From Veillonellales bacterium (GTDB taxonomy: Bacteria > Bacillota > Negativicutes > JAAYSF01), in NCBI GenBank assembly GCA_039680175.1, contig JBDKTO010000074.1, positions 62,001-126,000 on the forward strand: 64,000 bases of DNA, in the 5' to 3' direction. A program made the position numbers and the translations under genes. The notes beneath the pieces were generated by a model. The model did not search any database, was not told the origin of the DNA, and saw only the letters and a program-made list of their open reading frames with translations. Shown piece after piece: positions 1-64,000 of the stretch. How positions within the stretch are numbered: position 1 is the stretch's first letter; every line of letters starts with the position of its first letter.

Positions 1-2
1 TG

Positions 3-242
3 TGCCGTCAGCCGGCAGTCGATGCGGTTGCCGCATCGCTTAAGAGATTCCATCTTCCCCTGGCGGCACCGGAATGTACTGTGGAGCAGTTATTTCAACT
101 GTTGACCAGAGATAAGAAAACAATCGGCGGACGCGTTCACTGGGTGCTGCTGCGGGATATCGGACAGGTTATTATAGCCGATGACGTTCCGGAATCAGCC
201 GTCCGGGCCGCATTGGGTAAAGTTACGTTAAATAGAATATAA
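3..242 (+). CDS. aroB: 3-dehydroquinate synthase, C-terminal fragment
   Basis: The frame is open from the left edge to a TAA at 240-242 and gives about 79 C-terminal residues. The segment reading LLTRDKKTIGGRVHWVLLRD, followed by IGQVIIADDV, matches the C-terminal helical domain of AroB, where a conserved DKK is followed by a Leu/Ile-rich strand and an Ile-Gly turn. AroB converts DAHP to 3-dehydroquinate in the cytoplasmic shikimate pathway. The NAD- and metal-binding parts lie outside the window. tldD follows after 21 bases, so the two may be co-transcribed. The call rests on a short C-terminal piece only. Confidence 0.75.
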   Translation, partial: CRQPAVDAVAASLKRFHLPLAAPECTVEQLFQLLTRDKKTIGGRVHWVLLRDIGQVIIADDVPESAVRAALGKVTLNRI

Positions 243-263
243 ATTATAAATAGGAGTGGTATC

Positions 264-1679
264 ATGCTGGATCGTCGCCTGTTAAAAGATGTTTTGGATA
301 CGGCATTGCAGCACGGCGGAGATTTTGCCGATGTGTTTTTGGAAAACCGGGTTTCTACGGCAATTTCCTGTGAGCAGAATCAGATTGAACGGATAAAATC
401 CGGTACGGATATCGGTGCCGGGGTCCGGGTAGTGTACGGTAATACTACCGCCTATGCCTATACCAATAAAGTTACCAAACAGGACGTAGTCGCGGCCGCC
501 GATATTGCCAGCCGGGCGGCGAAAAAAGCGTCCCGGGATATAACCATCAACTTGGAAAAAATCCTGCCGGATACTGATTTGGGGATCAAAGAAATGCCGG
601 CGTCAGTTTCGATTGACGATAAAGTTGAGGCAGTCGAAGCAGCCAATGCTGCGGCCCGTTCGACCGACGACCGGATTCAACAAGTCATGGTTGGTTATGG
701 GGATGTGGTGCAAAATGTTACCATCGCCAATTCCCTGGGAATGCTGGTAGAGGATCAGCGGGTTCGTACCCGGTTGTCCGTCAATGCCATTGCCGCCGCC
801 AACGGTCAAATTCAAACCGGGTTTGAATCTGCCGGCGGTGTGCAGGGCTTTGAACTTTTGCGTCATAATAAGGGAGAAGAAATCGGCTGCGCCGCCGCCA
901 AACGCGCGCTTACCTTGCTGGCGGCCAAACCTGCTCCGGCCGGAAAGATGCCGGTTGTTATGGCCGGTGAAGCCGGCGGCACGATGGTGCATGAGGCTTG
1001 CGGCCATGGACTGGAAGCCGATTTGGTCCAGAAAGGGCTGTCGGTTTACGGCGGCCAAAAAGATCAGCTCGTGGCTTCTCCCTGCATAACGGTAGTGGAT
1101 GACGGCACTCTGCCTCACCAATATGGCACATTGCGATTTGACGATGAAGGCTTTAAATCGCAAAAAACAACTTTGATTGAAAACGGCGTTTTAAAAAATT
1201 TCATGTATGATTATCTGACTGCCGCCCGGGATGGCGTAACTTCAACCGGCAATGGCAGACGGGAGTCGTTTGAGCATAAACCCATTCCCCGCATGCGCAA
1301 TACATATATCGCTCCGGGGCAGGATGATCCGGGGGAGATTATTCGGTCGATTGAGGATGGCTTATTTGTAAAAAAGATGGGCGGCGGACAGGTAAATACG
1401 GTAAACGGCGATTTTGTTTTTGACGTGGCGGAAGGCTATTTAATCCGTAACGGTGCGGTAGATCATGCGGTACGGGGAGCGACACTAACCGGAAACGGGC
1501 CGGAGATTCTTAAAATGGTGGATATGGTCGGGGATGATCTGGGGTTTACGATAGGAACCTGCGGCAAAGACGGGCAGGCAGCTCCGGTAGCGGACGCTCA
1601 GCCGACGATTCGCATACCGCAAATTGTTGTCGGCGGCACAGCGCCGCAAAGCGGCGGTCAAAAAATACGGCGTATATAG
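264..1679 (+). CDS. tldD: TldD metallopeptidase
   Basis: This 471-residue protein has the length and organisation of TldD, the zinc-dependent subunit of the TldD/TldE (PmbA) protease, which processes ribosomally made peptides and unfolded substrates in the cytoplasm. The metal site is visible as HEACGH at residues 243-248 (HExxxH), within a conserved Gly/Ala-rich stretch. The N-terminal domain carries the family's nucleotide-independent alpha/beta fold. The ATG at 264 has a good ribosome binding site (AGGAGTGG) about 5 bases upstream. The usual partner gene tldE/pmbA is not in the window. It lies between aroB and pfkA and appears to be a housekeeping gene unrelated to the corrinoid region downstream. 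Confidence 0.93.
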   Translation: MLDRRLLKDVLDTALQHGGDFADVFLENRVSTAISCEQNQIERIKSGTDIGAGVRVVYGNTTAYAYTNKVTKQDVVAAADIASRAAKKASRDITINLEKILPDTDLGIKEMPASVSIDDKVEAVEAANAAARSTDDRIQQVMVGYGDVVQNVTIANSLGMLVEDQRVRTRLSVNAIAAANGQIQTGFESAGGVQGFELLRHNKGEEIGCAAAKRALTLLAAKPAPAGKMPVVMAGEAGGTMVHEACGHGLEADLVQKGLSVYGGQKDQLVASPCITVVDDGTLPHQYGTLRFDDEGFKSQKTTLIENGVLKNFMYDYLTAARDGVTSTGNGRRESFEHKPIPRMRNTYIAPGQDDPGEIIRSIEDGLFVKKMGGGQVNTVNGDFVFDVAEGYLIRNGAVDHAVRGATLTGNGPEILKMVDMVGDDLGFTIGTCGKDGQAAPVADAQPTIRIPQIVVGGTAPQSGGQKIRRI

Positions 1680-1813
1680 AACAGCCTGGGTTCAAGCCGC
1701 TATATTATTTTACGCGGCAGTAATTTAATGGAAGGATAGTATGAGGATTAGTCGAATTATAAATAAATTGGCAATGATATATTGTAATACAGTTTTACGG
1801 GGGAGAGGTTATT

Positions 1814-2779
1814 ATGATAAAGCGACTCGCAGTGCTTACCAGCGGCGGCGACGCACCGGGTATGAATGCTGCGATCCGGGCAGTAGTCCGTAAAGGAATT
1901 CATCATGGCTTTGAAGTTTTTGGCGTCGACCGGGGTTATGCCGGAGTATTAAACGGCGAGTTCAGCCTGCTGAATTCTCATTCCGTAGCCGGAATCATTC
2001 AGCATGGCGGCACGATGCTGAAAACGGCTCGCAGTGAGGCGTTTAAAACGGAAGAAGGCTTCGCCCTGGCGGTAAAAAATATTCAGGAACATTATATTGA
2101 TTATCTGATCGTCATCGGCGGCGACGGCTCAATGGCCGGAGCGGTAAAGCTGACAGCAGCCGGTATACCTACGATTGTAATTCCGGCTACTATTGATAAT
2201 GACATGCCGGGCACAGAATATACCATCGGCTTTGATACGGCGTTAAATACCGTGCTGGACGCCGCCAATAAAATTCGTGATACTGCCGAATCCCATGAGC
2301 GAGTTGCTGTAATCGAGGTCATGGGACGCAGTGCCGGGCATATTGCTTTAATGGCCGGATTGGCCTGCGGTGCCGAAGTAATACTGCTGCCGGAAAAGGC
2401 GCTGGATATGGCCGCCGTTTGTGAAGGACTAAAAAGAAGTCATGCCCGGGGTAAGTTATACAGTATTGTTATGGTAGCTGAAGGCGTGGCAAAAGGCTAT
2501 GATGTCGCCAGCCAAATTAAAGAAAATACGGGCTTTAATCCGAATATAACCGTTTTGGGATATATTCAGCGGGGCGGAAATCCTTCGGCGCATGATAACA
2601 TCATTGCCAGCCGCATGGGAGCAGCGGCGATCGACTGTATTTTGGAGAATAATGCAAACTGTCTCATTGCCTTGCAAAAGAGCGAAATTGTTGCTGTGCC
2701 TTATGAAAAAACGACAGAATATAAGCGGGGAATTGATCTCTCCCTTTACGAAACAGCCGGAATTTTATCTGTTTCGTAA
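1814..2779 (+). CDS. pfkA: ATP-dependent 6-phosphofructokinase
   Basis: The protein is 321 residues, the usual size of bacterial PfkA, and phosphorylates fructose 6-phosphate in glycolysis. GGDAPGMNA at residues 11-19 is the nucleotide loop. IGGDGS near residue 100 has Gly after Asp, as in ATP-using enzymes; pyrophosphate-using forms carry Asp there. TIDND near residues 126-130 carries the catalytic aspartates. The C-terminal half contains the fructose-phosphate signature (GYIQRGGNPSAHD). The start ATG is preceded by GGGGAGAGG at 1799-1807. It has its own 134-base upstream gap. The next signal downstream is the first cobalamin riboswitch, so pfkA probably ends its own unit, although no clear terminator was seen after it. 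Confidence 0.95.
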   Translation: MIKRLAVLTSGGDAPGMNAAIRAVVRKGIHHGFEVFGVDRGYAGVLNGEFSLLNSHSVAGIIQHGGTMLKTARSEAFKTEEGFALAVKNIQEHYIDYLIVIGGDGSMAGAVKLTAAGIPTIVIPATIDNDMPGTEYTIGFDTALNTVLDAANKIRDTAESHERVAVIEVMGRSAGHIALMAGLACGAEVILLPEKALDMAAVCEGLKRSHARGKLYSIVMVAEGVAKGYDVASQIKENTGFNPNITVLGYIQRGGNPSAHDNIIASRMGAAAIDCILENNANCLIALQKSEIVAVPYEKTTEYKRGIDLSLYETAGILSVS

Positions 2780-2855
2780 GCAAGCGGCACGATCGTCTGA
2801 TTAAACAGTTGCAAGCCGGTTGCAAATAGCAATGTAATTACAGCGGGATTGATAG

Positions 2856-2884
2856 TTGACTTTTTATTTTAAAAATGATATTAT
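2856..2884 (+). promoter_or_regulatory. Sigma-A type promoter of the mut operon leader
   Basis: TTGACT at 2856-2861 and TATTAT at 2879-2884 are separated by exactly 17 bases and lie about 55 bases before the riboswitch core. The other riboswitch promoters in this window show the same spacing. Confidence 0.7.
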
Positions 2885-2940
2885 CAACACATGCGGTAGA
2901 AATTTCACATAGTAGCAATTGAAAATTGAATATTATTGAG

Positions 2941-3137
2941 ATAGGTGCCCTTAGAGGGCTTAATAGGGAAGTCCGGTGAAGTACCGGCGCGGTCCCGCCA
3001 CTGTAATGAAGAGTAAACCCATATATACCACTGGGACGAAGGTCTTGGGAAGGTTTGGGCGAGCGATGAATCAAAGCCAGGAGAACTGCCTATCTGTCAA
3101 TCACCGTTTTTCACCCACGAGCGATGGGGAGGGGATT
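2941..3137 (+). promoter_or_regulatory. Cobalamin riboswitch RS1 (mut operon)
   Basis: The segment carries the ordered landmarks of a cobalamin aptamer: ATAGGTGCC, GGCTTAATAGGGAAG, a CCGGTGAAGTACCGG hairpin, the B12 box GCCACTGTAATG, and GCCAGGAGAACTGCC closing the core. The shared 3' element CCACGAGCGATGGGGAGGGG follows. It is followed by intrinsic terminators, which suggests transcriptional control. The G-rich 3' element could pair with the CCTTCCC strand of the first terminator as an antiterminator (inference). Downstream lie mutA-mutB-meaB, whose product itself uses B12. Confidence 0.93.
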
Positions 3138-3154
3138 TTAGAGCGAATTATCCT

Positions 3155-3183
3155 TCCCGGCTATTTATATTGCCGGGATTTTT
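3155..3183 (+). terminator. Intrinsic terminator in the RS1 leader
   Basis: TCCCGGC (3155-3161) pairs with GCCGGGA (3172-3178) across a 10-base loop and is followed by a T-rich tail. It is the probable expression platform of the riboswitch. Confidence 0.75.
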
Positions 3184-3211
3184 ATTGGAATCAATTCTCT
3201 AGCGATATCAA

Positions 3212-3240
3212 CCCTCCTTGCTTGTCAGGGAGGGCTTTTT
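3212..3240 (+). terminator. Second intrinsic terminator in the RS1 leader
   Basis: CCCTCC (3212-3217) pairs with GGAGGG (3229-3234) and is followed by CTTTTTG. A second terminator in series behind one aptamer is also seen in RS2 and RS4. Confidence 0.65.
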
Positions 3241-3298
3241 GTTTGACTGTTCACTTCGGGGTTTTCGTTACTCATGTAACTTTAATAATATTTTTTTA

Positions 3299-3419
3299 GT
3301 TGCGTCGGGAACCGCAACGCCGTCCCCGTAAGGGGACATCCTTTTACAATAAGGATTTACAAGATAAAAAGAGTTTAGCTGCAGCCTCTCCCGGCTGTGA
3401 TTAGACAACCGGGAGAGGC
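3299..3419 (+). other. Chain of four hairpins in the untranslated leader of mutA
   Basis: Four perfect inverted repeats follow one another: GTTGCG/CGCAAC (3299-3318), GTCCCC/GGGGAC (3322-3337), ATCCTT/AAGGAT (3338-3356), and an 11-bp stem GCCTCTCCCGG/CCGGGAGAGGC (3384-3394 with 3409-3419). None is followed by a T-run, so none is a standard forward terminator. They sit between the RS1 terminators and the mutA ribosome binding site. Function unknown. Confidence 0.6.
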
Positions 3420-3456
3420 AAAAAATGAGGGTAACCTAATAATTAAGGAAAGAATT

Positions 3457-5640
3457 GTGGGGGCGATGCAGACAATGGAGGACGACAAACAGTCAACAGC
3501 GGTAGAAATACCGGAAGTGAAGTTTGATGAATTCGCGGCTACTACGTATGATGAGTGGAAAGGCGAAGCCATCACGTCATTAAAGGGTGGGATATTCGAG
3601 AAGAAGCTGTTTACTAAAACCTATGAAGGAATCAAGCTTGAGCCTATTTACACCAGAGAACATACAAAAAATCTGGAACACCCCCGTTCTTATCCCGGTA
3701 CGGGCAGCTTTTTACGGGGAACCAAGACAGCAGGCTATATCACCAGCCCGTGGGAAATAGCCCAGGCGTGCGATGAAGCGATGCCCGGGCAATGCAATGA
3801 ACTTCTTAAACACGAATTGGCAAAAGGCAGTACCTGTCTGCATGTCGCATTGGATACGGCAACGCAAAGCGGTATGGATGCGGATGCTGCCGACACGGCG
3901 CTGGTCGGCGATAAAGCATTGTCAATATCAACGCTGAAGGATTTTAATGAGCTATTCAAGGGTATTGATGTTACAAAACAGGATGTACATATCAATGCCG
4001 GCTGCTCAAATGTAATGATGCTGGGGTTAATGGGAGCATTTTTAACAGAGCATGGCTTTTCCCTGGAGAAAGCCGGGGGCTGCATCGGTGCGGATCCGAT
4101 TGACTTTTGGACACGCCGGGGCAGTCTGCCCTGCCCGCTGGATGAGCTTTACGATGAAATGGCGCATACAGCAGCCTGGGCAGCCGAACACATGCCCCGG
4201 ATGCGGACGATTCTGGTACGGGGGGAAGCGTATCATAACGGCGGTGCCAGTGCCGTTCAGGAAACCGCCTATGCCATGGCGGCGGCGATTACCTATATCC
4301 GGGCTATGCGGATCCGCGGTTTGGACATTGACACCATTGCCCCCCAGATCCGGTTTAGTTTTTCTTTAGGCTCAAATTTTTTCATGGAAATTGCGAAGCT
4401 GCGGGCGGCCCGCATGATATGGGCGCAGATTGTTGAAGCCTTTGGCGGCAGTCAGGAAAGTCAGAAAATCAATCTGTATACTCGTACTTCTTATTTTACC
4501 AAGACAGTGTTTGACCCTTATGTCAATATGCTGCGGACGACGACAGAAGCTTTTTCCGGGGTCGTTGGCGGAACGGACGGGCTGCAGATTGGCTGCTTTG
4601 ACGAACCGGTGCGGCTGGGCGATGAATTTTCCCGCCGGATTTCCCGCAATACGCAGATTATGCTTCAAAACGAATTTAATTTGCGGCAGCCGGTTGATCC
4701 GGCAGGCGGTTCATGGTACATAGAAACGTTGACCAATCAGCTGGCGGAAAAAGTCTGGGCGTTATTGCAAACCATTGAAGAGCAGGGCGGTATCGTAGCC
4801 CTGCTGAAAACAGGACTGGTTCAGAAGGCTGTGGCTGAAACTCTGCAGCAGCGGTTTAAAAATCTGGCGACCCGGGCCGACCGGGCGGTAGGAACGAATA
4901 TGTATCCCAATGTGAAGGAACAGCCCCTGGAAGTACCCCAAACCACCGGCGAGACGGTGAAATGTCTGCGCAGTAAAGAACTGGCCGGCTATCGCGCCAG
5001 CAGGGATCGGCAGCAGGTGAAGCAACAGTGCGATAAGCTGCTGGATTCCATCAGCGGTTCGGTGGGGGGGCTTATCGACACTGTGATCAGCGCTGTTGCC
5101 GCCGGAGCGACGCTGGGCAGCATCCGTGAAATACTTAATGACGGTGAAGTGGAAAGTGCAAAGATTCAACCCATCGCTGTCCATCGCTGGACGGAACAAT
5201 TTGAGGCGCTGCGCCAAAGGACGGAAGCATACCGGGCGAAAACCGGCGATAATGTCAAAGTGTTTCTGGCCAATATGGGGAAAATACCCCAGCATAAGCC
5301 CAGGGCTGATTTTACAACCGGATTTATCGAAGTCGGTGCTTTTGAAGTCATCAAAAATGATGGTTTTCCCACGGTGGAGGAAGCGTCCCGGGCGGCTGTT
5401 CAATCCGGCGCCGATGCGGCCGTGATTTGTTCGACGGACGATACTTATCCGGAACTTGTGCCGCCTCTGGCCAAGTTGATCAAGCAGCAGTGCCCGGCGA
5501 TGAAAGTGATTCTGGCTGGTGCTCCTGCGCCGGAATATGAAGCGATATACCGGGAAGCCGGCGTGGATTTCTTTATTCATGTACGGGCAAATTGTTATGA
5601 AATACTCACCGACCTGCAAAGAGCAAAGGGGATGTTCTGA
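3457..5640 (+). CDS. mutA: Methylmalonyl-CoA mutase, small (beta) subunit
   Basis: This 727-residue protein is the non-catalytic partner in the MutAB heterodimer, which interconverts succinyl-CoA and methylmalonyl-CoA in propionate metabolism. It has the TIM-barrel mutase domain (for example [10 protein letters not shown] near the N-terminus) and a C-terminal flavodoxin-like domain. That domain lacks the B12-ligating DxHxxG motif, as expected for the small subunit. The longer frame opens at GTG 3397, inside the loop of an 11-bp hairpin and with no ribosome binding site. GTG 3457 follows AAGGAAAG (3445-3452) at proper spacing and is preferred; ATG 3466 is also possible. The stop overlaps the mutB start by one base (TGATG). 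Confidence 0.93.
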
Positions 5641-7820
5641 TGTATAATAATCCTGATTTTACAAAAATAAACTTTCACGATCCGAAACCGTCCGGCAAGG
5701 AAGACTGGCAAAACAAGCTGGAAAAAGAAACGGGCAAATCGATTCAAGAATTGTGCACCCGTACCATGGAGCAAATTGATCTGCAGCCCCTGTATACGGA
5801 AGAAGGATATGAAAAATTTCATCATTTGGATTTTATGTCCGGGGTACCGCCTTATTTGCGGGGACCTTATCCGACGATGTACGTTACCAGGCCGTGGACA
5901 GTCCGCCAGTATGCCGGCTTTTCCACGGCGGAAGAAAGCAACGCCTTCTATCGCCGCAACTTGGCTGCCGGTCAGAAAGGACTGTCCATTGCCTTCGATC
6001 TGGCCACTCACCGGGGTTATGATTCCGATCATCCCCGGGTAGTCGGCGATGTGGGAAAAGCCGGTGTGGCCATTGATTCGATTCTTGATATGGAAATTCT
6101 TTTTTCCGGCATTCCGCTGGATAAAATGTCGGTGTCAATGACAATGAACGGCGCGGTGCTGCCGGTGCTGGCTTTCTATATTCTGGCGGCGGAAGAACAG
6201 GGCGTCAAAAAAGAAGTGCTGGCCGGAACGATTCAGAATGATATTTTAAAAGAATTTATGGTGCGTAATACCTACATTTATCCACCGGCGGCTTCCATGC
6301 GGATTATCGGCGATATTTTTGCCTACACGTCAAAATATATGCCGAAATTCAACAGTATCAGTATTTCCGGCTATCATATGCAGGAAGCGGGAGCCACGGC
6401 CGATATTGAATTAGGCTATACGTTGGCCGACGGACTGGAATACATTCGGACCGGCATTAATTCCGGACTGACGATTGATGCTTTTGCCCCCCGGCTGTCT
6501 TTCTTCTGGGCCATGGGGAAAAATTATTTTATGGAAGTTGCTAAAATGCGTGCAGGCCGGATGCTGTGGGCAAAAATCGTGAAACAGTTCGATCCTAAAA
6601 AGATAAAATCCATGGCACTGCGGACTCATTCCCAGACATCAGGCTGGAGCCTTACGGAGCAGGATCCTTTTAATAATGTGTCCCGTACCTGTGTGGAAGC
6701 CATGGCGGCGGCCCTTGGCCATACCCAGTCACTGCATACGAATGCGCTGGACGAGGCCATTGCATTGCCGACGGATTTTTCGGCGCGGATTGCGCGGAAT
6801 ACCCAGTTGTATATTCAGGATGAAACAAAAGTCTGCAAGGTTATTGACCCCTGGGGCGGCTCTTATTATGTGGAAGCATTGACCGATGAACTGATTCGCC
6901 GTTCCTGGGCTCACATTCAGGAAGTCGAAGCCTTGGGCGGTATGTCGAAAGCCATTGATACCGGTTTGCCAAAAATGCGCATTGAGGAGGCGGCAGCCCG
7001 GCGGCAGGCTCACATTGATTCCGGCAAAGAAATGATTGTCGGTGTCAACCGCTACCGCCTTGACAAAGAGGATCCCCTGGATATTCTGGAAGTGGATAAT
7101 TCGGTAGTGCGGCAGGCGCAGCTGCAGCGGCTGGAAAAATTGCGGGCCAATCGGGATGGAGACAAGGTAAAATACTGGCTGGATGCTATCACGAAGTCCA
7201 TGGATACCGGTGAAGGCAATGTGCTGGAATTTGCTGTGGAAGCCGCCAGGGCAAGAGCCAGTCTGGGAGAAATCTCCGATGCGGTGGAAAAGGTATGCGG
7301 CCGGCATAAAGCGATTATCCGGTCTATTTCCGGCGTATACAGCAGTGAATTTGCCGATGAAGAGATTATTGCCGAAGTACGGCAGATGACCGATAAATTT
7401 GAAGAAAAAGAAGGCCGGCGGCCCCGGATTATGATCGCCAAAATGGGACAGGACGGCCATGACCGGGGTGCCAAGGTCATTTCTACCGCTTTTGCCGATA
7501 TGGGCTTTGACGTGGATGTCGGACCCTTGTTCCAGACACCGGCAGAAACGGCTCAGGATGCGGTGGATAATGATGTCCATGTCGTGGGCATGAGTTCCCT
7601 GGCGGCGGGACATAAGACACTGCTGCCCCAGCTGGTGGAAGAACTGAAAAAGCGCGGCCGGGAAGATATTATGGTAGTTGCCGGCGGCGTTATTCCGGCT
7701 CAGGACTATGATTTTCTGAAAGAACACGGTGCTGCTGCCATTTTTGGGCCGGGCACTGTTATTCCGGTGTCGGCCAAAAAAATACTGGAAGAGCTGTTTG
7801 CCCGTCTGGGTGAGGAATAA
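5640..7820 (+). CDS. mutB: Methylmalonyl-CoA mutase, large (alpha) subunit, B12-binding
   Basis: The protein is 726 residues and is the catalytic, adenosylcobalamin-binding subunit. The N-terminal substrate TIM barrel contains [11 protein letters not shown] and [10 protein letters not shown], which are typical of the large chain. The C-terminal B12 domain carries D605-G-H607-D-R-G610, the DxHxxG motif whose His is the lower cobalt ligand. Start and stop are translationally coupled to mutA. meaB follows after 4 bases. No epimerase or methylmalonyl-CoA decarboxylase gene is present in this operon. The pathway (succinate to propionate, or the reverse) fits a Negativicute; its direction cannot be told from sequence. 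Confidence 0.97.
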
Positions 7821-7824
7821 AATC

Positions 7825-8967
7825 ATGAGTCATACGACGTACAAACCGGACTGGGTACCGGACAATTCCGGCGATGCCTTTGCCTGCCGGGTTATGACCG
7901 GAGTAGACGGCGGACATGACGGCATGCCGAATCAAAAGTCGGTACAGATTCAACAGCCGGTTCCGGTGATAAAACGTTCCAGGCTGACTGTGGATGACTA
8001 TGTAAAAGGCGTGCTGGCCGGCGACCGGATGATTTTATCCCGGGCCATTACGCTGATTGAAAGCAATGCGCCGGCTCATTTTGAGCTGGCGCAGCAAGTG
8101 CTGAAACAGCTGCTGCCCCATACCGGGACTTCCCTGCGGGTTGGCATTACCGGGGTGCCGGGGGCGGGGAAAAGCACCTTTATTGAAGCCCTTGGCTGCC
8201 GTTTGTGCGAGGAGGGTCAAAAAGTTGCCGTGCTGGCGGTGGATCCCAGCAGCACGGTTACCAAAGGCAGTATTTTGGGGGACAAGACGAGGATGGAGAG
8301 TTTGTCCAAGCAGGTCAATGCCTTTATTCGGCCTTCGCCGTCAAGCGGCACTTTGGGCGGTGTGACCCGCAAGAGCCGCGAAACTTTGCTGCTGTGCGAG
8401 GCTGCCGGCTATGACGTGATTTTAGTGGAAACGGTTGGCGTCGGTCAGAGTGAAACGACAGTGCGGTCCATGGTGGATTTTTTCCTGCTGATTGTCCTGA
8501 CCGGAGCGGGAGATGAACTCCAGGGAATGAAAAAAGGCGTCATGGAGCTGGCCGACGCGATTCTGGTCAACAAGGCCGATGGCGACAATAAGCAGCGGGC
8601 GCTGGTTGCCAGGGCGGATTATGAGCGGATGCTGCATTATCTGCGTCCCGCCACCGAAGGCTGGGCGACTCATGCTTATACCTGTTCCGCCTTGCGGGGC
8701 GAGGACATCCATACGATTTGGGAAGTGGTGCTTGATTTTATGAGCCGCACGCGGCAATCGGGAGTTTTTGCTGCCCGGCGGCGCCGGCAGACACTGCAAT
8801 GGGTGTACGGCATGGTGGAGGAACATCTGCGCAGCTTGTTTTACCAGAATCCGGCGATTCTTGCCAATAAGCGGGATATCGAACGACAGGTTAATGCTGG
8901 CGAAATTTCGGCGACCATGGCGGTACAGCAATTTATTCGCCTTTTTGACGACAATACGGTGCGGTAA
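7825..8967 (+). CDS. meaB: MeaB GTPase, chaperone of methylmalonyl-CoA mutase
   Basis: This 380-residue G3E GTPase of the MeaB/ArgK/MMAA family gates cofactor loading and protects methylmalonyl-CoA mutase. The Walker A loop GVPGAGKST lies near residue 110. It is followed by AVDPSS (switch/metal region) and VETVGVGQSE, then the NKAD guanine-specificity motif. The frame extends upstream into mutB, but ATG 7825 is preceded by GAGGAATAA at the mutB stop and is the likely start. About 50 N-terminal residues before the conserved domain are not recognised. It is the last gene of the mut operon; no terminator was evident behind it. Confidence 0.95.
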   Translation: MSHTTYKPDWVPDNSGDAFACRVMTGVDGGHDGMPNQKSVQIQQPVPVIKRSRLTVDDYVKGVLAGDRMILSRAITLIESNAPAHFELAQQVLKQLLPHTGTSLRVGITGVPGAGKSTFIEALGCRLCEEGQKVAVLAVDPSSTVTKGSILGDKTRMESLSKQVNAFIRPSPSSGTLGGVTRKSRETLLLCEAAGYDVILVETVGVGQSETTVRSMVDFFLLIVLTGAGDELQGMKKGVMELADAILVNKADGDNKQRALVARADYERMLHYLRPATEGWATHAYTCSALRGEDIHTIWEVVLDFMSRTRQSGVFAARRRRQTLQWVYGMVEEHLRSLFYQNPAILANKRDIERQVNAGEISATMAVQQFIRLFDDNTVR

Positions 8968-9130
8968 ATCGCCGGCTTATTCTATTAAGTGGATGAGGTC
9001 AGAATGACGAGATTCTTGTATAGAATACCCGTATCCCGACGTGCTTGCCGGTAAGGTTGTGAGCATGCTTAAGGGGATTCAGGTATTTTTTTCTCCGGAA
9101 CAACAGAAAACGGATAGGAGGGAAATCACT

Positions 9131-9505
9131 GTGAAAAAAATAGTCTATGGGGTCATGACCGTACTTTGGCTGAGTACGGCCAGCCTGGCATGTGCAGCTG
9201 CAGACGCGCCGCCGGTCCCCGCCGCTGCAGTCGCAGCCGCGGGGACCAACCTGTCGGCGGAGTATCCTTCGGCCAAAGCCAAACTGCCGCCGCTGCCGGT
9301 GCCGCCGTCCTCCATGGAGGACGCGAAAGCCACCGCCGCCTACATCGCCGCCGTCGATGCCTATTTAAAAGCGGCACAGAGCTACATTGACGCGGCGACC
9401 AGCGATGCCAACAAGGTGATTCAGGAACGAAACGCCGCCATTGAAAGCGCCAACCAGGCTGCCGCCCAGTACAATGCCTTTTTCAAACTCGACGCGAAAA
9501 AATAA
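9131..9505 (+). CDS. Small secreted Ala-rich protein, unknown function
   Basis: The product is 124 residues. It starts at GTG 9131 after a strong AGGAGGG site (9117-9123). The longer upstream frame lacks a site and would bury the signal peptide. Residues 1 to about 24 form a Sec signal (KK, hydrophobic core, ACAAA). The mature part has a Pro/Ala-rich N-terminal half and a predicted helical C-terminal half rich in Ala, Asn and Gln, ending in KLDAKK. No family was recognised. It stands alone between meaB and a degenerate toxin-antitoxin copy. A periplasmic or surface helical protein is plausible but not shown. Confidence 0.65.
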   Translation: MKKIVYGVMTVLWLSTASLACAAADAPPVPAAAVAAAGTNLSAEYPSAKAKLPPLPVPPSSMEDAKATAAYIAAVDAYLKAAQSYIDAATSDANKVIQERNAAIESANQAAAQYNAFFKLDAKK

Positions 9506-9521
9506 CCGGTCAGGGAGATAG

Positions 9522-9566
9522 GCATTTGCCACGCTCATGGTATTGGTCACGACCAAAAAGAAATAA
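9522..9566 (+). pseudogene. Remnant of a small hydrophobic type I toxin gene
   Basis: The 14 codons reading AFATLMVLVTTKKK and a TAA match the 3' half of the intact toxin gene at 22357-22434 almost base for base. The start codon, ribosome binding site and promoter are missing. The break falls just after the stop of the preceding secreted-protein gene. The antisense antitoxin gene opposite it is complete, so this copy appears to be antitoxin only. Confidence 0.75.
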
Positions 9567-9674
9567 CCGCCCCTGCCCAAGGTTGCGGTTATTTCTTAAT
9601 AACAGATAATCTGGGCTAACCGTTTTCCGGTTAGACAGCCTGTGGGGCTGGCGTGTTAGCGCACGTCAGTCCTT
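9555..9674 (-). ncRNA. Type I antitoxin RNA (RatA-like), copy 1
   Basis: On the minus strand a consensus promoter (see 9681-9709) leads into a conserved sequence with a GTGCGCTAACACGCC hairpin and an AACCGGAAAACGGTT hairpin. It ends in a terminator made by GAAATAACCGC (9560-9570) and GCGGTTATTTC (9585-9595), with a T-run on the minus strand. The same layout occurs at 22.5 and 34.3 kb. It is antisense to the toxin 3' end. The 5' end is estimated from the promoter. Confidence 0.7.
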
Positions 9675-9680
9675 TTTTAT

Positions 9681-9709
9681 ATTATACCCGCAGCGTGAAA
9701 AATATGCAA
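9681..9709 (-). promoter_or_regulatory. Promoter of antitoxin RNA copy 1
   Basis: Read on the minus strand, TTGCAT (9704-9709) and TATAAT (9681-9686) are 17 bases apart. The other two antitoxin copies have the same elements and spacing. Confidence 0.75.
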
Positions 9710-9766
9710 CCGGCCAGGAAAGATTCTGCCGGCAGGGCGCAGCGGATGCTCAAGTTTTTCCCCTGA

Positions 9767-9795
9767 TTGACAATTCGGATAATCTATGTTAATAT
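9767..9795 (+). promoter_or_regulatory. Promoter of the cbiK-like/cobN1 unit
   Basis: TTGACA (9767-9772) and TAATAT (9790-9795) have a 17-base spacer. It is followed by a shortened leader with a riboswitch remnant and a terminator. Confidence 0.7.
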
Positions 9796-9812
9796 ATTCC
9801 TAATTTTATAAT

Positions 9813-9857
9813 GATTAATCGCCGATTATGCCCACGGGTGATGGGAAGGGGGATTAT
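9813..9857 (+). promoter_or_regulatory. Relict 3' element of a cobalamin riboswitch
   Basis: The segment AATCGCCGATTATGCCCACG, followed by GGTGATGGGAAGGGGGATT, aligns with the element just after the aptamer core in RS1 (AATCACCG, CCCACG, GATGGGGAGGGG) and in RS2-RS6. Everything between the promoter and this element that would form the B12-binding core is absent. A terminator still follows. It looks like a leader that lost its aptamer by deletion. Confidence 0.6.
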
Positions 9858-9881
9858 TGATGCGCAGCAGACGATTTGCGG

Positions 9882-9918
9882 AAAACCTTCCTTTTTATTG
9901 ATGAGGAAGGTTTTGTTT
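9882..9918 (+). terminator. Intrinsic terminator in the cbiK-like leader
   Basis: AAAACCTTCC (9882-9891) pairs perfectly with GGAAGGTTTT (9905-9914), followed by GTTTTA. It corresponds in position to the expression-platform terminators of the intact riboswitch leaders. Confidence 0.75.
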
Positions 9919-9960
9919 TAGCCAAAATCCTCCATGCGGAATAAAAATGGATGACGCTTA

Positions 9961-9978
9961 GCCGCGGAGAACACGGAG
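9961..9978 (+). repeat. Short dispersed repeat, copy 1 (CCGCGGAGAACACGGAG type)
   Basis: GCCGCGGAGAACACGGAG lies just before the cbiK-like gene. Related copies precede btuB1 (15205-15230) and the nifH-like gene (37581-37597), in the same position relative to a downstream gene. Confidence 0.55.
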
Positions 9979-10005
9979 CAGAAAATGATTAAGGAGAGGG
10001 TTTTT

Positions 10006-10881
10006 ATGAGTAAGAAAGCGATTTTGGCAGTGAGTTTTGGTACAAGCTATGTTGACGCATTGAAAAAATCAATTGAGAGTACGGAGAACAGTTTCAAAAG
10101 TGCATTTCCGGAATATGAGGTGCGCCGCGCGTTTACATCCCAGGCAGTGATTGAAAAGCTGGCCGCCCAATCAAAGATGCAGGTTGACGGCGTGGGGGAG
10201 GCTTTAAAAAAGCTGGCCGCCGAAGGGTTTGACGAGGTCTATATTCAACCGCTGTATATCGCTGCCGATAAAACTTATCAGCATATCCGGGATTATGTCA
10301 TTAAAACGGCTCACAGCAAAGAAAAAGAATTCAAGAAAATCATGATTGGCCGTCCGTTATTGTTGTCGATAGGAATTAAAAATCATCCCGATGATTATCA
10401 GCTTGCGATCGAAGCCGTTAAAGCGCAGCTGCCTGAACTGGGCGGCGAAAAGGCGGTAGTATTTAGCTGCAATGGCAGCAACCAACCGGAATACTCCATT
10501 TTGCAGCTGAAACTGGCGGATGCGGGGATCAAAAATGCCTTTGTATATACAAATGAGGGCTATCCGTCATTTGCCGGCGTACTGAGACAATTGGCGGAAA
10601 TTAAAGCAACAGATGTTGTGCTGGCACCGTTTGTGCTAGTCGGCAGCGAACATCTGCTTCATTATATTGCTGGCGACAAGGAAGAATCGGCCAAATCCCA
10701 GCTAGAGGCGGCAGGCTATAAAGTCAGCGTACATAGCGGCGGATTGGGCGAAAACCCCGCTATCCAGGCAATTTTTGTTCAGCATCTGAAAGATGCTTTG
10801 AAAGCAATGGAAACCCATCACGGACATTGCCGGGTACCGGCTCATGGGGAGACAACCGTCCGTCATCACTGCAGTAAATGA
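10006..10881 (+). CDS. cbiK: CbiK-like cobaltochelatase, active-site variant
   Basis: This 291-residue protein has the CbiK fold and signatures: AILAVSFGTSYVDA at the N-terminus, FRAFTS-like RRAFTSQ, and GGLGENPAIQAIFVQHL near the end. CbiK inserts cobalt into sirohydrochlorin in anaerobic B12 synthesis. Of the two His known to be essential (His145 and His207 in Salmonella), the first is replaced: the usual GHG reads CNG, with Asn156. The second is kept (EH, His216). The usual QSLH motif reads QPLY. The C-terminus adds a His/Cys-rich tail (HHGHC, HGET, RHHC). Start ATG 10006 follows AAGGAGAGG; the frame's earlier ATG at 9985 lies upstream of that site. It may bind metal or tetrapyrrole without normal chelatase activity. 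cobN1 follows after a terminator. Confidence 0.8.
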   Translation: MSKKAILAVSFGTSYVDALKKSIESTENSFKSAFPEYEVRRAFTSQAVIEKLAAQSKMQVDGVGEALKKLAAEGFDEVYIQPLYIAADKTYQHIRDYVIKTAHSKEKEFKKIMIGRPLLLSIGIKNHPDDYQLAIEAVKAQLPELGGEKAVVFSCNGSNQPEYSILQLKLADAGIKNAFVYTNEGYPSFAGVLRQLAEIKATDVVLAPFVLVGSEHLLHYIAGDKEESAKSQLEAAGYKVSVHSGGLGENPAIQAIFVQHLKDALKAMETHHGHCRVPAHGETTVRHHCSK

Positions 10882-10893
10882 CGAGCAAATTGT

Positions 10894-10924
10894 CCCGGCG
10901 TATTTGTGTACGCCGGGCTTTTTT
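10894..10924 (+). terminator. Intrinsic terminator between the cbiK-like gene and cobN1
   Basis: CCCGGCGTA (10894-10902) pairs with TACGCCGGG (10909-10917), followed by CTTTTTT. Its sequence closely matches the terminators behind RS2, RS4 and RS5. With no promoter evident after it, cobN1 is probably transcribed by read-through. Confidence 0.8.
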
Positions 10925-10978
10925 CAGCCTGTCGGCGCATAAACCGGTCGAAAATATAAAGGGGAGACGGGAGGAATC

Positions 10979-13900
10979 GTGGTGGGACGGATCATTTTTT
11001 TAACTAATATGGAGCGCCAGCAGCTGATGCTGGAAAGAGCCAGGGAAAGTGCTGCCCGGGGAGGAATGAGGCCGGAAGGCAGAACGGTACTGCTGACTGA
11101 CGCCACTCCCTGGGGGGAGGAATGGCAGGAAACATTCGCCAACAGCGATATCGTGATCTTCACCTGGATGGGCAGCGGGCTTGATACAGCATTTTTAAAG
11201 AAGTCGGCTGATTTTCTGCGGAAACGGCAGATCACCCATGTCATGCTGATTTCCGACCCTGCTGCGGGGGAATTGTCCTGTGGCGTGACGCCGGAAGAAC
11301 AGGCGGTTATGCAGCAGTATCTTTCCTATGGCGGCATTGAAAATTTTCGCCAGTTCTGGCTGTGGCTGGCCCATGCCTATTGCGGGGAAGACACCGGTTT
11401 CCGGCTGCCCCAGCCGCTGCTCTGGCACGGCATTTATCATCCCCGGGCGGACAAGCCGTTTACAAACCTGGCAGAATATCGCGCCCGGTTTTGCCGGCTA
11501 GGCCGGCCCACAGTCGGCATTTTGTTTTACCGCGATGAATGGGTCTGGGGCGATTTGGCCTATCAGAAGGCTTTAGTGGAAGAGATTGAGAGCCAGGATA
11601 TGAACGCCATGGCTGTGTTTACCCAGTATATGGGGAATCCGGAGCTCAAATCTCCCGGCTTGACAGAGACAATGGAAAGCTTTTTTTATCAGGACGGCAA
11701 GCCGGTTATCGATGTTTTGCTGAATACCTTTAAATTTTCCATGATATCAATGAAAGCCATTGATCAGGAATCGCTGAACCGGCTGGGAGTGCCGATTCTT
11801 CAGGCCTATACGCTGTACCAGTCCCGGAAAGAGTGGCAGCAGTCGCTAGAAGGCATGACGGCCATGGAAATGGCGGTCAGTATCGCTATGCCCGAGTTTG
11901 ACGGGGCGATTCACGGGGTGCCGGTGGCAGGCCGGGAATATCAGGCTGACGGCAATGCCGTTTATCTGCCGATGCCTGAACGGGTCAACTCCATGGTGCG
12001 AAAGGCGGCAAAATGGGCGAAACTTCGCTCTAAGCCAAACAAGGATAAAAAGATCGGCATTATTTTCCACAACTATCCGCCGACAAATGCCAATATCGGC
12101 AGCGCCGCCGGCCTGGATTCGCCGGAAAGCATCCGCCTGCTGCTGGCGAAGATGCGAGAAGCAGGCTATCAAATCGACACCATCCCGGAAGACAGCCAGT
12201 CTTTTATGAATCAGCTGATTGAGCATGCTACCAATGACCGGCGCTATCTGACAGAAGAACAAATTGCGGCGGCGGACGGACAGCTTGTCAAAGACCAATA
12301 CCAAAGCTTTTTTGACACGCTGGAACAGCCGACCCGGGAACAATTGAGCAAAGACTGGGGCGATCCTCCCGGCGATGTGTTCCATTATGACGGCAAGCTG
12401 CTGGTTCCCGGCATGCTGAACGGCAATATCTATATTACGGTACAGCCGCCCCGGGGTTTTGGGGAAGATCCGGCGAAAATTTATCATTCTCCCGACTGCG
12501 CGCCGACTCATCATTATCTGGGCTATTATTATTGGCTGCGGGATGTGTGGCAGGCCGACGCGGTAGTTCATGTGGGCACCCATGGCTCATTGGAGTGGCT
12601 GCCGGGGAAAGGGGCCGGTCTCTCCCGCCAGTGCTATCCCGACTTGTCCATTGATGATTTGCCCAATGTGTATCCCTATTGGATTACCGTGGTGGGCGAG
12701 GGCGTTCAGGCCAAACGGCGGGGCGCCGCCTGCCTGATCAGCTACTTGACACCGCCCATGAGTCATGCCGGGACTTATGATGAACTGGCGGAACTGGAAA
12801 AGCTGCTGGATGAGTACTGCCATTTTAAACAGACCCAGCCAGAGCAGCTGGAGCCGGTGATGAATTTGATCCGGGAGAAAGCATCGCAGGCCAATTTGCT
12901 GGACGATGTGCCGGAAGATCCGGCGCAGCCTTTTGACGACTTTGCCGGCCGGCTGCACATCTATGTTACCGATATTAAAAACATGCAGATCCGGACCGGA
13001 CTCCATGTCATGGGCTGTCCGCCGGTGGGAGATACCCTGATTGAGTACCTTCTGGCCCTTACCCGGGTGGACAACGGCGACATTCCGTCTCTTACCCAAA
13101 CTATTGCCGGCTTGTACGGGTTCGACTACTATCAGCTGCTGGAAGCTAGCGCCACGATGCTGCCGGACGGCTCCAAAACGTATGGCGCTCTGGCCGACGC
13201 TGTCCGGGAACGCTGCCGGGAGATCCTGATTTTACTGGCCGAAACAGAGTTTGATCCGGTTCAGACGGAAAAAGTTTTGGGATTTCCCTGGGCGGCGGAA
13301 CTGACGGAGTCACTGAAGAAACGGCTCTTGTCGGCTGTTTCTTATGTCTGCCGGAATATTGCGCCTAATTTAGCCAAAACCACCCGGGAAATTACCAATT
13401 TACTGGCGGCTTTGGCAGGGCAGTATGTAGAACCGGGACCCGGAGGGGCGCCGACCAGCGGTATGGCGGACATTTTGCCCACCGGCCGGAATTTTTACGG
13501 CGTTGATCCCCGTACGCTACCGACGCCGGCGGCCTGGGAGATCGGTAAGATCATGGGCGATGAGGTGGTTGAACGCTATATTGCCGAAGAAGGCCGTTAT
13601 CCGGAAAATGTCGGTATCGTATTATGGGCGACCAGCAATATGCGCAGCCACGGCCAGTGCATCGCTCAGTTCCTTTATTTGATCGGCGTTAAGCCGGTAT
13701 GGCAGAAAGGCAGCCTGCGGGTTGTGGACGTGGAAGTGATTCCTATGGAAGAACTGAAGCGGCCGCGGATTGACGCAACGGGACGGATCAGCGGCTTGTT
13801 CCGTGACAGCATGCCCATGGGCATTACCTGGATGGACCGGGCGGTGGAACTCGTTTCCCAACTGGATGAAAGTCCGGACATTAACTATGTGAAGAAACAT

Positions 13901-14698
13901 ATCGCCGCAGAGGCTAAGGCCATGGAAGAGAACGGCCTGGATGCTGCCACAGCCTGGGAACAGGCAAGCTGGCGCATCTTCGGCGATCCTCCCGGAACAT
14001 ATGGGGCCGGTGTTGGCGCCGTGCTGGAGGCGAAGAACTGGGAAACCATCGATGATCTGGCTAAAGTTTATGTCCGCTGGGGCGGCCACGCCTACAGCGG
14101 CAAGGGGAAGGGCGCTTACAAGCCGGAACTGTTCAGCCGCCGTCTGGGCAGTCTGGATGTGACCATCCAAAACGAGGATAACCGGGAAATCAGCATGCTG
14201 AATTCCGACGACTATAACGCATATCACGGCGGCATGGTCGCCGCCGTGCGGAGCATTAAGGGGGAGGCGCCCCGCTCTTATTGCGGCGACAGCTCGGACC
14301 GGAAAAAAGTCCAGATGCGCAGTCTCCAGGAAGAAATTAAACGGCTGTTCCGGGGGGAAGCGATGAATCCGAAATTTATTGAAGGCATGAAACAACACGG
14401 CTATAAAGGCGCCGCCGACCTGGCGAATTATGTGGCTCACAGCTACCAGTGGGATGCCACCAGTGCTGTGATGGAAGACTGGATGTATGAAAAGTATGCC
14501 GAAAAATATGCATTGGACGCCAACATGCAGGAATGGATGAAAGCAGTCAATCCCTGGGCGCTGCAGCGCATCGCGGAAAACTTGCTGGAAGCAGCCCAGC
14601 GGGGGCTGTGGCAGGCAAAAGCAGAGACAAAGCAGGAACTGGAGCAGCTGTATCTTTCCATTGAAGGGGAACTGGAAGAGCGAAGCGACGGCAAGTAA
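10979..14698 (+). CDS. cobN: CobN-like chelatase H-subunit family protein 1
   Basis: This 1239-residue protein belongs to the CobN/BchH family, the large tetrapyrrole-binding chelatase subunit. Family hallmarks include HVGTHGSLEWLPGK (starting near residue 531), FGEDPAKIYHSPDCAPTHHY before it, and PTGRNFYGVDPRTLPTP in the C-terminal half. The first ~330 residues differ most from the two paralogues downstream; the rest is well conserved. Aerobic cobaltochelatase needs CobS and CobT, but no AAA+ partner is encoded here. By analogy with CobN-like HmuS proteins of Bacteroidetes heme-uptake loci, a partner-independent role such as metal removal is possible (inference). Two GTG codons lie in tandem at 10979 and 10982 after GGGAGGAA; either may start. 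Confidence 0.88.
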   Translation: MVGRIIFLTNMERQQLMLERARESAARGGMRPEGRTVLLTDATPWGEEWQETFANSDIVIFTWMGSGLDTAFLKKSADFLRKRQITHVMLISDPAAGELSCGVTPEEQAVMQQYLSYGGIENFRQFWLWLAHAYCGEDTGFRLPQPLLWHGIYHPRADKPFTNLAEYRARFCRLGRPTVGILFYRDEWVWGDLAYQKALVEEIESQDMNAMAVFTQYMGNPELKSPGLTETMESFFYQDGKPVIDVLLNTFKFSMISMKAIDQESLNRLGVPILQAYTLYQSRKEWQQSLEGMTAMEMAVSIAMPEFDGAIHGVPVAGREYQADGNAVYLPMPERVNSMVRKAAKWAKLRSKPNKDKKIGIIFHNYPPTNANIGSAAGLDSPESIRLLLAKMREAGYQIDTIPEDSQSFMNQLIEHATNDRRYLTEEQIAAADGQLVKDQYQSFFDTLEQPTREQLSKDWGDPPGDVFHYDGKLLVPGMLNGNIYITVQPPRGFGEDPAKIYHSPDCAPTHHYLGYYYWLRDVWQADAVVHVGTHGSLEWLPGKGAGLSRQCYPDLSIDDLPNVYPYWITVVGEGVQAKRRGAACLISYLTPPMSHAGTYDELAELEKLLDEYCHFKQTQPEQLEPVMNLIREKASQANLLDDVPEDPAQPFDDFAGRLHIYVTDIKNMQIRTGLHVMGCPPVGDTLIEYLLALTRVDNGDIPSLTQTIAGLYGFDYYQLLEASATMLPDGSKTYGALADAVRERCREILILLAETEFDPVQTEKVLGFPWAAELTESLKKRLLSAVSYVCRNIAPNLAKTTREITNLLAALAGQYVEPGPGGAPTSGMADILPTGRNFYGVDPRTLPTPAAWEIGKIMGDEVVERYIAEEGRYPENVGIVLWATSNMRSHGQCIAQFLYLIGVKPVWQKGSLRVVDVEVIPMEELKRPRIDATGRISGLFRDSMPMGITWMDRAVELVSQLDESPDINYVKKHIAAEAKAMEENGLDAATAWEQASWRIFGDPPGTYGAGVGAVLEAKNWETIDDLAKVYVRWGGHAYSGKGKGAYKPELFSRRLGSLDVTIQNEDNREISMLNSDDYNAYHGGMVAAVRSIKGEAPRSYCGDSSDRKKVQMRSLQEEIKRLFRGEAMNPKFIEGMKQHGYKGAADLANYVAHSYQWDATSAVMEDWMYEKYAEKYALDANMQEWMKAVNPWALQRIAENLLEAAQRGLWQAKAETKQELEQLYLSIEGELEERSDGK

Positions 14699-14738
14699 TT
14701 TTAAAATTTGACAGTACTCGACAAAAAAATAAATTTAA

Positions 14739-14767
14739 TTGACAAATAGCTTGGCATGTTTTACTAT
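14739..14767 (+). promoter_or_regulatory. Promoter of RS2-btuB1
   Basis: TTGACA (14739-14744) and TACTAT (14762-14767) are 17 bases apart. RS3 and RS4 have the same boxes and nearly the same spacer. Confidence 0.75.
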
Positions 14768-14800
14768 AAAAAGCATAATTGAAAAATTTCATATATTGGT

Positions 14801-14999
14801 ATAGGTGCCCGACAGGGCTTAATAGGGAAGTCCGGTACAATTCCGGCACGGTCCCGCCACTGTAATGGAGAGCGAATCCAAGAATATGCCACTGGAACGA
14901 AAGTTCTGGGAAGGTTTGGAAAGAGCAATGACCCGTAGTCAGGAGAACTGCCTGTACAGCGATCACCGTTATGACCTGCGAGAGATAGGGAGGGGATTT
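14801..14999 (+). promoter_or_regulatory. Cobalamin riboswitch RS2 (btuB1 unit)
   Basis: It contains ATAGGTGCC, GGCTTAATAGGGAAG, a CCGGTACAATTCCGG hairpin, GCCACTGTAATGGAGAGC, the P6 arm CCACTGGAACGAAAGTTCTGG, AGTCAGGAGAACTGCC, and the 3' element ending in GATAGGGAGGGG. Two terminators follow before btuB1. Confidence 0.95.
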
Positions 15000-15039
15000 G
15001 CATGGCAGTTTGCATTGGCTGCGGTTGTGCTTATTTCGT

Positions 15040-15068
15040 CCCGGCGTTTTTTGAACGCCGGGATTTTT
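15040..15068 (+). terminator. RS2 leader terminator 1
   Basis: CCCGGCGTT (15040-15048) pairs with AACGCCGGG (15054-15062), followed by ATTTTTA. Confidence 0.85.
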
Positions 15069-15118
15069 AATAGGTACGGACGTATTATTACAATGGAAAA
15101 CTGTTTTGCCTCTGCTTG

Positions 15119-15148
15119 TCTCCCGTCCTGTGGCGGGAGATCTTTTTT
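15119..15148 (+). terminator. RS2 leader terminator 2
   Basis: TCTCCCG (15119-15125) pairs with CGGGAGA (15134-15140), followed by TCTTTTTT. The RS4 leader has the same second terminator. Confidence 0.8.
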
Positions 15149-15204
15149 AGCCATTCCGCTCCCTATCGCGGGGCATAACGCAGAATGAGAAGGGAGGACA
15201 TAAA

Positions 15205-15230
15205 CCGCGGAGAACACAGAGAACACGGAG
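15205..15230 (+). repeat. Short dispersed repeat, copy 2
   Basis: CCGCGGAGAACACAGAG, extended by AACACGGAG, lies upstream of btuB1. It is related to the copies at 9961 and 37581. Confidence 0.55.
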
Positions 15231-15253
15231 AAAATAAGGGAGGACGAGTTTCA

Positions 15254-17155
15254 TTGAGACAAGCAAGCCGGAGTAAAAAAAGAGCAGCCTTGGTGTGCGC
15301 CATGATCAGCAGTGCGCTCATCCTTGGCATGACGGGAATTTCCCAGGCGGAGGAGCAGAACGACTACTCTTTTGACCAGATCGTGGTTACGGCGACAAAA
15401 ACACCGGTAGAGCAGTTTGAGGCAAATGCCAACATATCCGTTGTAACCAGAGAGCAGATCGAAAATAATCATTATCAGAATTTGTCGGAAGCGCTGCGGG
15501 ATGTACCGGGAGTCAATGTTTCACTTTACGGCAACAGCGTTGGTTTTGAATACTCCAACAGCATCGCCATCAACGGGTCGCCGCAAATCGTCGTTTTAAT
15601 CGACGGTGTCAGAGCGAATACCAACGGCAGCGATTCGACGCTGTTCCCCACAGGCTTACTCAATGATATGGATAATATCGAACGAATTGAAGTGCTGAAA
15701 GGAGCCGCTTCCACTTTGTACGGTTCCGATGCCAAAGGCGGTGTTATCAATATCATTACCCGCAAAGCAGATGTGAATAAAACAACCCTGACCATTGGCG
15801 GCGGCAGTTATGATAAGGAAAACTATTCGTTGGCCAACAGGGGAAGAGATGGCGATTACAGCTGGGTTGTGACCAGCCGGAAAGATATTTCCGGCACTTA
15901 TGCGAACGGCAATGGGGATGACATCCCATCCCATTCCAATTCGACGACGAATACGTTCAAGCTGACGAAAAAGATTAATTCTGCATCTGATGTTACTTTC
16001 AGCTATGACCGCTATCAGGGAGATTATACAAGAATTAACAATGCCAAGGATTTTACGCTTAAAGACGGCGATAATGACAATTCGGATTGGAAATTCCTTT
16101 ATAATTATAAGTTTTCCGATAATGCCGCCAATCAACTGTCATTTTATCAAAACAAGCATAAAATGTCCGATGCGACAAACACTCCCAGCAGCAACTGGTT
16201 TATGAATCTGAAAACAAAAGGAGTGCAGGACCAGTTTACCCAGAAGATGGGGCAAAAGCACACCGGAATATTTGGCTTCGATATTTACCAGGACAGCATT
16301 GATTACCGCTATGGCACATCGACTGCATATAATGACAAAAAGGTAACAGATCGTGCCGTATACATGCAGGACGAATGGCAGATGAATGGCAAATGGAAAT
16401 TAACGTCCGGTGTTCGCAATGATCATCATTCCATATATGGCAATCACGCTTCGCCCAGTTTCAATTTAGGCTATAAACAGGATGATAAGACGAATTATTA
16501 TGTAGCATTTAAAAAATATTTTGTTTCACCGAATATGGATGAATTATTTAATCCCTATATGGGAACTACCGTTCTCAAACCGGAAACCGGCCATACGACG
16601 GAAGGCGGGATTAATCACAAATTTGACGATACTTTCACGGCATCGGCTCATATTTTTGAAACCAGCACGGATAATGCCATCGGCTATCTTATGATTGATC
16701 CGGCAAATTATACTTACCGGTATGTGAATGTTGGTAATGAAATCGCCCACGGCTGGGATGTGCAATTGAACAAGAAAATGTCGCCGTTTGTTACGATGTA
16801 TGTAAACTATACAAACACTACATACAAAATGTCAACTGCAGGGGCAGATGGTATTATTATGGGCTATGGGAACATGCCGCGGGGAATGTGGAATATCGGC
16901 ATGAATTACCGGCAGAAACAATATGACGTCGGCTTGCAGGGACATGGCAACGTCGCTTTGCCGGGAGTTTTACCGACCAATACGTACTGGGTTTGGGATA
17001 TGGCCGTAAATTACAAAATTGATCAAAATAAACGGGCATTTGTCAAGGTGAATAATCTGTTTGACAAATATTATGCCGTATATGGAAGCCCTGTATATGG
17101 ATATTATACCTGCCCCGGCCGCAACGTTCAGGTCGGTGTGCAGTATCAGTTCTAG
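15254..17155 (+). CDS. btuB: BtuB-like TonB-dependent outer-membrane corrinoid receptor 1
   Basis: This 633-residue TonB-dependent receptor is expected in the outer membrane, importing corrinoids with TonB energy. A signal peptide ends near SQA/EEQ. DQIVVTATK follows, matching the TonB-box region of E. coli BtuB (DTLVVTANR). The plug domain has NHYQNLSEALRDVPGV and GGVINIITRK, and the barrel ends in QYQF with a terminal Phe. A longer frame opens at 15185, but TTG 15254 follows GGGAGGACG and is exactly conserved in the paralogue at 35224. RS2 immediately upstream supports B12 as ligand. A perfect 17-bp inverted repeat follows the stop. tonB/exbB are not in the window. Confidence 0.92.
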   Translation: MRQASRSKKRAALVCAMISSALILGMTGISQAEEQNDYSFDQIVVTATKTPVEQFEANANISVVTREQIENNHYQNLSEALRDVPGVNVSLYGNSVGFEYSNSIAINGSPQIVVLIDGVRANTNGSDSTLFPTGLLNDMDNIERIEVLKGAASTLYGSDAKGGVINIITRKADVNKTTLTIGGGSYDKENYSLANRGRDGDYSWVVTSRKDISGTYANGNGDDIPSHSNSTTNTFKLTKKINSASDVTFSYDRYQGDYTRINNAKDFTLKDGDNDNSDWKFLYNYKFSDNAANQLSFYQNKHKMSDATNTPSSNWFMNLKTKGVQDQFTQKMGQKHTGIFGFDIYQDSIDYRYGTSTAYNDKKVTDRAVYMQDEWQMNGKWKLTSGVRNDHHSIYGNHASPSFNLGYKQDDKTNYYVAFKKYFVSPNMDELFNPYMGTTVLKPETGHTTEGGINHKFDDTFTASAHIFETSTDNAIGYLMIDPANYTYRYVNVGNEIAHGWDVQLNKKMSPFVTMYVNYTNTTYKMSTAGADGIIMGYGNMPRGMWNIGMNYRQKQYDVGLQGHGNVALPGVLPTNTYWVWDMAVNYKIDQNKRAFVKVNNLFDKYYAVYGSPVYGYYTCPGRNVQVGVQYQF

Positions 17156-17160
17156 CCTTG

Positions 17161-17204
17161 GAGCAAAGAAGATGTCAAACGTAGTGATGACATCTTCTTT
17201 GCTC
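17161..17204 (+). terminator. Perfect 17-bp inverted repeat after btuB1
   Basis: GAGCAAAGAAGATGTCA (17161-17177) is exactly complementary to TGACATCTTCTTTGCTC (17188-17204), with a 10-base loop. The sequence after it (ATTATTAGG) is not a good T-run. It may reduce rather than stop transcription, or protect the btuB1 message. No such repeat follows btuB2. Confidence 0.6.
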
Positions 17205-17251
17205 ATTATTAGGAATCGGCAGCGAATATACTGATGAAAAGGAGAAGCATC

Positions 17252-17374
17252 ATGCGTATTGCATTATCGCCTTTGTTCGCTTACAGCGGTTTGCCGCAGG
17301 CGGCGCTGCTATTTGACCGGGACGCAGCAAGTAAAAAATTTTTGTCTTTTGCTTTCAGGGTGCTTTGCCGATGA
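17252..17374 (+). pseudogene. Nitrilase-family hydrolase gene with a large internal deletion
   Basis: A 40-codon frame begins MRIAL, like the intact gene at 28296, then jumps to FAYSGLPQAALLFDRDAA, matching the intact gene's C-terminal FAYSGLQQAVLLFDWDAA. The roughly 215 residues between, including all catalytic residues, are gone. The ribosome binding site AAGGAGAAG is retained. The TGA overlaps the btuF1 start (ATGA), so the remnant may now serve only for translational coupling. Confidence 0.8.
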
Positions 17375-18363
17375 AACAGTACGGCGGGACAGCCGCATTG
17401 ATGGTTTTGTTTTTGCTTGTGCTGGCAACAGCAGGCTGCGGCAGCGGTCAACTATCAGACAGCAGTACAGCCGCAAACACAACTGGCTATCAGGTAACCG
17501 ACACCCAGGGTTCTGTATTGAAACTGCCCCATAAGCCTCAGCGGATTATTCCCATAAATATAGCAATTGATGAAATTGTTCTGGGCCTGGTTCAGCCGGA
17601 ACGGGTCGCGGCGGTAAGCTATCTGGCGGATGATCCGGGCATATCGACCATCGCCGATAAAGCCGGCCGTGTACCGGTAAAAATGCGGGATTCCAATGCG
17701 GAAATGATTCTCTCCTTACAGCCTGATCTTGTGATTGTTCCGGACTGGAGCCGGGCGGATTTGATTCAGACTTTGCGCGAGCTGGGACTGCCGGTATTTG
17801 TCTGCAAGGGACCCTCAAGTGTCCTTGAGGTAAAGCAGGCAATTCGTGAGATTTCACAGGCAATCGGCGAAGAAGAGGCTGGCGCCGACATACTGAGCCG
17901 TATGGAGGGGGAACTGGCCGATATAGCGGATGATGTGGCCAGGATACCGCCTGAACAGCGCAAAAGTGTAGTACTAATTTCTCAGATGAATGATTATGGC
18001 GGCAAAGGCACTCTGTTTGATGATATATGCGGTTATGCCGGGGTAATCAATGGCGCGGCAGCCGCCGGACTGGGGAAAAATGATGGTTTGACAAAAGAAT
18101 GTATCGTAAAGGCTAATCCGGATTTGATTTTATTGCCCACCTGGAGGAATGGAACCGTTGATGTGGATAAACTCAAAAACGATGTCCGGCACGACCCGGC
18201 GCTGCAGAGTGTAAAGGCAGTTCGCACTCAACAGCTGGCGCAGCTGCCTGACGCCTATCTGTATTGTGCTTCCCAGGATATTGTACGGGCTATCCGGGAC
18301 ATCTATAATGTCGCTTATCCGGAATCAGAGCGGTCGTCGGCACACGGCCGGGGAGAGGAGTAA
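17371..18363 (+). CDS. btuF: BtuF-like corrinoid-binding lipoprotein 1
   Basis: This is a 330-residue class III (BtuF/FhuD-type) substrate-binding protein. The N-terminus has a hydrophobic segment and the lipobox LATAGC with Cys23, so it should be lipid-anchored outside the cytoplasmic membrane. KPQRIIPINIAIDEIVLGL and PDLVIVPDW are typical of the first lobe; the long backbone helix and a C-terminal lobe with KANPDLILLPTW follow. ATG 17371 overlaps the stop of the nitrilase remnant; a weak site (CAGGGTG) precedes it. No BtuC permease or BtuD ATPase is in the window. Its paralogues are at 29083 and 42031, and each lies beside a cobN, cbiZ or ECF gene. Confidence 0.88.
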   Translation: MKQYGGTAALMVLFLLVLATAGCGSGQLSDSSTAANTTGYQVTDTQGSVLKLPHKPQRIIPINIAIDEIVLGLVQPERVAAVSYLADDPGISTIADKAGRVPVKMRDSNAEMILSLQPDLVIVPDWSRADLIQTLRELGLPVFVCKGPSSVLEVKQAIREISQAIGEEEAGADILSRMEGELADIADDVARIPPEQRKSVVLISQMNDYGGKGTLFDDICGYAGVINGAAAAGLGKNDGLTKECIVKANPDLILLPTWRNGTVDVDKLKNDVRHDPALQSVKAVRTQQLAQLPDAYLYCASQDIVRAIRDIYNVAYPESERSSAHGRGEE

Positions 18364-18370
18364 TTCGCAA

Positions 18371-21300
18371 ATGGGAAAACTGTTATTCTTAACGAATATG
18401 GAACCCCAATACATTATCATGGATCAGGCAAAAAAAGTGCTGACGGATGAAAATGTATTGCCGGTGCAAGCGGAGTCCATCCTCCTATCTGGCAGTGAAC
18501 CCTGGAATGAACAATGGGGGAAATCATTTTCGCAATGCGACTTTGTTCTTTTTTCCTGGATGGGAACGGGGTTGAACACTCCCTTCTTAAAAAAGTCGGC
18601 GGATTTTATGCAAAACCGCAGAATCAACCATCTTTATCTGATTACGGATCCGGGGGAGGATGTTTTGGCATATGGAATTACCCCGGCAGAAAAAAAGCTC
18701 ATTTACCGCTATATCTCCTTTGGCGGACTTGGCAATTACCGCAATCTTTGGCTGTGGCTCGGCAGTCAATTCAGCCGGGCGGAGTGCCGGTACGATGAAC
18801 CGCGGACACTGCCATGGCACGGCATCTATCATCCGGAATTCCGGGAAGCGATTACAGATATTGGGGTATATCGCCGGCAATTCTGCTTGCCAGACCGGCC
18901 GACTATCGCCATGATCTTTTCCCGGGAAGACTGGATTTTGGGGGATTTGGCGTATCAAGCAAGAATATTTGAAGAAATTGAACGGCAGGGATATAATCCG
19001 CTGCTGGTTTTCAGCAATAACCGGGCGAATCCGGAAACCGGCGCTCCCGGATTAGGAGAAGCTTTTGCAAAATATTTTTATGCTCAGGGTCAGGTTATCA
19101 TTGATGTTCTCATCAACACTTCCCCCTTTTCCCTGACGGTTCTCCGTTTTTTGCAATTAAAAGATTTTCAGAAGCTGGGAGTTCCGGTCTTGCAGGCCTA
19201 TAACTTGTATGATACCTATGACTGCTGGAAAGACAGCTTGACCGGCATGAGCGCCTTTGAGATTGCCTGCAATATTGCCATGCCCGAATTTGACGGCATT
19301 ATCCATTCCGTGCCGTCCGCCACCCGGGAGGAAGCGGCGGACGGGACTCATGTACAGCAGCCGCTGGCTGAACGGATTCGCCTGCTGGTGCGAAAAGCCG
19401 GCAAATGGGGTAAATTACGCCATAAAACCAATCGGGAAAAGAAAATCGGCATCATTTTTCACAATTATCCGCCGACTAATTCGAATATCGGCACTGCTTA
19501 CCATCTGGACTCACCGGAGAGTATCCGCTTGCTGCTGGCGGAAATGGAGCGGCAGGGATATACAATCGATCATATACCGGAAAATAGTCAGGCGTTTATG
19601 GACGAATTAATTGCCCATGCGACAAACGATCGGCGGTTTATTAGCGAAAAGCAAATTAAAGAAGCGGACGGCAAACTGACAGCCGGGGAGTACGAAGGCT
19701 TTTTCGCCGGCCTGCCGGAGAAAACACGGCAGCAAATGACAAGCGACTGGGGGGAGGCGCCGGGACAGGTCTTTAACTATGACGATTCTCTCCTGGTTCC
19801 GGGGATGCTGAACGGCAATGTTTTTATTACGGTTCAGCCGCCCCGGGGATTCGGCGAAGACCCGGGAAAGATTTATCATTCCCCCGATTGTGCGCCGACC
19901 CACCATTATATCGGCTTCTATTACTGGCTGCGGAACGTATGGCAGGCCGATGCGCTGATTCATGTGGGAACCCACGGTTCCCTGGAGTGGCTGCCGGGCA
20001 AGGGAACGGCCATGTCCAATTCCTGCTATCCCGATATTGCCATTGACGATATGCCGAACATTTATCCCTACTGGCTGCCCGGCGTGGGCGAAGGAGTTCA
20101 GGCGAAACGGCGCAGTGCCGCCTGCCTGATCAGCTATTTGCCGGCGCCGATGAGCATTGCCGGGACATATGACGAACTGGCCGAGCTGGAAAAATTACTG
20201 GAAGAATACTGCCATTTCAAGCAGGATGCGGCCAATACCGATATGAATGTTATTCAGGAAATGATCCGCGACAAGGCCAGAAAGGCAAATCTGGAAGAAG
20301 ATGTACCGGAAACAGACGCCGTCGATTTCGCTGAATATGCGGGCAAATTGCACGTGTATATCACCGACATAAAAAATATGCAAATGAGCATTGGCCTGCA
20401 TATTTTGGGCTGTGCGCCGGCCGGCGAGGATCTGACGGAATATTTATTGGCATTAACCAAGGTGAGTAACGGCGATGTTCCGTCGCTTACGCAAACCGTA
20501 GCCAACATGTTCGGTTTTGATTATTACGAATTGCTGGAAAATAGCGGAGAAATGCTGGCTGACGGCAGTAAAACCTATGGCAGGCTGATCGACGAAATCA
20601 GGGAAAAGAGCCGTGAAGTTATTTTATTGCTAATGGACAATGATTTTGCTGCAAAGAAGGCAGACGCTGTTTTTGCTTTGCCCTGGACGGCTCAATTGGA
20701 TCCGGCATTGCGGGAACAGCTGCTTTGCGTCGCTCGATATATTTGTACGCAAATCGCTCCCGGTCTGCTGAAAACGACTCAGGAAATGACTAACTTGCTG
20801 GCCGCCCTGGACGGTGAGTATGTAGAACCAAGTCCGTCGGGAGCACCGACCAGCGGCGGAGCGGACTTGCTGCCGACCGGCCGCAACTTTTACAGTGTGG
20901 ATCCGCGCACTCTGCCGACGCCGGTCGCCTGGGAAATCGGCAAGCAGATGGCGGATGATGTCATCGCTCGTTATATTGGGGAAGAAGGACGCTATCCGGA
21001 AAGTGTGGGCATTATCTTGCTGGCTACCAGTAATTTTAAGACTCACGGTCAATGCCTTGCCGAATTTTTGTACTTGATGGGATTGCGCCCCGTTTGGCAA
21101 AAAGGCAGCCTGCGGGTCGTGAATATCGAAGTTATCCCCTTAAAGGAATTGAAGCGGCCCCGGGTGGATGTCACCGGGCGGATCAGCGGTCTGTTCCGGG
21201 ACAGCATGCCCGGCTGGGTGACTTGGCTGGACAAAGCGGCGGCGATGGCGGCGGCGCTGGCTGAAAGCAGCGAGGAAAACTATGTCCGCAAGCATGTTTT

Positions 21301-22093
21301 GCAGGAAGCGGGCGAACTGGAAGAACAGGGCATGGATCATGCCGCTGCCTGGCGGCAGGCGTCCTACCGTATTTTCGGTGATCCGCCGGGGGCTCACGGC
21401 GCCGGGGTCACTGCGCTGCTGGAAGCGAAAAACTGGGACAATATCGGCGATATTGCCAAAGTCTATGTACGCTGGGGCGGACATGCCTACGGCGAAGGAG
21501 CGAACGGCACTTATATGCCGGAACAATTCAGCAAGCGCATGGGCAGTCTGGATATCACGGTTCAGAATGTGGATAATCGGGAATCGTCCATGCTGAGCGG
21601 CGATGATTATAATTCCTATCGCGGCGGGATGGTGGCGGCGGTTCGCAGCATTAAGGGAGAAATGCCCCGCAACTATGTCAGCGACAGCTCGGATCGCAGC
21701 AAAGTGCTGCTCCGCAGTCTGGAAGAAGAGCTGAAGCGCTGGTTCCGGGGCGAAGCCATAAATCCCAAGTATATCAACGGAATGAAAGAGCATGGCTATA
21801 AGGGCGCAGCCGATATGGCCACCTATGTGGCGGTAAGCTGTCAATGGGATGCCACCAGTGATGTAATGGAAGACTGGATGTATGAAAAGTATGCCGAGAA
21901 ATATGCTTTGGACCCAAATACTCGGGAGTGGATGAAGGCAGTGAATCCATCGGCGCTGCACCGGATAGCGGAAACTCTGCTGGAGGCGGCGCAGCGGGGA
22001 TTATGGAACGCAAAAGCAGAGACAAAGCGGGAACTGGAGCAGCTCTTTCTTTCCATTGAAGGCGAACTGGAAGAGCGAAGCGACGATAAGTGA
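18371..22093 (+). CDS. cobN: CobN-like chelatase H-subunit family protein 2
   Basis: This is a 1240-residue CobN family member. FGEDPGKIYHSPDCAPTHHY and HVGTHGSLEWLPGKGTAMS mark the tetrapyrrole chelatase core; PTGRNFYSVDPRTLPTPVAW is in the C-terminal half. It is most like cobN3: their C-terminal two-thirds are nearly identical, while the N-terminal third differs at many positions. The frame extends upstream over btuF1, but ATG 18371 follows GGAGAGGAG, and MGKLLFLTNME matches the paralogues. It lies 7 bases after btuF1 and ends the RS2 operon. No CobS/CobT partner is present. Metal insertion, metal removal or corrinoid holding cannot be told apart from sequence. Confidence 0.88.
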   Translation: MGKLLFLTNMEPQYIIMDQAKKVLTDENVLPVQAESILLSGSEPWNEQWGKSFSQCDFVLFSWMGTGLNTPFLKKSADFMQNRRINHLYLITDPGEDVLAYGITPAEKKLIYRYISFGGLGNYRNLWLWLGSQFSRAECRYDEPRTLPWHGIYHPEFREAITDIGVYRRQFCLPDRPTIAMIFSREDWILGDLAYQARIFEEIERQGYNPLLVFSNNRANPETGAPGLGEAFAKYFYAQGQVIIDVLINTSPFSLTVLRFLQLKDFQKLGVPVLQAYNLYDTYDCWKDSLTGMSAFEIACNIAMPEFDGIIHSVPSATREEAADGTHVQQPLAERIRLLVRKAGKWGKLRHKTNREKKIGIIFHNYPPTNSNIGTAYHLDSPESIRLLLAEMERQGYTIDHIPENSQAFMDELIAHATNDRRFISEKQIKEADGKLTAGEYEGFFAGLPEKTRQQMTSDWGEAPGQVFNYDDSLLVPGMLNGNVFITVQPPRGFGEDPGKIYHSPDCAPTHHYIGFYYWLRNVWQADALIHVGTHGSLEWLPGKGTAMSNSCYPDIAIDDMPNIYPYWLPGVGEGVQAKRRSAACLISYLPAPMSIAGTYDELAELEKLLEEYCHFKQDAANTDMNVIQEMIRDKARKANLEEDVPETDAVDFAEYAGKLHVYITDIKNMQMSIGLHILGCAPAGEDLTEYLLALTKVSNGDVPSLTQTVANMFGFDYYELLENSGEMLADGSKTYGRLIDEIREKSREVILLLMDNDFAAKKADAVFALPWTAQLDPALREQLLCVARYICTQIAPGLLKTTQEMTNLLAALDGEYVEPSPSGAPTSGGADLLPTGRNFYSVDPRTLPTPVAWEIGKQMADDVIARYIGEEGRYPESVGIILLATSNFKTHGQCLAEFLYLMGLRPVWQKGSLRVVNIEVIPLKELKRPRVDVTGRISGLFRDSMPGWVTWLDKAAAMAAALAESSEENYVRKHVLQEAGELEEQGMDHAAAWRQASYRIFGDPPGAHGAGVTALLEAKNWDNIGDIAKVYVRWGGHAYGEGANGTYMPEQFSKRMGSLDITVQNVDNRESSMLSGDDYNSYRGGMVAAVRSIKGEMPRNYVSDSSDRSKVLLRSLEEELKRWFRGEAINPKYINGMKEHGYKGAADMATYVAVSCQWDATSDVMEDWMYEKYAEKYALDPNTREWMKAVNPSALHRIAETLLEAAQRGLWNAKAETKRELEQLFLSIEGELEERSDDK

Positions 22094-22287
22094 TTGTTAG
22101 TCCGCTAGTACTCGACAGCAGACCGCTTCACCGGGCCGCCTGCCGCCGTTCGTCTGACCGGTGGCAAGCGCTGCTCGTTCCCGGCGCGGGGAAATATAAA
22201 AAAAACGCCTTTATCCGTTGAAGGCGGCACAGCAGCAGGGAAGAACTCTGGCAGCGAAAAAATCTCTCTTTTTGTTTCGGCAGAATA

Positions 22288-22296
22288 TGCTATACT
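22288..22296 (+). promoter_or_regulatory. Extended -10 promoter of toxin copy 2
   Basis: TGCTATACT is an extended -10 element, identical in copy 3. The -35 region is T-rich and weak. Confidence 0.55.
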
Positions 22297-22356
22297 AAGC
22301 GTACAGGCTGCTCGGGGGACGGTTAGCCCCTTCCTTTGCGGGAAGGGGGTGGTAGA

Positions 22357-22434
22357 ATGACTATTTACGAAGCATTGACATTTGCTGTTGCATTTGCCAC
22401 GCTTATGGTATTGGTCACAACCAAAAAGAAATAA
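22357..22434 (+). CDS. Small hydrophobic type I toxin (holin-like toxin family)
   Basis: The 25-residue peptide begins MTIYEALTFAVAF and ends in TTKKK. An N-terminal MxxYEAL, one membrane segment and a Lys-rich tail are the pattern of the holin-like/TxpA-type toxins of Firmicutes. It would insert in the membrane. The Shine-Dalgarno GGAAGGGG (22341-22348) is locked in a perfect hairpin with CCCCTTCC (22327-22334), a common control in type I systems. The antisense RNA at 22423-22546 overlaps its 3' end. It is too short for most gene finders. The intact sister copy is at 34115. Confidence 0.78.
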   Translation: MTIYEALTFAVAFATLMVLVTTKKK

Positions 22435-22546
22435 CCGCCCCTGTGCTCGAATAGTGGCGGTTATTTCTAATCACTAACGTTTGGGCTAACCGTTTTCCGG
22501 TTAGACAGCCTGTGGGGATTGGCGTGTTAGCGCACGTCAATCCTTT
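22423..22546 (-). ncRNA. Type I antitoxin RNA (RatA-like), copy 2
   Basis: It is transcribed convergently with the toxin from a consensus minus-strand promoter. It contains the GTGCGCTAACACGCC and CCGGAAAACGG hairpins. The end is a perfect 12-bp terminator stem (22428-22439 with 22456-22467) followed by TTTTT on the minus strand. It overlaps the last codons and 3' UTR of the toxin mRNA. Confidence 0.75.
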
Positions 22547-22552
22547 TCTTAT

Positions 22553-22581
22553 AGTATACCCATTGCCGGAAAAATATGCAA
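22553..22581 (-). promoter_or_regulatory. Promoter of antitoxin RNA copy 2
   Basis: On the minus strand, TTGCAT (22576-22581) and TATACT (22553-22558) have a 17-base spacer. Confidence 0.75.
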
Positions 22582-22764
22582 CTGCTCGGGGAAAATATTC
22601 TGCCGGCAGGGTGCGACGGGCTGTGTGTGCCGCTCTAAGCGGAAGGCGGCGGGGGAACTGCTGTTGATATAGAAAAGTATCATGAAAGAACATCTGGGCG
22701 GCTCCAGAAATCGCCGCGCCGCTATCGCTCCTCGCGACGAGTACGCGACAAAAAATAATTTAGA

Positions 22765-22793
22765 TTGACAAATAACTTGGTATCTTTTACTAT
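22765..22793 (+). promoter_or_regulatory. Promoter of RS3
   Basis: TTGACA (22765-22770) and TACTAT (22788-22793) have a 17-base spacer. Confidence 0.75.
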
Positions 22794-22826
22794 AGTAGTC
22801 GTAAGTGAAAAAATTCATATATTGGT

Positions 22827-23023
22827 ATAGGTGCCCGACAGGGCTTAATAGGGAAGTCCGGTATGATTCCGGCGCGGTCCCGCCACTGTAATGGAGAGCG
22901 AACCCAAGATATGCCACTGGAACGGAAGTTCTGGGAAGGTTTGGGAAGCGTGATGACCCAGAGCCAGGAGAACTGCCTATGCAACGATCACCGCTATGAC
23001 CTGCGAAGGATGGGGAGGGGATT
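22827..23023 (+). promoter_or_regulatory. Cobalamin riboswitch RS3 (reductase/cbiZ1/cobN3 operon)
   Basis: All landmarks are present in order: ATAGGTGCC, GGCTTAATAGGGAAG, GCCACTGTAATGGAGAGC, CCACTGGAACGGAAGTTCTGG, GCCAGGAGAACTGCC, and GATGGGGAGGGG. It heads a tightly packed eight-gene unit that ends with cobN3. Confidence 0.95.
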
Positions 23024-23066
23024 TGCATAATAAACAGATGTTTTTTCTAAACATTTTATTATTTTG

Positions 23067-23098
23067 AAATCTCCTGACGTGTAGCAGGAGATTTTTTT
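23067..23098 (+). terminator. RS3 leader terminator
   Basis: AAATCTCCTG (23067-23076) pairs with CAGGAGATTT (23085-23094), followed by TTTT. Confidence 0.85.
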
Positions 23099-23129
23099 AT
23101 GATTTTAGACCAGTACCTTACAGAAAACT

Positions 23130-24050
23130 ATGCCAAAGAAGAAGGTGCGTTTGACTTTGCTTTATAAAAATTTTTTTCGGCTGCCTAAAATTTTTAAAGC
23201 TGCAGGTATTGCTTTATTGCTATTTATTTCTTTTCATGGTGGCGCAGAATGCAGCAGCTTTGAAAATAGTGCATTTCTGTGGTTTGAATATGGTCAGAAG
23301 ATCAATGAGTCTAACGGTTCGGTAACGCAAACCGTGTATATAAACAGCAGCGACGATTCGCTTGATATCTCCGAGGTTAACGATCTTACTGCCTTTTTTT
23401 GCAACGGAGAACAGCAGCAAGAAGAAAGACAGTATTACTTCATTCCTATAGAGCATAAAGATGGACGCTGCTTTATAAGAGTCAATACAACTTCGCCATT
23501 CCGTTATCAGATATATCTTACAGGGTCCTGCCAAAAGGAGCATTTTACGGCGCAGATTGCTTTTCCTCTATATGCCAACAACTCACAGAACAAGCAGGAG
23601 GAAAGACCGGCTTTATTGGAAACCATTCAGCCATTCGCTTCTATCGAGCAGCGATCCCGGAATGCCTATTGGTGGCCGCAGACTGGGCAACTTTTTCAGT
23701 TTAGGTACGAATCAGCCGTAAGGCACGGTAATTCTGTTAATGAGATTACTATTTTCGACACGATGAATAATAATTTCGAAAAAATTATACCGGATGCTGC
23801 CGGCGTGTTTTCTTTTATACCTCACCATGATAAACAGTTAGATGCCAGTGGAAATTATGGTTACAAAGAACTGATTATTTATGCGGAAGAGCCTGTAGGC
23901 GATATGGTGTACAAAACATCGTTTAATTATCTCGTCCATCGGTCATTTACCGCTCATCACGATCTGAAGGCGGGAACCTCTTTATTTTTTATTACATTTA
24001 CAGTTGTTTTGGTTGTTGTGTTCATTCGAAGAAGGAGGTTTAAATATTAG
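23130..24050 (+). CDS. Exported protein with C-terminal membrane anchor, unknown function
   Basis: This 306-residue protein is not recognised. An N-terminal positively charged stretch and hydrophobic segment (about residues 20-35) look like a signal sequence. The middle is beta-rich with many aromatic and polar residues. The C-terminus has one membrane helix (FFITFTVVLVVVFI) and a basic tail RRRRFKY, so the bulk should face outside. The start ATG 23130 has only a weak ribosome binding site. It is the first gene of the RS3 operon and ends 2 bases before the NapH-like ferredoxin gene. That position suggests a periplasmic partner of the membrane electron carrier, perhaps a corrinoid-binding or docking domain (inference only). 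Confidence 0.6.
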   Translation: MPKKKVRLTLLYKNFFRLPKIFKAAGIALLLFISFHGGAECSSFENSAFLWFEYGQKINESNGSVTQTVYINSSDDSLDISEVNDLTAFFCNGEQQQEERQYYFIPIEHKDGRCFIRVNTTSPFRYQIYLTGSCQKEHFTAQIAFPLYANNSQNKQEERPALLETIQPFASIEQRSRNAYWWPQTGQLFQFRYESAVRHGNSVNEITIFDTMNNNFEKIIPDAAGVFSFIPHHDKQLDASGNYGYKELIIYAEEPVGDMVYKTSFNYLVHRSFTAHHDLKAGTSLFFITFTVVLVVVFIRRRRFKY

Positions 24051-24052
24051 AT

Positions 24053-24994
24053 ATGACAAGCAGGCTCCGGTTATTAATCCAAAACTTTATGTTTGTTTTT
24101 TTGACTTACGGTGGGAGAATCGGAATCAATTTAGGGTATTCGCTTCCTTGTTTTTCTTGCCCTTTTGTGCATGGCTGTGCCGGGTACTGTTTTCTCATGG
24201 CTCTGCAAGGCATAGGACCATGGGGGTTTGGCTATTTTGCACAACTGCTTACTTATAGGGGATTTCAATTAGTATTGTGGTTTTTCGTATTTATTATACT
24301 GGCAATTCTACTGTCCAAGCTATGGTGTGGTTGGATCTGCCCCTTCGGTACCCTGCAGGACTGGCTGACCCAACTCAGAAAAAAGCTGGGAATACGGGAA
24401 ACGGAATTTTCCTGGAAAACCCGGGATCGGCTGAAGCCAATTAAATATGTATTGCTGGCATATTTGATCATTATTCCGCTGCTGATTGCGTTCGCCGGAT
24501 TGCATAGCGATTTTACCCTTCCCTTCTGTCAGATTTGTCCTGCCAGACCGATTATGCCTCTATTTGCCGGGCAAACCCGATATTTCGCGCTGGACTATAC
24601 GAATACCATCACTCTGGTTTTTTCTGTGTTATCCATAACGATTGCGGCCGGTACGCTGATCGGGTGCTTTTTCAAAGACCGGTTTTTCTGCATATTCTGT
24701 CCCATGCTTCCGCTGCTGCAAATGTTTAAAAAAATTAGCTTTATCCGGTTTGAAAAATCAGTGCATACCTGTTCCGGCTGCGGCAACTGCCAAAGAATGT
24801 GTCCCATGGATATCCGGGATGTCCATTTGGAGAAAGTCAAGCAGGAAGTAATGAGCGAGGACTGTCTGCTTTGCATGAAATGCATTGAGTCCTGCCCGGA
24901 GGACAGTACATTATCGACAAAATTTTTAAACCGCAATCTGTTTTCCTCATCAAGAAAGTATGTTGCCGAAAATTATAGCAAGGGAAGTCATTAA
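24053..24994 (+). CDS. NapH-like membrane polyferredoxin
   Basis: The 313-residue protein has about five membrane helices and Cys motifs of the NapH/CcoG family. CGWICPFG follows the third helix, and CIFCPMLP is in a later loop. The C-terminal tail has two classical 4Fe-4S motifs (CSGCGNCQRMCP and CLLCMKCIESCP). Such proteins carry electrons between quinol or periplasmic partners and cytoplasmic ferredoxin-like sites. An extra Cys-rich segment near the N-terminus (CFSCPFVHGCAGYC) could hold another cluster. It is one base from the HgdB-like gene, which suggests it supplies electrons to that ATP-driven pair. Confidence 0.85.
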   Translation: MTSRLRLLIQNFMFVFLTYGGRIGINLGYSLPCFSCPFVHGCAGYCFLMALQGIGPWGFGYFAQLLTYRGFQLVLWFFVFIILAILLSKLWCGWICPFGTLQDWLTQLRKKLGIRETEFSWKTRDRLKPIKYVLLAYLIIIPLLIAFAGLHSDFTLPFCQICPARPIMPLFAGQTRYFALDYTNTITLVFSVLSITIAAGTLIGCFFKDRFFCIFCPMLPLLQMFKKISFIRFEKSVHTCSGCGNCQRMCPMDIRDVHLEKVKQEVMSEDCLLCMKCIESCPEDSTLSTKFLNRNLFSSSRKYVAENYSKGSH

Positions 24995-26239
24995 ATGGAT
25001 ACAATTTTATCAAGAGATCAGGAACGCCGCATCAGACAGAAAACAAAAATCTACGAAAAAATTTGCGAAGAATATGACCAGGAAATTAAGCTGCTCAAAG
25101 AGCGAACTGATTATATCGCGGAGTTCGGCTATTTCCTGGATTTGCTGACACGGCCGCTGCGTCCGTCCGATCTCAGGGAAAAAGTCGGCCGGCCGCTGAT
25201 CGGGCTTTTTTGCATTCAGGCACCGCTGGAGCTGTTTTATGCCTTGGGAGTTCATCCGGTAAAACTCTGCAGCGGCTCCTATTCCGCACAGCGGCTTTCC
25301 GCCTCCTATCTTCCCGTACTGATGTGTCCGATGCTTAAATCCTATATTGGCAGTATGGAATTGGAAGACGCCGCCTTGTCCGGGTATGATGCCGTCATTG
25401 TGCCGACAACCTGCGACTGGGTCGTGAAGATGCCGGAAATCGTCAAGGAGACAATCGGACATTTGCATTATCTCGAACTTCCCCATATCAAGCAAAATGA
25501 AAAGGGACAACAGCGCTGGCTGGAAGAAATTTATACCTTGAAGCAGTTCTTAGAGCAAAAAACAGGCAATCGGCTAAAAAGACAGAATCTCGTTGATTCC
25601 ATGAATCAATTTATGAATATTTGGCGGCTTTTTCAGGAACTGATCGACTTAAAGCGGAAACAGCGCATTGCCGATATCTGGTTTTTCAGCATTGCCAACA
25701 CGTTTATGCTGGATGATCCGGAGCGATGGGCAAAAAATCTGGAATTTGTGATCAAAAGGCTTCAGGCAGAAAGTCTCCGGCCGGTGAATCCTTATAAAAT
25801 TTTTCTCGCCGGATCGCCCATTATTTTTCCTAACCTGAAAATGCTCCATCTTATCGAACAGGCGGGAATGACGGTTTGCGCCGATGATCTTTGCTCTTCC
25901 GAAAGGATATTTCCCGGAGCGACTGTGTACGATGATCCGTCGGAGCGCGGTCTGCTGAAAGCGCTGGCCGAAAGATACCACAAGGCCTGTATCTGTCCGA
26001 CCTTTGCTGATAATGAACGGCGGGTCAATAATATTCTGAAGATAACGGCCGAGCACAGCATAACGGGAATTATTTTTCATATATTAAAAGGTTGTCACCC
26101 CTATGATATTGAGAGTTTTACCATTGAAGAGAATCTAAAGGCTAAGGGACTTAAATTTCTCAAGATCGAAACCGATTATGTGAAAGAGGACGGTCAGAAT
26201 ATCCTGACACGTCTGGAAGCTTTTAAACAAACATTGTGA
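24995..26239 (+). CDS. 2-hydroxyacyl-CoA dehydratase/double-cubane cluster family protein (HgdB-like)
   Basis: This 414-residue protein belongs to the HgdB/FldC/BcrB superfamily of Fe-S proteins that receive electrons from an ATP-driven activator. Conserved Cys sit in HPVKLCSG, LMCPMLKSY and VPTTCDWVVK, and a C-terminal lobe has GCHPYDIES. Classical dehydratases are heterodimers of two such chains; only one is encoded here. That resembles the double-cubane cluster proteins, single-subunit relatives whose natural substrate is unknown. It overlaps or abuts its neighbours and is followed by its activator. The B12-riboswitch context and lack of acyl-CoA genes argue against ordinary fermentation and for a reduction linked to corrinoids (inference). 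Confidence 0.85.
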   Translation: MDTILSRDQERRIRQKTKIYEKICEEYDQEIKLLKERTDYIAEFGYFLDLLTRPLRPSDLREKVGRPLIGLFCIQAPLELFYALGVHPVKLCSGSYSAQRLSASYLPVLMCPMLKSYIGSMELEDAALSGYDAVIVPTTCDWVVKMPEIVKETIGHLHYLELPHIKQNEKGQQRWLEEIYTLKQFLEQKTGNRLKRQNLVDSMNQFMNIWRLFQELIDLKRKQRIADIWFFSIANTFMLDDPERWAKNLEFVIKRLQAESLRPVNPYKIFLAGSPIIFPNLKMLHLIEQAGMTVCADDLCSSERIFPGATVYDDPSERGLLKALAERYHKACICPTFADNERRVNNILKITAEHSITGIIFHILKGCHPYDIESFTIEENLKAKGLKFLKIETDYVKEDGQNILTRLEAFKQTL

Positions 26240-26265
26240 GAGCTTATCAGAGAGGAGATATATTC

Positions 26266-27036
26266 ATGGGATTCAGGGCAGGTATTGATCTTGGCAGCAC
26301 GGCAATCAAGGCTGTAATGATTAAAGATACCGAGCTTGTATGGAAAAAGGTCGTGGCGACAGCTCCGGGGCAGGAGGCGCTGGCGCTGCGGCTATTGGAC
26401 GAGGGCCGCAAGCATCTTGGGATCAGCGAACATGAGATAGAAGGCATCTCTGTTACCGGCTACGGCAAAAATCTGATCGCAAAGGCGGATACTGTTATTG
26501 ACGAAGTGTCCGCCAATGCTTGGGGAGTCTACTTGTTAAGCGGCAAAAAAGCGCGTACGGTCATTAATATTGGCGGGCAGGATATAAAAATTATCCGAAT
26601 TTCTGCCGATGGTAAATTGAGCGATTTTAAAATGAACGATAAATGCGCGGCCGGGACCGGACGGTTTTTTGAAATGGCGGGACGTATTCTGGATACCCCG
26701 ATTGAAGATTTTGCGGCATTAGCGGACCAGGCCGATGCTCCGGTCAGCCTGAACAGCACTTGCGCTGTTTTTGCCGAAAGCGAGATTGTATCCCTGATAG
26801 CAAAAGGAACAAAAAAGGAAAACATCATTAAAGGGCTGCATGAATCCATTGCCAGACGAATCGCCAGCATGATGGGCAGCGAAGACATGGATGACGATTT
26901 GTATCTTGACGGCGGATCCGCCAATAATCAAGGCCTGGCGATTGCCATTGAGGATGAAATCTTCCGCGATGTTCATGTTCTTGCTTATCCGCAATTTACG
27001 GTTGCTTACGGTGCGGCATGTTCGACAAGCCGGTAG
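26266..27036 (+). CDS. HgdC-like ATPase activator (BadF/BadG/BcrA/BcrD family)
   Basis: This 256-residue ASKHA-fold ATPase is a homodimer bridged by one 4Fe-4S cluster that drives electrons to very low potential. GIDLGSTAIK at residues 6-15 is the phosphate loop. The cluster ligands Cys127 (NDKCAAGTGRF) and Cys166 (NSTCAVFAESE) fall at the same numbers as in the Acidaminococcus activator. YLDGGSANNQG is the second nucleotide motif. The frame opens at ATG 26236, which overlaps the preceding stop, but ATG 26266 follows AGAGGAGA and matches family length. It should be the reductase of the HgdB-like protein just upstream. cbiZ1 follows after 70 bases. Confidence 0.92.
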   Translation: MGFRAGIDLGSTAIKAVMIKDTELVWKKVVATAPGQEALALRLLDEGRKHLGISEHEIEGISVTGYGKNLIAKADTVIDEVSANAWGVYLLSGKKARTVINIGGQDIKIIRISADGKLSDFKMNDKCAAGTGRFFEMAGRILDTPIEDFAALADQADAPVSLNSTCAVFAESEIVSLIAKGTKKENIIKGLHESIARRIASMMGSEDMDDDLYLDGGSANNQGLAIAIEDEIFRDVHVLAYPQFTVAYGAACSTSR

Positions 27037-27106
27037 GTGGAATACTTGACGAAAATTAATACAGTAAGGAATTTAGAAGAATGCTGCTGGCGGGGAGTGA
27101 CATGGA

Positions 27107-28258
27107 TTGAAGAAAATTGTACTGCTGATGCTTTTGGGGTGTTTACTGGGCAATGGTTTTTGCTATGCCGGCGAACAGAAGGAACTGTTTATTTTGGCTA
27201 CAGGCGATGCGGTATTCCGCCAGGACGATAATATTGGAATATGCTTTATAGCGCCGCGGGCAGTTTTGAGCACGTCAATTATCAATGGCGGTTATCGGGA
27301 AGATTTGCAAGCCGTATTTAATCATAATAGCACCGGCAATACGGCGATGACGGTGGAAGCCTATCGGAAAGATATGGCTCAGGAAGCCGAAAGACTAGGC
27401 TTCAAGCCGGATAAAATATCTTGCATGGGTACCGGTGTACCAATGGATAATGCGGTTTTTAAAACCGAAAGCTTTAAGAATGCTTCCGTTACGGCAATCG
27501 TAACTGCCGGTGTTGAGGGAAACGGCGGACGTGTCGGTGATCACTCCGATTATTTTCAGCCGGGGAAAAAAGCGGACATGCCGAAACCAGGCACAATCAA
27601 TATTATGCTGGTCATGAATGCCGATATGCCGGCCGGCACCCTTGCCCGAGCACTGGTAACCTGCACGGAAGCTAAAACGGCGGCCTTGCAGGAACTCATG
27701 GTCAGCAGCCGGTATTCCAACGGATTGGCGACCGGTTCCGGCACCGACCAAACCATTGTCATTTCCAATCCGCAAGCGGCGCTGTATCTGGAAGATGCGG
27801 GAAAGCATTCCAAGCTGGGAGAACTGATCGGGCAGACTGTTAAAGCGGCAGTTAAAGAAGCTTTATTGAAACAAAATGGCTTATCCGGGGAAAAGCAGCA
27901 CAGCGTAATTAGACGGCTGGAGCGATTCGGCATTACCGGAGAAAAATTATACCGGGATTACCTGCAAGCCGGCTATGAACCGGTCGGCAGGGAAGAGTTT
28001 ATTAATCAGCTGGCTGGTTTTGAGCGGCAAAATCAAATCGTGACGAAAACATCCTTGTATGTCCATCTAATCGACCAATACCTATGGGGACTGCTGACAG
28101 CGGATGAAGTGGCAGAAACGGGGAATGAGTTAATCGCCGCCGCTGCGCGTCCATTTAATCTTCCCCCGGGGGAAATTGGCGAGAATAATTTAACCGGTTT
28201 TATCAGTGCCTGGGAGAAGTTATTGCTTGGCTGTATGAATCAAAAGTTGTCGCAGTAA
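27107..28258 (+). CDS. cbiZ: Exported CbiZ-type adenosylcobinamide amidohydrolase 1
   Basis: This 383-residue protein contains a CbiZ domain (STSIINGGYREDLQAVFNHN, ALVTCTEAKTAALQEL, YSNGLATGSGTDQ). CbiZ cleaves the aminopropanol or nucleotide-loop linkage of corrinoids, giving cobyric acid for remodelling. Unlike the paralogue at 43005 it begins with a typical Sec signal (KK, hydrophobic core, CYAGEQ), so it probably acts in the periplasm. Both paralogues have about 130 additional C-terminal residues after the CbiZ core. TTG 27107 follows GGGGAG at proper spacing; the nearby ATG runs into a stop. It lies in the RS3 operon between the HgdC-like activator and the nitrilase gene. Confidence 0.88.
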   Translation: MKKIVLLMLLGCLLGNGFCYAGEQKELFILATGDAVFRQDDNIGICFIAPRAVLSTSIINGGYREDLQAVFNHNSTGNTAMTVEAYRKDMAQEAERLGFKPDKISCMGTGVPMDNAVFKTESFKNASVTAIVTAGVEGNGGRVGDHSDYFQPGKKADMPKPGTINIMLVMNADMPAGTLARALVTCTEAKTAALQELMVSSRYSNGLATGSGTDQTIVISNPQAALYLEDAGKHSKLGELIGQTVKAAVKEALLKQNGLSGEKQHSVIRRLERFGITGEKLYRDYLQAGYEPVGREEFINQLAGFERQNQIVTKTSLYVHLIDQYLWGLLTADEVAETGNELIAAAARPFNLPPGEIGENNLTGFISAWEKLLLGCMNQKLSQ

Positions 28259-28295
28259 AATCAGCTTACTAAAAAAAAGACGAGGAGAAATTATC

Positions 28296-29066
28296 ATGCG
28301 CATTGCGTTATTGCATCTTGACTTAAGCGGCGGACCGGAAGAGCGGAATCTGGTGCTGCTGGAACAAGCCGTTACTCTTGCAGCCCGGGAGGGTGCCCAA
28401 TGGGTCATTACTCCCGAAACGGCACTGCAAGGCTACTTTTTTACCCAAAAAGGCCGTCCGTTTTCGATTCCGGTCCAGCCGGCTCCGGTATTGCAGCCGC
28501 TTCGGCAGCTTGCCGCTACATACGGACTTATATTATTTTTGTGCTGCGCCGAACGGGATGAAAGCAGCGGGTTGTGTTATAACAGCTGTTTAGTAATTGA
28601 CGATGACGGAGAAGTCATCGGCCGTCACCGGAAAATGCGATCCCACGGCACCGGTGCGGAAGGCTGGGCCGCCAAAGGAACAGGCCTGGAACCTTTCTCA
28701 TGCAAGGAGATGACAGCCGGAGTGCTGGTTTGCGCCGATGCCTATTATGAGAGAAACGCCCAGATATTAAAGACCAAACAGGCGCAGGTCATTATCGTGC
28801 CGGCAGCTTGGCCGCCGGGAGGCTGCGGCGGGCCGCCGGTTAATGCCTGGGAACGCTGTTCCCGGGAAAGCGGTCTGCCGGTCTGGATCTGCAATCAGAC
28901 CGGCAATCGGGAAAGAATGGATATGAGCGAGGCGGAAAGCGCTGTTGTCGTCAACGGGAAAATGCAATTCGCCTACAGCGGTTTGCAGCAAGCGGTGCTG
29001 CTGTTTGACTGGGATGCGGCGAACCAAAAGCTCTTGTCTGCCGATTTTACGGTTTTGCCGATATGA
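28296..29066 (+). CDS. Carbon-nitrogen (nitrilase-family) hydrolase
   Basis: This 256-residue protein has the nitrilase catalytic triad: Glu41 in TPETALQG, Lys113 in RKMRSHG and Cys146 in LVCADAYY. The family hydrolyses amides or nitriles, usually in the cytoplasm. No signal peptide is present. It starts at ATG 28296 after GAGGAGAAA and lies 16 bases before btuF2. The substrate is unknown. Corrinoids carry several side-chain amides and the genomic setting is corrinoid-specific, so a role in amide trimming is possible (inference). A deleted copy sits in the same place before btuF1 at 17252. Confidence 0.85.
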   Translation: MRIALLHLDLSGGPEERNLVLLEQAVTLAAREGAQWVITPETALQGYFFTQKGRPFSIPVQPAPVLQPLRQLAATYGLILFLCCAERDESSGLCYNSCLVIDDDGEVIGRHRKMRSHGTGAEGWAAKGTGLEPFSCKEMTAGVLVCADAYYERNAQILKTKQAQVIIVPAAWPPGGCGGPPVNAWERCSRESGLPVWICNQTGNRERMDMSEAESAVVVNGKMQFAYSGLQQAVLLFDWDAANQKLLSADFTVLPI

Positions 29067-29082
29067 AACGGGGAGAAGCAGC

Positions 29083-30078
29083 ATGAAAGTATCGGCGGAA
29101 CGCAATTTGAAAGCGGTGAAATACTACGTTAGAGCCGCGGTTATGGTGCTGCTGGTCAGCCTGCTGCTGGCGGCGGCCGGCTGTGCCGACAGCGGGCCGT
29201 CAAGCAGCGGCGCTGTTATCGGCCAAGACGGCTATCAGGTTACCGATACACAGGGGCATGTATTGCATTTGTCCCATAAACCGCAGCGCATTGTGACTTT
29301 GTCCCTGTCCAGCGATGAGATGGTTTTGGGCATGACCGGCCCGGAACGGGTCGCGGCTTTAAACCATCTGGCTGACGATCCCGGCATATCGACTATTGCC
29401 GATAAAGCCGCTTCCATAACAGCATCGGCCAGAATGCGGGATTATAATGCCGAAATGATTGTTTCCTTCCAGCCGGACTTGGTGATCGTTCCTGACTGGA
29501 TACAGGCCGACTTGATTCAAACACTGCGGGATTTGGGACTGCCGGTTTTTGTCAGCAAAGGACCGTCGACGGTCGTGGAAGTCAAGCAGGCGATCTGTGA
29601 AATTGCGCAATCAATCGGCGAGGAAGAGGCCGGCGCGCGCATGGTGGCCGCTATGGATACGGAACTGGCCGATTTGGCGGCCAAAACGGCAGCGATACCG
29701 CCGGATCAGCGCCGCAGCGTCGTTCTCGTTTCCCATATGGCATCCTATGGCGGCAAAGGCAGCCTGTTTGACGATATGTGCGGTTATGCCGGGGTCGTTA
29801 ACGGCGCGGCAGCCGCCGGACTGGGGAAAAATGACGCTTTGACGAAAGAATGCATCGTCAAGATCAATCCGGATTTGATTTTATTGCCGACCTGGAAAAA
29901 CGGGAAACTGGATGTGGACAAGGTGAAAAGCGACATGCAGGACGACCCTGCGTTTCAGAATTTAACCGCCATTCGTACGAAACGGCTGGTGCAACTATCG
30001 GACGCCTATCTGTATTGCGCTTCTCAGGATATCGTACAGGCTATCCGGGACATCTATAATGCTGCTTACCAGGAATAA
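29083..30078 (+). CDS. btuF: BtuF-like corrinoid-binding lipoprotein 2
   Basis: The product is 331 residues, with lipobox LAAAGC and lipidated Cys34. The body aligns throughout with btuF1: GYQVTDTQGHVLHL, PQRIVTLSLSSDEMVLG, PDLVIVPDWIQADLIQTL and GKGSLFDDMCGYAGVVNGAA. The frame opens earlier inside the nitrilase gene, but ATG 29083 follows GGGGAGAAG and gives a proper signal. It binds substrate at the outer face of the cytoplasmic membrane. No cognate BtuCD is nearby; it may serve an ECF or unlinked ABC system, or hand corrinoid to the adjacent CobN3 machinery (inference). Confidence 0.88.
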   Translation: MKVSAERNLKAVKYYVRAAVMVLLVSLLLAAAGCADSGPSSSGAVIGQDGYQVTDTQGHVLHLSHKPQRIVTLSLSSDEMVLGMTGPERVAALNHLADDPGISTIADKAASITASARMRDYNAEMIVSFQPDLVIVPDWIQADLIQTLRDLGLPVFVSKGPSTVVEVKQAICEIAQSIGEEEAGARMVAAMDTELADLAAKTAAIPPDQRRSVVLVSHMASYGGKGSLFDDMCGYAGVVNGAAAAGLGKNDALTKECIVKINPDLILLPTWKNGKLDVDKVKSDMQDDPAFQNLTAIRTKRLVQLSDAYLYCASQDIVQAIRDIYNAAYQE

Positions 30079-30131
30079 GAACGATCAACGGCAACGGCAG
30101 GCGGCAAAGGGATAGGAAGGAGTGATTCGTA

Positions 30132-33100
30132 GTGGGTAAAACACTGTTTTTAACGAATATGGAACAGCAATACAGTACCATGAACCGGGCCAAAACAGCA
30201 CTATTAGCGGAAAATTTATTAACGGAGCAAGCGGATGCCATCCTCTTAAATGACTGTGAAATTTGGAGTGCACAATGGGGAAAATCGTTTTTGCAATGCG
30301 ACTTTATTCTTTTTTCCTGGATGGGAACGGGACTGAATACTCCCTTTTTAAAAAAGTCGGCGGAATTTATGCGGCGCCGCAAAATCAAACACCTTTATCT
30401 GATCGCTGATCCGGGTGATGATATTCTGGAATATGGGATCACACCGGCAGAAAAGCAGCGGATTTATCAGTATATTTCTTTCAGCGGCCTTGCCAATACT
30501 CGTAATCTGTGGTTATGGCTCAGCAGCCGGTTCAATCAGGCGGAGTGCTGCTATGCTGAACCGTATCAGCTGCCGTGGCACGGCATCTATCATCCGTCCT
30601 GCCGGGAAGCGTTTACCGATCCGGCGGAATACCGGCGGCGGTTTTGCTTGCCGGACCGACCGACGATTGCGATGATATTTTCCCGGGAAGAATGGATTTG
30701 GGGAAATTTAGCGTATCAGACAAAAATTGTTCAGGAAATTGAACGGCAGGGATATAATCCGCTGCTTGTTTTCAGCAATAACCTGGCGAATTCGGAAACC
30801 GGCGCTCCCGGGCTGGGAGAAGCCTTTGAAAAATATTTTTATGATCAAGGCCGGGTGATCATTGATGTTTTAATCAATACTTTCGTATTTTCTCTTACCG
30901 TTACCCGGTTCCTGGAGTTAAAAACTATCATGGATTTAGGTGTGCCGGTATTGCAGGCGTATAATTTGTATAATTCTTATGAATGGTGGCAAGCCAGTTT
31001 TGCCGGCATGAGTGCTTCCGAGATTTCCTATAGCATTGCCATGCCGGAGTTTGACGGGATTATCCATTCCGTCCTGGTATCCACCCGGGAAGAACTGGCC
31101 GACGGGACTCATGAAAAGCAGCCGATAATTGATGAGCGAATTCGTATGCTGGTGCGGAAAGCCGGCAAATGGGGGATTTTGCGGCACAAACCTAACCGGG
31201 AAAAGAAAATCGGTATTGTTTTTCACAATTATCCGCCGACCAATTCGAATATCGGCAGTGCTTCCTGTCTGGATTCGCCGGAAAGTATCCGCTTGCTGCT
31301 GGCGGAAATGAAGCAGCGGGGGTATACAGTCGATCATATACCGGAAAATAGTCAGACGTTTATGGAAGAATTAATTGCCCACGCGACAAACGACCGGCGT
31401 TTTATTACCGAAAAGCAAATCAAAGAAGCGGACGGCAAGCTGACAGCCGGGGAGTATGAAGGTTTTTTCGCCGGGCTGCCGGAGAAAACACGGCAGCAAA
31501 TGACAAGAGACTGGGGGGAGGCACCGGGGCAGGTCTTTAATTATGCTGGCGATCTGCTGATCCCGGGGATGCTGAACGGCAATGTTTTTATTACGGTTCA
31601 GCCGCCCCGGGGATTCGGCGAAGATCCGGGAAAGATTTATCATTCCCCCGATTGTGCGCCGACCCACCATTATATCGGCTTTTATAACTGGCTGCGGAAC
31701 GTATGGAAGGCCGATGCGCTGATTCATGTGGGAACCCACGGTTCCCTGGAATGGCTGCCGGGCAAAGGTACGGCCATGTCCAATGGCTGCTATCCCGATA
31801 TTGCCATTGACGATATGCCGAATGTTTATCCTTACTGGATCACTTGTGTAGGCGAAGGAATTCAGGCGAAACGGCGCAGCGCCGCCTGCTTGATCAGTTA
31901 TTTGTCGGCGCCGATGAGCATTGCCGGGACATATGACGAACTGGCCGAACTGGAAAAACTGCTGGAAGAATACTGCCATTTCAAGCAGGATGCGGCCAAT
32001 ACCGATATGGCAGCCATCCAGGAAATGATCCGCGCTAAAGTGAAAGAGGCGAACTTGGCAGAAGATGTGCCGGAAACGGCTGCGGCTGATTTTGCCGAAT
32101 ATGTGGGCAATTTGCATGTGTATATCACTGATATCAAAAATATGCAAATGAGCATCGGGCTGCATACTTTGGGCTGTCCGCCGACCGGGGAGCACCTGAC
32201 GGAATATTTGCTGGCCTTGACGAAAGTCAACAATGGGGATATTCCGTCGCTTACCCAGACATTGGCCGGGATGTTCGGCTTCGATTATTATACTCTGCTG
32301 GAGAACAGCGGCACTATGCTGCCTGACGGCAGTAAAACTTATGGCATGTTGATTGTTGAAATCAGGGAAAAGAGCCGTGAAGTTATTTTATTGTTAATGG
32401 ACAATGATTTTGCTGCAAAGAAGGCAGACGCTGTTTTTGCTTTACCCTGGACGGCTCAAATGGATCCGTCATTGCGGGAACAGCTGCTTTGTGTCGCTCA
32501 ATATATTTGTACGCAAATCGCTCCCGGTTTGCTGAAAACGACCCAGGAAATAACCAACTTGCTGGCCGCCCTGGACGGTGAGTATATAGAGCCAAGTCCG
32601 TCGGGGGCGCCGACCAGCGGCGGCGCGGACTTGCTGCCGACCGGCCGCAACTTTTACAGTGTGGATCCGCGCACCCTACCGACGCCGGTCGCCTGGGAAA
32701 TCGGCAAGCAGATGGCGGATGACGTCATAGCCAGCTATATTGAGGAAGAAGGACGCTATCCGGAAAGCGTGGGCATTATCTTGTGGGCCACCAGCAATCT
32801 GCGCAATCACGGTCAATGTGTCGCCGAATTTTTGTACTTGATGGGATTGCGTCCCGTCTGGCAAAAAGGCAGTCTGCGGGTCGTGGATATCGAAGTCATT
32901 CCCCTGAAGGAATTGAAGCGGCCCCGGGTGGATGTCACCGGCCGGATCAGCGGCCTGTTCCGGGATAGTATGCCAAGTTCGGTTTCCTGGCTGGACAAAG
33001 CGGCGACTATGGCGGCGGCGCTGGATGAAAGCATTGAGGAAAACTATATCCGCAAGCATGTTTTACAGGAAGCGGGCGAATTGGAAGAACAGGGCATGGA

Positions 33101-33857
33101 TCATGCTGCTGCCTGGCGGCAGGCATCCTACCGCATTTTCGGCGATCCTCCCGGTGCCCACGGCGCCGGAGTCGGCGCGCTGCTGGAAGCGAAAAACTGG
33201 GACAATATCGACGATATTGCCAAAGTCTATGTGCGCTGGGGCGGACATGTTTACGGCGAAGGAGCGAACGGCACCTATATGCCGGAACAATTCAGCCGGC
33301 GCATGGGCAGTTTGGATATCACGGTTCAGAATGTGGATCACCGGGAGTCGTCCATGCTGAGCGGCGATGATTATAATTCCTATCGCGGCGGAATGGTGGC
33401 GGCGGTTCGCAGTATTAAGGGGGAAATGCCCCGCAACTATGTCAGCGACAGCTCGGACCGCAGCAAAGTAGTGATTCGCAGCCTGGAGAACGAATTAAAG
33501 CGCTGGTTCCGGGGCGAAGCCGTGAATCCCAAGTATATCAACGGAATGAAAGAACATGGCTATAAAGGCGCCGCCGACATGTCTACTTATGTGGCGGTCA
33601 GCTACCAATGGGATGCCACCAGCGATGTGATGGAAGACTGGATGTATGAAAAATATGCCGAAAAATATGCCCTGGACCCGGCTACTCAGGAGTGGATGAA
33701 AGAGGTCAATCCCTGGGCGCTGCACCGGATAGCGGAAACTCTGCTGGAAGCGGCGCAGCGGGGTTTGTGGCAGGCTAAAGCAGAGACAAAGCAGGAACTG
33801 GAGCAGCTCTTTCTTTCCATTGAAGGCGAACTGGAAGAGCGAAGCGACGATAAGTGA
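30132..33857 (+). CDS. cobN: CobN-like chelatase H-subunit family protein 3
   Basis: This 1241-residue CobN family protein has the same core motifs as its paralogues (HVGTHGSLEWLPGK, PTGRNFYSVDPRTLPTP, TGRISGLFRDSMP). It begins at GTG 30132 after GGAAGGAG; MGKTLFLTNMEQQ aligns with cobN2. From about residue 360 onward it is nearly identical to cobN2, with long stretches of identical DNA, while the N-terminal third has many replacements. It ends the RS3 operon. With three paralogues and no AAA+ subunits, each may serve a different corrinoid or receptor. It could demetallate, insert metal or simply bind the ring. Confidence 0.88.
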   Translation: MGKTLFLTNMEQQYSTMNRAKTALLAENLLTEQADAILLNDCEIWSAQWGKSFLQCDFILFSWMGTGLNTPFLKKSAEFMRRRKIKHLYLIADPGDDILEYGITPAEKQRIYQYISFSGLANTRNLWLWLSSRFNQAECCYAEPYQLPWHGIYHPSCREAFTDPAEYRRRFCLPDRPTIAMIFSREEWIWGNLAYQTKIVQEIERQGYNPLLVFSNNLANSETGAPGLGEAFEKYFYDQGRVIIDVLINTFVFSLTVTRFLELKTIMDLGVPVLQAYNLYNSYEWWQASFAGMSASEISYSIAMPEFDGIIHSVLVSTREELADGTHEKQPIIDERIRMLVRKAGKWGILRHKPNREKKIGIVFHNYPPTNSNIGSASCLDSPESIRLLLAEMKQRGYTVDHIPENSQTFMEELIAHATNDRRFITEKQIKEADGKLTAGEYEGFFAGLPEKTRQQMTRDWGEAPGQVFNYAGDLLIPGMLNGNVFITVQPPRGFGEDPGKIYHSPDCAPTHHYIGFYNWLRNVWKADALIHVGTHGSLEWLPGKGTAMSNGCYPDIAIDDMPNVYPYWITCVGEGIQAKRRSAACLISYLSAPMSIAGTYDELAELEKLLEEYCHFKQDAANTDMAAIQEMIRAKVKEANLAEDVPETAAADFAEYVGNLHVYITDIKNMQMSIGLHTLGCPPTGEHLTEYLLALTKVNNGDIPSLTQTLAGMFGFDYYTLLENSGTMLPDGSKTYGMLIVEIREKSREVILLLMDNDFAAKKADAVFALPWTAQMDPSLREQLLCVAQYICTQIAPGLLKTTQEITNLLAALDGEYIEPSPSGAPTSGGADLLPTGRNFYSVDPRTLPTPVAWEIGKQMADDVIASYIEEEGRYPESVGIILWATSNLRNHGQCVAEFLYLMGLRPVWQKGSLRVVDIEVIPLKELKRPRVDVTGRISGLFRDSMPSSVSWLDKAATMAAALDESIEENYIRKHVLQEAGELEEQGMDHAAAWRQASYRIFGDPPGAHGAGVGALLEAKNWDNIDDIAKVYVRWGGHVYGEGANGTYMPEQFSRRMGSLDITVQNVDHRESSMLSGDDYNSYRGGMVAAVRSIKGEMPRNYVSDSSDRSKVVIRSLENELKRWFRGEAVNPKYINGMKEHGYKGAADMSTYVAVSYQWDATSDVMEDWMYEKYAEKYALDPATQEWMKEVNPWALHRIAETLLEAAQRGLWQAKAETKQELEQLFLSIEGELEERSDDK

Positions 33858-34051
33858 TTTTTATGCCGCTAGTAGTCAACACCAGACCGCTTCACCGGGC
33901 CACCTGCCGCCGCTCGTCTGACTGGGCGGCAATTGCTGTTCGTTCCCCGGCACGGGGAATATAAAAAGCCGCCTTCATCCGGTAAAGGCGGCACAGCAGC
34001 AGGGAAGAACCCTAACAGCGAAAAAATTTTTCTTTTTGTTCGGCAGAATAT

Positions 34052-34059
34052 GCTATACT
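34052..34059 (+). promoter_or_regulatory. Extended -10 promoter of toxin copy 3
   Basis: GCTATACT, with T before it, is an extended -10 identical to the one of copy 2. The stretch AAGCGTACAGGCTG follows in both. Confidence 0.55.
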
Positions 34060-34114
34060 AAGCGTACAGGCTGTCTTGGAGCGGTTAGCCACTTCCTTTT
34101 TAGGAGGTGGTAGG

Positions 34115-34192
34115 ATGACAATGTTTGAGGCAATGTATCTCATGATTGCATTTGCAACACTCGTTGTTTTGATCATAAAAAAGCAGAAATAA
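34115..34192 (+). CDS. Small hydrophobic type I toxin, copy 3
   Basis: The 25-residue peptide MTMFEAMYLMIAF...KKQK has the same length and plan as the toxin at 22357: one membrane helix and a basic tail. The Shine-Dalgarno strand AGGAGGTGG (34102-34110) pairs with CCACTTCCT (34089-34097) with one wobble. Both hairpin arms changed relative to copy 2 while pairing was kept, which supports selection on the structure. An antisense RNA overlaps its end. It lies downstream of cobN3, as copy 2 lies downstream of cobN2. Confidence 0.78.
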   Translation: MTMFEAMYLMIAFATLVVLIIKKQK

Positions 34193-34299
34193 CCGCCTCC
34201 TAGCCAAGGTCTGCGGTTATTTCTCATAACTCAACCGGGCTAACCGTTTTCCGGTTAGACAGCCTGTGAGACTGACGTGTTAGCGCACGTCAGTCCTTT
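34177..34299 (-). ncRNA. Type I antitoxin RNA (RatA-like), copy 3
   Basis: It has the same architecture as copies 1 and 2: a consensus minus-strand promoter, GTGCGCTAACACG and AACCGGAAAACGGTT hairpins, and a terminator stem GAAATAACCGC/GCGGTTATTTC (34186-34196 with 34213-34223), then a T6 run on the minus strand. It is antisense to the toxin 3' end. Confidence 0.75.
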
Positions 34300-34305
34300 T
34301 CTTAT

Positions 34306-34334
34306 ATTATACCCATTGCCTGAAAAATATGCAA
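34306..34334 (-). promoter_or_regulatory. Promoter of antitoxin RNA copy 3
   Basis: On the minus strand, TTGCAT (34329-34334) and TATAAT (34306-34311) have a 17-base spacer. Confidence 0.75.
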
Positions 34335-34403
34335 CTGCCCGGGGGAAATATCCTGCCGGCAGGGTGCGACGGACTGTGTGTGCCGCTCTAAGGTGACGGC
34401 GGC

Positions 34404-34519
34404 TCCAGAGATCGCCGCGTCGCTATCGCTCCTCGCGATGACAGAATCATTTTTCTGTTTTTATACTAACGTGATTTGTCATTGCGAACGCAGCGAAGCG
34501 AAGTGCGGCAATCTCAGAG
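34404..34519. repeat. REP-like palindromic element
   Basis: The left arm (34404-34442, with ATCGCCGCGTCGCTATCGCT) and right arm (34478-34519, with GTCATTGCGAACGCAGCGAA) are imperfect reverse complements around a 35-base AT-rich centre. The sequence is of the GTCATTGCGA...GCAATCTC type widespread in bacterial genomes. One arm alone is at about 22704-22739. No coding function is apparent. Confidence 0.65.
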
Positions 34520-34552
34520 ACACTGACTTTTCTTTCTTAATAATGACTGTAA

Positions 34553-34585
34553 GGAGAACTGGAAGAGCGAAGCGACGGCGAGTGA
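34553..34585 (+). pseudogene. cobN: Scar of a cobN 3' end (last ten codons and stop)
   Basis: GGAGAACTGGAAGAGCGAAG, continuing to TGA, reads GELEERSDGE-stop. This matches the end of cobN1 (GELEERSDGK-stop) better than cobN2/3 (SDDK). The bases after it, up to the RS4 promoter, also match those after cobN1. The rest of the gene is absent. Confidence 0.8.
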
Positions 34586-34604
34586 TTTTAGAATTCGACG
34601 GTAC

Positions 34605-34633
34605 TTGACAAATTACGGGACATCTTTTACTAT
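34605..34633 (+). promoter_or_regulatory. Promoter of RS4-btuB2
   Basis: TTGACA (34605-34610) and TACTAT (34628-34633) have a 17-base spacer. Confidence 0.75.
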
Positions 34634-34666
34634 AGTAGGCGTAAGTGAAAAATTTCATATATTGGT

Positions 34667-34864
34667 ATAGGTGCCCAGCAGGGCTTAATAGGGAAGTCCG
34701 GTATAATCCCGGCACGGTCCCGCCACTGTAATGGAGAGCAAACCCAAGAATATGCCACTGAAACGAAAGTTTTGGGAAGGTTTGGGAAGAGCAATGACCC
34801 AGAGTCAGGAGAACTGCCTATACAACGATCACCGTTTGACCTGCGAGAGATGGGGAGGGGATTT
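34667..34864 (+). promoter_or_regulatory. Cobalamin riboswitch RS4 (btuB2)
   Basis: It has ATAGGTGCC, GGCTTAATAGGGAAG, GCCACTGTAATGGAGAGC, CCACTGAAACGAAAGTTTTGG, AGTCAGGAGAACTGCC and GATGGGGAGGGG. It is nearly identical to RS2, including the sequence up to the two terminators. Confidence 0.95.
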
Positions 34865-34904
34865 GCATGGCAGTTTGCATTGGCTGCGATTGTGCTTATT
34901 TCGT

Positions 34905-34933
34905 CCCGGCGTTTTTTGAACGCCGGGATTTTT
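34905..34933 (+). terminator. RS4 leader terminator 1
   Basis: CCCGGCGTT (34905-34913) pairs with AACGCCGGG (34919-34927), followed by ATTTTTA. It is the same as RS2 terminator 1. Confidence 0.85.
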
Positions 34934-34983
34934 AATAGGTATGACGTATGATTACAATGTAAAATTGGTTTGCTTTTGATTGC

Positions 34984-35010
34984 CTCCCGTCCTGTGACGG
35001 GAGATTTTTT
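34984..35010 (+). terminator. RS4 leader terminator 2
   Basis: CTCCCGTC (34984-34991) pairs with GACGGGAG (34996-35003), followed by ATTTTTTT. The stem shows compensatory differences from RS2 terminator 2. Confidence 0.82.
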
Positions 35011-35223
35011 TAGCCATTCCGCTCCCTATCGCGGGCATAACGCAGAATGAGAAGGGAGGAAAATTAACCGCTAATCTTTCTCTGCGCTCTTCGCGCCTTC
35101 GCGGTGCGACATCCTCATAACTCCCTCTGCGGTTAAAAAAACTTCCCTATTTTCAAAAGGAGGTGAGAGACAGAAGCTACGGCAATATCGACAGACTAAA
35201 CAGATAAGGGAGGACGATTTTCA
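35011..35223 (+). other. Untranslated stretch before btuB2
   Basis: The first 50 bases match the btuB1 leader (CCATTCCGCTCCCTATCGCG, then GAGAAGGGAGGA). About 150 bases then have no btuB1 counterpart. They include CTTCGCGCCTTCGCGG and CCTCTGCGGTTAAAAAAACT, resembling a reversed form of the CCGCGGAGAACACAGAG repeat. Homology resumes at AAGGGAGGACG before the TTG start. No gene was seen. Confidence 0.5.
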
Positions 35224-37113
35224 TTGAGACAAGCAAGCCGGAGCAAAAAGAGGACAACCCTGCTGTGCGCCATGATCAGCAGTGCACTCATACTTGGCAT
35301 GACGGGAATTTCCCAGGCGGAGGAGCAGAACGACTATTCTTTTGACCAGGTCGTGGTTACGGCGACAAAAACACCGCTGGAACAGTTTGAAGCGAACGCC
35401 AACATATCCGTTGTAACCAGGGAACAAATTGAAAACAATCATTATCAAAATCTGGCGGAAGCACTGCGGGATGTGCCGGGCGTAACTGTTACTACATATG
35501 GCAACAGCGTGGGGTTTGAATATTCCAGCAGCATTGCTATTAACGGGTCGCCCCAAATCGTCGTTTTAATTGACGGCATCCGAGCGAATACCAACGGCAG
35601 CGATATGACGGTTTTTCCGGTTGGATTAGTGAATGATATGGATAATATTGAAAGGATTGAAGTGCTGAAAGGCGCCGCTTCCACCTTGTACGGTTCCGAT
35701 GCCAAAGGCGGCGTTATCAATATCATTACCCGCAAAGGCGATGCCAATAAAACAACTTTGACCATTGGCGGCGGCAGTTATGACAGGGAAAATTATGCTA
35801 TGGCCAACCGGGGAAGGGAAGGCGATTACAGCTGGGTTGTGACCAGCCGGAAAGATATTTCCGGTACTTATGCGAACGGCAATGGGGAGGACATCCCGTC
35901 TCATTCCAATTCGACGACGAATACGTTTAAATTAACCAAGAAAATTAATTCAGCTTCCGATGTTACCTTCAGCTATGACCGGTATCAGGGAGATTATACC
36001 CGTGCTAATAGTGCCAAGGATTTTACGCTTAAATACGGCGATAATGATAATTCGGATTGGAAATTCATTTATAACTATAAATTTTCCGATAATGCGTCCA
36101 ATCAGCTGTCATTTTATCAAAACAAGCATAAAATGTCCGATGCGACAAACACTCCCGGTAGCAATTGGTTCATGGATATGAAAACAAAGGGAGCGCAGGA
36201 TCAGTTTACCAGAAAAATTGGCGACAAACATACCGGAACGTTTGGCTTTGATATTTATCAGGACCGCATTGATTATCACTATGGTAAATGGGTTGCGTAT
36301 AACGATAAAAGTATTACGGATCGGGCCGTATATTTGCAGGATGAATGGCAGATGAATGACAAGTGGAAATTCACCGCCGGCGTTCGCAATGATCATCATT
36401 CCATATATGGCAATCATGCTTCACCCAGTTTCAATTTAGGTTATAAACAGGATGACAAGACGAACTATTATATAGCATTTAAAAAATATTTTGTTTCGCC
36501 GAATCTGGACGAATTATATGATACCTTATACGGCGGGAATACCAGTCTCAAACCGGAAACCGGGCATACGACAGAAGGCGGGATCAATCATAAGTTCGAC
36601 GATACCTTTACCGTATCCGCTCATATGTTTGAAACAAGCACGAATGATGCCATTGCCTACGTTGGCACGATGGCCGGCGGCCAGTATGTGAACCTTGACC
36701 ATGAACTCGCCCATGGCTGGGATGTACAATTAAATAAAAAAATGTCGCCTTCCTTTACAATATATGCAAACTATACAAATACTACCTATAACATGTCAGG
36801 TGCGGCTACTCCTGTAATGGGCTATTCTCACCTGCCAAGAGGTTTGTGGAATATCGGCATGGACTATCACCGGGATAAATATAACATTGGCTTGCTGGGT
36901 CATGGCAACATTGCTTTGCCGGGCGTTTTACCCACCAATACATACTGGGTCTGGGATATGGCCGTAAACTACAAAATTGATAAAAATAAAAAAGTTTTTG
37001 TCAAAGTCAATAATCTGTTTGACAAATATTATGCGGTTTATGGCAGCCCCAAAAATGGATTTTATACCTGCCCCGGACGCAACGTTCAGGCAGGTTTGCA
37101 ATATCAATTTTAA
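35224..37113 (+). CDS. btuB: BtuB-like TonB-dependent outer-membrane corrinoid receptor 2
   Basis: This 629-residue protein is a close paralogue of btuB1 and keeps its signal peptide (ISQA/EEQ), TonB-box-like DQVVVTATK, plug (NHYQNLAEALRDVPGV, GGVINIITRKG) and barrel ending in LQYQF. Differences cluster in barrel segments likely to be outer loops, for example near YDTLYGGNTSLKPE and YVGTMAGGQYVN, which may alter ligand choice. It starts at TTG 35224 after GGGAGGACG. It appears to be alone behind RS4, since a new promoter and RS5 begin about 115 bases after its stop. No terminator is evident between them. Confidence 0.92.
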   Translation: MRQASRSKKRTTLLCAMISSALILGMTGISQAEEQNDYSFDQVVVTATKTPLEQFEANANISVVTREQIENNHYQNLAEALRDVPGVTVTTYGNSVGFEYSSSIAINGSPQIVVLIDGIRANTNGSDMTVFPVGLVNDMDNIERIEVLKGAASTLYGSDAKGGVINIITRKGDANKTTLTIGGGSYDRENYAMANRGREGDYSWVVTSRKDISGTYANGNGEDIPSHSNSTTNTFKLTKKINSASDVTFSYDRYQGDYTRANSAKDFTLKYGDNDNSDWKFIYNYKFSDNASNQLSFYQNKHKMSDATNTPGSNWFMDMKTKGAQDQFTRKIGDKHTGTFGFDIYQDRIDYHYGKWVAYNDKSITDRAVYLQDEWQMNDKWKFTAGVRNDHHSIYGNHASPSFNLGYKQDDKTNYYIAFKKYFVSPNLDELYDTLYGGNTSLKPETGHTTEGGINHKFDDTFTVSAHMFETSTNDAIAYVGTMAGGQYVNLDHELAHGWDVQLNKKMSPSFTIYANYTNTTYNMSGAATPVMGYSHLPRGLWNIGMDYHRDKYNIGLLGHGNIALPGVLPTNTYWVWDMAVNYKIDKNKKVFVKVNNLFDKYYAVYGSPKNGFYTCPGRNVQAGLQYQF

Positions 37114-37229
37114 GCTTTGCCGGGCAAGAAGCTGCGGCTTGTTTGGGCGCCGGCTGCTTGCTGCATAGCAGCAGAGCTGTTGTCCGGGCAGCGTCTCCGG
37201 AATATGTCGAATTATAAAGGGGAATTCAC

Positions 37230-37258
37230 TTGACAAATAAATTTGCATCGTTTACGAT
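37230..37258 (+). promoter_or_regulatory. Promoter of RS5
   Basis: TTGACA (37230-37235) and TACGAT (37253-37258) have a 17-base spacer. Confidence 0.7.
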
Positions 37259-37291
37259 CATTGACAGCAAGTGAAAAATTTTATAAATTGG

Positions 37292-37496
37292 TGTAGGTGC
37301 CAACAGGGCTTAATAGGGAAGTCCGGTATGATTCCGGCGCGGTCCCGCCACTGTAATGGAGAGCAAACTCAAGATATGCCACTGGAACGGAAGTTTTGGG
37401 AAGGTTTGAGAAGCGCAATGACCCAGAGTCAGGAGAACTGCCTATACAACAATCGCCGTTATGACCTGCGAGAGATGGGGAGGGGATTTGCGCAAT
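37292..37496 (+). promoter_or_regulatory. Cobalamin riboswitch RS5 (nitrogenase-like/ECF operon)
   Basis: GTAGGTGCC, GGCTTAATAGGGAAG, GCCACTGTAATGGAGAGC, CCACTGGAACGGAAGTTTTGG, AGTCAGGAGAACTGCC and GATGGGGAGGGG occur in order. A terminator and then an eleven-gene unit follow. Confidence 0.95.
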
Positions 37497-37527
37497 AGTT
37501 TGTATTTTTTGATTGTGTTTATTTCGT

Positions 37528-37560
37528 CCCGGCGTATTTGTATACGCCGGGATTTCTTTT
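37528..37560 (+). terminator. RS5 leader terminator
   Basis: CCCGGCGTA (37528-37536) pairs with TACGCCGGG (37543-37551), followed by ATTTCTTTT. Confidence 0.82.
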
Positions 37561-37580
37561 CTGAAAATAGAGAAAGCTAA

Positions 37581-37597
37581 CCGCGGCGAACACAGAG
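37581..37597 (+). repeat. Short dispersed repeat, copy 3
   Basis: CCGCGGCGAACACAGAG lies directly before the ribosome binding site of the nifH-like gene. See copies at 9961 and 15205. Confidence 0.5.
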
Positions 37598-37610
37598 GAG
37601 AGCGGATGAG

Positions 37611-38423
37611 ATGAAAAAAATTGCATTTTACGGAAAAGGCGGTATCGGGAAATCGACAACAGCGGCCAATGTGTCGGCTGCCCTGGCGGAAACAGGACAT
37701 AAGGTTTGCCAGATCGGCTGCGATCCGAAAAACGATTCCACTCGGCTGCTGCTGGGAAAGATCTGTTCCCAGACGGTGCTGGATATGGTCAGGCAGCACG
37801 GGGATGGGGTAACGACAGAGCAAATCGTACATAGCGGCTTTGCCGGGGTAAAATGTGTGGAAGCCGGCGGGCCGGAGCCGGGAGTCGGCTGCGCCGGACG
37901 GGGAATCATCGTTGCCCTGGAGAAACTGAAAGCGCTAAAAGCGATCAGCGATGATCATATGATTTTATATGACGTCCTGGGGGACGTAGTCTGCGGCGGT
38001 TTTGCCGTTCCCATCCGGGAAGGCTATGCCAGCGACATCTATATCGTGTCTTCCGGCGAGATGATGTCCTTATACGCCGCCAATAACATTGCCAAGGGGA
38101 TTGCGAAATTCGCCGGCCGGGGGAAAGTGCGCCTTGGCGGCATCATCGGCAACAGCCGGAATGTCGTCAGGGAACAGGAACTGCTCCGGGCTTTTGCGGT
38201 GAAACTGAATACGCGGCTGCTTACCTTTATTCCCCGGGATCAAATGGTTCATCAGGCGGAGATCCATCACCAGACGGTGATTGAATGGGCGGGGCAGTCG
38301 CCCCAGGCGGAAGTGTACCGGAATCTGGCGGATCTGATTCTGGCGAATAAGCAGCTGACGATACCGACGCCGGTAGCGTTTGCCGAGCTGGAAGAGCTGG
38401 TGCTGGCATATGGTGAAGAGTAA
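37611..38423 (+). CDS. NifH-like ATP-dependent reductase (Fe protein family)
   Basis: This 270-residue P-loop protein has YGKGGIGKST at residues 7-16. The two Cys that bridge the 4Fe-4S cluster between monomers are present: Cys94 in GVGCAGRG and Cys128 in DVVCGGF. VCQIGCDPKNDST (residues 32-44) is the next signature. It resembles the Fe proteins of nitrogenase, BchL/ChlL and CfbC, which feed electrons with ATP hydrolysis to a D/K-type partner. Start ATG 37611 follows AGAGGAGA. Its stop overlaps the D-like gene, so it is coupled to its partner. The RS5 riboswitch and corrinoid neighbours suggest a tetrapyrrole rather than N2 as substrate (inference). Confidence 0.93.
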   Translation: MKKIAFYGKGGIGKSTTAANVSAALAETGHKVCQIGCDPKNDSTRLLLGKICSQTVLDMVRQHGDGVTTEQIVHSGFAGVKCVEAGGPEPGVGCAGRGIIVALEKLKALKAISDDHMILYDVLGDVVCGGFAVPIREGYASDIYIVSSGEMMSLYAANNIAKGIAKFAGRGKVRLGGIIGNSRNVVREQELLRAFAVKLNTRLLTFIPRDQMVHQAEIHHQTVIEWAGQSPQAEVYRNLADLILANKQLTIPTPVAFAELEELVLAYGEE

Positions 38424-39708
38424 ACGGCCCCTGGTCGCAATCAAGAACGGCTGCAGCTGCAGCATGCCCGGCGTTTGGCGGGCGGTGGCTCACAGCCGGG
38501 GGGCCGCGGTGATCTTTCACAGCCCCAGAGCCTGTGGTCATGTGACCCGGGATATGGGATTAAGCGGTCATTATCGCGCCGTGGCCCGGCGGGAATTTGT
38601 TCCCCGGCAGTATAGAGCGCCTTTGATTACCAGCAATTTGGCGGAAGAGCATGCTATCTTCGGCGGTACGGAACAATTGCAGAATTGCATTGAGCATGTT
38701 GTCGGGCAGTATCACCCCGCGTATATTGTGATTGCCAATTCCTGTGTAGCCGGTGTGATCGGCGACGATGTGCAGACTGTGGCTCAGGCGGCGGAGAAGA
38801 AATGGAAGCTGCCGGTTTTATCGGTCCCCTGCTGCGGCTTTTTAGACGGCGGCGAGTATCACGCCGGGTTTTATTATACCGGGCGGGAACTTGTACAGCG
38901 GTTTATGACCCGCCAGCCCAGGCGGGAGGGCACGGTAACATTGCTGGGCGATCGGGGCGGTCCCAACAGTTTCGATGTACAGGAAATGAAGCGGCTGCTC
39001 CAGTGCTTTAACCTGCAGGTCAGGTTTCAGTTTCCCGGCTATGTTTCCGCCGAAGAATTGGGGCAGATCCCTTCCTCCGCTATGAACCTGCTGATGGGAG
39101 GCAGGCCGGAATCCTATTCCTGGCTGCGCAAACTGGCGGTGGATATGGAAGCGAAGACGAACGTGCCTTTTTTGGACAGGGATCATCCGGCCGGCTGGCA
39201 GGATACCCGGCTGTGGTTGAGACAACTGGGAGAATTTTTAGACCGGGAAGCGGAAGCCTTGCTGGTGGAACGGGAACAGGAACAGCGCCTGAATCGGCAG
39301 CTCTGCCAGCTGCGGCCGGTGCTGCGGAACGTACGGACTGTACTGTGCATCGGACGTTCCCTGCTTCATTTTCAACCGGGCTGGGTGCTTGAAATGCTGG
39401 AGCTTTCCGGAACGGCACTGGAAGGAATTATTTTGCTGTCAGGTTTAACGGATACCCAGCGGCAAGAAATGCGTCAGGTATTGAAACAATATACGGACCG
39501 GCCGGTAGTGGAACAGCAGGCTGGCGACGAACTGCTGGAACAGGCAGAGCTGGTGGTTACGACCCATGAACTGGAGGATGACAGCAGACGGCAGCTTTTT
39601 TTGCCCATTCTGCCGCCGGTGGGGGTTGGCGGCATCACTGCCGTGCTGCGTAAATGCGTCCGGCTGGCGACGCGTTGCGGGCAGCGGGGAGGTATTGTAT
39701 ATGGGTAA
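38410..39708 (+). CDS. Nitrogenase-like component 1 protein, D-type
   Basis: This 432-residue protein belongs to the NifD/BchN/CfbD superfamily. Cys suited to hold a P-cluster-like Fe-S centre are in NGCSCSMPG, FHSPRACGH and ANSCVAGVIGDD. No FeMo-cofactor Cys/His pair was recognised, and no nifB, nifE or nifN genes are near, so nitrogen fixation is unlikely. The frame opens at 38380; ATG 38410 (or GTG 38413) overlaps the nifH-like stop by 14 bases, typical of translational coupling. It is shorter than true NifD and closer in size to dark-operative protochlorophyllide and F430-type reductases. The substrate is probably an imported corrinoid or derived tetrapyrrole (inference). Confidence 0.85.
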   Translation: MVKSKRPLVAIKNGCSCSMPGVWRAVAHSRGAAVIFHSPRACGHVTRDMGLSGHYRAVARREFVPRQYRAPLITSNLAEEHAIFGGTEQLQNCIEHVVGQYHPAYIVIANSCVAGVIGDDVQTVAQAAEKKWKLPVLSVPCCGFLDGGEYHAGFYYTGRELVQRFMTRQPRREGTVTLLGDRGGPNSFDVQEMKRLLQCFNLQVRFQFPGYVSAEELGQIPSSAMNLLMGGRPESYSWLRKLAVDMEAKTNVPFLDRDHPAGWQDTRLWLRQLGEFLDREAEALLVEREQEQRLNRQLCQLRPVLRNVRTVLCIGRSLLHFQPGWVLEMLELSGTALEGIILLSGLTDTQRQEMRQVLKQYTDRPVVEQQAGDELLEQAELVVTTHELEDDSRRQLFLPILPPVGVGGITAVLRKCVRLATRCGQRGGIVYG

Positions 39709-40996
39709 GGAGCAATGGGACAATATATGCAATCAGAATAATTGCTGCGCCCTGACCGGGGCGGCTGCTTTCTTTGCCGGTATTCCCGGCGCTTTTATCG
39801 TCGCCAACGGTCCTCTTTGGTGCTATTTTTACGCTCTGCGGTTTTTGGAAAAATCCTGTCCCGACATGAGCCGTCGCTTTTTTTGTTCTCAGCCGGATAA
39901 TAACGCAGTCGTTTACGGTACGGAAGAGTGTCTGCTGGCGATTTTGCAAAAAATCAAGCAAAATTTTCAACCGTCGGTTTTGCTGATTGAAAACAGCTGT
40001 TCCATTGGTTTGATCGGCGACGATCTTGCCGGCATTGCCCAGCAGGCCGGTATGAATTGTCCGGTCGTCTGCATGGACAGCGGCGGGCTGAAAGGCGGTT
40101 TCTGGGAAGGCTACCGGGCGGCCGCCAAGGCTTATTTTGCTGCGGTGCCCCTGAAGCGGCGGGAAGTGGTGCAGCCCCGGACGGTCAATTTATTAGGTTG
40201 TACTGTCGGTTATTACAATGCCGCCAATGATCTGCGGGAGCTGAAGCGGATGCTGAATCTGGCCGGTTATCAGATCACAGCCTGTCCGGGGGCGGGAAGC
40301 ACTGCCGCAGAAATTGACAGCATGAATCAGGCGGAACTGAATCTGGTAATCCACAGCGAACTGGGGTGTGAACTGGCCAAGCAGCTGCAGCAGGAATACG
40401 GCGTACCCTACTTGTCTCTGCTGCCGCCTTACGGGCTGGAAGGTTCCCTGAACTGGCTCAGGACTTTGGGGGAACGGATGTGGATGGAGAACAAGAGCAT
40501 GCAGGCTGTTGAGCAGGAGGCAGGAGATTTGGAACAGCGGTTTCGCGCCGCTGTTTTGGACATGCAGCTGACGTGGGGCGAACCCTGGTTTGAAAATACG
40601 CTGATCGCCGGGCCGTCTTCCGTTGCCCTGGGCATAGCCCGGGCCTTGCGCCGGGAATGGATGGACACGGGATCGCTGACGATTGTGCTTCAAGATGGGG
40701 AAGCGGCGGATTCGCTGCCGGAGAGGCCGGATATTGTGCTGAACGGACAAAAAGACGGCAAGGCGATTCAAAAGCAGCTAGCGGAACTGTCTTCCGGCCT
40801 TTTACTGGGCAGCAGCCAAGAAAAGGCTTTAGTGCAGCAGCAGGGAATTCCAAATGTGGTTTGTCAGAATATCGCCTTGCCGGTGTACGACGAAGTGATT
40901 CTTAGCGACCGGCCTTTTATGGGGCTGCGGGGAGCCTGCCATATGCTCGAAAGACTGTGGAATCAATATATTGACTTTTGCCAGCGAAGCAGGTAA
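39701..40996 (+). CDS. Nitrogenase-like component 1 protein, K-type
   Basis: This 431-residue protein is a second component 1 paralogue. ICNQNNCCALTGAAAFFAGI near the N-terminus and LIENSCSIGLIGDDLAG carry the candidate cluster Cys. LGCTVGYYNAANDLRELKRML resembles the second Rossmann domain of the family. ATG 39701 follows GGGGAGG and overlaps the D-like stop by 8 bases. Together with the two genes before it, it forms an H-D-K reductase set. The N-terminus is richer in Cys than in NifK. A 69-base gap precedes the TIM-barrel gene of the same operon. Confidence 0.85.
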   Translation: MGKEQWDNICNQNNCCALTGAAAFFAGIPGAFIVANGPLWCYFYALRFLEKSCPDMSRRFFCSQPDNNAVVYGTEECLLAILQKIKQNFQPSVLLIENSCSIGLIGDDLAGIAQQAGMNCPVVCMDSGGLKGGFWEGYRAAAKAYFAAVPLKRREVVQPRTVNLLGCTVGYYNAANDLRELKRMLNLAGYQITACPGAGSTAAEIDSMNQAELNLVIHSELGCELAKQLQQEYGVPYLSLLPPYGLEGSLNWLRTLGERMWMENKSMQAVEQEAGDLEQRFRAAVLDMQLTWGEPWFENTLIAGPSSVALGIARALRREWMDTGSLTIVLQDGEAADSLPERPDIVLNGQKDGKAIQKQLAELSSGLLLGSSQEKALVQQQGIPNVVCQNIALPVYDEVILSDRPFMGLRGACHMLERLWNQYIDFCQRSR

Positions 40997-41065
40997 AGCG
41001 AACGGATTTAATGAATTATGACAGTGAATCTTCCTCAAATATGACGGGAAAGGAATTGTACTACC

Positions 41066-42034
41066 ATGCTGCAGCTTGTGAATTTATCCAATTATAAAAG
41101 TGATATGGACCTGATCCATAACCGGGCGGAATGCTTGCAGGTTTTTTTGCAGTGCCGCCGCTTGGACGGGATCGAAATGATGTTTTGTCAGCCGTGGGAT
41201 CCCCTTATTCACAGACAAGAATGGATTCATGGCGTACATCTTAAATTTTGGCCCTGCTGGCTGGATTTTTGGCGGGGAAATCAGGCGGAATTGCTTAGTC
41301 AGATGGGCAGCCGGGAAAATATTGCAGCCTGCTATGGCGGACTGGACCGGGAAGCCTGGCTGGAAATATACCGGGAAAATATTCGCATGGCGAACCGGGC
41401 CGGGGCGGAATACCTGGTCTTTCATGTCAGCCATGTCCGTTCTTTAGAAACATTTACCGGGCATTTCAGCGCTGCCGACCGGGAAGTGATTGAAGGGACG
41501 ATTGAAGTTGTCAATGAACTGGCCGGTGAAATACCGGATGAGACGGCGCTGCTGTTTGAAAATTTATGGTGGCCGGGACTGACGCTGCAGGATAAGAAAC
41601 TGACTGCTCTGCTGCTGGAGAGCATAAAGCATCCTAATGTGGGGATTATGCTGGATACCGGTCATTTAATGAATACTAATCCTGATTTGCGAACGGAAGA
41701 AGAAGGGGTAGACTATATTCTGCATACGCTGGAGCGGCTGGGAGAATACAGCCGGTATATCCGGGGAATCCACCTGCACCAGTCCTTATCAGGTCAATAT
41801 GTCGTCAGCAGCAAAAAGCAAAGGGAGCACGATGCTACGATGACCGGCGTTATGCAGCATGTATTAAAAATTGACGAACATCTGCCGTTTACCACTCCGT
41901 CGGTATGGCGGATTCTGGAGTATGTGCAGCCGGATTATCTGGTGCATGAATTTTTGCAGCTATCCATGGATGCCTGGACGGAAAAAGTTTCCCGGCAGCA
42001 GCGGGCGCTGGGACTGGGGAGGACCTTTGAGTGA
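41066..42034 (+). CDS. Xylose isomerase-like TIM-barrel protein
   Basis: This 322-residue protein has the AP-endonuclease-2/sugar phosphate isomerase fold. LVFHVSHVRS, LLFENLWWPG, GIMLDTGHLMN and IRGIHLHQS hold Glu, Asp and His residues placed as metal ligands in this family. The reaction cannot be named. The family includes isomerases, epimerases, endonucleases and enzymes acting on cyclic cofactors. It starts at ATG 41066, and its stop overlaps the btuF3 start (GTGA). The corrinoid operon context hints at a role on a corrinoid-derived sugar, lower ligand or side chain (inference). Confidence 0.78.
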   Translation: MLQLVNLSNYKSDMDLIHNRAECLQVFLQCRRLDGIEMMFCQPWDPLIHRQEWIHGVHLKFWPCWLDFWRGNQAELLSQMGSRENIAACYGGLDREAWLEIYRENIRMANRAGAEYLVFHVSHVRSLETFTGHFSAADREVIEGTIEVVNELAGEIPDETALLFENLWWPGLTLQDKKLTALLLESIKHPNVGIMLDTGHLMNTNPDLRTEEEGVDYILHTLERLGEYSRYIRGIHLHQSLSGQYVVSSKKQREHDATMTGVMQHVLKIDEHLPFTTPSVWRILEYVQPDYLVHEFLQLSMDAWTEKVSRQQRALGLGRTFE

Positions 42035-42999
42035 AGCGGTTTAATTTGCTGTCTCTTTTTATGGCACTCGTGTTGGTATTGTTTATCAGCGGCTGCGGCA
42101 ATAAGGCACCTAACGGACAGCCGGAAGCACCGCCAGCGGGCTATGAGGTACAGGACAGCACCGGGGCAGTCGTCAAGCTGTCCGGTCAGCCCCGGCGAAT
42201 CGTCTCGCTTACCCTGGGAACCGATGAAATTTTGCTGGGACTGGTGCCGGTGGATCGGATTGCGGCGTTAACCTATCTGTCCGATGATCCCGGGATTTGT
42301 TCGGCGGCAGAGCAGGCTAACCAGGTGCCGGTAAAAATCAGAGACAGCGCTGAATCAGTAATTTCCCTGCAGCCTGATCTGGTGATTATAGCCGACTGGA
42401 TGAATCCGGCTCTGGCCAAAAGCGTACGGGACGCCGGAATTCCGGTATATGTATACAAGACGCCGAATACTGTAGCGGAAGTTAAACAGTCGGTGCTGGA
42501 AATTTCTCGCTTGGTGGGCGAAGAGGCCAAAGGCAGGCAGATCGTGGCGGGCATGGAGGAAGAACTGGAACGGGTGGATGCTGTAGTCAAAACCATACCC
42601 TCGGATCAGCGGCAGACGCTGGTTGCTCTGTCCTTTATGGGGGCGTTCGGCAGCAAGGACAGCTTGTTTGACGACATGTGCCGCTATGCCGGTGTAGTAA
42701 ACGGGGCGGCGGCAGTCGGCCTGACAAAAGAGAATACCTTATCGAAAGAGCAGATCGTAGGAATTAATCCGGATGTGCTGCTGCTGCCCGATTGGGATTA
42801 TGACGGCAAACGAAACATTGAACAATATCGGCTGCAGGTGCAAAATGACCCGGCGCTGCAGACGGTTAAAGCAATTCGGCACCAGCGGCTCGTTCAGGTA
42901 CCGGACCGCTATTTATACAGTGTGTCTCAGTCTATCGTTTATGGAGTGCGGGATATTGCCAAAGCGGCTTATCCTCAGTATTTCGGCGGGGAGATGTAA
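42031..42999 (+). CDS. btuF: BtuF-like corrinoid-binding lipoprotein 3
   Basis: The product is 322 residues, with lipobox FISGC and Cys22. It shares the paralogues' plan: GYEVQDSTGAVVKLSG, PRRIVSLTLGTDEILLG, PDLVIIADWMNP and DDMCRYAGVVNGAAAVGL, but it is the most divergent of the three. GTG 42031 follows GGGGAGGA and overlaps the stop of the TIM-barrel gene. It sits directly upstream of cbiZ2 and the ECF genes, so it may pass corrinoid to that transporter. Lipoprotein-assisted ECF uptake would be unusual. Confidence 0.88.
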   Translation: MKRFNLLSLFMALVLVLFISGCGNKAPNGQPEAPPAGYEVQDSTGAVVKLSGQPRRIVSLTLGTDEILLGLVPVDRIAALTYLSDDPGICSAAEQANQVPVKIRDSAESVISLQPDLVIIADWMNPALAKSVRDAGIPVYVYKTPNTVAEVKQSVLEISRLVGEEAKGRQIVAGMEEELERVDAVVKTIPSDQRQTLVALSFMGAFGSKDSLFDDMCRYAGVVNGAAAVGLTKENTLSKEQIVGINPDVLLLPDWDYDGKRNIEQYRLQVQNDPALQTVKAIRHQRLVQVPDRYLYSVSQSIVYGVRDIAKAAYPQYFGGEM

Positions 43000-43004
43000 A
43001 ATAG

Positions 43005-44096
43005 ATGAAACTTTGTACATTGTCGACCGGGGATACGGTTTACCGCTATTATAAAAATATTGTGATGCTGTTTGAGCAGCCGCGGAAGGTTTTGAGCACC
43101 TCTGTCTATAACGGGGGCTACCGGGAGGACTTGACGGCAGTATTCAATCACGACTGCAATCCGGGAGCGGGAATGGCCTGCAAGATGCGGGCGGATACGT
43201 ATGTGGAAGAAATGCGGCTGATCGCCGGAGAAGCGGGGCTGGAGCCGGCTACAGCTTCCGGCATGGGAACTGCCGCTTCCATGGAAAATGTGTCGATTCA
43301 GTCGCAGCAATATGAAACACTTACCGTAACAGCCATCGTAACCGGCGGGATTGAAGTAAACGGCGGCCGCGCCGGCGATCCGGCAGCGTATTTCAAGCCG
43401 GTGGAAAAAAGCCGGCTGGATAAACCGGGAACGATCAACATCATGCTGGTGATCGACGCCGATATGCCCCCTGGAACGCTGGCCCGGGCTCTCGTTACCT
43501 GTACCGAAGCGAAAACAGCGGCTATTCAGGAGCTAATGGTCGGCAGCAATTATTCCAACGGACTGGCGACGGGATCAGGCACCGATCAAACTATTGTTGT
43601 GGCCAATCCGGTGTCTCCTCTATACCTGGAGAGTGCCGGCAAGCATTCTAAACTGGGCGAGCTCATCGGCCGCACAGTCAAAACAGCCGTCAAGGAAGCG
43701 CTGCTGCGGCAGACCGGACTGTCACCCGCCCAGCAGCACAGCGTCCTCAAACGCTTGAAACGGTTTGGCGTAAAGGAAGAGACACTGTGGCAGGAATACA
43801 GCGCCAATCATGAAGTATCCGTACTGAAACCCCGCTTTTTGGACTGTCTGTATCAGCTGGACCGTGACCCGCAGATGGTGACTTATACCTCGCTCTATGT
43901 TCATCTGCTGGATCAGTTTTTATGGGAACTGCTGTCCGGTGCAGAAGTTTTGCAGGCCGGCAATGAACTATTGCAGCTGGCTGCCGGGAAATATGACGTG
44001 ACGCCGCCCGTCATTGCGGCGGAAGAATTAAAAGCGTTCCTCCGGGCATGGGTCAGCCTGATGGAAAAAATTGCAGCTTTGGAATTATCCGCCTGA
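43005..44096 (+). CDS. cbiZ: Cytoplasmic CbiZ-type adenosylcobinamide amidohydrolase 2
   Basis: This 363-residue protein has the CbiZ core (STSVYNGGYREDLTAVFNHD, ALVTCTEAKTAAIQEL, YSNGLATGSGTDQT) and a C-terminal extension like cbiZ1. There is no signal peptide: it begins directly with the domain (MKLCTLSTGDTVYRYY), so it should act in the cytoplasm on imported corrinoids, making cobyric acid for lower-ligand exchange. ATG 43005 lies 5 bases after the btuF3 stop, with GGGGAGATG upstream. Having one exported and one internal CbiZ in the same regulon is noteworthy. Confidence 0.92.
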   Translation: MKLCTLSTGDTVYRYYKNIVMLFEQPRKVLSTSVYNGGYREDLTAVFNHDCNPGAGMACKMRADTYVEEMRLIAGEAGLEPATASGMGTAASMENVSIQSQQYETLTVTAIVTGGIEVNGGRAGDPAAYFKPVEKSRLDKPGTINIMLVIDADMPPGTLARALVTCTEAKTAAIQELMVGSNYSNGLATGSGTDQTIVVANPVSPLYLESAGKHSKLGELIGRTVKTAVKEALLRQTGLSPAQQHSVLKRLKRFGVKEETLWQEYSANHEVSVLKPRFLDCLYQLDRDPQMVTYTSLYVHLLDQFLWELLSGAEVLQAGNELLQLAAGKYDVTPPVIAAEELKAFLRAWVSLMEKIAALELSA

Positions 44097-44139
44097 TGAA
44101 AAAAATTCAGGCAGAGCGGTTGAACTTTGCGGAGGGACG

Positions 44140-45801
44140 GTGAGACACTGTTTGCTGTATCGTATTTTATTGCTTGTTTTTACAGCCATTCTGATTAGTC
44201 CGGTTACTCCCTCCATTGGCTTTGCCGGCGATAATATCCGGGTTCAGTGCGACTTCCCCTACTATCTGGGGAAGGCAAAGGATGTCGTCCTGCCCGGAGA
44301 GACGGTGCAGGCTTTGGTTGTGGTGGAAAACTGCGGCAGGGAGGATCGGACAGTACCGGTGGAACTGGAACTGCCCGGTTGTTTTGCGCCTTTTGGGACA
44401 TATGAAGGCTGGCAGGTCGTTTCCGGGGCGGATAAAACGGTTTTTTCCAACTCTGTCGATTTAAGCGGCGGCTACAGCCAATGGTTTGATCTGCTGCGGT
44501 TCACGGTTTCGCCGGACGCACCGCCGGGAAGTTATCAAGTCCGTCTGACAGTGAACGGTCAGCCCCGGGATTTTACCGTCAGCATCGGGTCAGGCGGTTC
44601 CGGAACAGAGCGTTTTTTGTCCGTCAGCGGCATTGTTTTGCCCCTGGACAAAGACGGCAGAAAAGACGACCGGTTGAATGACAATACGCTGGTACTGCGG
44701 GACCGGCAGCTGGACTACTACAAAAATGTTCTTCAGGGGAAAGGCGCCGCCAATCTGGAAATCGAAGCCATCCATCCTGTTTCCCATATGGGAATCGATT
44801 TTGATAATCCCGGCGGGCAGCAGAAGCTGGTTACGATTACCGCCCGGCTGCTGGATAAGACGACCCGTCAGCCGGTGGAAGGCTTGTTCACGCCGGGTAC
44901 GACCGGCGAGGACAAGGATGCCGGGTCCATCGGCGGTCATAAGGATTCCCTGGAAGTGTTTACCGCCCTGACCGGGGAGGCAAAGCAGCGGATTCTGCTG
45001 CCGGTCTATGCCGATGAACAGTATGCGGCCGGCGGAACGTATTGGCTGCAGGTTGTTGTGGACGACGGAGTAAACCGGCCGCTGGTTGAAACCGTACCGC
45101 TGACGATTGTGAAGAAAAACCGGCAGGCCATGCTGACGACTTGTTCGGCGGCAGCGGCCGTACTGGTCGCGTTGCTGTTCGGCCTGGGGTATCTGCGCCG
45201 GCTGCTGGCAAAATTGAAAACCCGCTGGCTGGTTACTGCGGCCTTATTCGGTGCCGCCGTCTTTGCTATGGTGAATGTGCCTTCCACCCTGCTCAATGAT
45301 TTCTTTCATGTGCTGCTGGGACCCTTTGGTTTTTTGATTACCGGCTTGTTCAGCAGCGTGTTTCTCTACATGCTGGTGGTATCCCTGGTGGTGTTGATCC
45401 CCCGTCCGGGTATTATTTCCCTGATGACTTTGGTTCGCATGCTGCTGGGAATGCTGGTGTTCGGCAATATTTCACCGATCGGGGTTTTATCCTACGGAGT
45501 ACACGCCCTGACTCTGGAGCTATTATTTTATTTTTGCGGCGTTTACGGCAAAATCGGTGCCCATGGCGGACAAATCAACTTTCCGGCGCGGCAGGTGCTG
45601 GCGATATCATTGCTGTGCGGGGTGGCCGATAGCATCGCTATTTATGTGGGACTCCAGTCCATGGCTTTCCTTTACCGGATGTATTACGCCGACTGGTACA
45701 TTTATCTGGCAATGCTGATCAACGGGCTGCTGTATACGGCTGTCGGCGCCGCCTGCGGTCTGCAGCTCGGCTGCAGGCTGTCCAGAGTGGGAGGCGACTG
45801 A
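44140..45801 (+). CDS. Probable ECF transporter S component with exported N-terminal domain
   Basis: The 553-residue protein has two parts. Residues 1-27 or so form a signal. Residues 28 to about 325 are an exported beta-sandwich region (PGETVQALVVVEN, APPGSYQVRLTVNG). The last ~220 residues contain about six membrane helices, as in ECF substrate-binding (S) components. It is followed after 2 bases by the dual ATPase and then EcfT, which supports the assignment. The frame extends upstream to 44071, but GTG 44140 follows GGAGGG and gives the signal peptide. ECF S proteins are usually about 200 residues, so the exported domain is unusual and may capture corrinoid. The substrate is inferred from context only. 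Confidence 0.7.
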   Translation: MRHCLLYRILLLVFTAILISPVTPSIGFAGDNIRVQCDFPYYLGKAKDVVLPGETVQALVVVENCGREDRTVPVELELPGCFAPFGTYEGWQVVSGADKTVFSNSVDLSGGYSQWFDLLRFTVSPDAPPGSYQVRLTVNGQPRDFTVSIGSGGSGTERFLSVSGIVLPLDKDGRKDDRLNDNTLVLRDRQLDYYKNVLQGKGAANLEIEAIHPVSHMGIDFDNPGGQQKLVTITARLLDKTTRQPVEGLFTPGTTGEDKDAGSIGGHKDSLEVFTALTGEAKQRILLPVYADEQYAAGGTYWLQVVVDDGVNRPLVETVPLTIVKKNRQAMLTTCSAAAAVLVALLFGLGYLRRLLAKLKTRWLVTAALFGAAVFAMVNVPSTLLNDFFHVLLGPFGFLITGLFSSVFLYMLVVSLVVLIPRPGIISLMTLVRMLLGMLVFGNISPIGVLSYGVHALTLELLFYFCGVYGKIGAHGGQINFPARQVLAISLLCGVADSIAIYVGLQSMAFLYRMYYADWYIYLAMLINGLLYTAVGAACGLQLGCRLSRVGGD

Positions 45802-45803
45802 CG

Positions 45804-47513
45804 GTGAATAACAGCAACTCGATTATTGAGATAGAAAATGCATCCTTTACCTATTCGTCCCGTTCGCTGCCCAGCGTGACGGCGGTAAATCTGACAATAG
45901 AACCCGGCGAATTTGTTTTGCTTACGGGAGCAACGGGCTGCGGTAAAAGTACCTTGCTGAAAATGCTCAATGGACTGATTCCCCAGGAAAGCGGCGGTTT
46001 ATTCAGCGGCAGGGTGACAGTCGGCGGCCGGGACGTGTCGGATTTCAGCGTGGCGGAAATGAGTTCTTTTGTCGGTATGATGTTTCAAAGTCCGGATGAC
46101 CAGATATTTTCCACTACGGTCGGCGATGAAGTGGCTTTTATCCTGGAGAATGGGGGGATGAATCTTCAGGACATCCCAGTCCGGGTCAGCGGGACTCTGG
46201 CTCTGGTAGGGCTGGCCGGTATGGAAAATCGCAGTGTTCACGCTTTGTCCGGCGGGCAAAAGCAGCGGTTGGCTTTGGCGGCGGTACTGGCTGCCCGTCC
46301 CCGTGTCCTGGCGCTGGACGAACCTATCAGTCAGCTGGACCCCCGAGGAGCGACGGCGCTGCTGGAGGTCGTGGAAAAATTGAACAAGACGCTGGGTATT
46401 ACTGTGGTCATTGTGGAACACCGGCTGCATGAAGTCATGCCGTTGTGCCACCGGGTTGTCGTCATGGATCAGGGTAAAATTGTCTGGCAGGGGACAAGAC
46501 AGGAATCGTTCCGGCAGCCGGAAATTTTCTCTGACTATGGACTGCGTCTGCCTCAGACCGTGAACATTTGCCAACGTTTGGGAATCTCGACGGAAACCGC
46601 GGCCATAGCCCCTGTGGTAGAAAAAATACGGGAGCGGTACGATATTGTCAGCCCCAACGGCGGCAGTCCCGCTTGCCGGGCGGCAGCCGCCCTGACCGGC
46701 GGGGAGACGGAAACGGCGGCGCTGCAGGACATCGTTTTCCGCTATGGCAAAGCAGAACGCAATGTATTGGATCATCTCAGCCTGTCTGTTTTCAAAGGAC
46801 AGTTTATCGCCTTAATGGGCAATAACGGCGCCGGAAAATCCACGCTGCTGCAGCACATTGCCGGCCTGCTGCAGCCTTTGTCAGGGAGAGTCCGGGTGAT
46901 GGGAAAACCGGCGGGCGAAGCAAGACAGACGATCGGCATGGTCATGCAGAATCCGGATTTTATGCTGTTTAACGCGACCGTACGGGAGGAAGTCGAATTT
47001 GCCCTGCGGCAGCGTTGCCGGCCGGCCGAAGCCGGAGCGCCCTGCCGGACGTTGATTCAAGCGCTGGGGCTGGCGGGAATGGAAGAAGACTTTCCCCTGG
47101 CGTTAAGCCGGGGACAGCGGCTTCGGGTGGCGATTGCCGCCGTGCTGTCTTACCGGCCGGCGGTGCTGCTCCTGGACGAACCGACCACCGGGCAGGACAT
47201 CGGCCATATCGACGACATTGTCCTGCTCTTGAAACGCTATACGGCGGCGGGCGGATCGGCTGTCTTCTGCACGCATGACGCGGAAGTGGCGGCCAAATAT
47301 GCCGACCGTGTCGTTGTGATGACCCGGGGGAGAATCGTGGCCGACAGCAGCCCGACGGCGGTTTTCAGCCGGGACGACATTTTGCGGCCTGCCGGACTCA
47401 AGCCGCCGGCCGCCATGCTGGTGGCCCGGCAGCTGTACAACGGAACGGCAGTGACGGTGGAGGAGGTGGTGTCCTATGTTCGGCAAAACAGTGTGGGAAG
47501 CAGCGCCGGCTGA
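45804..47513 (+). CDS. Fused tandem ECF-type ABC ATPase (EcfA-EcfA')
   Basis: This 569-residue protein contains two ABC ATPase domains. Domain 1 has Walker A GATGCGKST (residues 42-50), signature LSGGQKQR, and Walker B VLALDEPISQLDP. Domain 2 has Walker A GNNGAGKST (about residues 339-347), a variant signature LSRGQRLR, and Walker B VLLLDEPTTGQD. Fused EcfA1/A2 pairs occur in ECF modules. GTG 45804 is 2 bases from the S-component stop. The 3' end overlaps ecfT by 38 bases. It powers import by the S and T proteins encoded on either side. Confidence 0.92.
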   Translation: MNNSNSIIEIENASFTYSSRSLPSVTAVNLTIEPGEFVLLTGATGCGKSTLLKMLNGLIPQESGGLFSGRVTVGGRDVSDFSVAEMSSFVGMMFQSPDDQIFSTTVGDEVAFILENGGMNLQDIPVRVSGTLALVGLAGMENRSVHALSGGQKQRLALAAVLAARPRVLALDEPISQLDPRGATALLEVVEKLNKTLGITVVIVEHRLHEVMPLCHRVVVMDQGKIVWQGTRQESFRQPEIFSDYGLRLPQTVNICQRLGISTETAAIAPVVEKIRERYDIVSPNGGSPACRAAAALTGGETETAALQDIVFRYGKAERNVLDHLSLSVFKGQFIALMGNNGAGKSTLLQHIAGLLQPLSGRVRVMGKPAGEARQTIGMVMQNPDFMLFNATVREEVEFALRQRCRPAEAGAPCRTLIQALGLAGMEEDFPLALSRGQRLRVAIAAVLSYRPAVLLLDEPTTGQDIGHIDDIVLLLKRYTAAGGSAVFCTHDAEVAAKYADRVVVMTRGRIVADSSPTAVFSRDDILRPAGLKPPAAMLVARQLYNGTAVTVEEVVSYVRQNSVGSSAG

Positions 47514-48363
47514 TACGGTCATCCACCGGCTGGACGGCAGGACGAAGCTTCTGATCCTGGCGGCATCCGCTTTTCTCAGCATCACCGTCGACAGCCCCCG
47601 GACCTTGTTTTTATTGTTTATGGCAATGCTCAGCCTGCATGTTGCCGCCCGGTCGTCACTGGACAGATGGCGGATTCTGCTGCTGTTTCTACTATTGGGC
47701 ATCTGGGGCGCTATGGTCAGTCAGGCCTTGTTTTACAATCAGGAGCCCCGTACCGTCGTGGCCTGCCTGGCATCGCCGTCCACGCCGGTCGTCGGCCGTC
47801 TGACCGGCGGCATATTTCTCTACAGCGAAGGACTGGAATACGGGGCGGTGCAGGCACTGCGCTCCGGCATTATGCTGACGACCGGATTATTGATTTGCTG
47901 GACAACAGACCCCCGGCAGCTGCTGAAAAGTTTTTTAGCCTGGAAGATGCCCTATGAATTATCCTTTATGCTGATTACCGGCATTCGATTTTTACCGGTG
48001 ATTTTTAATGAAACGGCAGTTGTTCTTACCGCTCAGCGGCTGCGTGGCTTTGAGCCGCTGAAGGCACTGTCTCCCCGGAAAATGATTCAGACCGCTTTTC
48101 AGACCTTGTTCCCCATTCTGGCCCGCACCTTGCGGCGGGCGGCGACACTGACCTATTCCGTGGAAAGCCGGGGCTTCGGGCGCAAAGTTCACGTCGTCAA
48201 CCTGCCCCGCTGGCCGGCGGGAGAACGCTATATTTGTTTTATTTCCCTGTCTCTTCTCGCTGTATTGCTGTTGCTGAAGCTTCTGTACGCGCTGCAGTTC
48301 AACGGCCTGATCTATGTTGCCGGATTGCGCGGCATGTATGACTTTATAAAACTATGGATGTGA
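47476..48363 (+). CDS. ecfT: EcfT-type transmembrane coupling protein
   Basis: This 295-residue membrane protein has several hydrophobic segments. In its cytoplasmic helices, ARTLRRAATLTYSVESRGFG contains the Ala-Arg-Gly-type coupling motifs that contact the ATPases in EcfT. RLDGRTKLL near the N-terminus is also typical (hDPRxKL-type). ATG 47476 lies inside the ATPase gene after GGAGGAGGTGG, so it is translationally coupled. With the two preceding genes it completes an ECF transporter in the RS5 operon. Confidence 0.9.
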   Translation: MFGKTVWEAAPADTVIHRLDGRTKLLILAASAFLSITVDSPRTLFLLFMAMLSLHVAARSSLDRWRILLLFLLLGIWGAMVSQALFYNQEPRTVVACLASPSTPVVGRLTGGIFLYSEGLEYGAVQALRSGIMLTTGLLICWTTDPRQLLKSFLAWKMPYELSFMLITGIRFLPVIFNETAVVLTAQRLRGFEPLKALSPRKMIQTAFQTLFPILARTLRRAATLTYSVESRGFGRKVHVVNLPRWPAGERYICFISLSLLAVLLLLKLLYALQFNGLIYVAGLRGMYDFIKLWM

Positions 48364-48373
48364 GGTTGCAGCT

Positions 48374-49798
48374 GTGAAAAAGGCAGTTACCATACTACTT
48401 TTTGCTCTATTTTTAATCACGCTGACAGGACTGGCCCGGTACATCTTTTTGCATCAAACGGGCATTCCGGCAATGTCGGCGGTAAAAAACGATGCCAGCC
48501 TGGCTGGAATGTACCGGAAAACAGCGGATATTGATCTGGGAAAAGTAGAAGTCTACAACTATCAGCGCATGGGCTTTACCCACGGCTTTCTCCAGTTTTC
48601 CCCGAACAGCCGGTATCTGGCTTTGGGTACGGAGCAGGGCGATATTCTATTTATGAATGTCGACGGGAAAACCCTTTGGAAGAGGAGTATCGGACTGGGG
48701 AAAATTTCGGCCCTGACCTTTTCCCCGGACGGAAGCAAACTGCTGGTCGGCGATACCAGCCAGCAGGGCAGTTTGATTTGCTTTGACACCGCCACAGGCA
48801 ATGAACTGTGGCGTTATGCCAGTGCATCGGAACTGGAGCCGGATATCAGGCAGAAGATTTATCCCGGCATTGTCTATATTACAACTGACGAACAGGGATT
48901 CATCTATGCAGTGGGACAGCGCTATAAAAAGAATAGCGACGGCAGCAACGAATACCGGGATCGCATTTATAAGCTGGATGAAAACAACGGCAATAAAGTG
49001 GCTATGTTTCCCCCCGATCACGACATGGATGCCTGGGTCAGCTGGGTCGGTGTGGATCGGCAGGGCCGCCGTTTGGTATTCGGCACCGGCAATTGGGATA
49101 CGGGGAAAACCTGCCGCTACGATGATAATGTGTACTGTCTTGACGACAAGCTGAACCAGCCGCTGTGGAGCGTTTTTATTGATCCGGTTACTCCTTATCA
49201 GAGGACGACCATGCGCAGCAGCCCGGATATTTCCGCCGACGGCAGCTATATCGCCGGTATCGCCAATGACGGCCGCTGTTTTTTATATGACGGCGGCGGC
49301 CGTGAACTCTGGCGGCGGACGCTAAGCCAGCCCCGCCAAATTGGCGGGGTGTATATCAATGCCACCGGAATGTTTGTGCGCATCGTCGGCGGCTATGTGG
49401 TGCTGACTACCGGCAATACCTACAATCGGGCCAACTGGCAGCTGCCGACACCTGTCGATCATCCGGCCCGGAACACTATATTCGTTTTCGATTTGCAGGG
49501 AAACCTGATGTATAAGCATTCTACCGGCGGGATGGTGGAGGAAATGTCCATCAATGACGGCAGGATCGTCCTGGCCGTGGGCCGGAATGTCAGGACGAAG
49601 GACCCTTCCGTCCACGGCATCCAGATCCTTTCACTGGAAGACGGCCGACTGCTTGACAGCATGCCCACCGCCGGTCCCTGCATCGGCGAAGCCTCTTCCG
49701 CCGACGGACGCTATGTGGCCGGCATAGAGGCGCCGATTCAGCTGGATGACGGCCAGATCATCGGCAGCTATCGGTTGTATATCTGGGAGAAAAAATAG
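48374..49798 (+). CDS. Membrane-anchored beta-propeller (PQQ/WD-like) protein
   Basis: The 474-residue protein starts with a signal-anchor (KKAVTILLFALFLITLTGLA), followed by repeats typical of quinoprotein-like propellers, for example FSPNSRYLALGTEQGDILFM, FSPDGSKLLVGDTSQQGSL and DISADGSYIAGIANDG. No PQQ-binding or catalytic residues are evident. It probably displays a propeller on the outer face of the cytoplasmic membrane as a scaffold or binding protein. It sits between ecfT and a ferredoxin in the RS5 operon, with 10- and 16-base gaps. It has no recognised link to B12, so its association with the transporter is novel. Confidence 0.7.
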   Translation: MKKAVTILLFALFLITLTGLARYIFLHQTGIPAMSAVKNDASLAGMYRKTADIDLGKVEVYNYQRMGFTHGFLQFSPNSRYLALGTEQGDILFMNVDGKTLWKRSIGLGKISALTFSPDGSKLLVGDTSQQGSLICFDTATGNELWRYASASELEPDIRQKIYPGIVYITTDEQGFIYAVGQRYKKNSDGSNEYRDRIYKLDENNGNKVAMFPPDHDMDAWVSWVGVDRQGRRLVFGTGNWDTGKTCRYDDNVYCLDDKLNQPLWSVFIDPVTPYQRTTMRSSPDISADGSYIAGIANDGRCFLYDGGGRELWRRTLSQPRQIGGVYINATGMFVRIVGGYVVLTTGNTYNRANWQLPTPVDHPARNTIFVFDLQGNLMYKHSTGGMVEEMSINDGRIVLAVGRNVRTKDPSVHGIQILSLEDGRLLDSMPTAGPCIGEASSADGRYVAGIEAPIQLDDGQIIGSYRLYIWEKK

Positions 49799-49814
49799 GA
49801 AAGGGGGAGATTGG

Positions 49815-50093
49815 ATGCAGACCCGGCGAAAACGGCGCTTATTGGCGGAACGGGAAAAAATTGCCTGGTATCCTGCCGTGGATGAAACACGGTGCACTGG
49901 TTGTAAAATCTGTTATGATTTTTGTTTTCGCAAGGTATATTCTTTTGACGAAGCCAGCCGGAAAGCCGTTGTTGCCCAGCCCTACGAATGCGTGGTGCTG
50001 TGCAGCGGTTGCCAGCCCAAATGCCCGGTACAGGCGATTTCCTTCCCGGAGCGGCAGGATTTTGAACATTTTGTTGCCTATGAAGAAGAATAA
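49815..50093 (+). CDS. Small two-cluster ferredoxin-like protein
   Basis: The product is 92 residues. RCTGCKICYDFC gives a Cx2Cx2Cx3C motif, and CVVLCSGCQPKCP gives a second, slightly irregular set, so two 4Fe-4S clusters are expected. ATG 49815 follows AGGGGGAGA; the frame's earlier start is inside the propeller gene. The N-terminus is very basic (QTRRKRR), the C-terminus acidic. It ends the RS5 operon just before an intrinsic terminator. It is a natural electron donor candidate for the NifH-like reductase encoded at the start of the same operon (inference). Confidence 0.85.
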   Translation: MQTRRKRRLLAEREKIAWYPAVDETRCTGCKICYDFCFRKVYSFDEASRKAVVAQPYECVVLCSGCQPKCPVQAISFPERQDFEHFVAYEEE

Positions 50094-50113
50094 GAAGAAG
50101 CTATTGCCTTTTT

Positions 50114-50139
50114 ATCCCGCCGCAAGGCGGGATATTTTT
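50114..50139 (+). terminator. Terminator of the RS5 operon
   Basis: ATCCCGCC (50114-50121) pairs with GGCGGGAT (50126-50133) around a GCAA loop, followed by ATTTTT. Confidence 0.88.
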
Positions 50140-50220
50140 GCCTGGAATGGAGGCGCTATTTTTCATTTTACGTCATAAAAATGCTTAAAATGGCAAAAAG
50201 GGAGTTTTTTTATAAAAATA

Positions 50221-50283
50221 CCTCAGGTGAGGGATGTACAAAATAACTCTATTGGAATATTATTTGAAACAAGGTTATTTTTG
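50221..50283 (+). promoter_or_regulatory. Composite upstream element, copy 1 (before RS6)
   Basis: CCTCAGGTGAGG (50221-50232) is a palindrome followed by GATGTACA. TTGGAATATT begins at 50252, exactly 31 bases after the palindrome starts, and GTTATTTTTG follows at 50274. Copy 2 at 51224 has the same parts with the same 31-base spacing. The layout fits an activator site plus promoter region for a LuxR-type protein. The -10 is not certain. Confidence 0.6.
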
Positions 50284-50337
50284 TTAATCCTTCAGATATA
50301 GATGTACCGCTAAAAAGTGAAAAATTTCATATAGTGA

Positions 50338-50535
50338 TGCAGGTGCCCTTTGGGGCTTAATAGGGAAGCCGGTTGAAGACCGGCGCGGTCCCGCCACTGT
50401 AATGACGAGCGATCCTCAGAATTATGCCACTGGAACGAAAGTTTTGGGAAGGCTGGGGAAAGCGATGAATCAAAGCCAGGAGAACTGCCTGCAGGACAAT
50501 CGCCGCTTGACCTACGAACGATGGGGAGGAAGATT
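50338..50535 (+). promoter_or_regulatory. Cobalamin riboswitch RS6 (LuxR-type regulator)
   Basis: AGGTGCCCTTTGGGGCTTAA, AGGGAAGCCGGTTGAAGACC, GCCACTGTAATGACGAGC, CCACTGGAACGAAAGTTTTGG, GCCAGGAGAACTGCC and GATGGGGAGG are in order. A terminator follows at 50582. Confidence 0.93.
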
Positions 50536-50581
50536 ACGAAACTGCAGATAGGATTATTTCTTATGGGCAGATTGACGTATG

Positions 50582-50612
50582 CGCTCCCGGATCACCGGGA
50601 GCGTTTTATATT
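50582..50612 (+). terminator. RS6 leader terminator
   Basis: CGCTCCCGG (50582-50590) pairs with CCGGGAGCG (50595-50603) around ATCA, followed by TTTTATATTT. Confidence 0.85.
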
Positions 50613-50667
50613 TCCCGGCGATTTCCCGATGACCGCATCGTGATGAATAGCCGGAGGAGTTGAGACA

Positions 50668-51204
50668 ATGGAGCAAGACGCTTTTTGGGTGCTGCACGAT
50701 TCCCCCCAGGGAATTTGTGTTTTAAACTGGGAATTCAAAAAAGTATATGAAAATAAAACAGCGAAAGCCCTTTTTTCCCGGCAATGTCCCGGGTTATACC
50801 GGCAGCTTAAGAAAATCTGCCAGAAAGCCGGTGAGACGGTCCCCGCGGGCAGCAATCCTTTTCTTCACCACAGCGGCGTACTGCGTTATCGCTGCGGCGC
50901 CGTGGCTTTTAGCTGCCTGTTTTTGGGACAGGGAACTCAGACGAATGTTTATATCCTGTTTGACTATCTGCCCAAAGCTCTTCTGCCGACGGCTGACAAT
51001 ACCGCTGATATTACAATTACGCCGCGGGAAAAAGAAATTGTTCAGGCTGTGGCATTGGGCAAAACCAACAAAGAAATCAGCCGGCTATTAGGCATTGGCC
51101 TGGAAACGGTAAAATCCCATATCCGCAATTTATTTGCCAAACTGAAAGTTAAATCCCGGACGGAACTGGTTGGCAAGGTGCTGAAAAATCCTTCCGATTC
51201 TTGA
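50668..51204 (+). CDS. LuxR-type transcription regulator with PAS-like N-terminus
   Basis: This 178-residue protein has a short PAS-like N-terminal part (SPQGICVLNWEFKKVYENKT) and a LuxR helix-turn-helix at about residues 112-165 (TPREKEIVQAVALGKTNKEI, VKSHIRNLFAKLKV). No receiver domain or Asp acceptor site is present. ATG 50668 follows GGAGGAG. Its own message is headed by RS6, so it should be made when B12 is scarce. Identical composite elements at 50221 and 51224 lie upstream of its own leader and of the next gene's leader, suggesting it regulates itself and the outer-membrane fusion gene (inference). The N-terminal ligand is unknown. Confidence 0.85.
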   Translation: MEQDAFWVLHDSPQGICVLNWEFKKVYENKTAKALFSRQCPGLYRQLKKICQKAGETVPAGSNPFLHHSGVLRYRCGAVAFSCLFLGQGTQTNVYILFDYLPKALLPTADNTADITITPREKEIVQAVALGKTNKEISRLLGIGLETVKSHIRNLFAKLKVKSRTELVGKVLKNPSDS

Positions 51205-51223
51205 TTGGAAAGAGCAGAAAACA

Positions 51224-51287
51224 CCTCACATGAGGGATTTACAGCCTAGCTGTCTTGGAATATTCTTAAAAATAAAAGTTGTTTTTG
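51224..51287 (+). promoter_or_regulatory. Composite upstream element, copy 2 (before RS7)
   Basis: CCTCACATGAGG (51224-51235) plus GATTTACA, TTGGAATATT at 51255-51264 and GTTGTTTTTG at 51278 repeat the arrangement of copy 1, with the same 31-base offset between the first two parts. Confidence 0.6.
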
Positions 51288-51364
51288 TAAAAAAATAGGA
51301 TTTTGCTTGTCGATGAGTTTAGTTTTTAAACCCGGACAAGCTTGTAAAACTTCATACGAAATCA

Positions 51365-51515
51365 GGTATCCGGCATCCGGTCGGATGTAAAAGGGAAGTC
51401 CGGTGAAAGTCCGGCGCTGTCTCGCAACTGTAAAGGAGAGCCATGTTTCTGCAAGCCTCTTACCAAGGAGAAATATGGCGATGATCCCAAGTCAGGGTAC
51501 TGCCTGGTTTCTGGT
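51365..51515 (+). promoter_or_regulatory. Cobalamin riboswitch RS7, divergent form
   Basis: AGGTATCC, AAAAGGGAAGTCCGGTGAAA, GTCCGGCGCTGTCTCGCAAC followed by TGTAAAGGAGAGCC, and AAGTCAGGGTACTGCC are aptamer landmarks. The B12 box is GCAACTG instead of GCCACTG, and the AGGAGAACTGCC closing segment of RS1-RS6 is changed. A long 3' arm with GTTTCTGGTGTCTCATCCGG and CCGGATGAAACACTCAC hairpin strands follows to about 51570. It precedes the fusion receptor gene. Confidence 0.88.
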
Positions 51516-51644
51516 GTCTCATCCGGCGGGGTGTGAAATGCAGCGCCGGATGAAACACTCACATCCGTACAGCCTGCGATGCACAGGTCTGGGACTAAGA
51601 ACACTTGCAGGCAGAGGATAGTTCTGTGTACATGAGACTGCAGG

Positions 51645-51667
51645 CTTGTTAAGGCGAGCTTTTTTCT
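51645..51667 (+). terminator. RS7 leader terminator 1 (weak stem)
   Basis: GCTTG pairs with CGAGC (one wobble), followed by TTTTTT at 51660-51665. Confidence 0.5.
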
Positions 51668-51731
51668 CCTTATAACAGCCAGAGAGTGGTTCTTGACCCG
51701 GCATTGGCAGCAGGCGTCTTTAGAAAAAGGT

Positions 51732-51775
51732 AAAGCGTCGATTGTTCCGCCGGGCGGAAGGATCGGCGCTTTTTG
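51732..51775 (+). terminator. RS7 leader terminator 2
   Basis: AAAGCGTCGAT (51732-51742) pairs with ATCGGCGCTTT (51762-51772), and the inner TTCCGCC/GGCGGAA extends the stem. TTTTTG follows. Confidence 0.85.
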
Positions 51776-51970
51776 CTTGACCCGCAGGCAAGTGCCATGG
51801 ACTAGCCGCAACATATACTGTGTATTTTATCGGACAGCAAATACAATGACGGGGAGGTAGAGAAAGCCTGGGCAATAATGCTGCCGGTTTGACGGACAAG
51901 AAACAAAAGCAGCCAAGCTGGCATGAAAAATGCTGCGAATCGATGCGAATAGAAAGGATGCTGCCATAAA

Positions 51971-54900
51971 GTGAGACATATTAAGCAAAAGAAAACCCGG
52001 ATCAAAACAGCTGGAAAAGTATTATCAGCAGCAATGCTCATGTCAATGAGCTGTATTTTTTGCACAGACTGGTCGGGAATGGCGTATGCCGCTGAAAATC
52101 CGCCTTCGACTATCAATCAAGGGGTTGCGATGGAAGCTACGGGGGTGGAGCATTACACCCGCGATTACTATGACTATAGTCAGCACACATCTTATGCTTA
52201 CGGCGACGAAAATACCTTTTTGGGTTATCAGAACCGGGATTCGGTAAAAAATACGGTGACTCCCATATTGCGGTCCATTAATTTATTTGATATTTCCGAC
52301 GGCAATTTTTTGTATTACCGGCATGAAGACGACATGGATGAAAATTACAGCGCTGCTTTGGGAAACAGAACGTACCGGAAGATTTTCTGGGGCGACAACG
52401 CCGCCAACATCAGGACCTACCCGGACAGAAACGCTACGGCGGCGACCAATGCCTTAGTTGGCAGGTTTACCGACGCTAAGGGAAATTACGTGTATAAAGT
52501 TTTGGGCACAGTCAATTCGGCGGATGACGCGATCGAAAGCTCCGCGTTTAAAATGTATGTCAATCAAACCGTATTTTCCAGTCTGGATCTGCAGGAAAAG
52601 CTGTATGCGATGATCGGCAGCGGCAACAAGCAGGCTTTGCGCAATTTTATTGACAAATACATTCCTCATTATTATCTTGTGACGCTTACCGATAACGAGT
52701 TAGCGGCTTACCAGAATCTAAAGATGGACGGCTCCTATTTTGCCGACAATTCTCTCTCCGTAACCCAATTGTTCATCGACAATAATGCCAGCCGCAATCT
52801 CCAGGAGATTACGGCGGATACAGAGTTCTGGTGGGGACAGGATATGCTGACGAAAGGGTCGGAGGACAAGACGACTCATACCTACGATTCGGTCAAGGTT
52901 GACAGCGGCGCCCGCTGGACGCCTTTAGACCGGACGGTTTCCATGGAAGGGCCTGATTTGCAGGGAACCTATGCATTTGCACAGGCTTGGGGAACCGGCA
53001 CGCAGGGAACCATGGAAGAAAAGGATATGAAGCTGCCGCCGGTACATGGTGCTGATGGCGATCTGTCGACCTCTTATGACGGCGTGATCAGTCCGATTCC
53101 GACCGGCAGCCAAACGGCCATTACCGTGAAAGACCTGACACTGGGCGATAACAGCACCGTCGATCTGAGCTATGCCAATACGGTTTTCGGACGTTTGGCC
53201 GGTACCTGGGATCCCGGCCAAAGCGGCACGTATCAGGGTTCGTATACGGATGCGGACGGGAAAGTGAAGCAGGTTTCCGTATCGGCGGGCCGGACACTGT
53301 TTGCGGATACCGCTGTTTTAGGCAAAGATGTCACCTTTCGGCTGGGAATTTATGGAGTAAACACTACAAATTCAGATTATCCTTCGGCGAGTCCTTACGA
53401 CAGCGTGTACCTTATGAATGCCAAGCAGGCCACGCCGGGGCAGACTGACACCGTTCATATCCAGCTGGGCTGGGTGCCGGGAATCGGCCAGAGCTTATAC
53501 GGCGCGGTGGCTTTCGCCAGCCCTTATACCACAACGTATACCAATTCCGGGGTCTGGCAAATGACGAATCCGAAACTTCTGGGAATTTATCAAGGCAGTG
53601 GCAATTTCACTGTCGTGGCCGACACCTCTTATGCCGACGGCATCGACAATATTTATCAAATTACGCCGGATATCGGGAGAATCGATAATTATTTTGCGAC
53701 AAAAGACAGTCAGCGCCTTTTTCTGCAGAATATCAATAACGCCTATATCGCCCAGCCGGATAAACAGATAGCCAAATATACGGTTGTTACCGCCATGCCG
53801 GACGGAACGCCGCTGCCTACCGATCAAGGCCAGCTGACGGAGGCGCAGAAACTGTACCTGATCAAATCAGGCGTCTTATACGGCGAGTGGCTGGGAAACA
53901 CAGGATCGGTTTGGTATCTGAAAGGCTATACCTATGTCAATACAGGCGAGATCGGGGAATCGGGAAAAGAGGCGGTCGATCAGGCGACGGCGATGCAGAA
54001 TCTTTGGCGGGAACAGTATACCAATATGTTCCGGCGCACAGAAGATCTTCACGCCCGGTACAGGCAGTCGGCAGACCGGACAACCCCGGCGCCGGCGGCG
54101 GAGATGGATGGCCGGGAAAATGTATGGGCTTCCGCCTGGCACGGGCGGTTTGAAAGTTCTTCGGATTACGGCCGATCGGTAAGCCAGAGCTATAATGGAC
54201 TGCAGGTAGGATATGATAAGCTGCTGAACAAGGAAATGTATGGCGGTAAGGTTTATACAGGATTATACGTCGCCAAGCTGGATTCGTCCGCCAGCACCGA
54301 GCACGGCAAAGGAGACCCGGAAGGAACTGCATTGGGAATATACGGCTCATGGGTAGGCGACAGCGGACGCTATTTTGATATGGGAATCACCGCGGCCCGG
54401 CTTGAGGATAAATACCATTTCACAGGACCACTGCAGAGTGGAACACTCGGAACCGTTAGCGGCGACTATAGTACCTGGGCCTACGGACTGGGTATGAAGT
54501 ACGGCAAAAGAAATGAGAAGGATGCGGCCTGGACGGATCCGCATGTGTCTATGTTTATCGGACATATGGACGACGCAGCTTACAAATTAGACAACGGACT
54601 TAAGATTGGCTCTCAAGGCTGGGATTCGGCTACAGGCAGCGCCGGTATCACGGTCGGGAAAAAACTGAATAGCAAAGGCCAGGTTTGGGCCGGCGCCGCC
54701 GTAAATCATGAATTTGCCGGCGGACAGAAAATACAGCAGAGCTTTGATAATACCGCAGGCTGGTCGAAAGATCTTCGCAATCCGGAGTACCGCTACACCG
54801 CTGAATGGTCTCAGCTGGCAGGCAGGACAGGAGGCGGCGACACCTGGTATGAACTTAGCGCGGGCGGCGATATACAACTGACGCATGACAGCCGCTTTCA

Positions 54901-57514
54901 TGCTGAGTACGCCCGCGATATCGGGAAGCGCGAGGGCAATAGCTGGAATCTTTCCGGCCGCTTGGATGTTGCCTGGGCAGGGTTCGGCAGCGGCAACGAT
55001 CAGAAAAAAGATCAGACCCGGAGCGTCATTGCACCGGCAAGATCAGAAAAAAATAAAACAACTTCTTTATCTGCGGTGAACAAGGCTAGCGCATCTGCGG
55101 CGGGAAAAAATACTGCGCCGATAAAAAATATTCAACTGCCCAGACTGGCGCCGGCGCCGCAAGAGCAAGCGGCACAACAGGCCGACACCGGTACTAGAGC
55201 GATAGGCAGTGACAGCGAAGCAGAACAGGCAGTAAGCGGCAATAAAAGTACGGCGATAACAGGGAGTCAAAGCGATTTACCGGCTTCGGCGGAAAGTGGA
55301 CAGACGCAGCAAAGCGCACCGGCAGATGTATCCTCCTCTGAAAACGATGCTGTTTCTTTTTCGCTGCCCGAAACGATAGTGGAGGCCCGGCGACTGGGCT
55401 GGGAACAGACTCTTTCTCCCGGTCAGGTTTCCGTTATCTACCCGAAGCAGTTTGAAGGGGAGCAAAAAGAGCTGCCGGAATTGCTGGATCGGATTCCGGG
55501 ACTTTTTATTGATCGGCAGAACGGCCAGGGCCATTATACTACGGCCCGGATCAGAGGGTCCCAGTCCACTCAGGTCGATGTTTACGTAGACGGCGTGAAG
55601 ATGAACCTTAACGGGGACGCAGCGGTCAACCTCTCGGCCATTCCGGCGGATAACATTGAGCGGATTGAAGTGTACCGCGGCTATGTGCCGGCGCGGTTTG
55701 CGGGAGCGCCGATCGGCGGTGTCATCAACATTGTCACCAAGAAACCGAACAGCGGACATGGCAATGTATTGATCGGAACAAGGTCTTTCGGCGGCTGGAA
55801 CAATCAATATGAATACAGCATGCCTCTGGGGAACGGAAGCCTGCTGGCGACATTTTCCCGGGAAGTTTGGGATGGAGATTATCCGGTGAAAGCCCCTGAT
55901 CCGGAGACGTGGAAAATCCATAAACAGCCGGTTTCCTACGAGCGAACGAGCAATGATCTTAACAACAGCAACGGCATGATCAAATGGCAGGATGACCATT
56001 GGATGCTGAAAACGGCCTGGAAAAATCTTCATGAGGGGCTGGCCACAAGTTTATCCACCGGAATCAACAGCACCTATAATTGGGACGGGTTCAAGCTGGG
56101 CTTTACCGATGCCTATCAGAACCTGAACTATCATGAATTCTATGTCGGCCGGCATGACGATTTCAACAAATTGATGGTGGACTGGCATATTGCCTATATG
56201 GACAGCAATAAGCATTATCGCAATACCGGCGCAATGAAAATGATCAATTGGCCGGTGTGGCCGCCCAACGACTGGGGAAACTGGGGTCATTATCAACCGA
56301 CGGAAGGAAGTTACATGCCCGGCCAGCTGTGGGGCGATTACCACTCGAAAAAGTGGAATGCCAATTTTACTTTTTCTTACAATTTGTGGGATACGCATTT
56401 GCTGGAGCTAAATACCGATATGAGTTGGGACGATATGAATGTCAATGCCAGCGGCCAGGACGCCTCCCAGGAAAGGCTGGATTACAACTCCAGTACCGGC
56501 GGAACGCCGTGGCGTCAGCTCCTGCGGAATTATCACAATCGGGATTATCATGTGATCCTTCAGGATACAATGAAGCTGGATAATGCCGGCAGTTTGAAAC
56601 TGACATCGATCGGACGGGCCGATAAAGTGATCATGCAGGGGCTGGGTCCGGTCGGCGGTAACGATGACCGCTGGATGTATTCCAGCGGCACGGCGCTGCA
56701 GAAAAAGTTCAACGATAACTGGGATATAAAGACTTCCTGGGGAACATATCAGCGGCATCCGAATTTCTATGAACTGTTTGGCGACGGGGCGTCTATTTTC
56801 CAAAGCGGCTTTGTCGCCTATGAAGACGCCCAGGGATATAAGAACGGGACCTGGGAAACAGGAACGCAGTTTGATTTCGGCGTGGAACATTTAGGCAAGA
56901 TGGGCAGCGCCGATACCCAGACGATTCTTACCTGGTTCCAGCGAAAAGCGAATAACCAGCTTGTTTTGTGGGGCTGCCGGAGACCGGATGCCAACTGGAT
57001 GCTCTATATTCCCACCGGTCTGGTCGAGACCCACGGCATCGAACTGACCCATAACATGAAATGGAAGCGGGTAGGACTGTCGCTGGCCGGAACCTGGGAA
57101 ACGGCACGCGGCGGCGGCGGAAAATTCGGCGACGGAAATAATTTCTATGTCAGTGCCGGTTCCAAGTCTTTTGTGCCGGAATGGGTCTGGAGCGCACGGC
57201 TTGATTATACTTTCCCGGGAGACCGCCTGAGCATTTTCAGCGAATATCACTACCGCGGTTCGGAAATTGTGGCCGGGGAAGGTTCGGCCGACATGAAGCA
57301 GAGTTATGCCATCGCCAAAGATTCTTACGCTACCGTGGATTTGGGAATGAAATACAGGTTTAAACCGGGAATCATGCTGACGGCGGGAGTTAACGACATT
57401 GCCAACAGGGGCTATAATGTGTGGGCCCACTATGTGAATTATTCGCAGACAGCTGCCTTGGATTATCCGCTGATGGGCCGCAATTATTATGTCACGATGC
57501 AATATAGCTTCTGA
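51971..57514 (+). CDS. Autotransporter barrel fused to a TonB-dependent receptor
   Basis: This is one continuous frame of 1847 residues. A signal peptide covers residues 1 to about 42 (ends AYAA/ENPP). Residues 45 to about 700 are a passenger-like region. About 715-1005 match an autotransporter barrel (VWASAWHGRFESSSDYGRSV, GLQVGYDK, AEYARDIGKREGNSWNLSG). About 1006-1125 are an Ala/Ser/Gln-rich linker. From about 1130, PETIVEARR is TonB-box-like, followed by a receptor plug (LPELLDRIPGLFIDRQNGQG, IERIEVYRGYVPARFAGAPI, GGVINIVTKK) and a barrel ending in MQYSF. Both barrels should lie in the outer membrane with the linker in the periplasm, which is topologically consistent. It starts at GTG 51971. 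RS7 implies corrinoid control and cargo. Confidence 0.88.
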   Translation: MRHIKQKKTRIKTAGKVLSAAMLMSMSCIFCTDWSGMAYAAENPPSTINQGVAMEATGVEHYTRDYYDYSQHTSYAYGDENTFLGYQNRDSVKNTVTPILRSINLFDISDGNFLYYRHEDDMDENYSAALGNRTYRKIFWGDNAANIRTYPDRNATAATNALVGRFTDAKGNYVYKVLGTVNSADDAIESSAFKMYVNQTVFSSLDLQEKLYAMIGSGNKQALRNFIDKYIPHYYLVTLTDNELAAYQNLKMDGSYFADNSLSVTQLFIDNNASRNLQEITADTEFWWGQDMLTKGSEDKTTHTYDSVKVDSGARWTPLDRTVSMEGPDLQGTYAFAQAWGTGTQGTMEEKDMKLPPVHGADGDLSTSYDGVISPIPTGSQTAITVKDLTLGDNSTVDLSYANTVFGRLAGTWDPGQSGTYQGSYTDADGKVKQVSVSAGRTLFADTAVLGKDVTFRLGIYGVNTTNSDYPSASPYDSVYLMNAKQATPGQTDTVHIQLGWVPGIGQSLYGAVAFASPYTTTYTNSGVWQMTNPKLLGIYQGSGNFTVVADTSYADGIDNIYQITPDIGRIDNYFATKDSQRLFLQNINNAYIAQPDKQIAKYTVVTAMPDGTPLPTDQGQLTEAQKLYLIKSGVLYGEWLGNTGSVWYLKGYTYVNTGEIGESGKEAVDQATAMQNLWREQYTNMFRRTEDLHARYRQSADRTTPAPAAEMDGRENVWASAWHGRFESSSDYGRSVSQSYNGLQVGYDKLLNKEMYGGKVYTGLYVAKLDSSASTEHGKGDPEGTALGIYGSWVGDSGRYFDMGITAARLEDKYHFTGPLQSGTLGTVSGDYSTWAYGLGMKYGKRNEKDAAWTDPHVSMFIGHMDDAAYKLDNGLKIGSQGWDSATGSAGITVGKKLNSKGQVWAGAAVNHEFAGGQKIQQSFDNTAGWSKDLRNPEYRYTAEWSQLAGRTGGGDTWYELSAGGDIQLTHDSRFHAEYARDIGKREGNSWNLSGRLDVAWAGFGSGNDQKKDQTRSVIAPARSEKNKTTSLSAVNKASASAAGKNTAPIKNIQLPRLAPAPQEQAAQQADTGTRAIGSDSEAEQAVSGNKSTAITGSQSDLPASAESGQTQQSAPADVSSSENDAVSFSLPETIVEARRLGWEQTLSPGQVSVIYPKQFEGEQKELPELLDRIPGLFIDRQNGQGHYTTARIRGSQSTQVDVYVDGVKMNLNGDAAVNLSAIPADNIERIEVYRGYVPARFAGAPIGGVINIVTKKPNSGHGNVLIGTRSFGGWNNQYEYSMPLGNGSLLATFSREVWDGDYPVKAPDPETWKIHKQPVSYERTSNDLNNSNGMIKWQDDHWMLKTAWKNLHEGLATSLSTGINSTYNWDGFKLGFTDAYQNLNYHEFYVGRHDDFNKLMVDWHIAYMDSNKHYRNTGAMKMINWPVWPPNDWGNWGHYQPTEGSYMPGQLWGDYHSKKWNANFTFSYNLWDTHLLELNTDMSWDDMNVNASGQDASQERLDYNSSTGGTPWRQLLRNYHNRDYHVILQDTMKLDNAGSLKLTSIGRADKVIMQGLGPVGGNDDRWMYSSGTALQKKFNDNWDIKTSWGTYQRHPNFYELFGDGASIFQSGFVAYEDAQGYKNGTWETGTQFDFGVEHLGKMGSADTQTILTWFQRKANNQLVLWGCRRPDANWMLYIPTGLVETHGIELTHNMKWKRVGLSLAGTWETARGGGGKFGDGNNFYVSAGSKSFVPEWVWSARLDYTFPGDRLSIFSEYHYRGSEIVAGEGSADMKQSYAIAKDSYATVDLGMKYRFKPGIMLTAGVNDIANRGYNVWAHYVNYSQTAALDYPLMGRNYYVTMQYSF

Positions 57515-57559
57515 TGGCCTCTCTGACATTTTTGACAGCAGAGCTATATCAATCGGTTA

Positions 57560-57596
57560 TTAATATTATATCAAGCAATTATTTATATAATATTAA
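57560..57596. promoter_or_regulatory. AT-rich 12-bp palindrome before the adhesin gene
   Basis: TTAATATTATAT (57560-57571) is the exact reverse complement of ATATAATATTAA (57585-57596), with a 13-base loop. The right arm contains TATAAT. It may be an operator over a promoter; AT richness makes chance more likely than for a mixed sequence. Confidence 0.4.
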
Positions 57597-57652
57597 ATCG
57601 ATTTTTATATAAGGGAAATAATTGGGAATTTTTTTAATGGGGAGGAAGCAAA

Positions 57653-60600
57653 GTGAGTTACGAGAAAAGGTTTAAGAAGCGCTGGAGAAAAAAGCTGTCC
57701 GCCGCAATCGCGGTGAGCCTGCTGTGCGGAGGCTTGTCAGCGGCGCCTGCGCTGGCCGCCGATTATACTGCCACGCTTACGGGCGATGCAGGCAAGGACA
57801 CCCAGTACACGCTTGTACGACAGGCGGACGGCAATTATACGTTTACCGATGACAGTACCATCTACGCCAATCAGGATACGGTAAGCAATCTGATTAATAA
57901 CAGTCTCGGCACCGTCGGCGCGGGAATTTACGCCGGCAGCAGCTATAATGTCGACGCCGGCAGCCATGTGCTGAATATCACCGCTGATTTTGATAAGACT
58001 AAAACCACCGGTGTAAATAATATGCACTCCGATGCGATTTACATTGCGGATAATCAAAAGCTTACCCTGTCGGCGAAAGAAATCAATCTCCTTGCCAAAG
58101 TGACCAATAACGGCAGCATCCTGTGGAACGGCGACGAAGCCACGGGAATTCGGGCCGGGACAGGCAGTACGACGGTGATTAACGGGGATGTTTCCATCCA
58201 GACGGCATCCAATGCCGGCAACGGGGCCTTTGGCATTTACGCCAATAAAAACGCCTCCGTTACGGTGAACGGAAATTATACCGCCAAAGCCGCCGACGGG
58301 AGTGTCGGCATCGCTTCAGTGAAGAAAAAGGGATCGCCGATTTATGCCGCTGCCGGATCTTCCGTCACGATCAACGGCGGCGTGGATTTTGTTTCGGAAC
58401 CTAAATACGGTTACAATTATATGTATGTTGATGCCGATGATGGCGGCAAGGTGACAATTGATCACGGTAAAATGGTGTATCAGGTGGATCCCGCTGTTTC
58501 CTACACGCCCAATGCGGTGTGTTTGGGAAACGGCGCCGTCTTTTCCCTGGGCATGGACAGCAGCCTGCAGAATGCCAACGGACGGGATGTGGTCCTCAAC
58601 GGCGATATTGTAAGCTATAATTTCGGAACCGGGAAAAGCACCGTGAATCTGGGGCTGGGCAGCAGCAATTCCGTATTTACCGGGTTATTTCAGATGGCGT
58701 CTACCGATACGACCAATCTGTTCCTTTCCGATGGGGGAACCTGGATCAGAAAAGCCTTTGGCACCGAAAAATCCACGGGGACTCTGACCAGGCTGGCCGG
58801 CGGCAGCGACGCATCCCATGCCGGCATCGTCGATCAGAATAACGAAGATCTGACGATTAATCAATACAGCGGCGATACCGTTTTTGTCTATAACCATACC
58901 AAGGACGGGACCGGATCGGCCACCATCGACGGCGGCCGGGTGTTCATCGAATCGGCGGCGGCGGGCTCCCACGTGACCATGTACACCGACCGCACCGGTA
59001 TCAATACCGATAGCTACGATGTCTATAAAAATGTGCTGGAAGGGCTGGCCAACAAGCTGTTTTACGACGGCTTCTGGCAGGGCGAAAACAATCTGAGCGG
59101 GACGGTAACCATTGCCGACGGATTGACGGCACCCAGTATTACCCGTACGGGAACTATCCACTTTGACCCCAATGACGGGCAGGGCAGTTTTCTGATTACC
59201 GATTTCGGGGCAAGCTCGCAGACGAAAAGCGCCTTTACCACGACCATGACCGGTTTAAAGAATCAGGACAGCGAATATGTGGACAGCGGCGTTAGGAAAC
59301 GAAGCGAGTACCGGTTTACCGAAGACACTTCCATTACCGTGGACGACGGCGATGCGGCTGTTCTTTCCACAACGGTTAATCCGGAACTGAGCGGCAAGAG
59401 CGTGGTGGCGGGGATCCGCAATACGGCCACGGACGACGATCATCTGACAGTCACGCTGCCAAAAACAAAAAACCTGACGATTAACGCCACAGCCACCGGC
59501 ACGGATGGAATTGCGATTGGCCTGTATAACGGGCCGCTGCAGACAACCACTATTACCGCCGGCAAAATTACTATTAACAGTACTGCTCAGAATGGAACCG
59601 CTTACGGACTCTATTATGATGATACAGTTTATAGAAATAATACGGCGATCAGTGCGGATATGGTGATCAATGTGCAGGGAGGCGGCAAAGATTCTGCCGG
59701 GATTAAAATGGTAGGGCAGCAGCTTACTATCAACGGAACGGTTGATATCAAAGTCAAAGACGCGGTAGCAATCCGGGCGGGTTCTCCCGATGGGGCAAGA
59801 AGTACGGTATCGTTGTCAGGCGGTAATATTATTGCGGAAAATTCCTCCGATGGGACCATGGGAGTTGCCGTTGATGTTGGTTCCAACAATGCCCAGGTAG
59901 TCATAGGAAATCGTGACACACCGCAAAAAGTCAATTTACAAGGAGCGGTCAGCGCAGCTCAAGGTCAAACTTTTTGTTTATGGCTGGGTACACAGGACTC
60001 CGTTTTTCATGGCAAGGTTTACGGAGATGGAAGTAAAAACATTACTCTTACGAACGGTGCCACCTGGATTAACGAGGCCTATGCGCCGACGCCGACAGGT
60101 TACACGGATACCGGCGTAACCAAGCTCAGCACGCTGTATGGTAGCTCGACTTCCGATACGCGCGGCTACCTGTATCAGAAGGACAGCGATCCCATTAATG
60201 TTACTGGCTGGTTTGGCAACGTTAAAGGGGATTTGTCAGATGGGTATCTGACCGTTATTTATGATCATGATAAAACCGATCCGACAAAAATCAGCGGCGG
60301 CGGCCTCTCCCTGGCGAAAGGGAGCCATAGAGGAAAAAGCATTTGGTGGAGTAGTGGAGAACTTACAATGCGCACGGACAGCGACGGCATTGATGTCACC
60401 AATAAGACCGTGACCGACGCGGTGATGGACGCTTTGGCGCAGAAGCTGACGTATTTGGATTATACTGATGGGTATAGGGAAGTAAAAGGCTACGCGGAAA
60501 TCGGCGAAGGACTGACCACCGCCGCCGTCACCGGACGGATCAAATTCGACCCGACGACAGGGCAGGGTTATTATTATGCCCGGCCGGTAGCACCGTCCGA

Positions 60601-63600
60601 TCAGCAGACGACTTTATTTGATACGACCATTTACGGCACCGATCAGATCGACACGCAATATGTCGAGGAAGGAGTGCTGAAGGCCTCGGGCCAGTATGTC
60701 TTTACCAAAGACAGCAGTTATATTACGGTAAAGGATGACGATGCCGTAGCCGGGGACGCCAGCAAGGTCGGCGGCAAGACGCCGGTAGCGGCCATTTTCG
60801 CCCACGATAATACCGTCGGGATCGATGCGACCTACCGGAACTTAGCCTTGAGTGCGACCAGCACCGGCACCGATAAGACTTCCGTCGGCGTCTATGCCGG
60901 CGGCAGTGCATCCGCTACCCAGTTTGCCACTGTTCAGGCCGATCGGCTTACGATTAATGCCGCAGCGGATGGGAGTGCCGCCGGGATTTACGCGGAAAAC
61001 GGCGGGAATGTCGCCGTGACAGGCAATACCGATATTTTTGCGCAGTCGTCCGGCAATGATTACGGCATTTATGCGGGCGGCAATACCTCTACGGACAACA
61101 AAAACAGCAGCTCTGTCAGCATAACCGGCGATGTAACCATCCGTACAGGCGATAATTCCACAGGAACGCTGACCGGGATCTCGGCCCAGAGCGGCACGAA
61201 GGTCAGCCTGACCGGCAACACGACGGTTACCGTGAAAAACGGTACGGCGATGGAAAATAACGGTGGTACGGTTACGCTGACCGCCGGTACGCTGCAAGCC
61301 GTGAAAGCCGATAGCTCCTTCGGCACGGCTGTGTCCGCCAAAGCGGGAAATACGTATCTGGGCATGAACAGCACCAATAACGGCGCCGGTACCGGGAAAC
61401 TCGCAATCAGCGGGATGATTGACGCCTCAGCCACCGGCAACGTCTATCTGGGGCTGGGGACGAGCGATTCCGTCTTTACGGGGATTGTCAACACGACCGC
61501 CAATTCCAGCCGGGTCAGGATGTATTTGAACGGTGGCACCTGGGATAACGAGGTTTCGTCCGGGACAACCATGCCGAGCGGATATGCGGGAGCAACCGTG
61601 TATCAGCTCTACGGAGGGGCGGATGCGGCCCATGCCGGGGTTATTATTCAGAAAGACACCAATCCTTTGACAATTCGGAATTATAAAGGCGGCTACACCA
61701 CTGTTCTCTATGCCCATGAAGCAACGACACCGACCACGATTCTCGGCGGCGCGGTCAAAATCAACAATGCTCTTGACGGATCCTACATTACATTGCGTAC
61801 CGATAATCAAGGCATTACTGCCGGGAATTCCGACACGATCAATGCGGTGCTGAACGCGCTGGCGGGCAAGCTCTACTGCAATACCAATTATGTCGGCAAT
61901 CTCACCGGCACGGTGCAGATCGCCGAAGGTTTGACCGCAGCCAGCGCTTCCAAATATACGGGGAATATCTCCTTTGATAACAACGGCTGGGGCTATTACC
62001 AATATACATCCGGGGGCGGGACGACGACCCAGCAAAAAGATTATTTCACCGCCGCGATCACCGGTGATCCGGCAACAGATACCGCGTATACGGCCGACCA
62101 TGTACTGAACAGCGGGACGTACGGCTTTACGTTGAATAGAACGAGCGTGGCTGTAACGGGCGGCGCGGCGGTCAATGCGGCGCAGCATGATGTTACGGTC
62201 GACGCGACCGGCAAGGCTCTGAGCCTGAAGGGCGATATGGGAGGAATATCGGCGGCAGCGGGCAAAACCGTCGCCGTGACGGCCGGAACTCTTGCTGTTG
62301 ACGGCGGCACGGGAGCCGGCATCGCCGGCGCCGGGACAGTCACGCTCAGCAGCGATAATGACATCGCCGTCGCCGGCAGCACCGGTATCGATACCAGCGG
62401 CACGGTTACGATTAACGGCAGCGCCGCTGTCACCGGCAGCGCCGGAACCGGCATCAGCACCAGCGGCACGGGCAGCGTGACCGTGGGCGGCGGCACCGTT
62501 ACCGGGAAAGTAGCGGCCAACGGCGGCAGTATCCGGATCGGCGACGCTGCCGGCAGCTATACGGCGGCGATTACCGGCGATATCAGCGCGGCGGACGGGG
62601 CGGCGGTGACCGCCTACCTCTGGGGCAGTGACTCCGGGGTGACGGGCAATGTAAGCGGCGCCGGGGCGGTGGATCTGGAACTGAAGAACGGCGCAGTCTG
62701 GACCGGTCAGAGCAGCAGCAGTAACCTGCAGCTGGGGTTGAGCAACAACGGCACCTGGAAGAATACGGGTGTTAGTACTGTGAAAACGCTGACAGGCGAC
62801 AAAGGCATCATCGACATGACAGGTAAAGACGCCGGGAACGTAACGATTGGCAGCTACAGCGGCACGGAGACGGCGTGGTATAACCATGATCAGACAACGC
62901 CGACGACCATTCTCGGGGGCAATCTCACCATCGGCAGCGCGGCTGCTTCAGCGGCGATTACGCTAAGAACGGATGCTACGGGGCTCAATGTCAGTTCGAC
63001 GGCTGTGGCGGATAAGAAGCTGGTGAACGATACCTTAAACGCCATGGCAGGCAAACTTTACTACACCGCATCTACAAGCGGCGAACAAAATCTTTCCGGC
63101 ACGGTGGAAATTGCCGAAGCCTTGACATCACAGTCAGCCAGCAAGAGCGGCGCAATTGATTTCACGGCGAACGGACAGGGCGAATACACTCCGGGCGGCA
63201 AGGAAGAACAATCCCAGGACAGCTTTGCGACGGCGATTACCGGTGACGGAACAACCGATACGGAATATGTCAACGCCCATGTATGGAAAGAATTGTCCTA
63301 TAAGTTCACGAAAAGCGCGACAACCGTTGCGGTAACCGGCAAGTCGGCGGTGAATGCGGCATCACAAGATGTATTGATCGACGCCGGCAGCAACGCGCTG
63401 AGCCTGAAGAGCGATACGGCCGGTATTTCGGCCGGGCAGGACAAGACGGTAACCGTAACGGCGGGTACTCTTGCCATTGATGCCGGCGGCGGCACCGGCA
63501 TCGCCGCTTTGGGGAACGTCACGGTCAACGGTACCGCGAATATAACGGCGGGAACGAACGGGACGGCAATCCGGACAGTTGGTCTGGGCAGCGTGGCCCT

Positions 63601-64000
63601 GAGCGACGGGACGATCAGCGGGAAGCTGGACGCCGCCGGCGGCACGATCAGCCTCAATGCGGGCAACAGCAGCAAAGCAGTGGTGATGAACGGCGACGTG
63701 GGTACGACTGCCGGCGCCACGGTCACCGCAAACCTGAACGGGAGCAGTTCCGCTCTGACCGGCAGCGTGAGCGGCACCGGCAGCACGAACCTGAACCTGA
63801 GCAACGGCGCAGCCTGGACCGGCAATGCCAGCGGCACCGGCGCTGTGGACGCGGAATTGAGCAGCAACTCGGTCTGGAGCGGTCAGAGCACCGGAGGCAA
63901 TCTGACATTAGGACTGAACGCCAGTACCTGGAACAATACGGGCGCCAGCAGCGTGAACAGCCTGAAAGGGACTGCGGCTGTCGTGGACATGACGAACAGC
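57653..64000 (+). CDS. Giant repetitive autotransporter-type adhesin, N-terminal part
   Basis: The frame is open from GTG 57653 (after GGGGAGGAAG) to the window edge: 2116 codons with no stop, so the C-terminus is not seen. Residues 1 to about 36 are a signal peptide (RWRKKLSAAIAVSL...PALAA). The rest is Gly/Thr/Asn/Ala-rich beta-helix-like sequence of short repeats such as VTVNGNYT and NITADF. A larger module recurs four times, each marked by an NALAGKLYY-like helix followed by LSGTVQIAEGLT (at about 59.03, 60.42, 61.84 and 63.03 kb). The DNA becomes GC-richer in the later modules. By analogy it would be a surface passenger with a C-terminal barrel or S-layer domain beyond the window. Confidence 0.8.
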   Translation, partial: MSYEKRFKKRWRKKLSAAIAVSLLCGGLSAAPALAADYTATLTGDAGKDTQYTLVRQADGNYTFTDDSTIYANQDTVSNLINNSLGTVGAGIYAGSSYNVDAGSHVLNITADFDKTKTTGVNNMHSDAIYIADNQKLTLSAKEINLLAKVTNNGSILWNGDEATGIRAGTGSTTVINGDVSIQTASNAGNGAFGIYANKNASVTVNGNYTAKAADGSVGIASVKKKGSPIYAAAGSSVTINGGVDFVSEPKYGYNYMYVDADDGGKVTIDHGKMVYQVDPAVSYTPNAVCLGNGAVFSLGMDSSLQNANGRDVVLNGDIVSYNFGTGKSTVNLGLGSSNSVFTGLFQMASTDTTNLFLSDGGTWIRKAFGTEKSTGTLTRLAGGSDASHAGIVDQNNEDLTINQYSGDTVFVYNHTKDGTGSATIDGGRVFIESAAAGSHVTMYTDRTGINTDSYDVYKNVLEGLANKLFYDGFWQGENNLSGTVTIADGLTAPSITRTGTIHFDPNDGQGSFLITDFGASSQTKSAFTTTMTGLKNQDSEYVDSGVRKRSEYRFTEDTSITVDDGDAAVLSTTVNPELSGKSVVAGIRNTATDDDHLTVTLPKTKNLTINATATGTDGIAIGLYNGPLQTTTITAGKITINSTAQNGTAYGLYYDDTVYRNNTAISADMVINVQGGGKDSAGIKMVGQQLTINGTVDIKVKDAVAIRAGSPDGARSTVSLSGGNIIAENSSDGTMGVAVDVGSNNAQVVIGNRDTPQKVNLQGAVSAAQGQTFCLWLGTQDSVFHGKVYGDGSKNITLTNGATWINEAYAPTPTGYTDTGVTKLSTLYGSSTSDTRGYLYQKDSDPINVTGWFGNVKGDLSDGYLTVIYDHDKTDPTKISGGGLSLAKGSHRGKSIWWSSGELTMRTDSDGIDVTNKTVTDAVMDALAQKLTYLDYTDGYREVKGYAEIGEGLTTAAVTGRIKFDPTTGQGYYYARPVAPSDQQTTLFDTTIYGTDQIDTQYVEEGVLKASGQYVFTKDSSYITVKDDDAVAGDASKVGGKTPVAAIFAHDNTVGIDATYRNLALSATSTGTDKTSVGVYAGGSASATQFATVQADRLTINAAADGSAAGIYAENGGNVAVTGNTDIFAQSSGNDYGIYAGGNTSTDNKNSSSVSITGDVTIRTGDNSTGTLTGISAQSGTKVSLTGNTTVTVKNGTAMENNGGTVTLTAGTLQAVKADSSFGTAVSAKAGNTYLGMNSTNNGAGTGKLAISGMIDASATGNVYLGLGTSDSVFTGIVNTTANSSRVRMYLNGGTWDNEVSSGTTMPSGYAGATVYQLYGGADAAHAGVIIQKDTNPLTIRNYKGGYTTVLYAHEATTPTTILGGAVKINNALDGSYITLRTDNQGITAGNSDTINAVLNALAGKLYCNTNYVGNLTGTVQIAEGLTAASASKYTGNISFDNNGWGYYQYTSGGGTTTQQKDYFTAAITGDPATDTAYTADHVLNSGTYGFTLNRTSVAVTGGAAVNAAQHDVTVDATGKALSLKGDMGGISAAAGKTVAVTAGTLAVDGGTGAGIAGAGTVTLSSDNDIAVAGSTGIDTSGTVTINGSAAVTGSAGTGISTSGTGSVTVGGGTVTGKVAANGGSIRIGDAAGSYTAAITGDISAADGAAVTAYLWGSDSGVTGNVSGAGAVDLELKNGAVWTGQSSSSNLQLGLSNNGTWKNTGVSTVKTLTGDKGIIDMTGKDAGNVTIGSYSGTETAWYNHDQTTPTTILGGNLTIGSAAASAAITLRTDATGLNVSSTAVADKKLVNDTLNAMAGKLYYTASTSGEQNLSGTVEIAEALTSQSASKSGAIDFTANGQGEYTPGGKEEQSQDSFATAITGDGTTDTEYVNAHVWKELSYKFTKSATTVAVTGKSAVNAASQDVLIDAGSNALSLKSDTAGISAGQDKTVTVTAGTLAIDAGGGTGIAALGNVTVNGTANITAGTNGTAIRTVGLGSVALSDGTISGKLDAAGGTISLNAGNSSKAVVMNGDVGTTAGATVTANLNGSSSALTGSVSGTGSTNLNLSNGAAWTGNASGTGAVDAELSSNSVWSGQSTGGNLTLGLNASTWNNTGASSVNSLKGTAAVVDMTNS

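Follow-up and report, generated by a model that had tools for sequence, protein, structure and literature searches.

Can a single polypeptide carry two successive outer-membrane β-barrels, i.e., a complete autotransporter (AT) followed by a complete TonB-dependent receptor (TBDR)? The question is raised by one gene in the window, which is the whole 64,000-nucleotide stretch of Veillonellales DNA analysed here. In the literature, the barrel of an AT is placed at the C-terminus and BAM is said to read a motif at that end (PMC3297439); a preliminary description of the locus had nonetheless placed an AT barrel in mid-protein, ahead of a linker, a TonB-box-like motif, a plug and a receptor barrel.

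Two predicted barrels in one uninterrupted frame

The gene starts with a GTG codon (position 51971), and its frame stays open for 1847 codons. Signal peptide, passenger, AT barrel, low-complexity linker, TonB box, plug and TBDR barrel follow one another in the order first described (Table 1), as both the sequence and Pfam searches with the window protein attest. These searches recognise the two halves well above their cut-offs: PF03797 (Autotransporter) at residues 718-980 (80.3 bits, cut-off 26), PF07715 (Plug) at residues 1149-1251 (67.6 bits, cut-off 23.9) and PF00593 (TBDR barrel) at residues 1362-1808 (71.8 bits, cut-off 27). That AT and TBDR barrels are encoded in one chain, the former preceding the latter, is thus confirmed at the level of predicted domains, and each half is a member of a known family.

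Table 1. Positions of the fused gene, its parts and its upstream elements in the window
Feature	Position	Strand	Basis
Second cobalamin riboswitch, ahead of the LuxR-type gene	50324..50506	+	Rfam RF00174, 120.8 bits
LuxR-type regulator, 178 aa, between both riboswitches	50668..51204	+	PF00196 GerE, 63 bits
Cobalamin riboswitch of the fused gene	51347..51521	+	Rfam RF00174, 69.3 bits (gathering score 31.5)
Terminator-like hairpin plus downstream T run; possible expression platform	51732..51774	+	sequence and RNA fold
Putative ribosome-binding site AAAGGA ahead of the GTG start	51953..51958	+	read from sequence
Fused AT-TBDR gene	51971..57514	+	1847 aa, one uninterrupted frame
Signal peptide, ~residues 1-41	51971..52093	+	sequence
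N-terminal alpha/beta passenger domain, long type, ~residues 60-280	52148..52810	+	home-made HMM BIGN
Conserved passenger core with W-x-P-x-D motif, ~residues 301-586	52871..53728	+	home-made HMM PASS
In-barrel helix and 12-stranded autotransporter barrel, ~residues 660-1002	53948..54976	+	PF03797; EspP match
Low-complexity linker, ~residues 1003-1131	54977..55363	+	pLDDT ~22; in frame in intact homologs
TonB box LPETIVEA, residues 1132-1139	55364..55387	+	conserved by alignment; outside any Pfam model
Plug domain, residues 1149-1251	55415..55723	+	PF07715
TBDR barrel with C-terminal Phe, ~residues 1256-1847	55736..57511	+	PF00593; Foldseek to BtuB

Structure prediction, which the preliminary description had proposed as a check, supports both folds along with the profiles. 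An AlphaFold model of residues 690-1847 contains two barrel regions, between which pLDDT drops to ~22; the details of this model are uncertain at a mean pLDDT of 62.8. In a separate model of residues 41-1045, in which model positions 620-962 correspond to residues ~660-1002 of the window protein, the AT barrel superimposes on EspP (8bo2) with a Z of 33.0 (rmsd 2.3, 294 residues), and the match takes in the in-barrel helix. Since a sequence profile alignment reaches the last residue of EspP, the AT barrel is complete and the chain simply continues beyond it, by a further 845 residues, such that this barrel does not lie at the polypeptide C-terminus. For the TBDR half, Foldseek matches numerous TBDRs, including Escherichia coli BtuB (TM ~0.8, normalised by BtuB) and the Bacteroides proteins BtuB1 and BtuB3. 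At the TonB box, alignment reveals a VEA-R-P-x-W-E motif that is conserved in both fused and solo relatives.

Both termini of an AT barrel are periplasmic, as is the N-terminus of a TBDR; a periplasmic linker between the two is therefore topologically sound. The linker is present as first described, with a length of ~129 rather than 120 residues. It is rich in Ala, Pro, Ser and Thr, and in homolog alignments its core stretch spans ~53-99 residues (67-128 in another cut). Its sequence is hardly conserved and its length is variable, yet it remains in frame in all intact homologs, up to the TonB-box motif, and the hidden stop codon that had been considered was found in none of the ~30. Codon-position counts over the linker gave no sign of strong selection on its sequence, only of retention of the frame.

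Such a linker could be proteolysed so as to separate both barrels, in which case cleavage after assembly would yield two independent outer-membrane proteins from one gene. The predicted disorder of the linker, its status as the fastest-evolving part of the protein and its accessibility to periplasmic proteases are compatible with this scenario, as is the existence of a fission state (adjacent separate genes) in other lineages; however, across ~30 genes of broad taxonomic range the in-frame linker was never replaced by a stop and a new start, and no second signal peptide follows the AT barrel, with no hydrophobic stretch of that kind seen in the aligned linkers. We thus regard cleavage into two proteins as improbable.

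A family of fused genes in Negativicutes

A class-wide search with an AT-barrel profile, followed by architecture checks on the fetched loci, yielded, by our tally, 31 AT-TBDR genes, their 22 carriers among the 380 Negativicutes genomes belonging to 12 families; the idea of a fusion limited to one genome was accordingly rejected. Carriers include Pectinatus cerevisiiphilus, Sporomusa ovata, S. acidovorans, Anaerospora hongkongensis and Pelosinus species. Three of the 31 genes are imperfect: one from Pelosinus propionicus has a frameshift in the plug, one from a metagenome-assembled genome is frameshifted within its AT barrel and the third is cut short by a contig end. The frame change in the plug of the second P. 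propionicus copy (L028, 1818-6220) reflects either decay or a sequencing error. All three Pfam domains (AT, plug and TBDR barrel) are present in 19/19 homologs scanned, and PF03797 in 29/29; in addition, PF13018 (ESPR, a type V signal extension) is found at the N-terminus of three homologs, and DUF3575 matches part of the AT barrel in some.

An error of assembly or sequencing that joins two genes might be suspected for a 4.08-Mb assembly in 121 contigs. Against this, the same genome contains a second fused gene (1464 aa) ~20 kb downstream of that in the window, ~30 occur in other genomes, linker length changes in frame and the closed plasmid pSPTER of Sporomusa termitida carries a fused gene as a single CDS (40432-45762), with an OmpH-like gene before it and a gene of the partner family described below after it. 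This explanation was consequently rejected for the family, and for the window gene we assign it next to no probability. Among plasmids, that of S. termitida alone covered the AT-TBDR junction, and a DNA-level search of plasmids for the fused gene returned no match. In a draw of 398 genomes from the phylum, which included few members of the class, strong AT-barrel matches were confined to Negativicutes.

Whereas ordinary AT barrels of the class mostly reach a stop codon at the end of the barrel profile, the fused ones read on. In the AT-barrel tree, fused genes form one clade (support 100/97), and the lone "solo" row within it is a copy truncated by a contig end. In the TBDR tree, solo TBDRs nest inside the fused group, and some of these solo proteins begin with a type V ESPR-like start; one fusion followed by loss of the AT part would fit these trees, but the root is poorly supported and would also accommodate other orders of events.

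Cobalamin riboswitches and gene neighbourhood

The preliminary description had also placed a cobalamin riboswitch ahead of the gene. This is borne out by an Rfam match 450 nt upstream (Table 1), and the intervening leader includes a terminator-like hairpin (predicted fold of 51521-51800, z = -3.75). The arrangement is general, with a same-strand cobalamin riboswitch upstream of 30/31 fused genes, often two to four in a row (28/30 loci in the main scan, two loci with missing upstream sequence, one of them included in that count and the other not, having been settled separately). The sole exception is a frameshifted tandem copy. Loci at which a single operon is preceded by 2-4 successive cobalamin riboswitches include L088, L078, L097 and L106. 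A counterpart of the LuxR-type regulator, 44% identical, lies comparably between cobalamin riboswitches in another genome (L030, 6606-7175).

Fifteen cobalamin riboswitches were found in the genome to which the window belongs, 14 of them on the contig of the window and seven in the window itself. On this contig, corrinoid genes form a very large cluster that includes several CobN genes and TBDRs. Cobalamin genes in the window encode CbiQ, an ABC ATPase, CbiZ (by Pfam) and CobN; a beta-propeller-like protein (48374-49798; PF13360, 43 bits) is encoded after CbiQ.

Among proteins of solved structure, those closest to the plug include BtuB and Cir. Of the curated families, TIGR01779 (TonB-B12) scores best, although its 92.1 bits are far below the cut-off of 599.7; two further TBDRs in the window, both of the ordinary kind, likewise miss this cut-off (197 and 200). 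Taken together, the riboswitches, the cobalamin neighbours and the closest relatives, both solved and curated, provide good support for a corrinoid role of the receptor half.

Many fused genes are preceded by a gene for an OmpH/Skp-like chaperone. Peptidases of the papain-like (C1) and subtilisin-like (S8) types, devoid of an evident signal peptide, recur near fused genes (e.g., L097, 8751-9653; L029, 14514-15494; L098, 19772-20671), though not beside every one, and none is encoded in the window. Directly after the window's fused gene is a giant AT frame of 2975 codons, which extends from 57638 to beyond 64000 (ending at 66562 on the joined sequence) and is without the partner domain described below.

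A partner family and giant autotransporters

A protein family of ~440 aa, here termed the partner, adjoins 25/31 fused genes on the same strand; it precedes fused genes of the short type and mostly follows those of the long type (e.g., L024, 10316-11701; L029, 13083-14384; L090, 7607-8857). Partner genes also occur beside solo TBDRs of the same TBDR family; the fused gene of the window has no adjacent one. Pfam searches with 13 partner members gave nothing above cut-off, and the best match to PDB profiles was a sub-threshold one to a YncE family protein (E 0.11), which along with our own reading of the sequences suggests that the fold is possibly a beta-propeller. The L090 member has a signal peptide, whereas none is evident in most partner proteins.

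In five genomes without the fusion at this locus, a riboswitch is followed by a solo TBDR of the related type and then directly by a giant AT of 2237-4723 codons, the N-terminal part of which, behind the signal peptide, belongs to the partner family. This was detected by cutting the giant frames into pieces and searching with the HMM filters off, whereby the partner domain was matched at E 9e-19 to 5e-36, compared to ~0.6 for shuffled pieces. Thus, two pairings exist: (i) AT and TBDR are fused with the partner separate, or (ii) AT and partner are fused with the TBDR separate. That the same three parts are fused in two different pairings is our best evidence that AT, TBDR and partner work together, and judging from these arrangements they look like components of one corrinoid-uptake system. 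As the partner would be displayed by an AT beside the same kind of receptor in other lineages, this also lends indirect support to a corrinoid role for the passenger.

The signal-less neighbours evoke a different function, in which the TBDR and AT together would secrete them, i.e., the partner and the C1/S8 peptidases, much as Oar is needed in Myxococcus for secretion of PopC, a subtilisin-like protease without a signal peptide (PMC6434023). Partner, C1 and S8 proteins without evident signal peptides are indeed encoded near many fused genes. Placement of the riboswitches, however, indicates corrinoid uptake, the peptidases are missing beside some fused genes and from the window, and the partner does possess a signal peptide when it occurs as an AT domain; we therefore consider such an export system very unlikely.

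The passenger

Passengers are of two types, a short one (~250 residues) and a long one with an extra N-terminal domain, to which the window protein and others belong. The HMM for this extra domain (BIGN) matches only some of the long-type homologs, and the model of the domain contains helices. In the conserved core, the W-x-P-x-D motif reads WRPMD in most homologs and WTPLD in the window protein, with the W and P invariant in 29 passengers; the model depicts the core, with middling confidence, as short strands in a helix-like stack. Pfam searches with the passengers of the window protein and 29 homologs detected only ESPR in some and no ligand-binding family. Structure searches with a passenger-containing model were dominated by matches to the AT barrel and so barely probed the passenger.

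It is conceivable, albeit at a probability we would put at about one chance in a few, that the dual-barrel protein imports corrinoids with a passenger that is only a shield, adhesin or spacer, fusion then serving only to provide equal amounts or co-localisation of both halves. The core resembles a small beta-helix-like AT passenger without a known binding domain, passengers vary considerably in size and sequence (24-36% identity) as surface-exposed parts do, and the extra N-terminal domain is missing from the short type. On the other hand, invariance of W-x-P in 29 passengers suggests a specific job, and co-inheritance of the passenger with a corrinoid-linked partner suggests one in uptake. 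From the first proposal of a corrinoid-binding passenger next to its receptor, the corrinoid role of the receptor is well supported; that the passenger, which has no recognised ligand-binding fold, would itself bind a corrinoid beside the receptor is what we infer.

Proposed function

We marginally favour a reading in which the protein is a BtuB-type, TonB-driven corrinoid importer placed behind a complete type Va AT, the passenger of which remains tethered and aids corrinoid capture. The single polypeptide would be exported by Sec, after which BAM would build the AT barrel, allowing the passenger to be carried to the cell surface, and would then build the TBDR barrel at the end of the flexible periplasmic linker. 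TonB would drive the plug via the TonB box. Remaining uncleaved, the passenger would be tethered near the receptor mouth, where it and the co-encoded partner would catch or hand over corrinoids in a manner similar to BtuG, with anchorage by a barrel instead of by lipid. Export, assembly, display and TonB-driven uptake are steps expected from the protein families involved. Whereas the architecture, its conservation, the riboswitches ahead of the gene and the neighbourhood can be read from sequence, a corrinoid substrate, an uncut chain, surface display in this organism and capture by the passenger are what we deduce. Partners without a signal peptide count against this importer, as they do not suit a surface role barring some unknown export route.

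Relation to known systems

Classical type Va autotransporters such as EspP, BrkA and Hbp share with the fused protein the signal peptide, passenger, in-barrel helix and 12-stranded barrel; their barrel is C-terminal, whereas here a whole TBDR comes after it. The N-N dyad of EspP, which we take to be its cleavage site, is not visible in the aligned stretch of the fused protein. With BtuB and other TonB-dependent transporters, the shared features are the TonB box, plug, 22-stranded-type barrel, C-terminal Phe and cobalamin riboswitch ahead, the difference being the AT that comes before them in one polypeptide. Five N-terminal architectures were distinguished in a Pfam-based survey of 34,893 such transporters, with no AT among the named domains (PMC6434023).

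The BtuB-BtuG pedal-bin complexes of Bacteroides provide a functional parallel to the importer proposed above, each combining a B12-type TBDR with a surface companion encoded adjacently under riboswitches (PMC10404256); for the fused protein, surface display of the companion would follow from its AT. BtuG is a lipoprotein, whereas a barrel within the same polypeptide would anchor this companion. No lipoprotein was seen by eye, and the partner matches the YncE profile only weakly, at the value given above.

Our literature search, mainly of non-subscription papers, found no earlier report of an AT-TBDR fusion, and the parts seen of a Veillonella outer-membrane proteome study (PMC5491611) mention none. 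With ~30 related genes of the same design behind vitamin-B12 RNA switches, these proteins would represent a genuine and apparently undescribed kind of nutrient receptor. More tentatively, and with somewhat less confidence than in the importer itself, they may define a new class in diderm Firmicutes, in which an AT presents a capture domain above a corrinoid transporter driven by TonB, in replacement of the Bacteroides lipoprotein lid, and in which BAM recognises an internal barrel-closing strand before proceeding to a second barrel. With a natural two-barrel chain, one can test directly whether BAM is able to close a barrel inside a polypeptide before building another; the same chain suggests how a TonB receptor could be equipped with a capture domain at the surface, no surface lipoprotein being required. 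Under current annotation the AT half of these genes is invisible: in RefSeq, the pSPTER gene (SPTER_RS24090 / WP_170233416.1) is named only "TonB-dependent receptor", with its AT half absent from the record.
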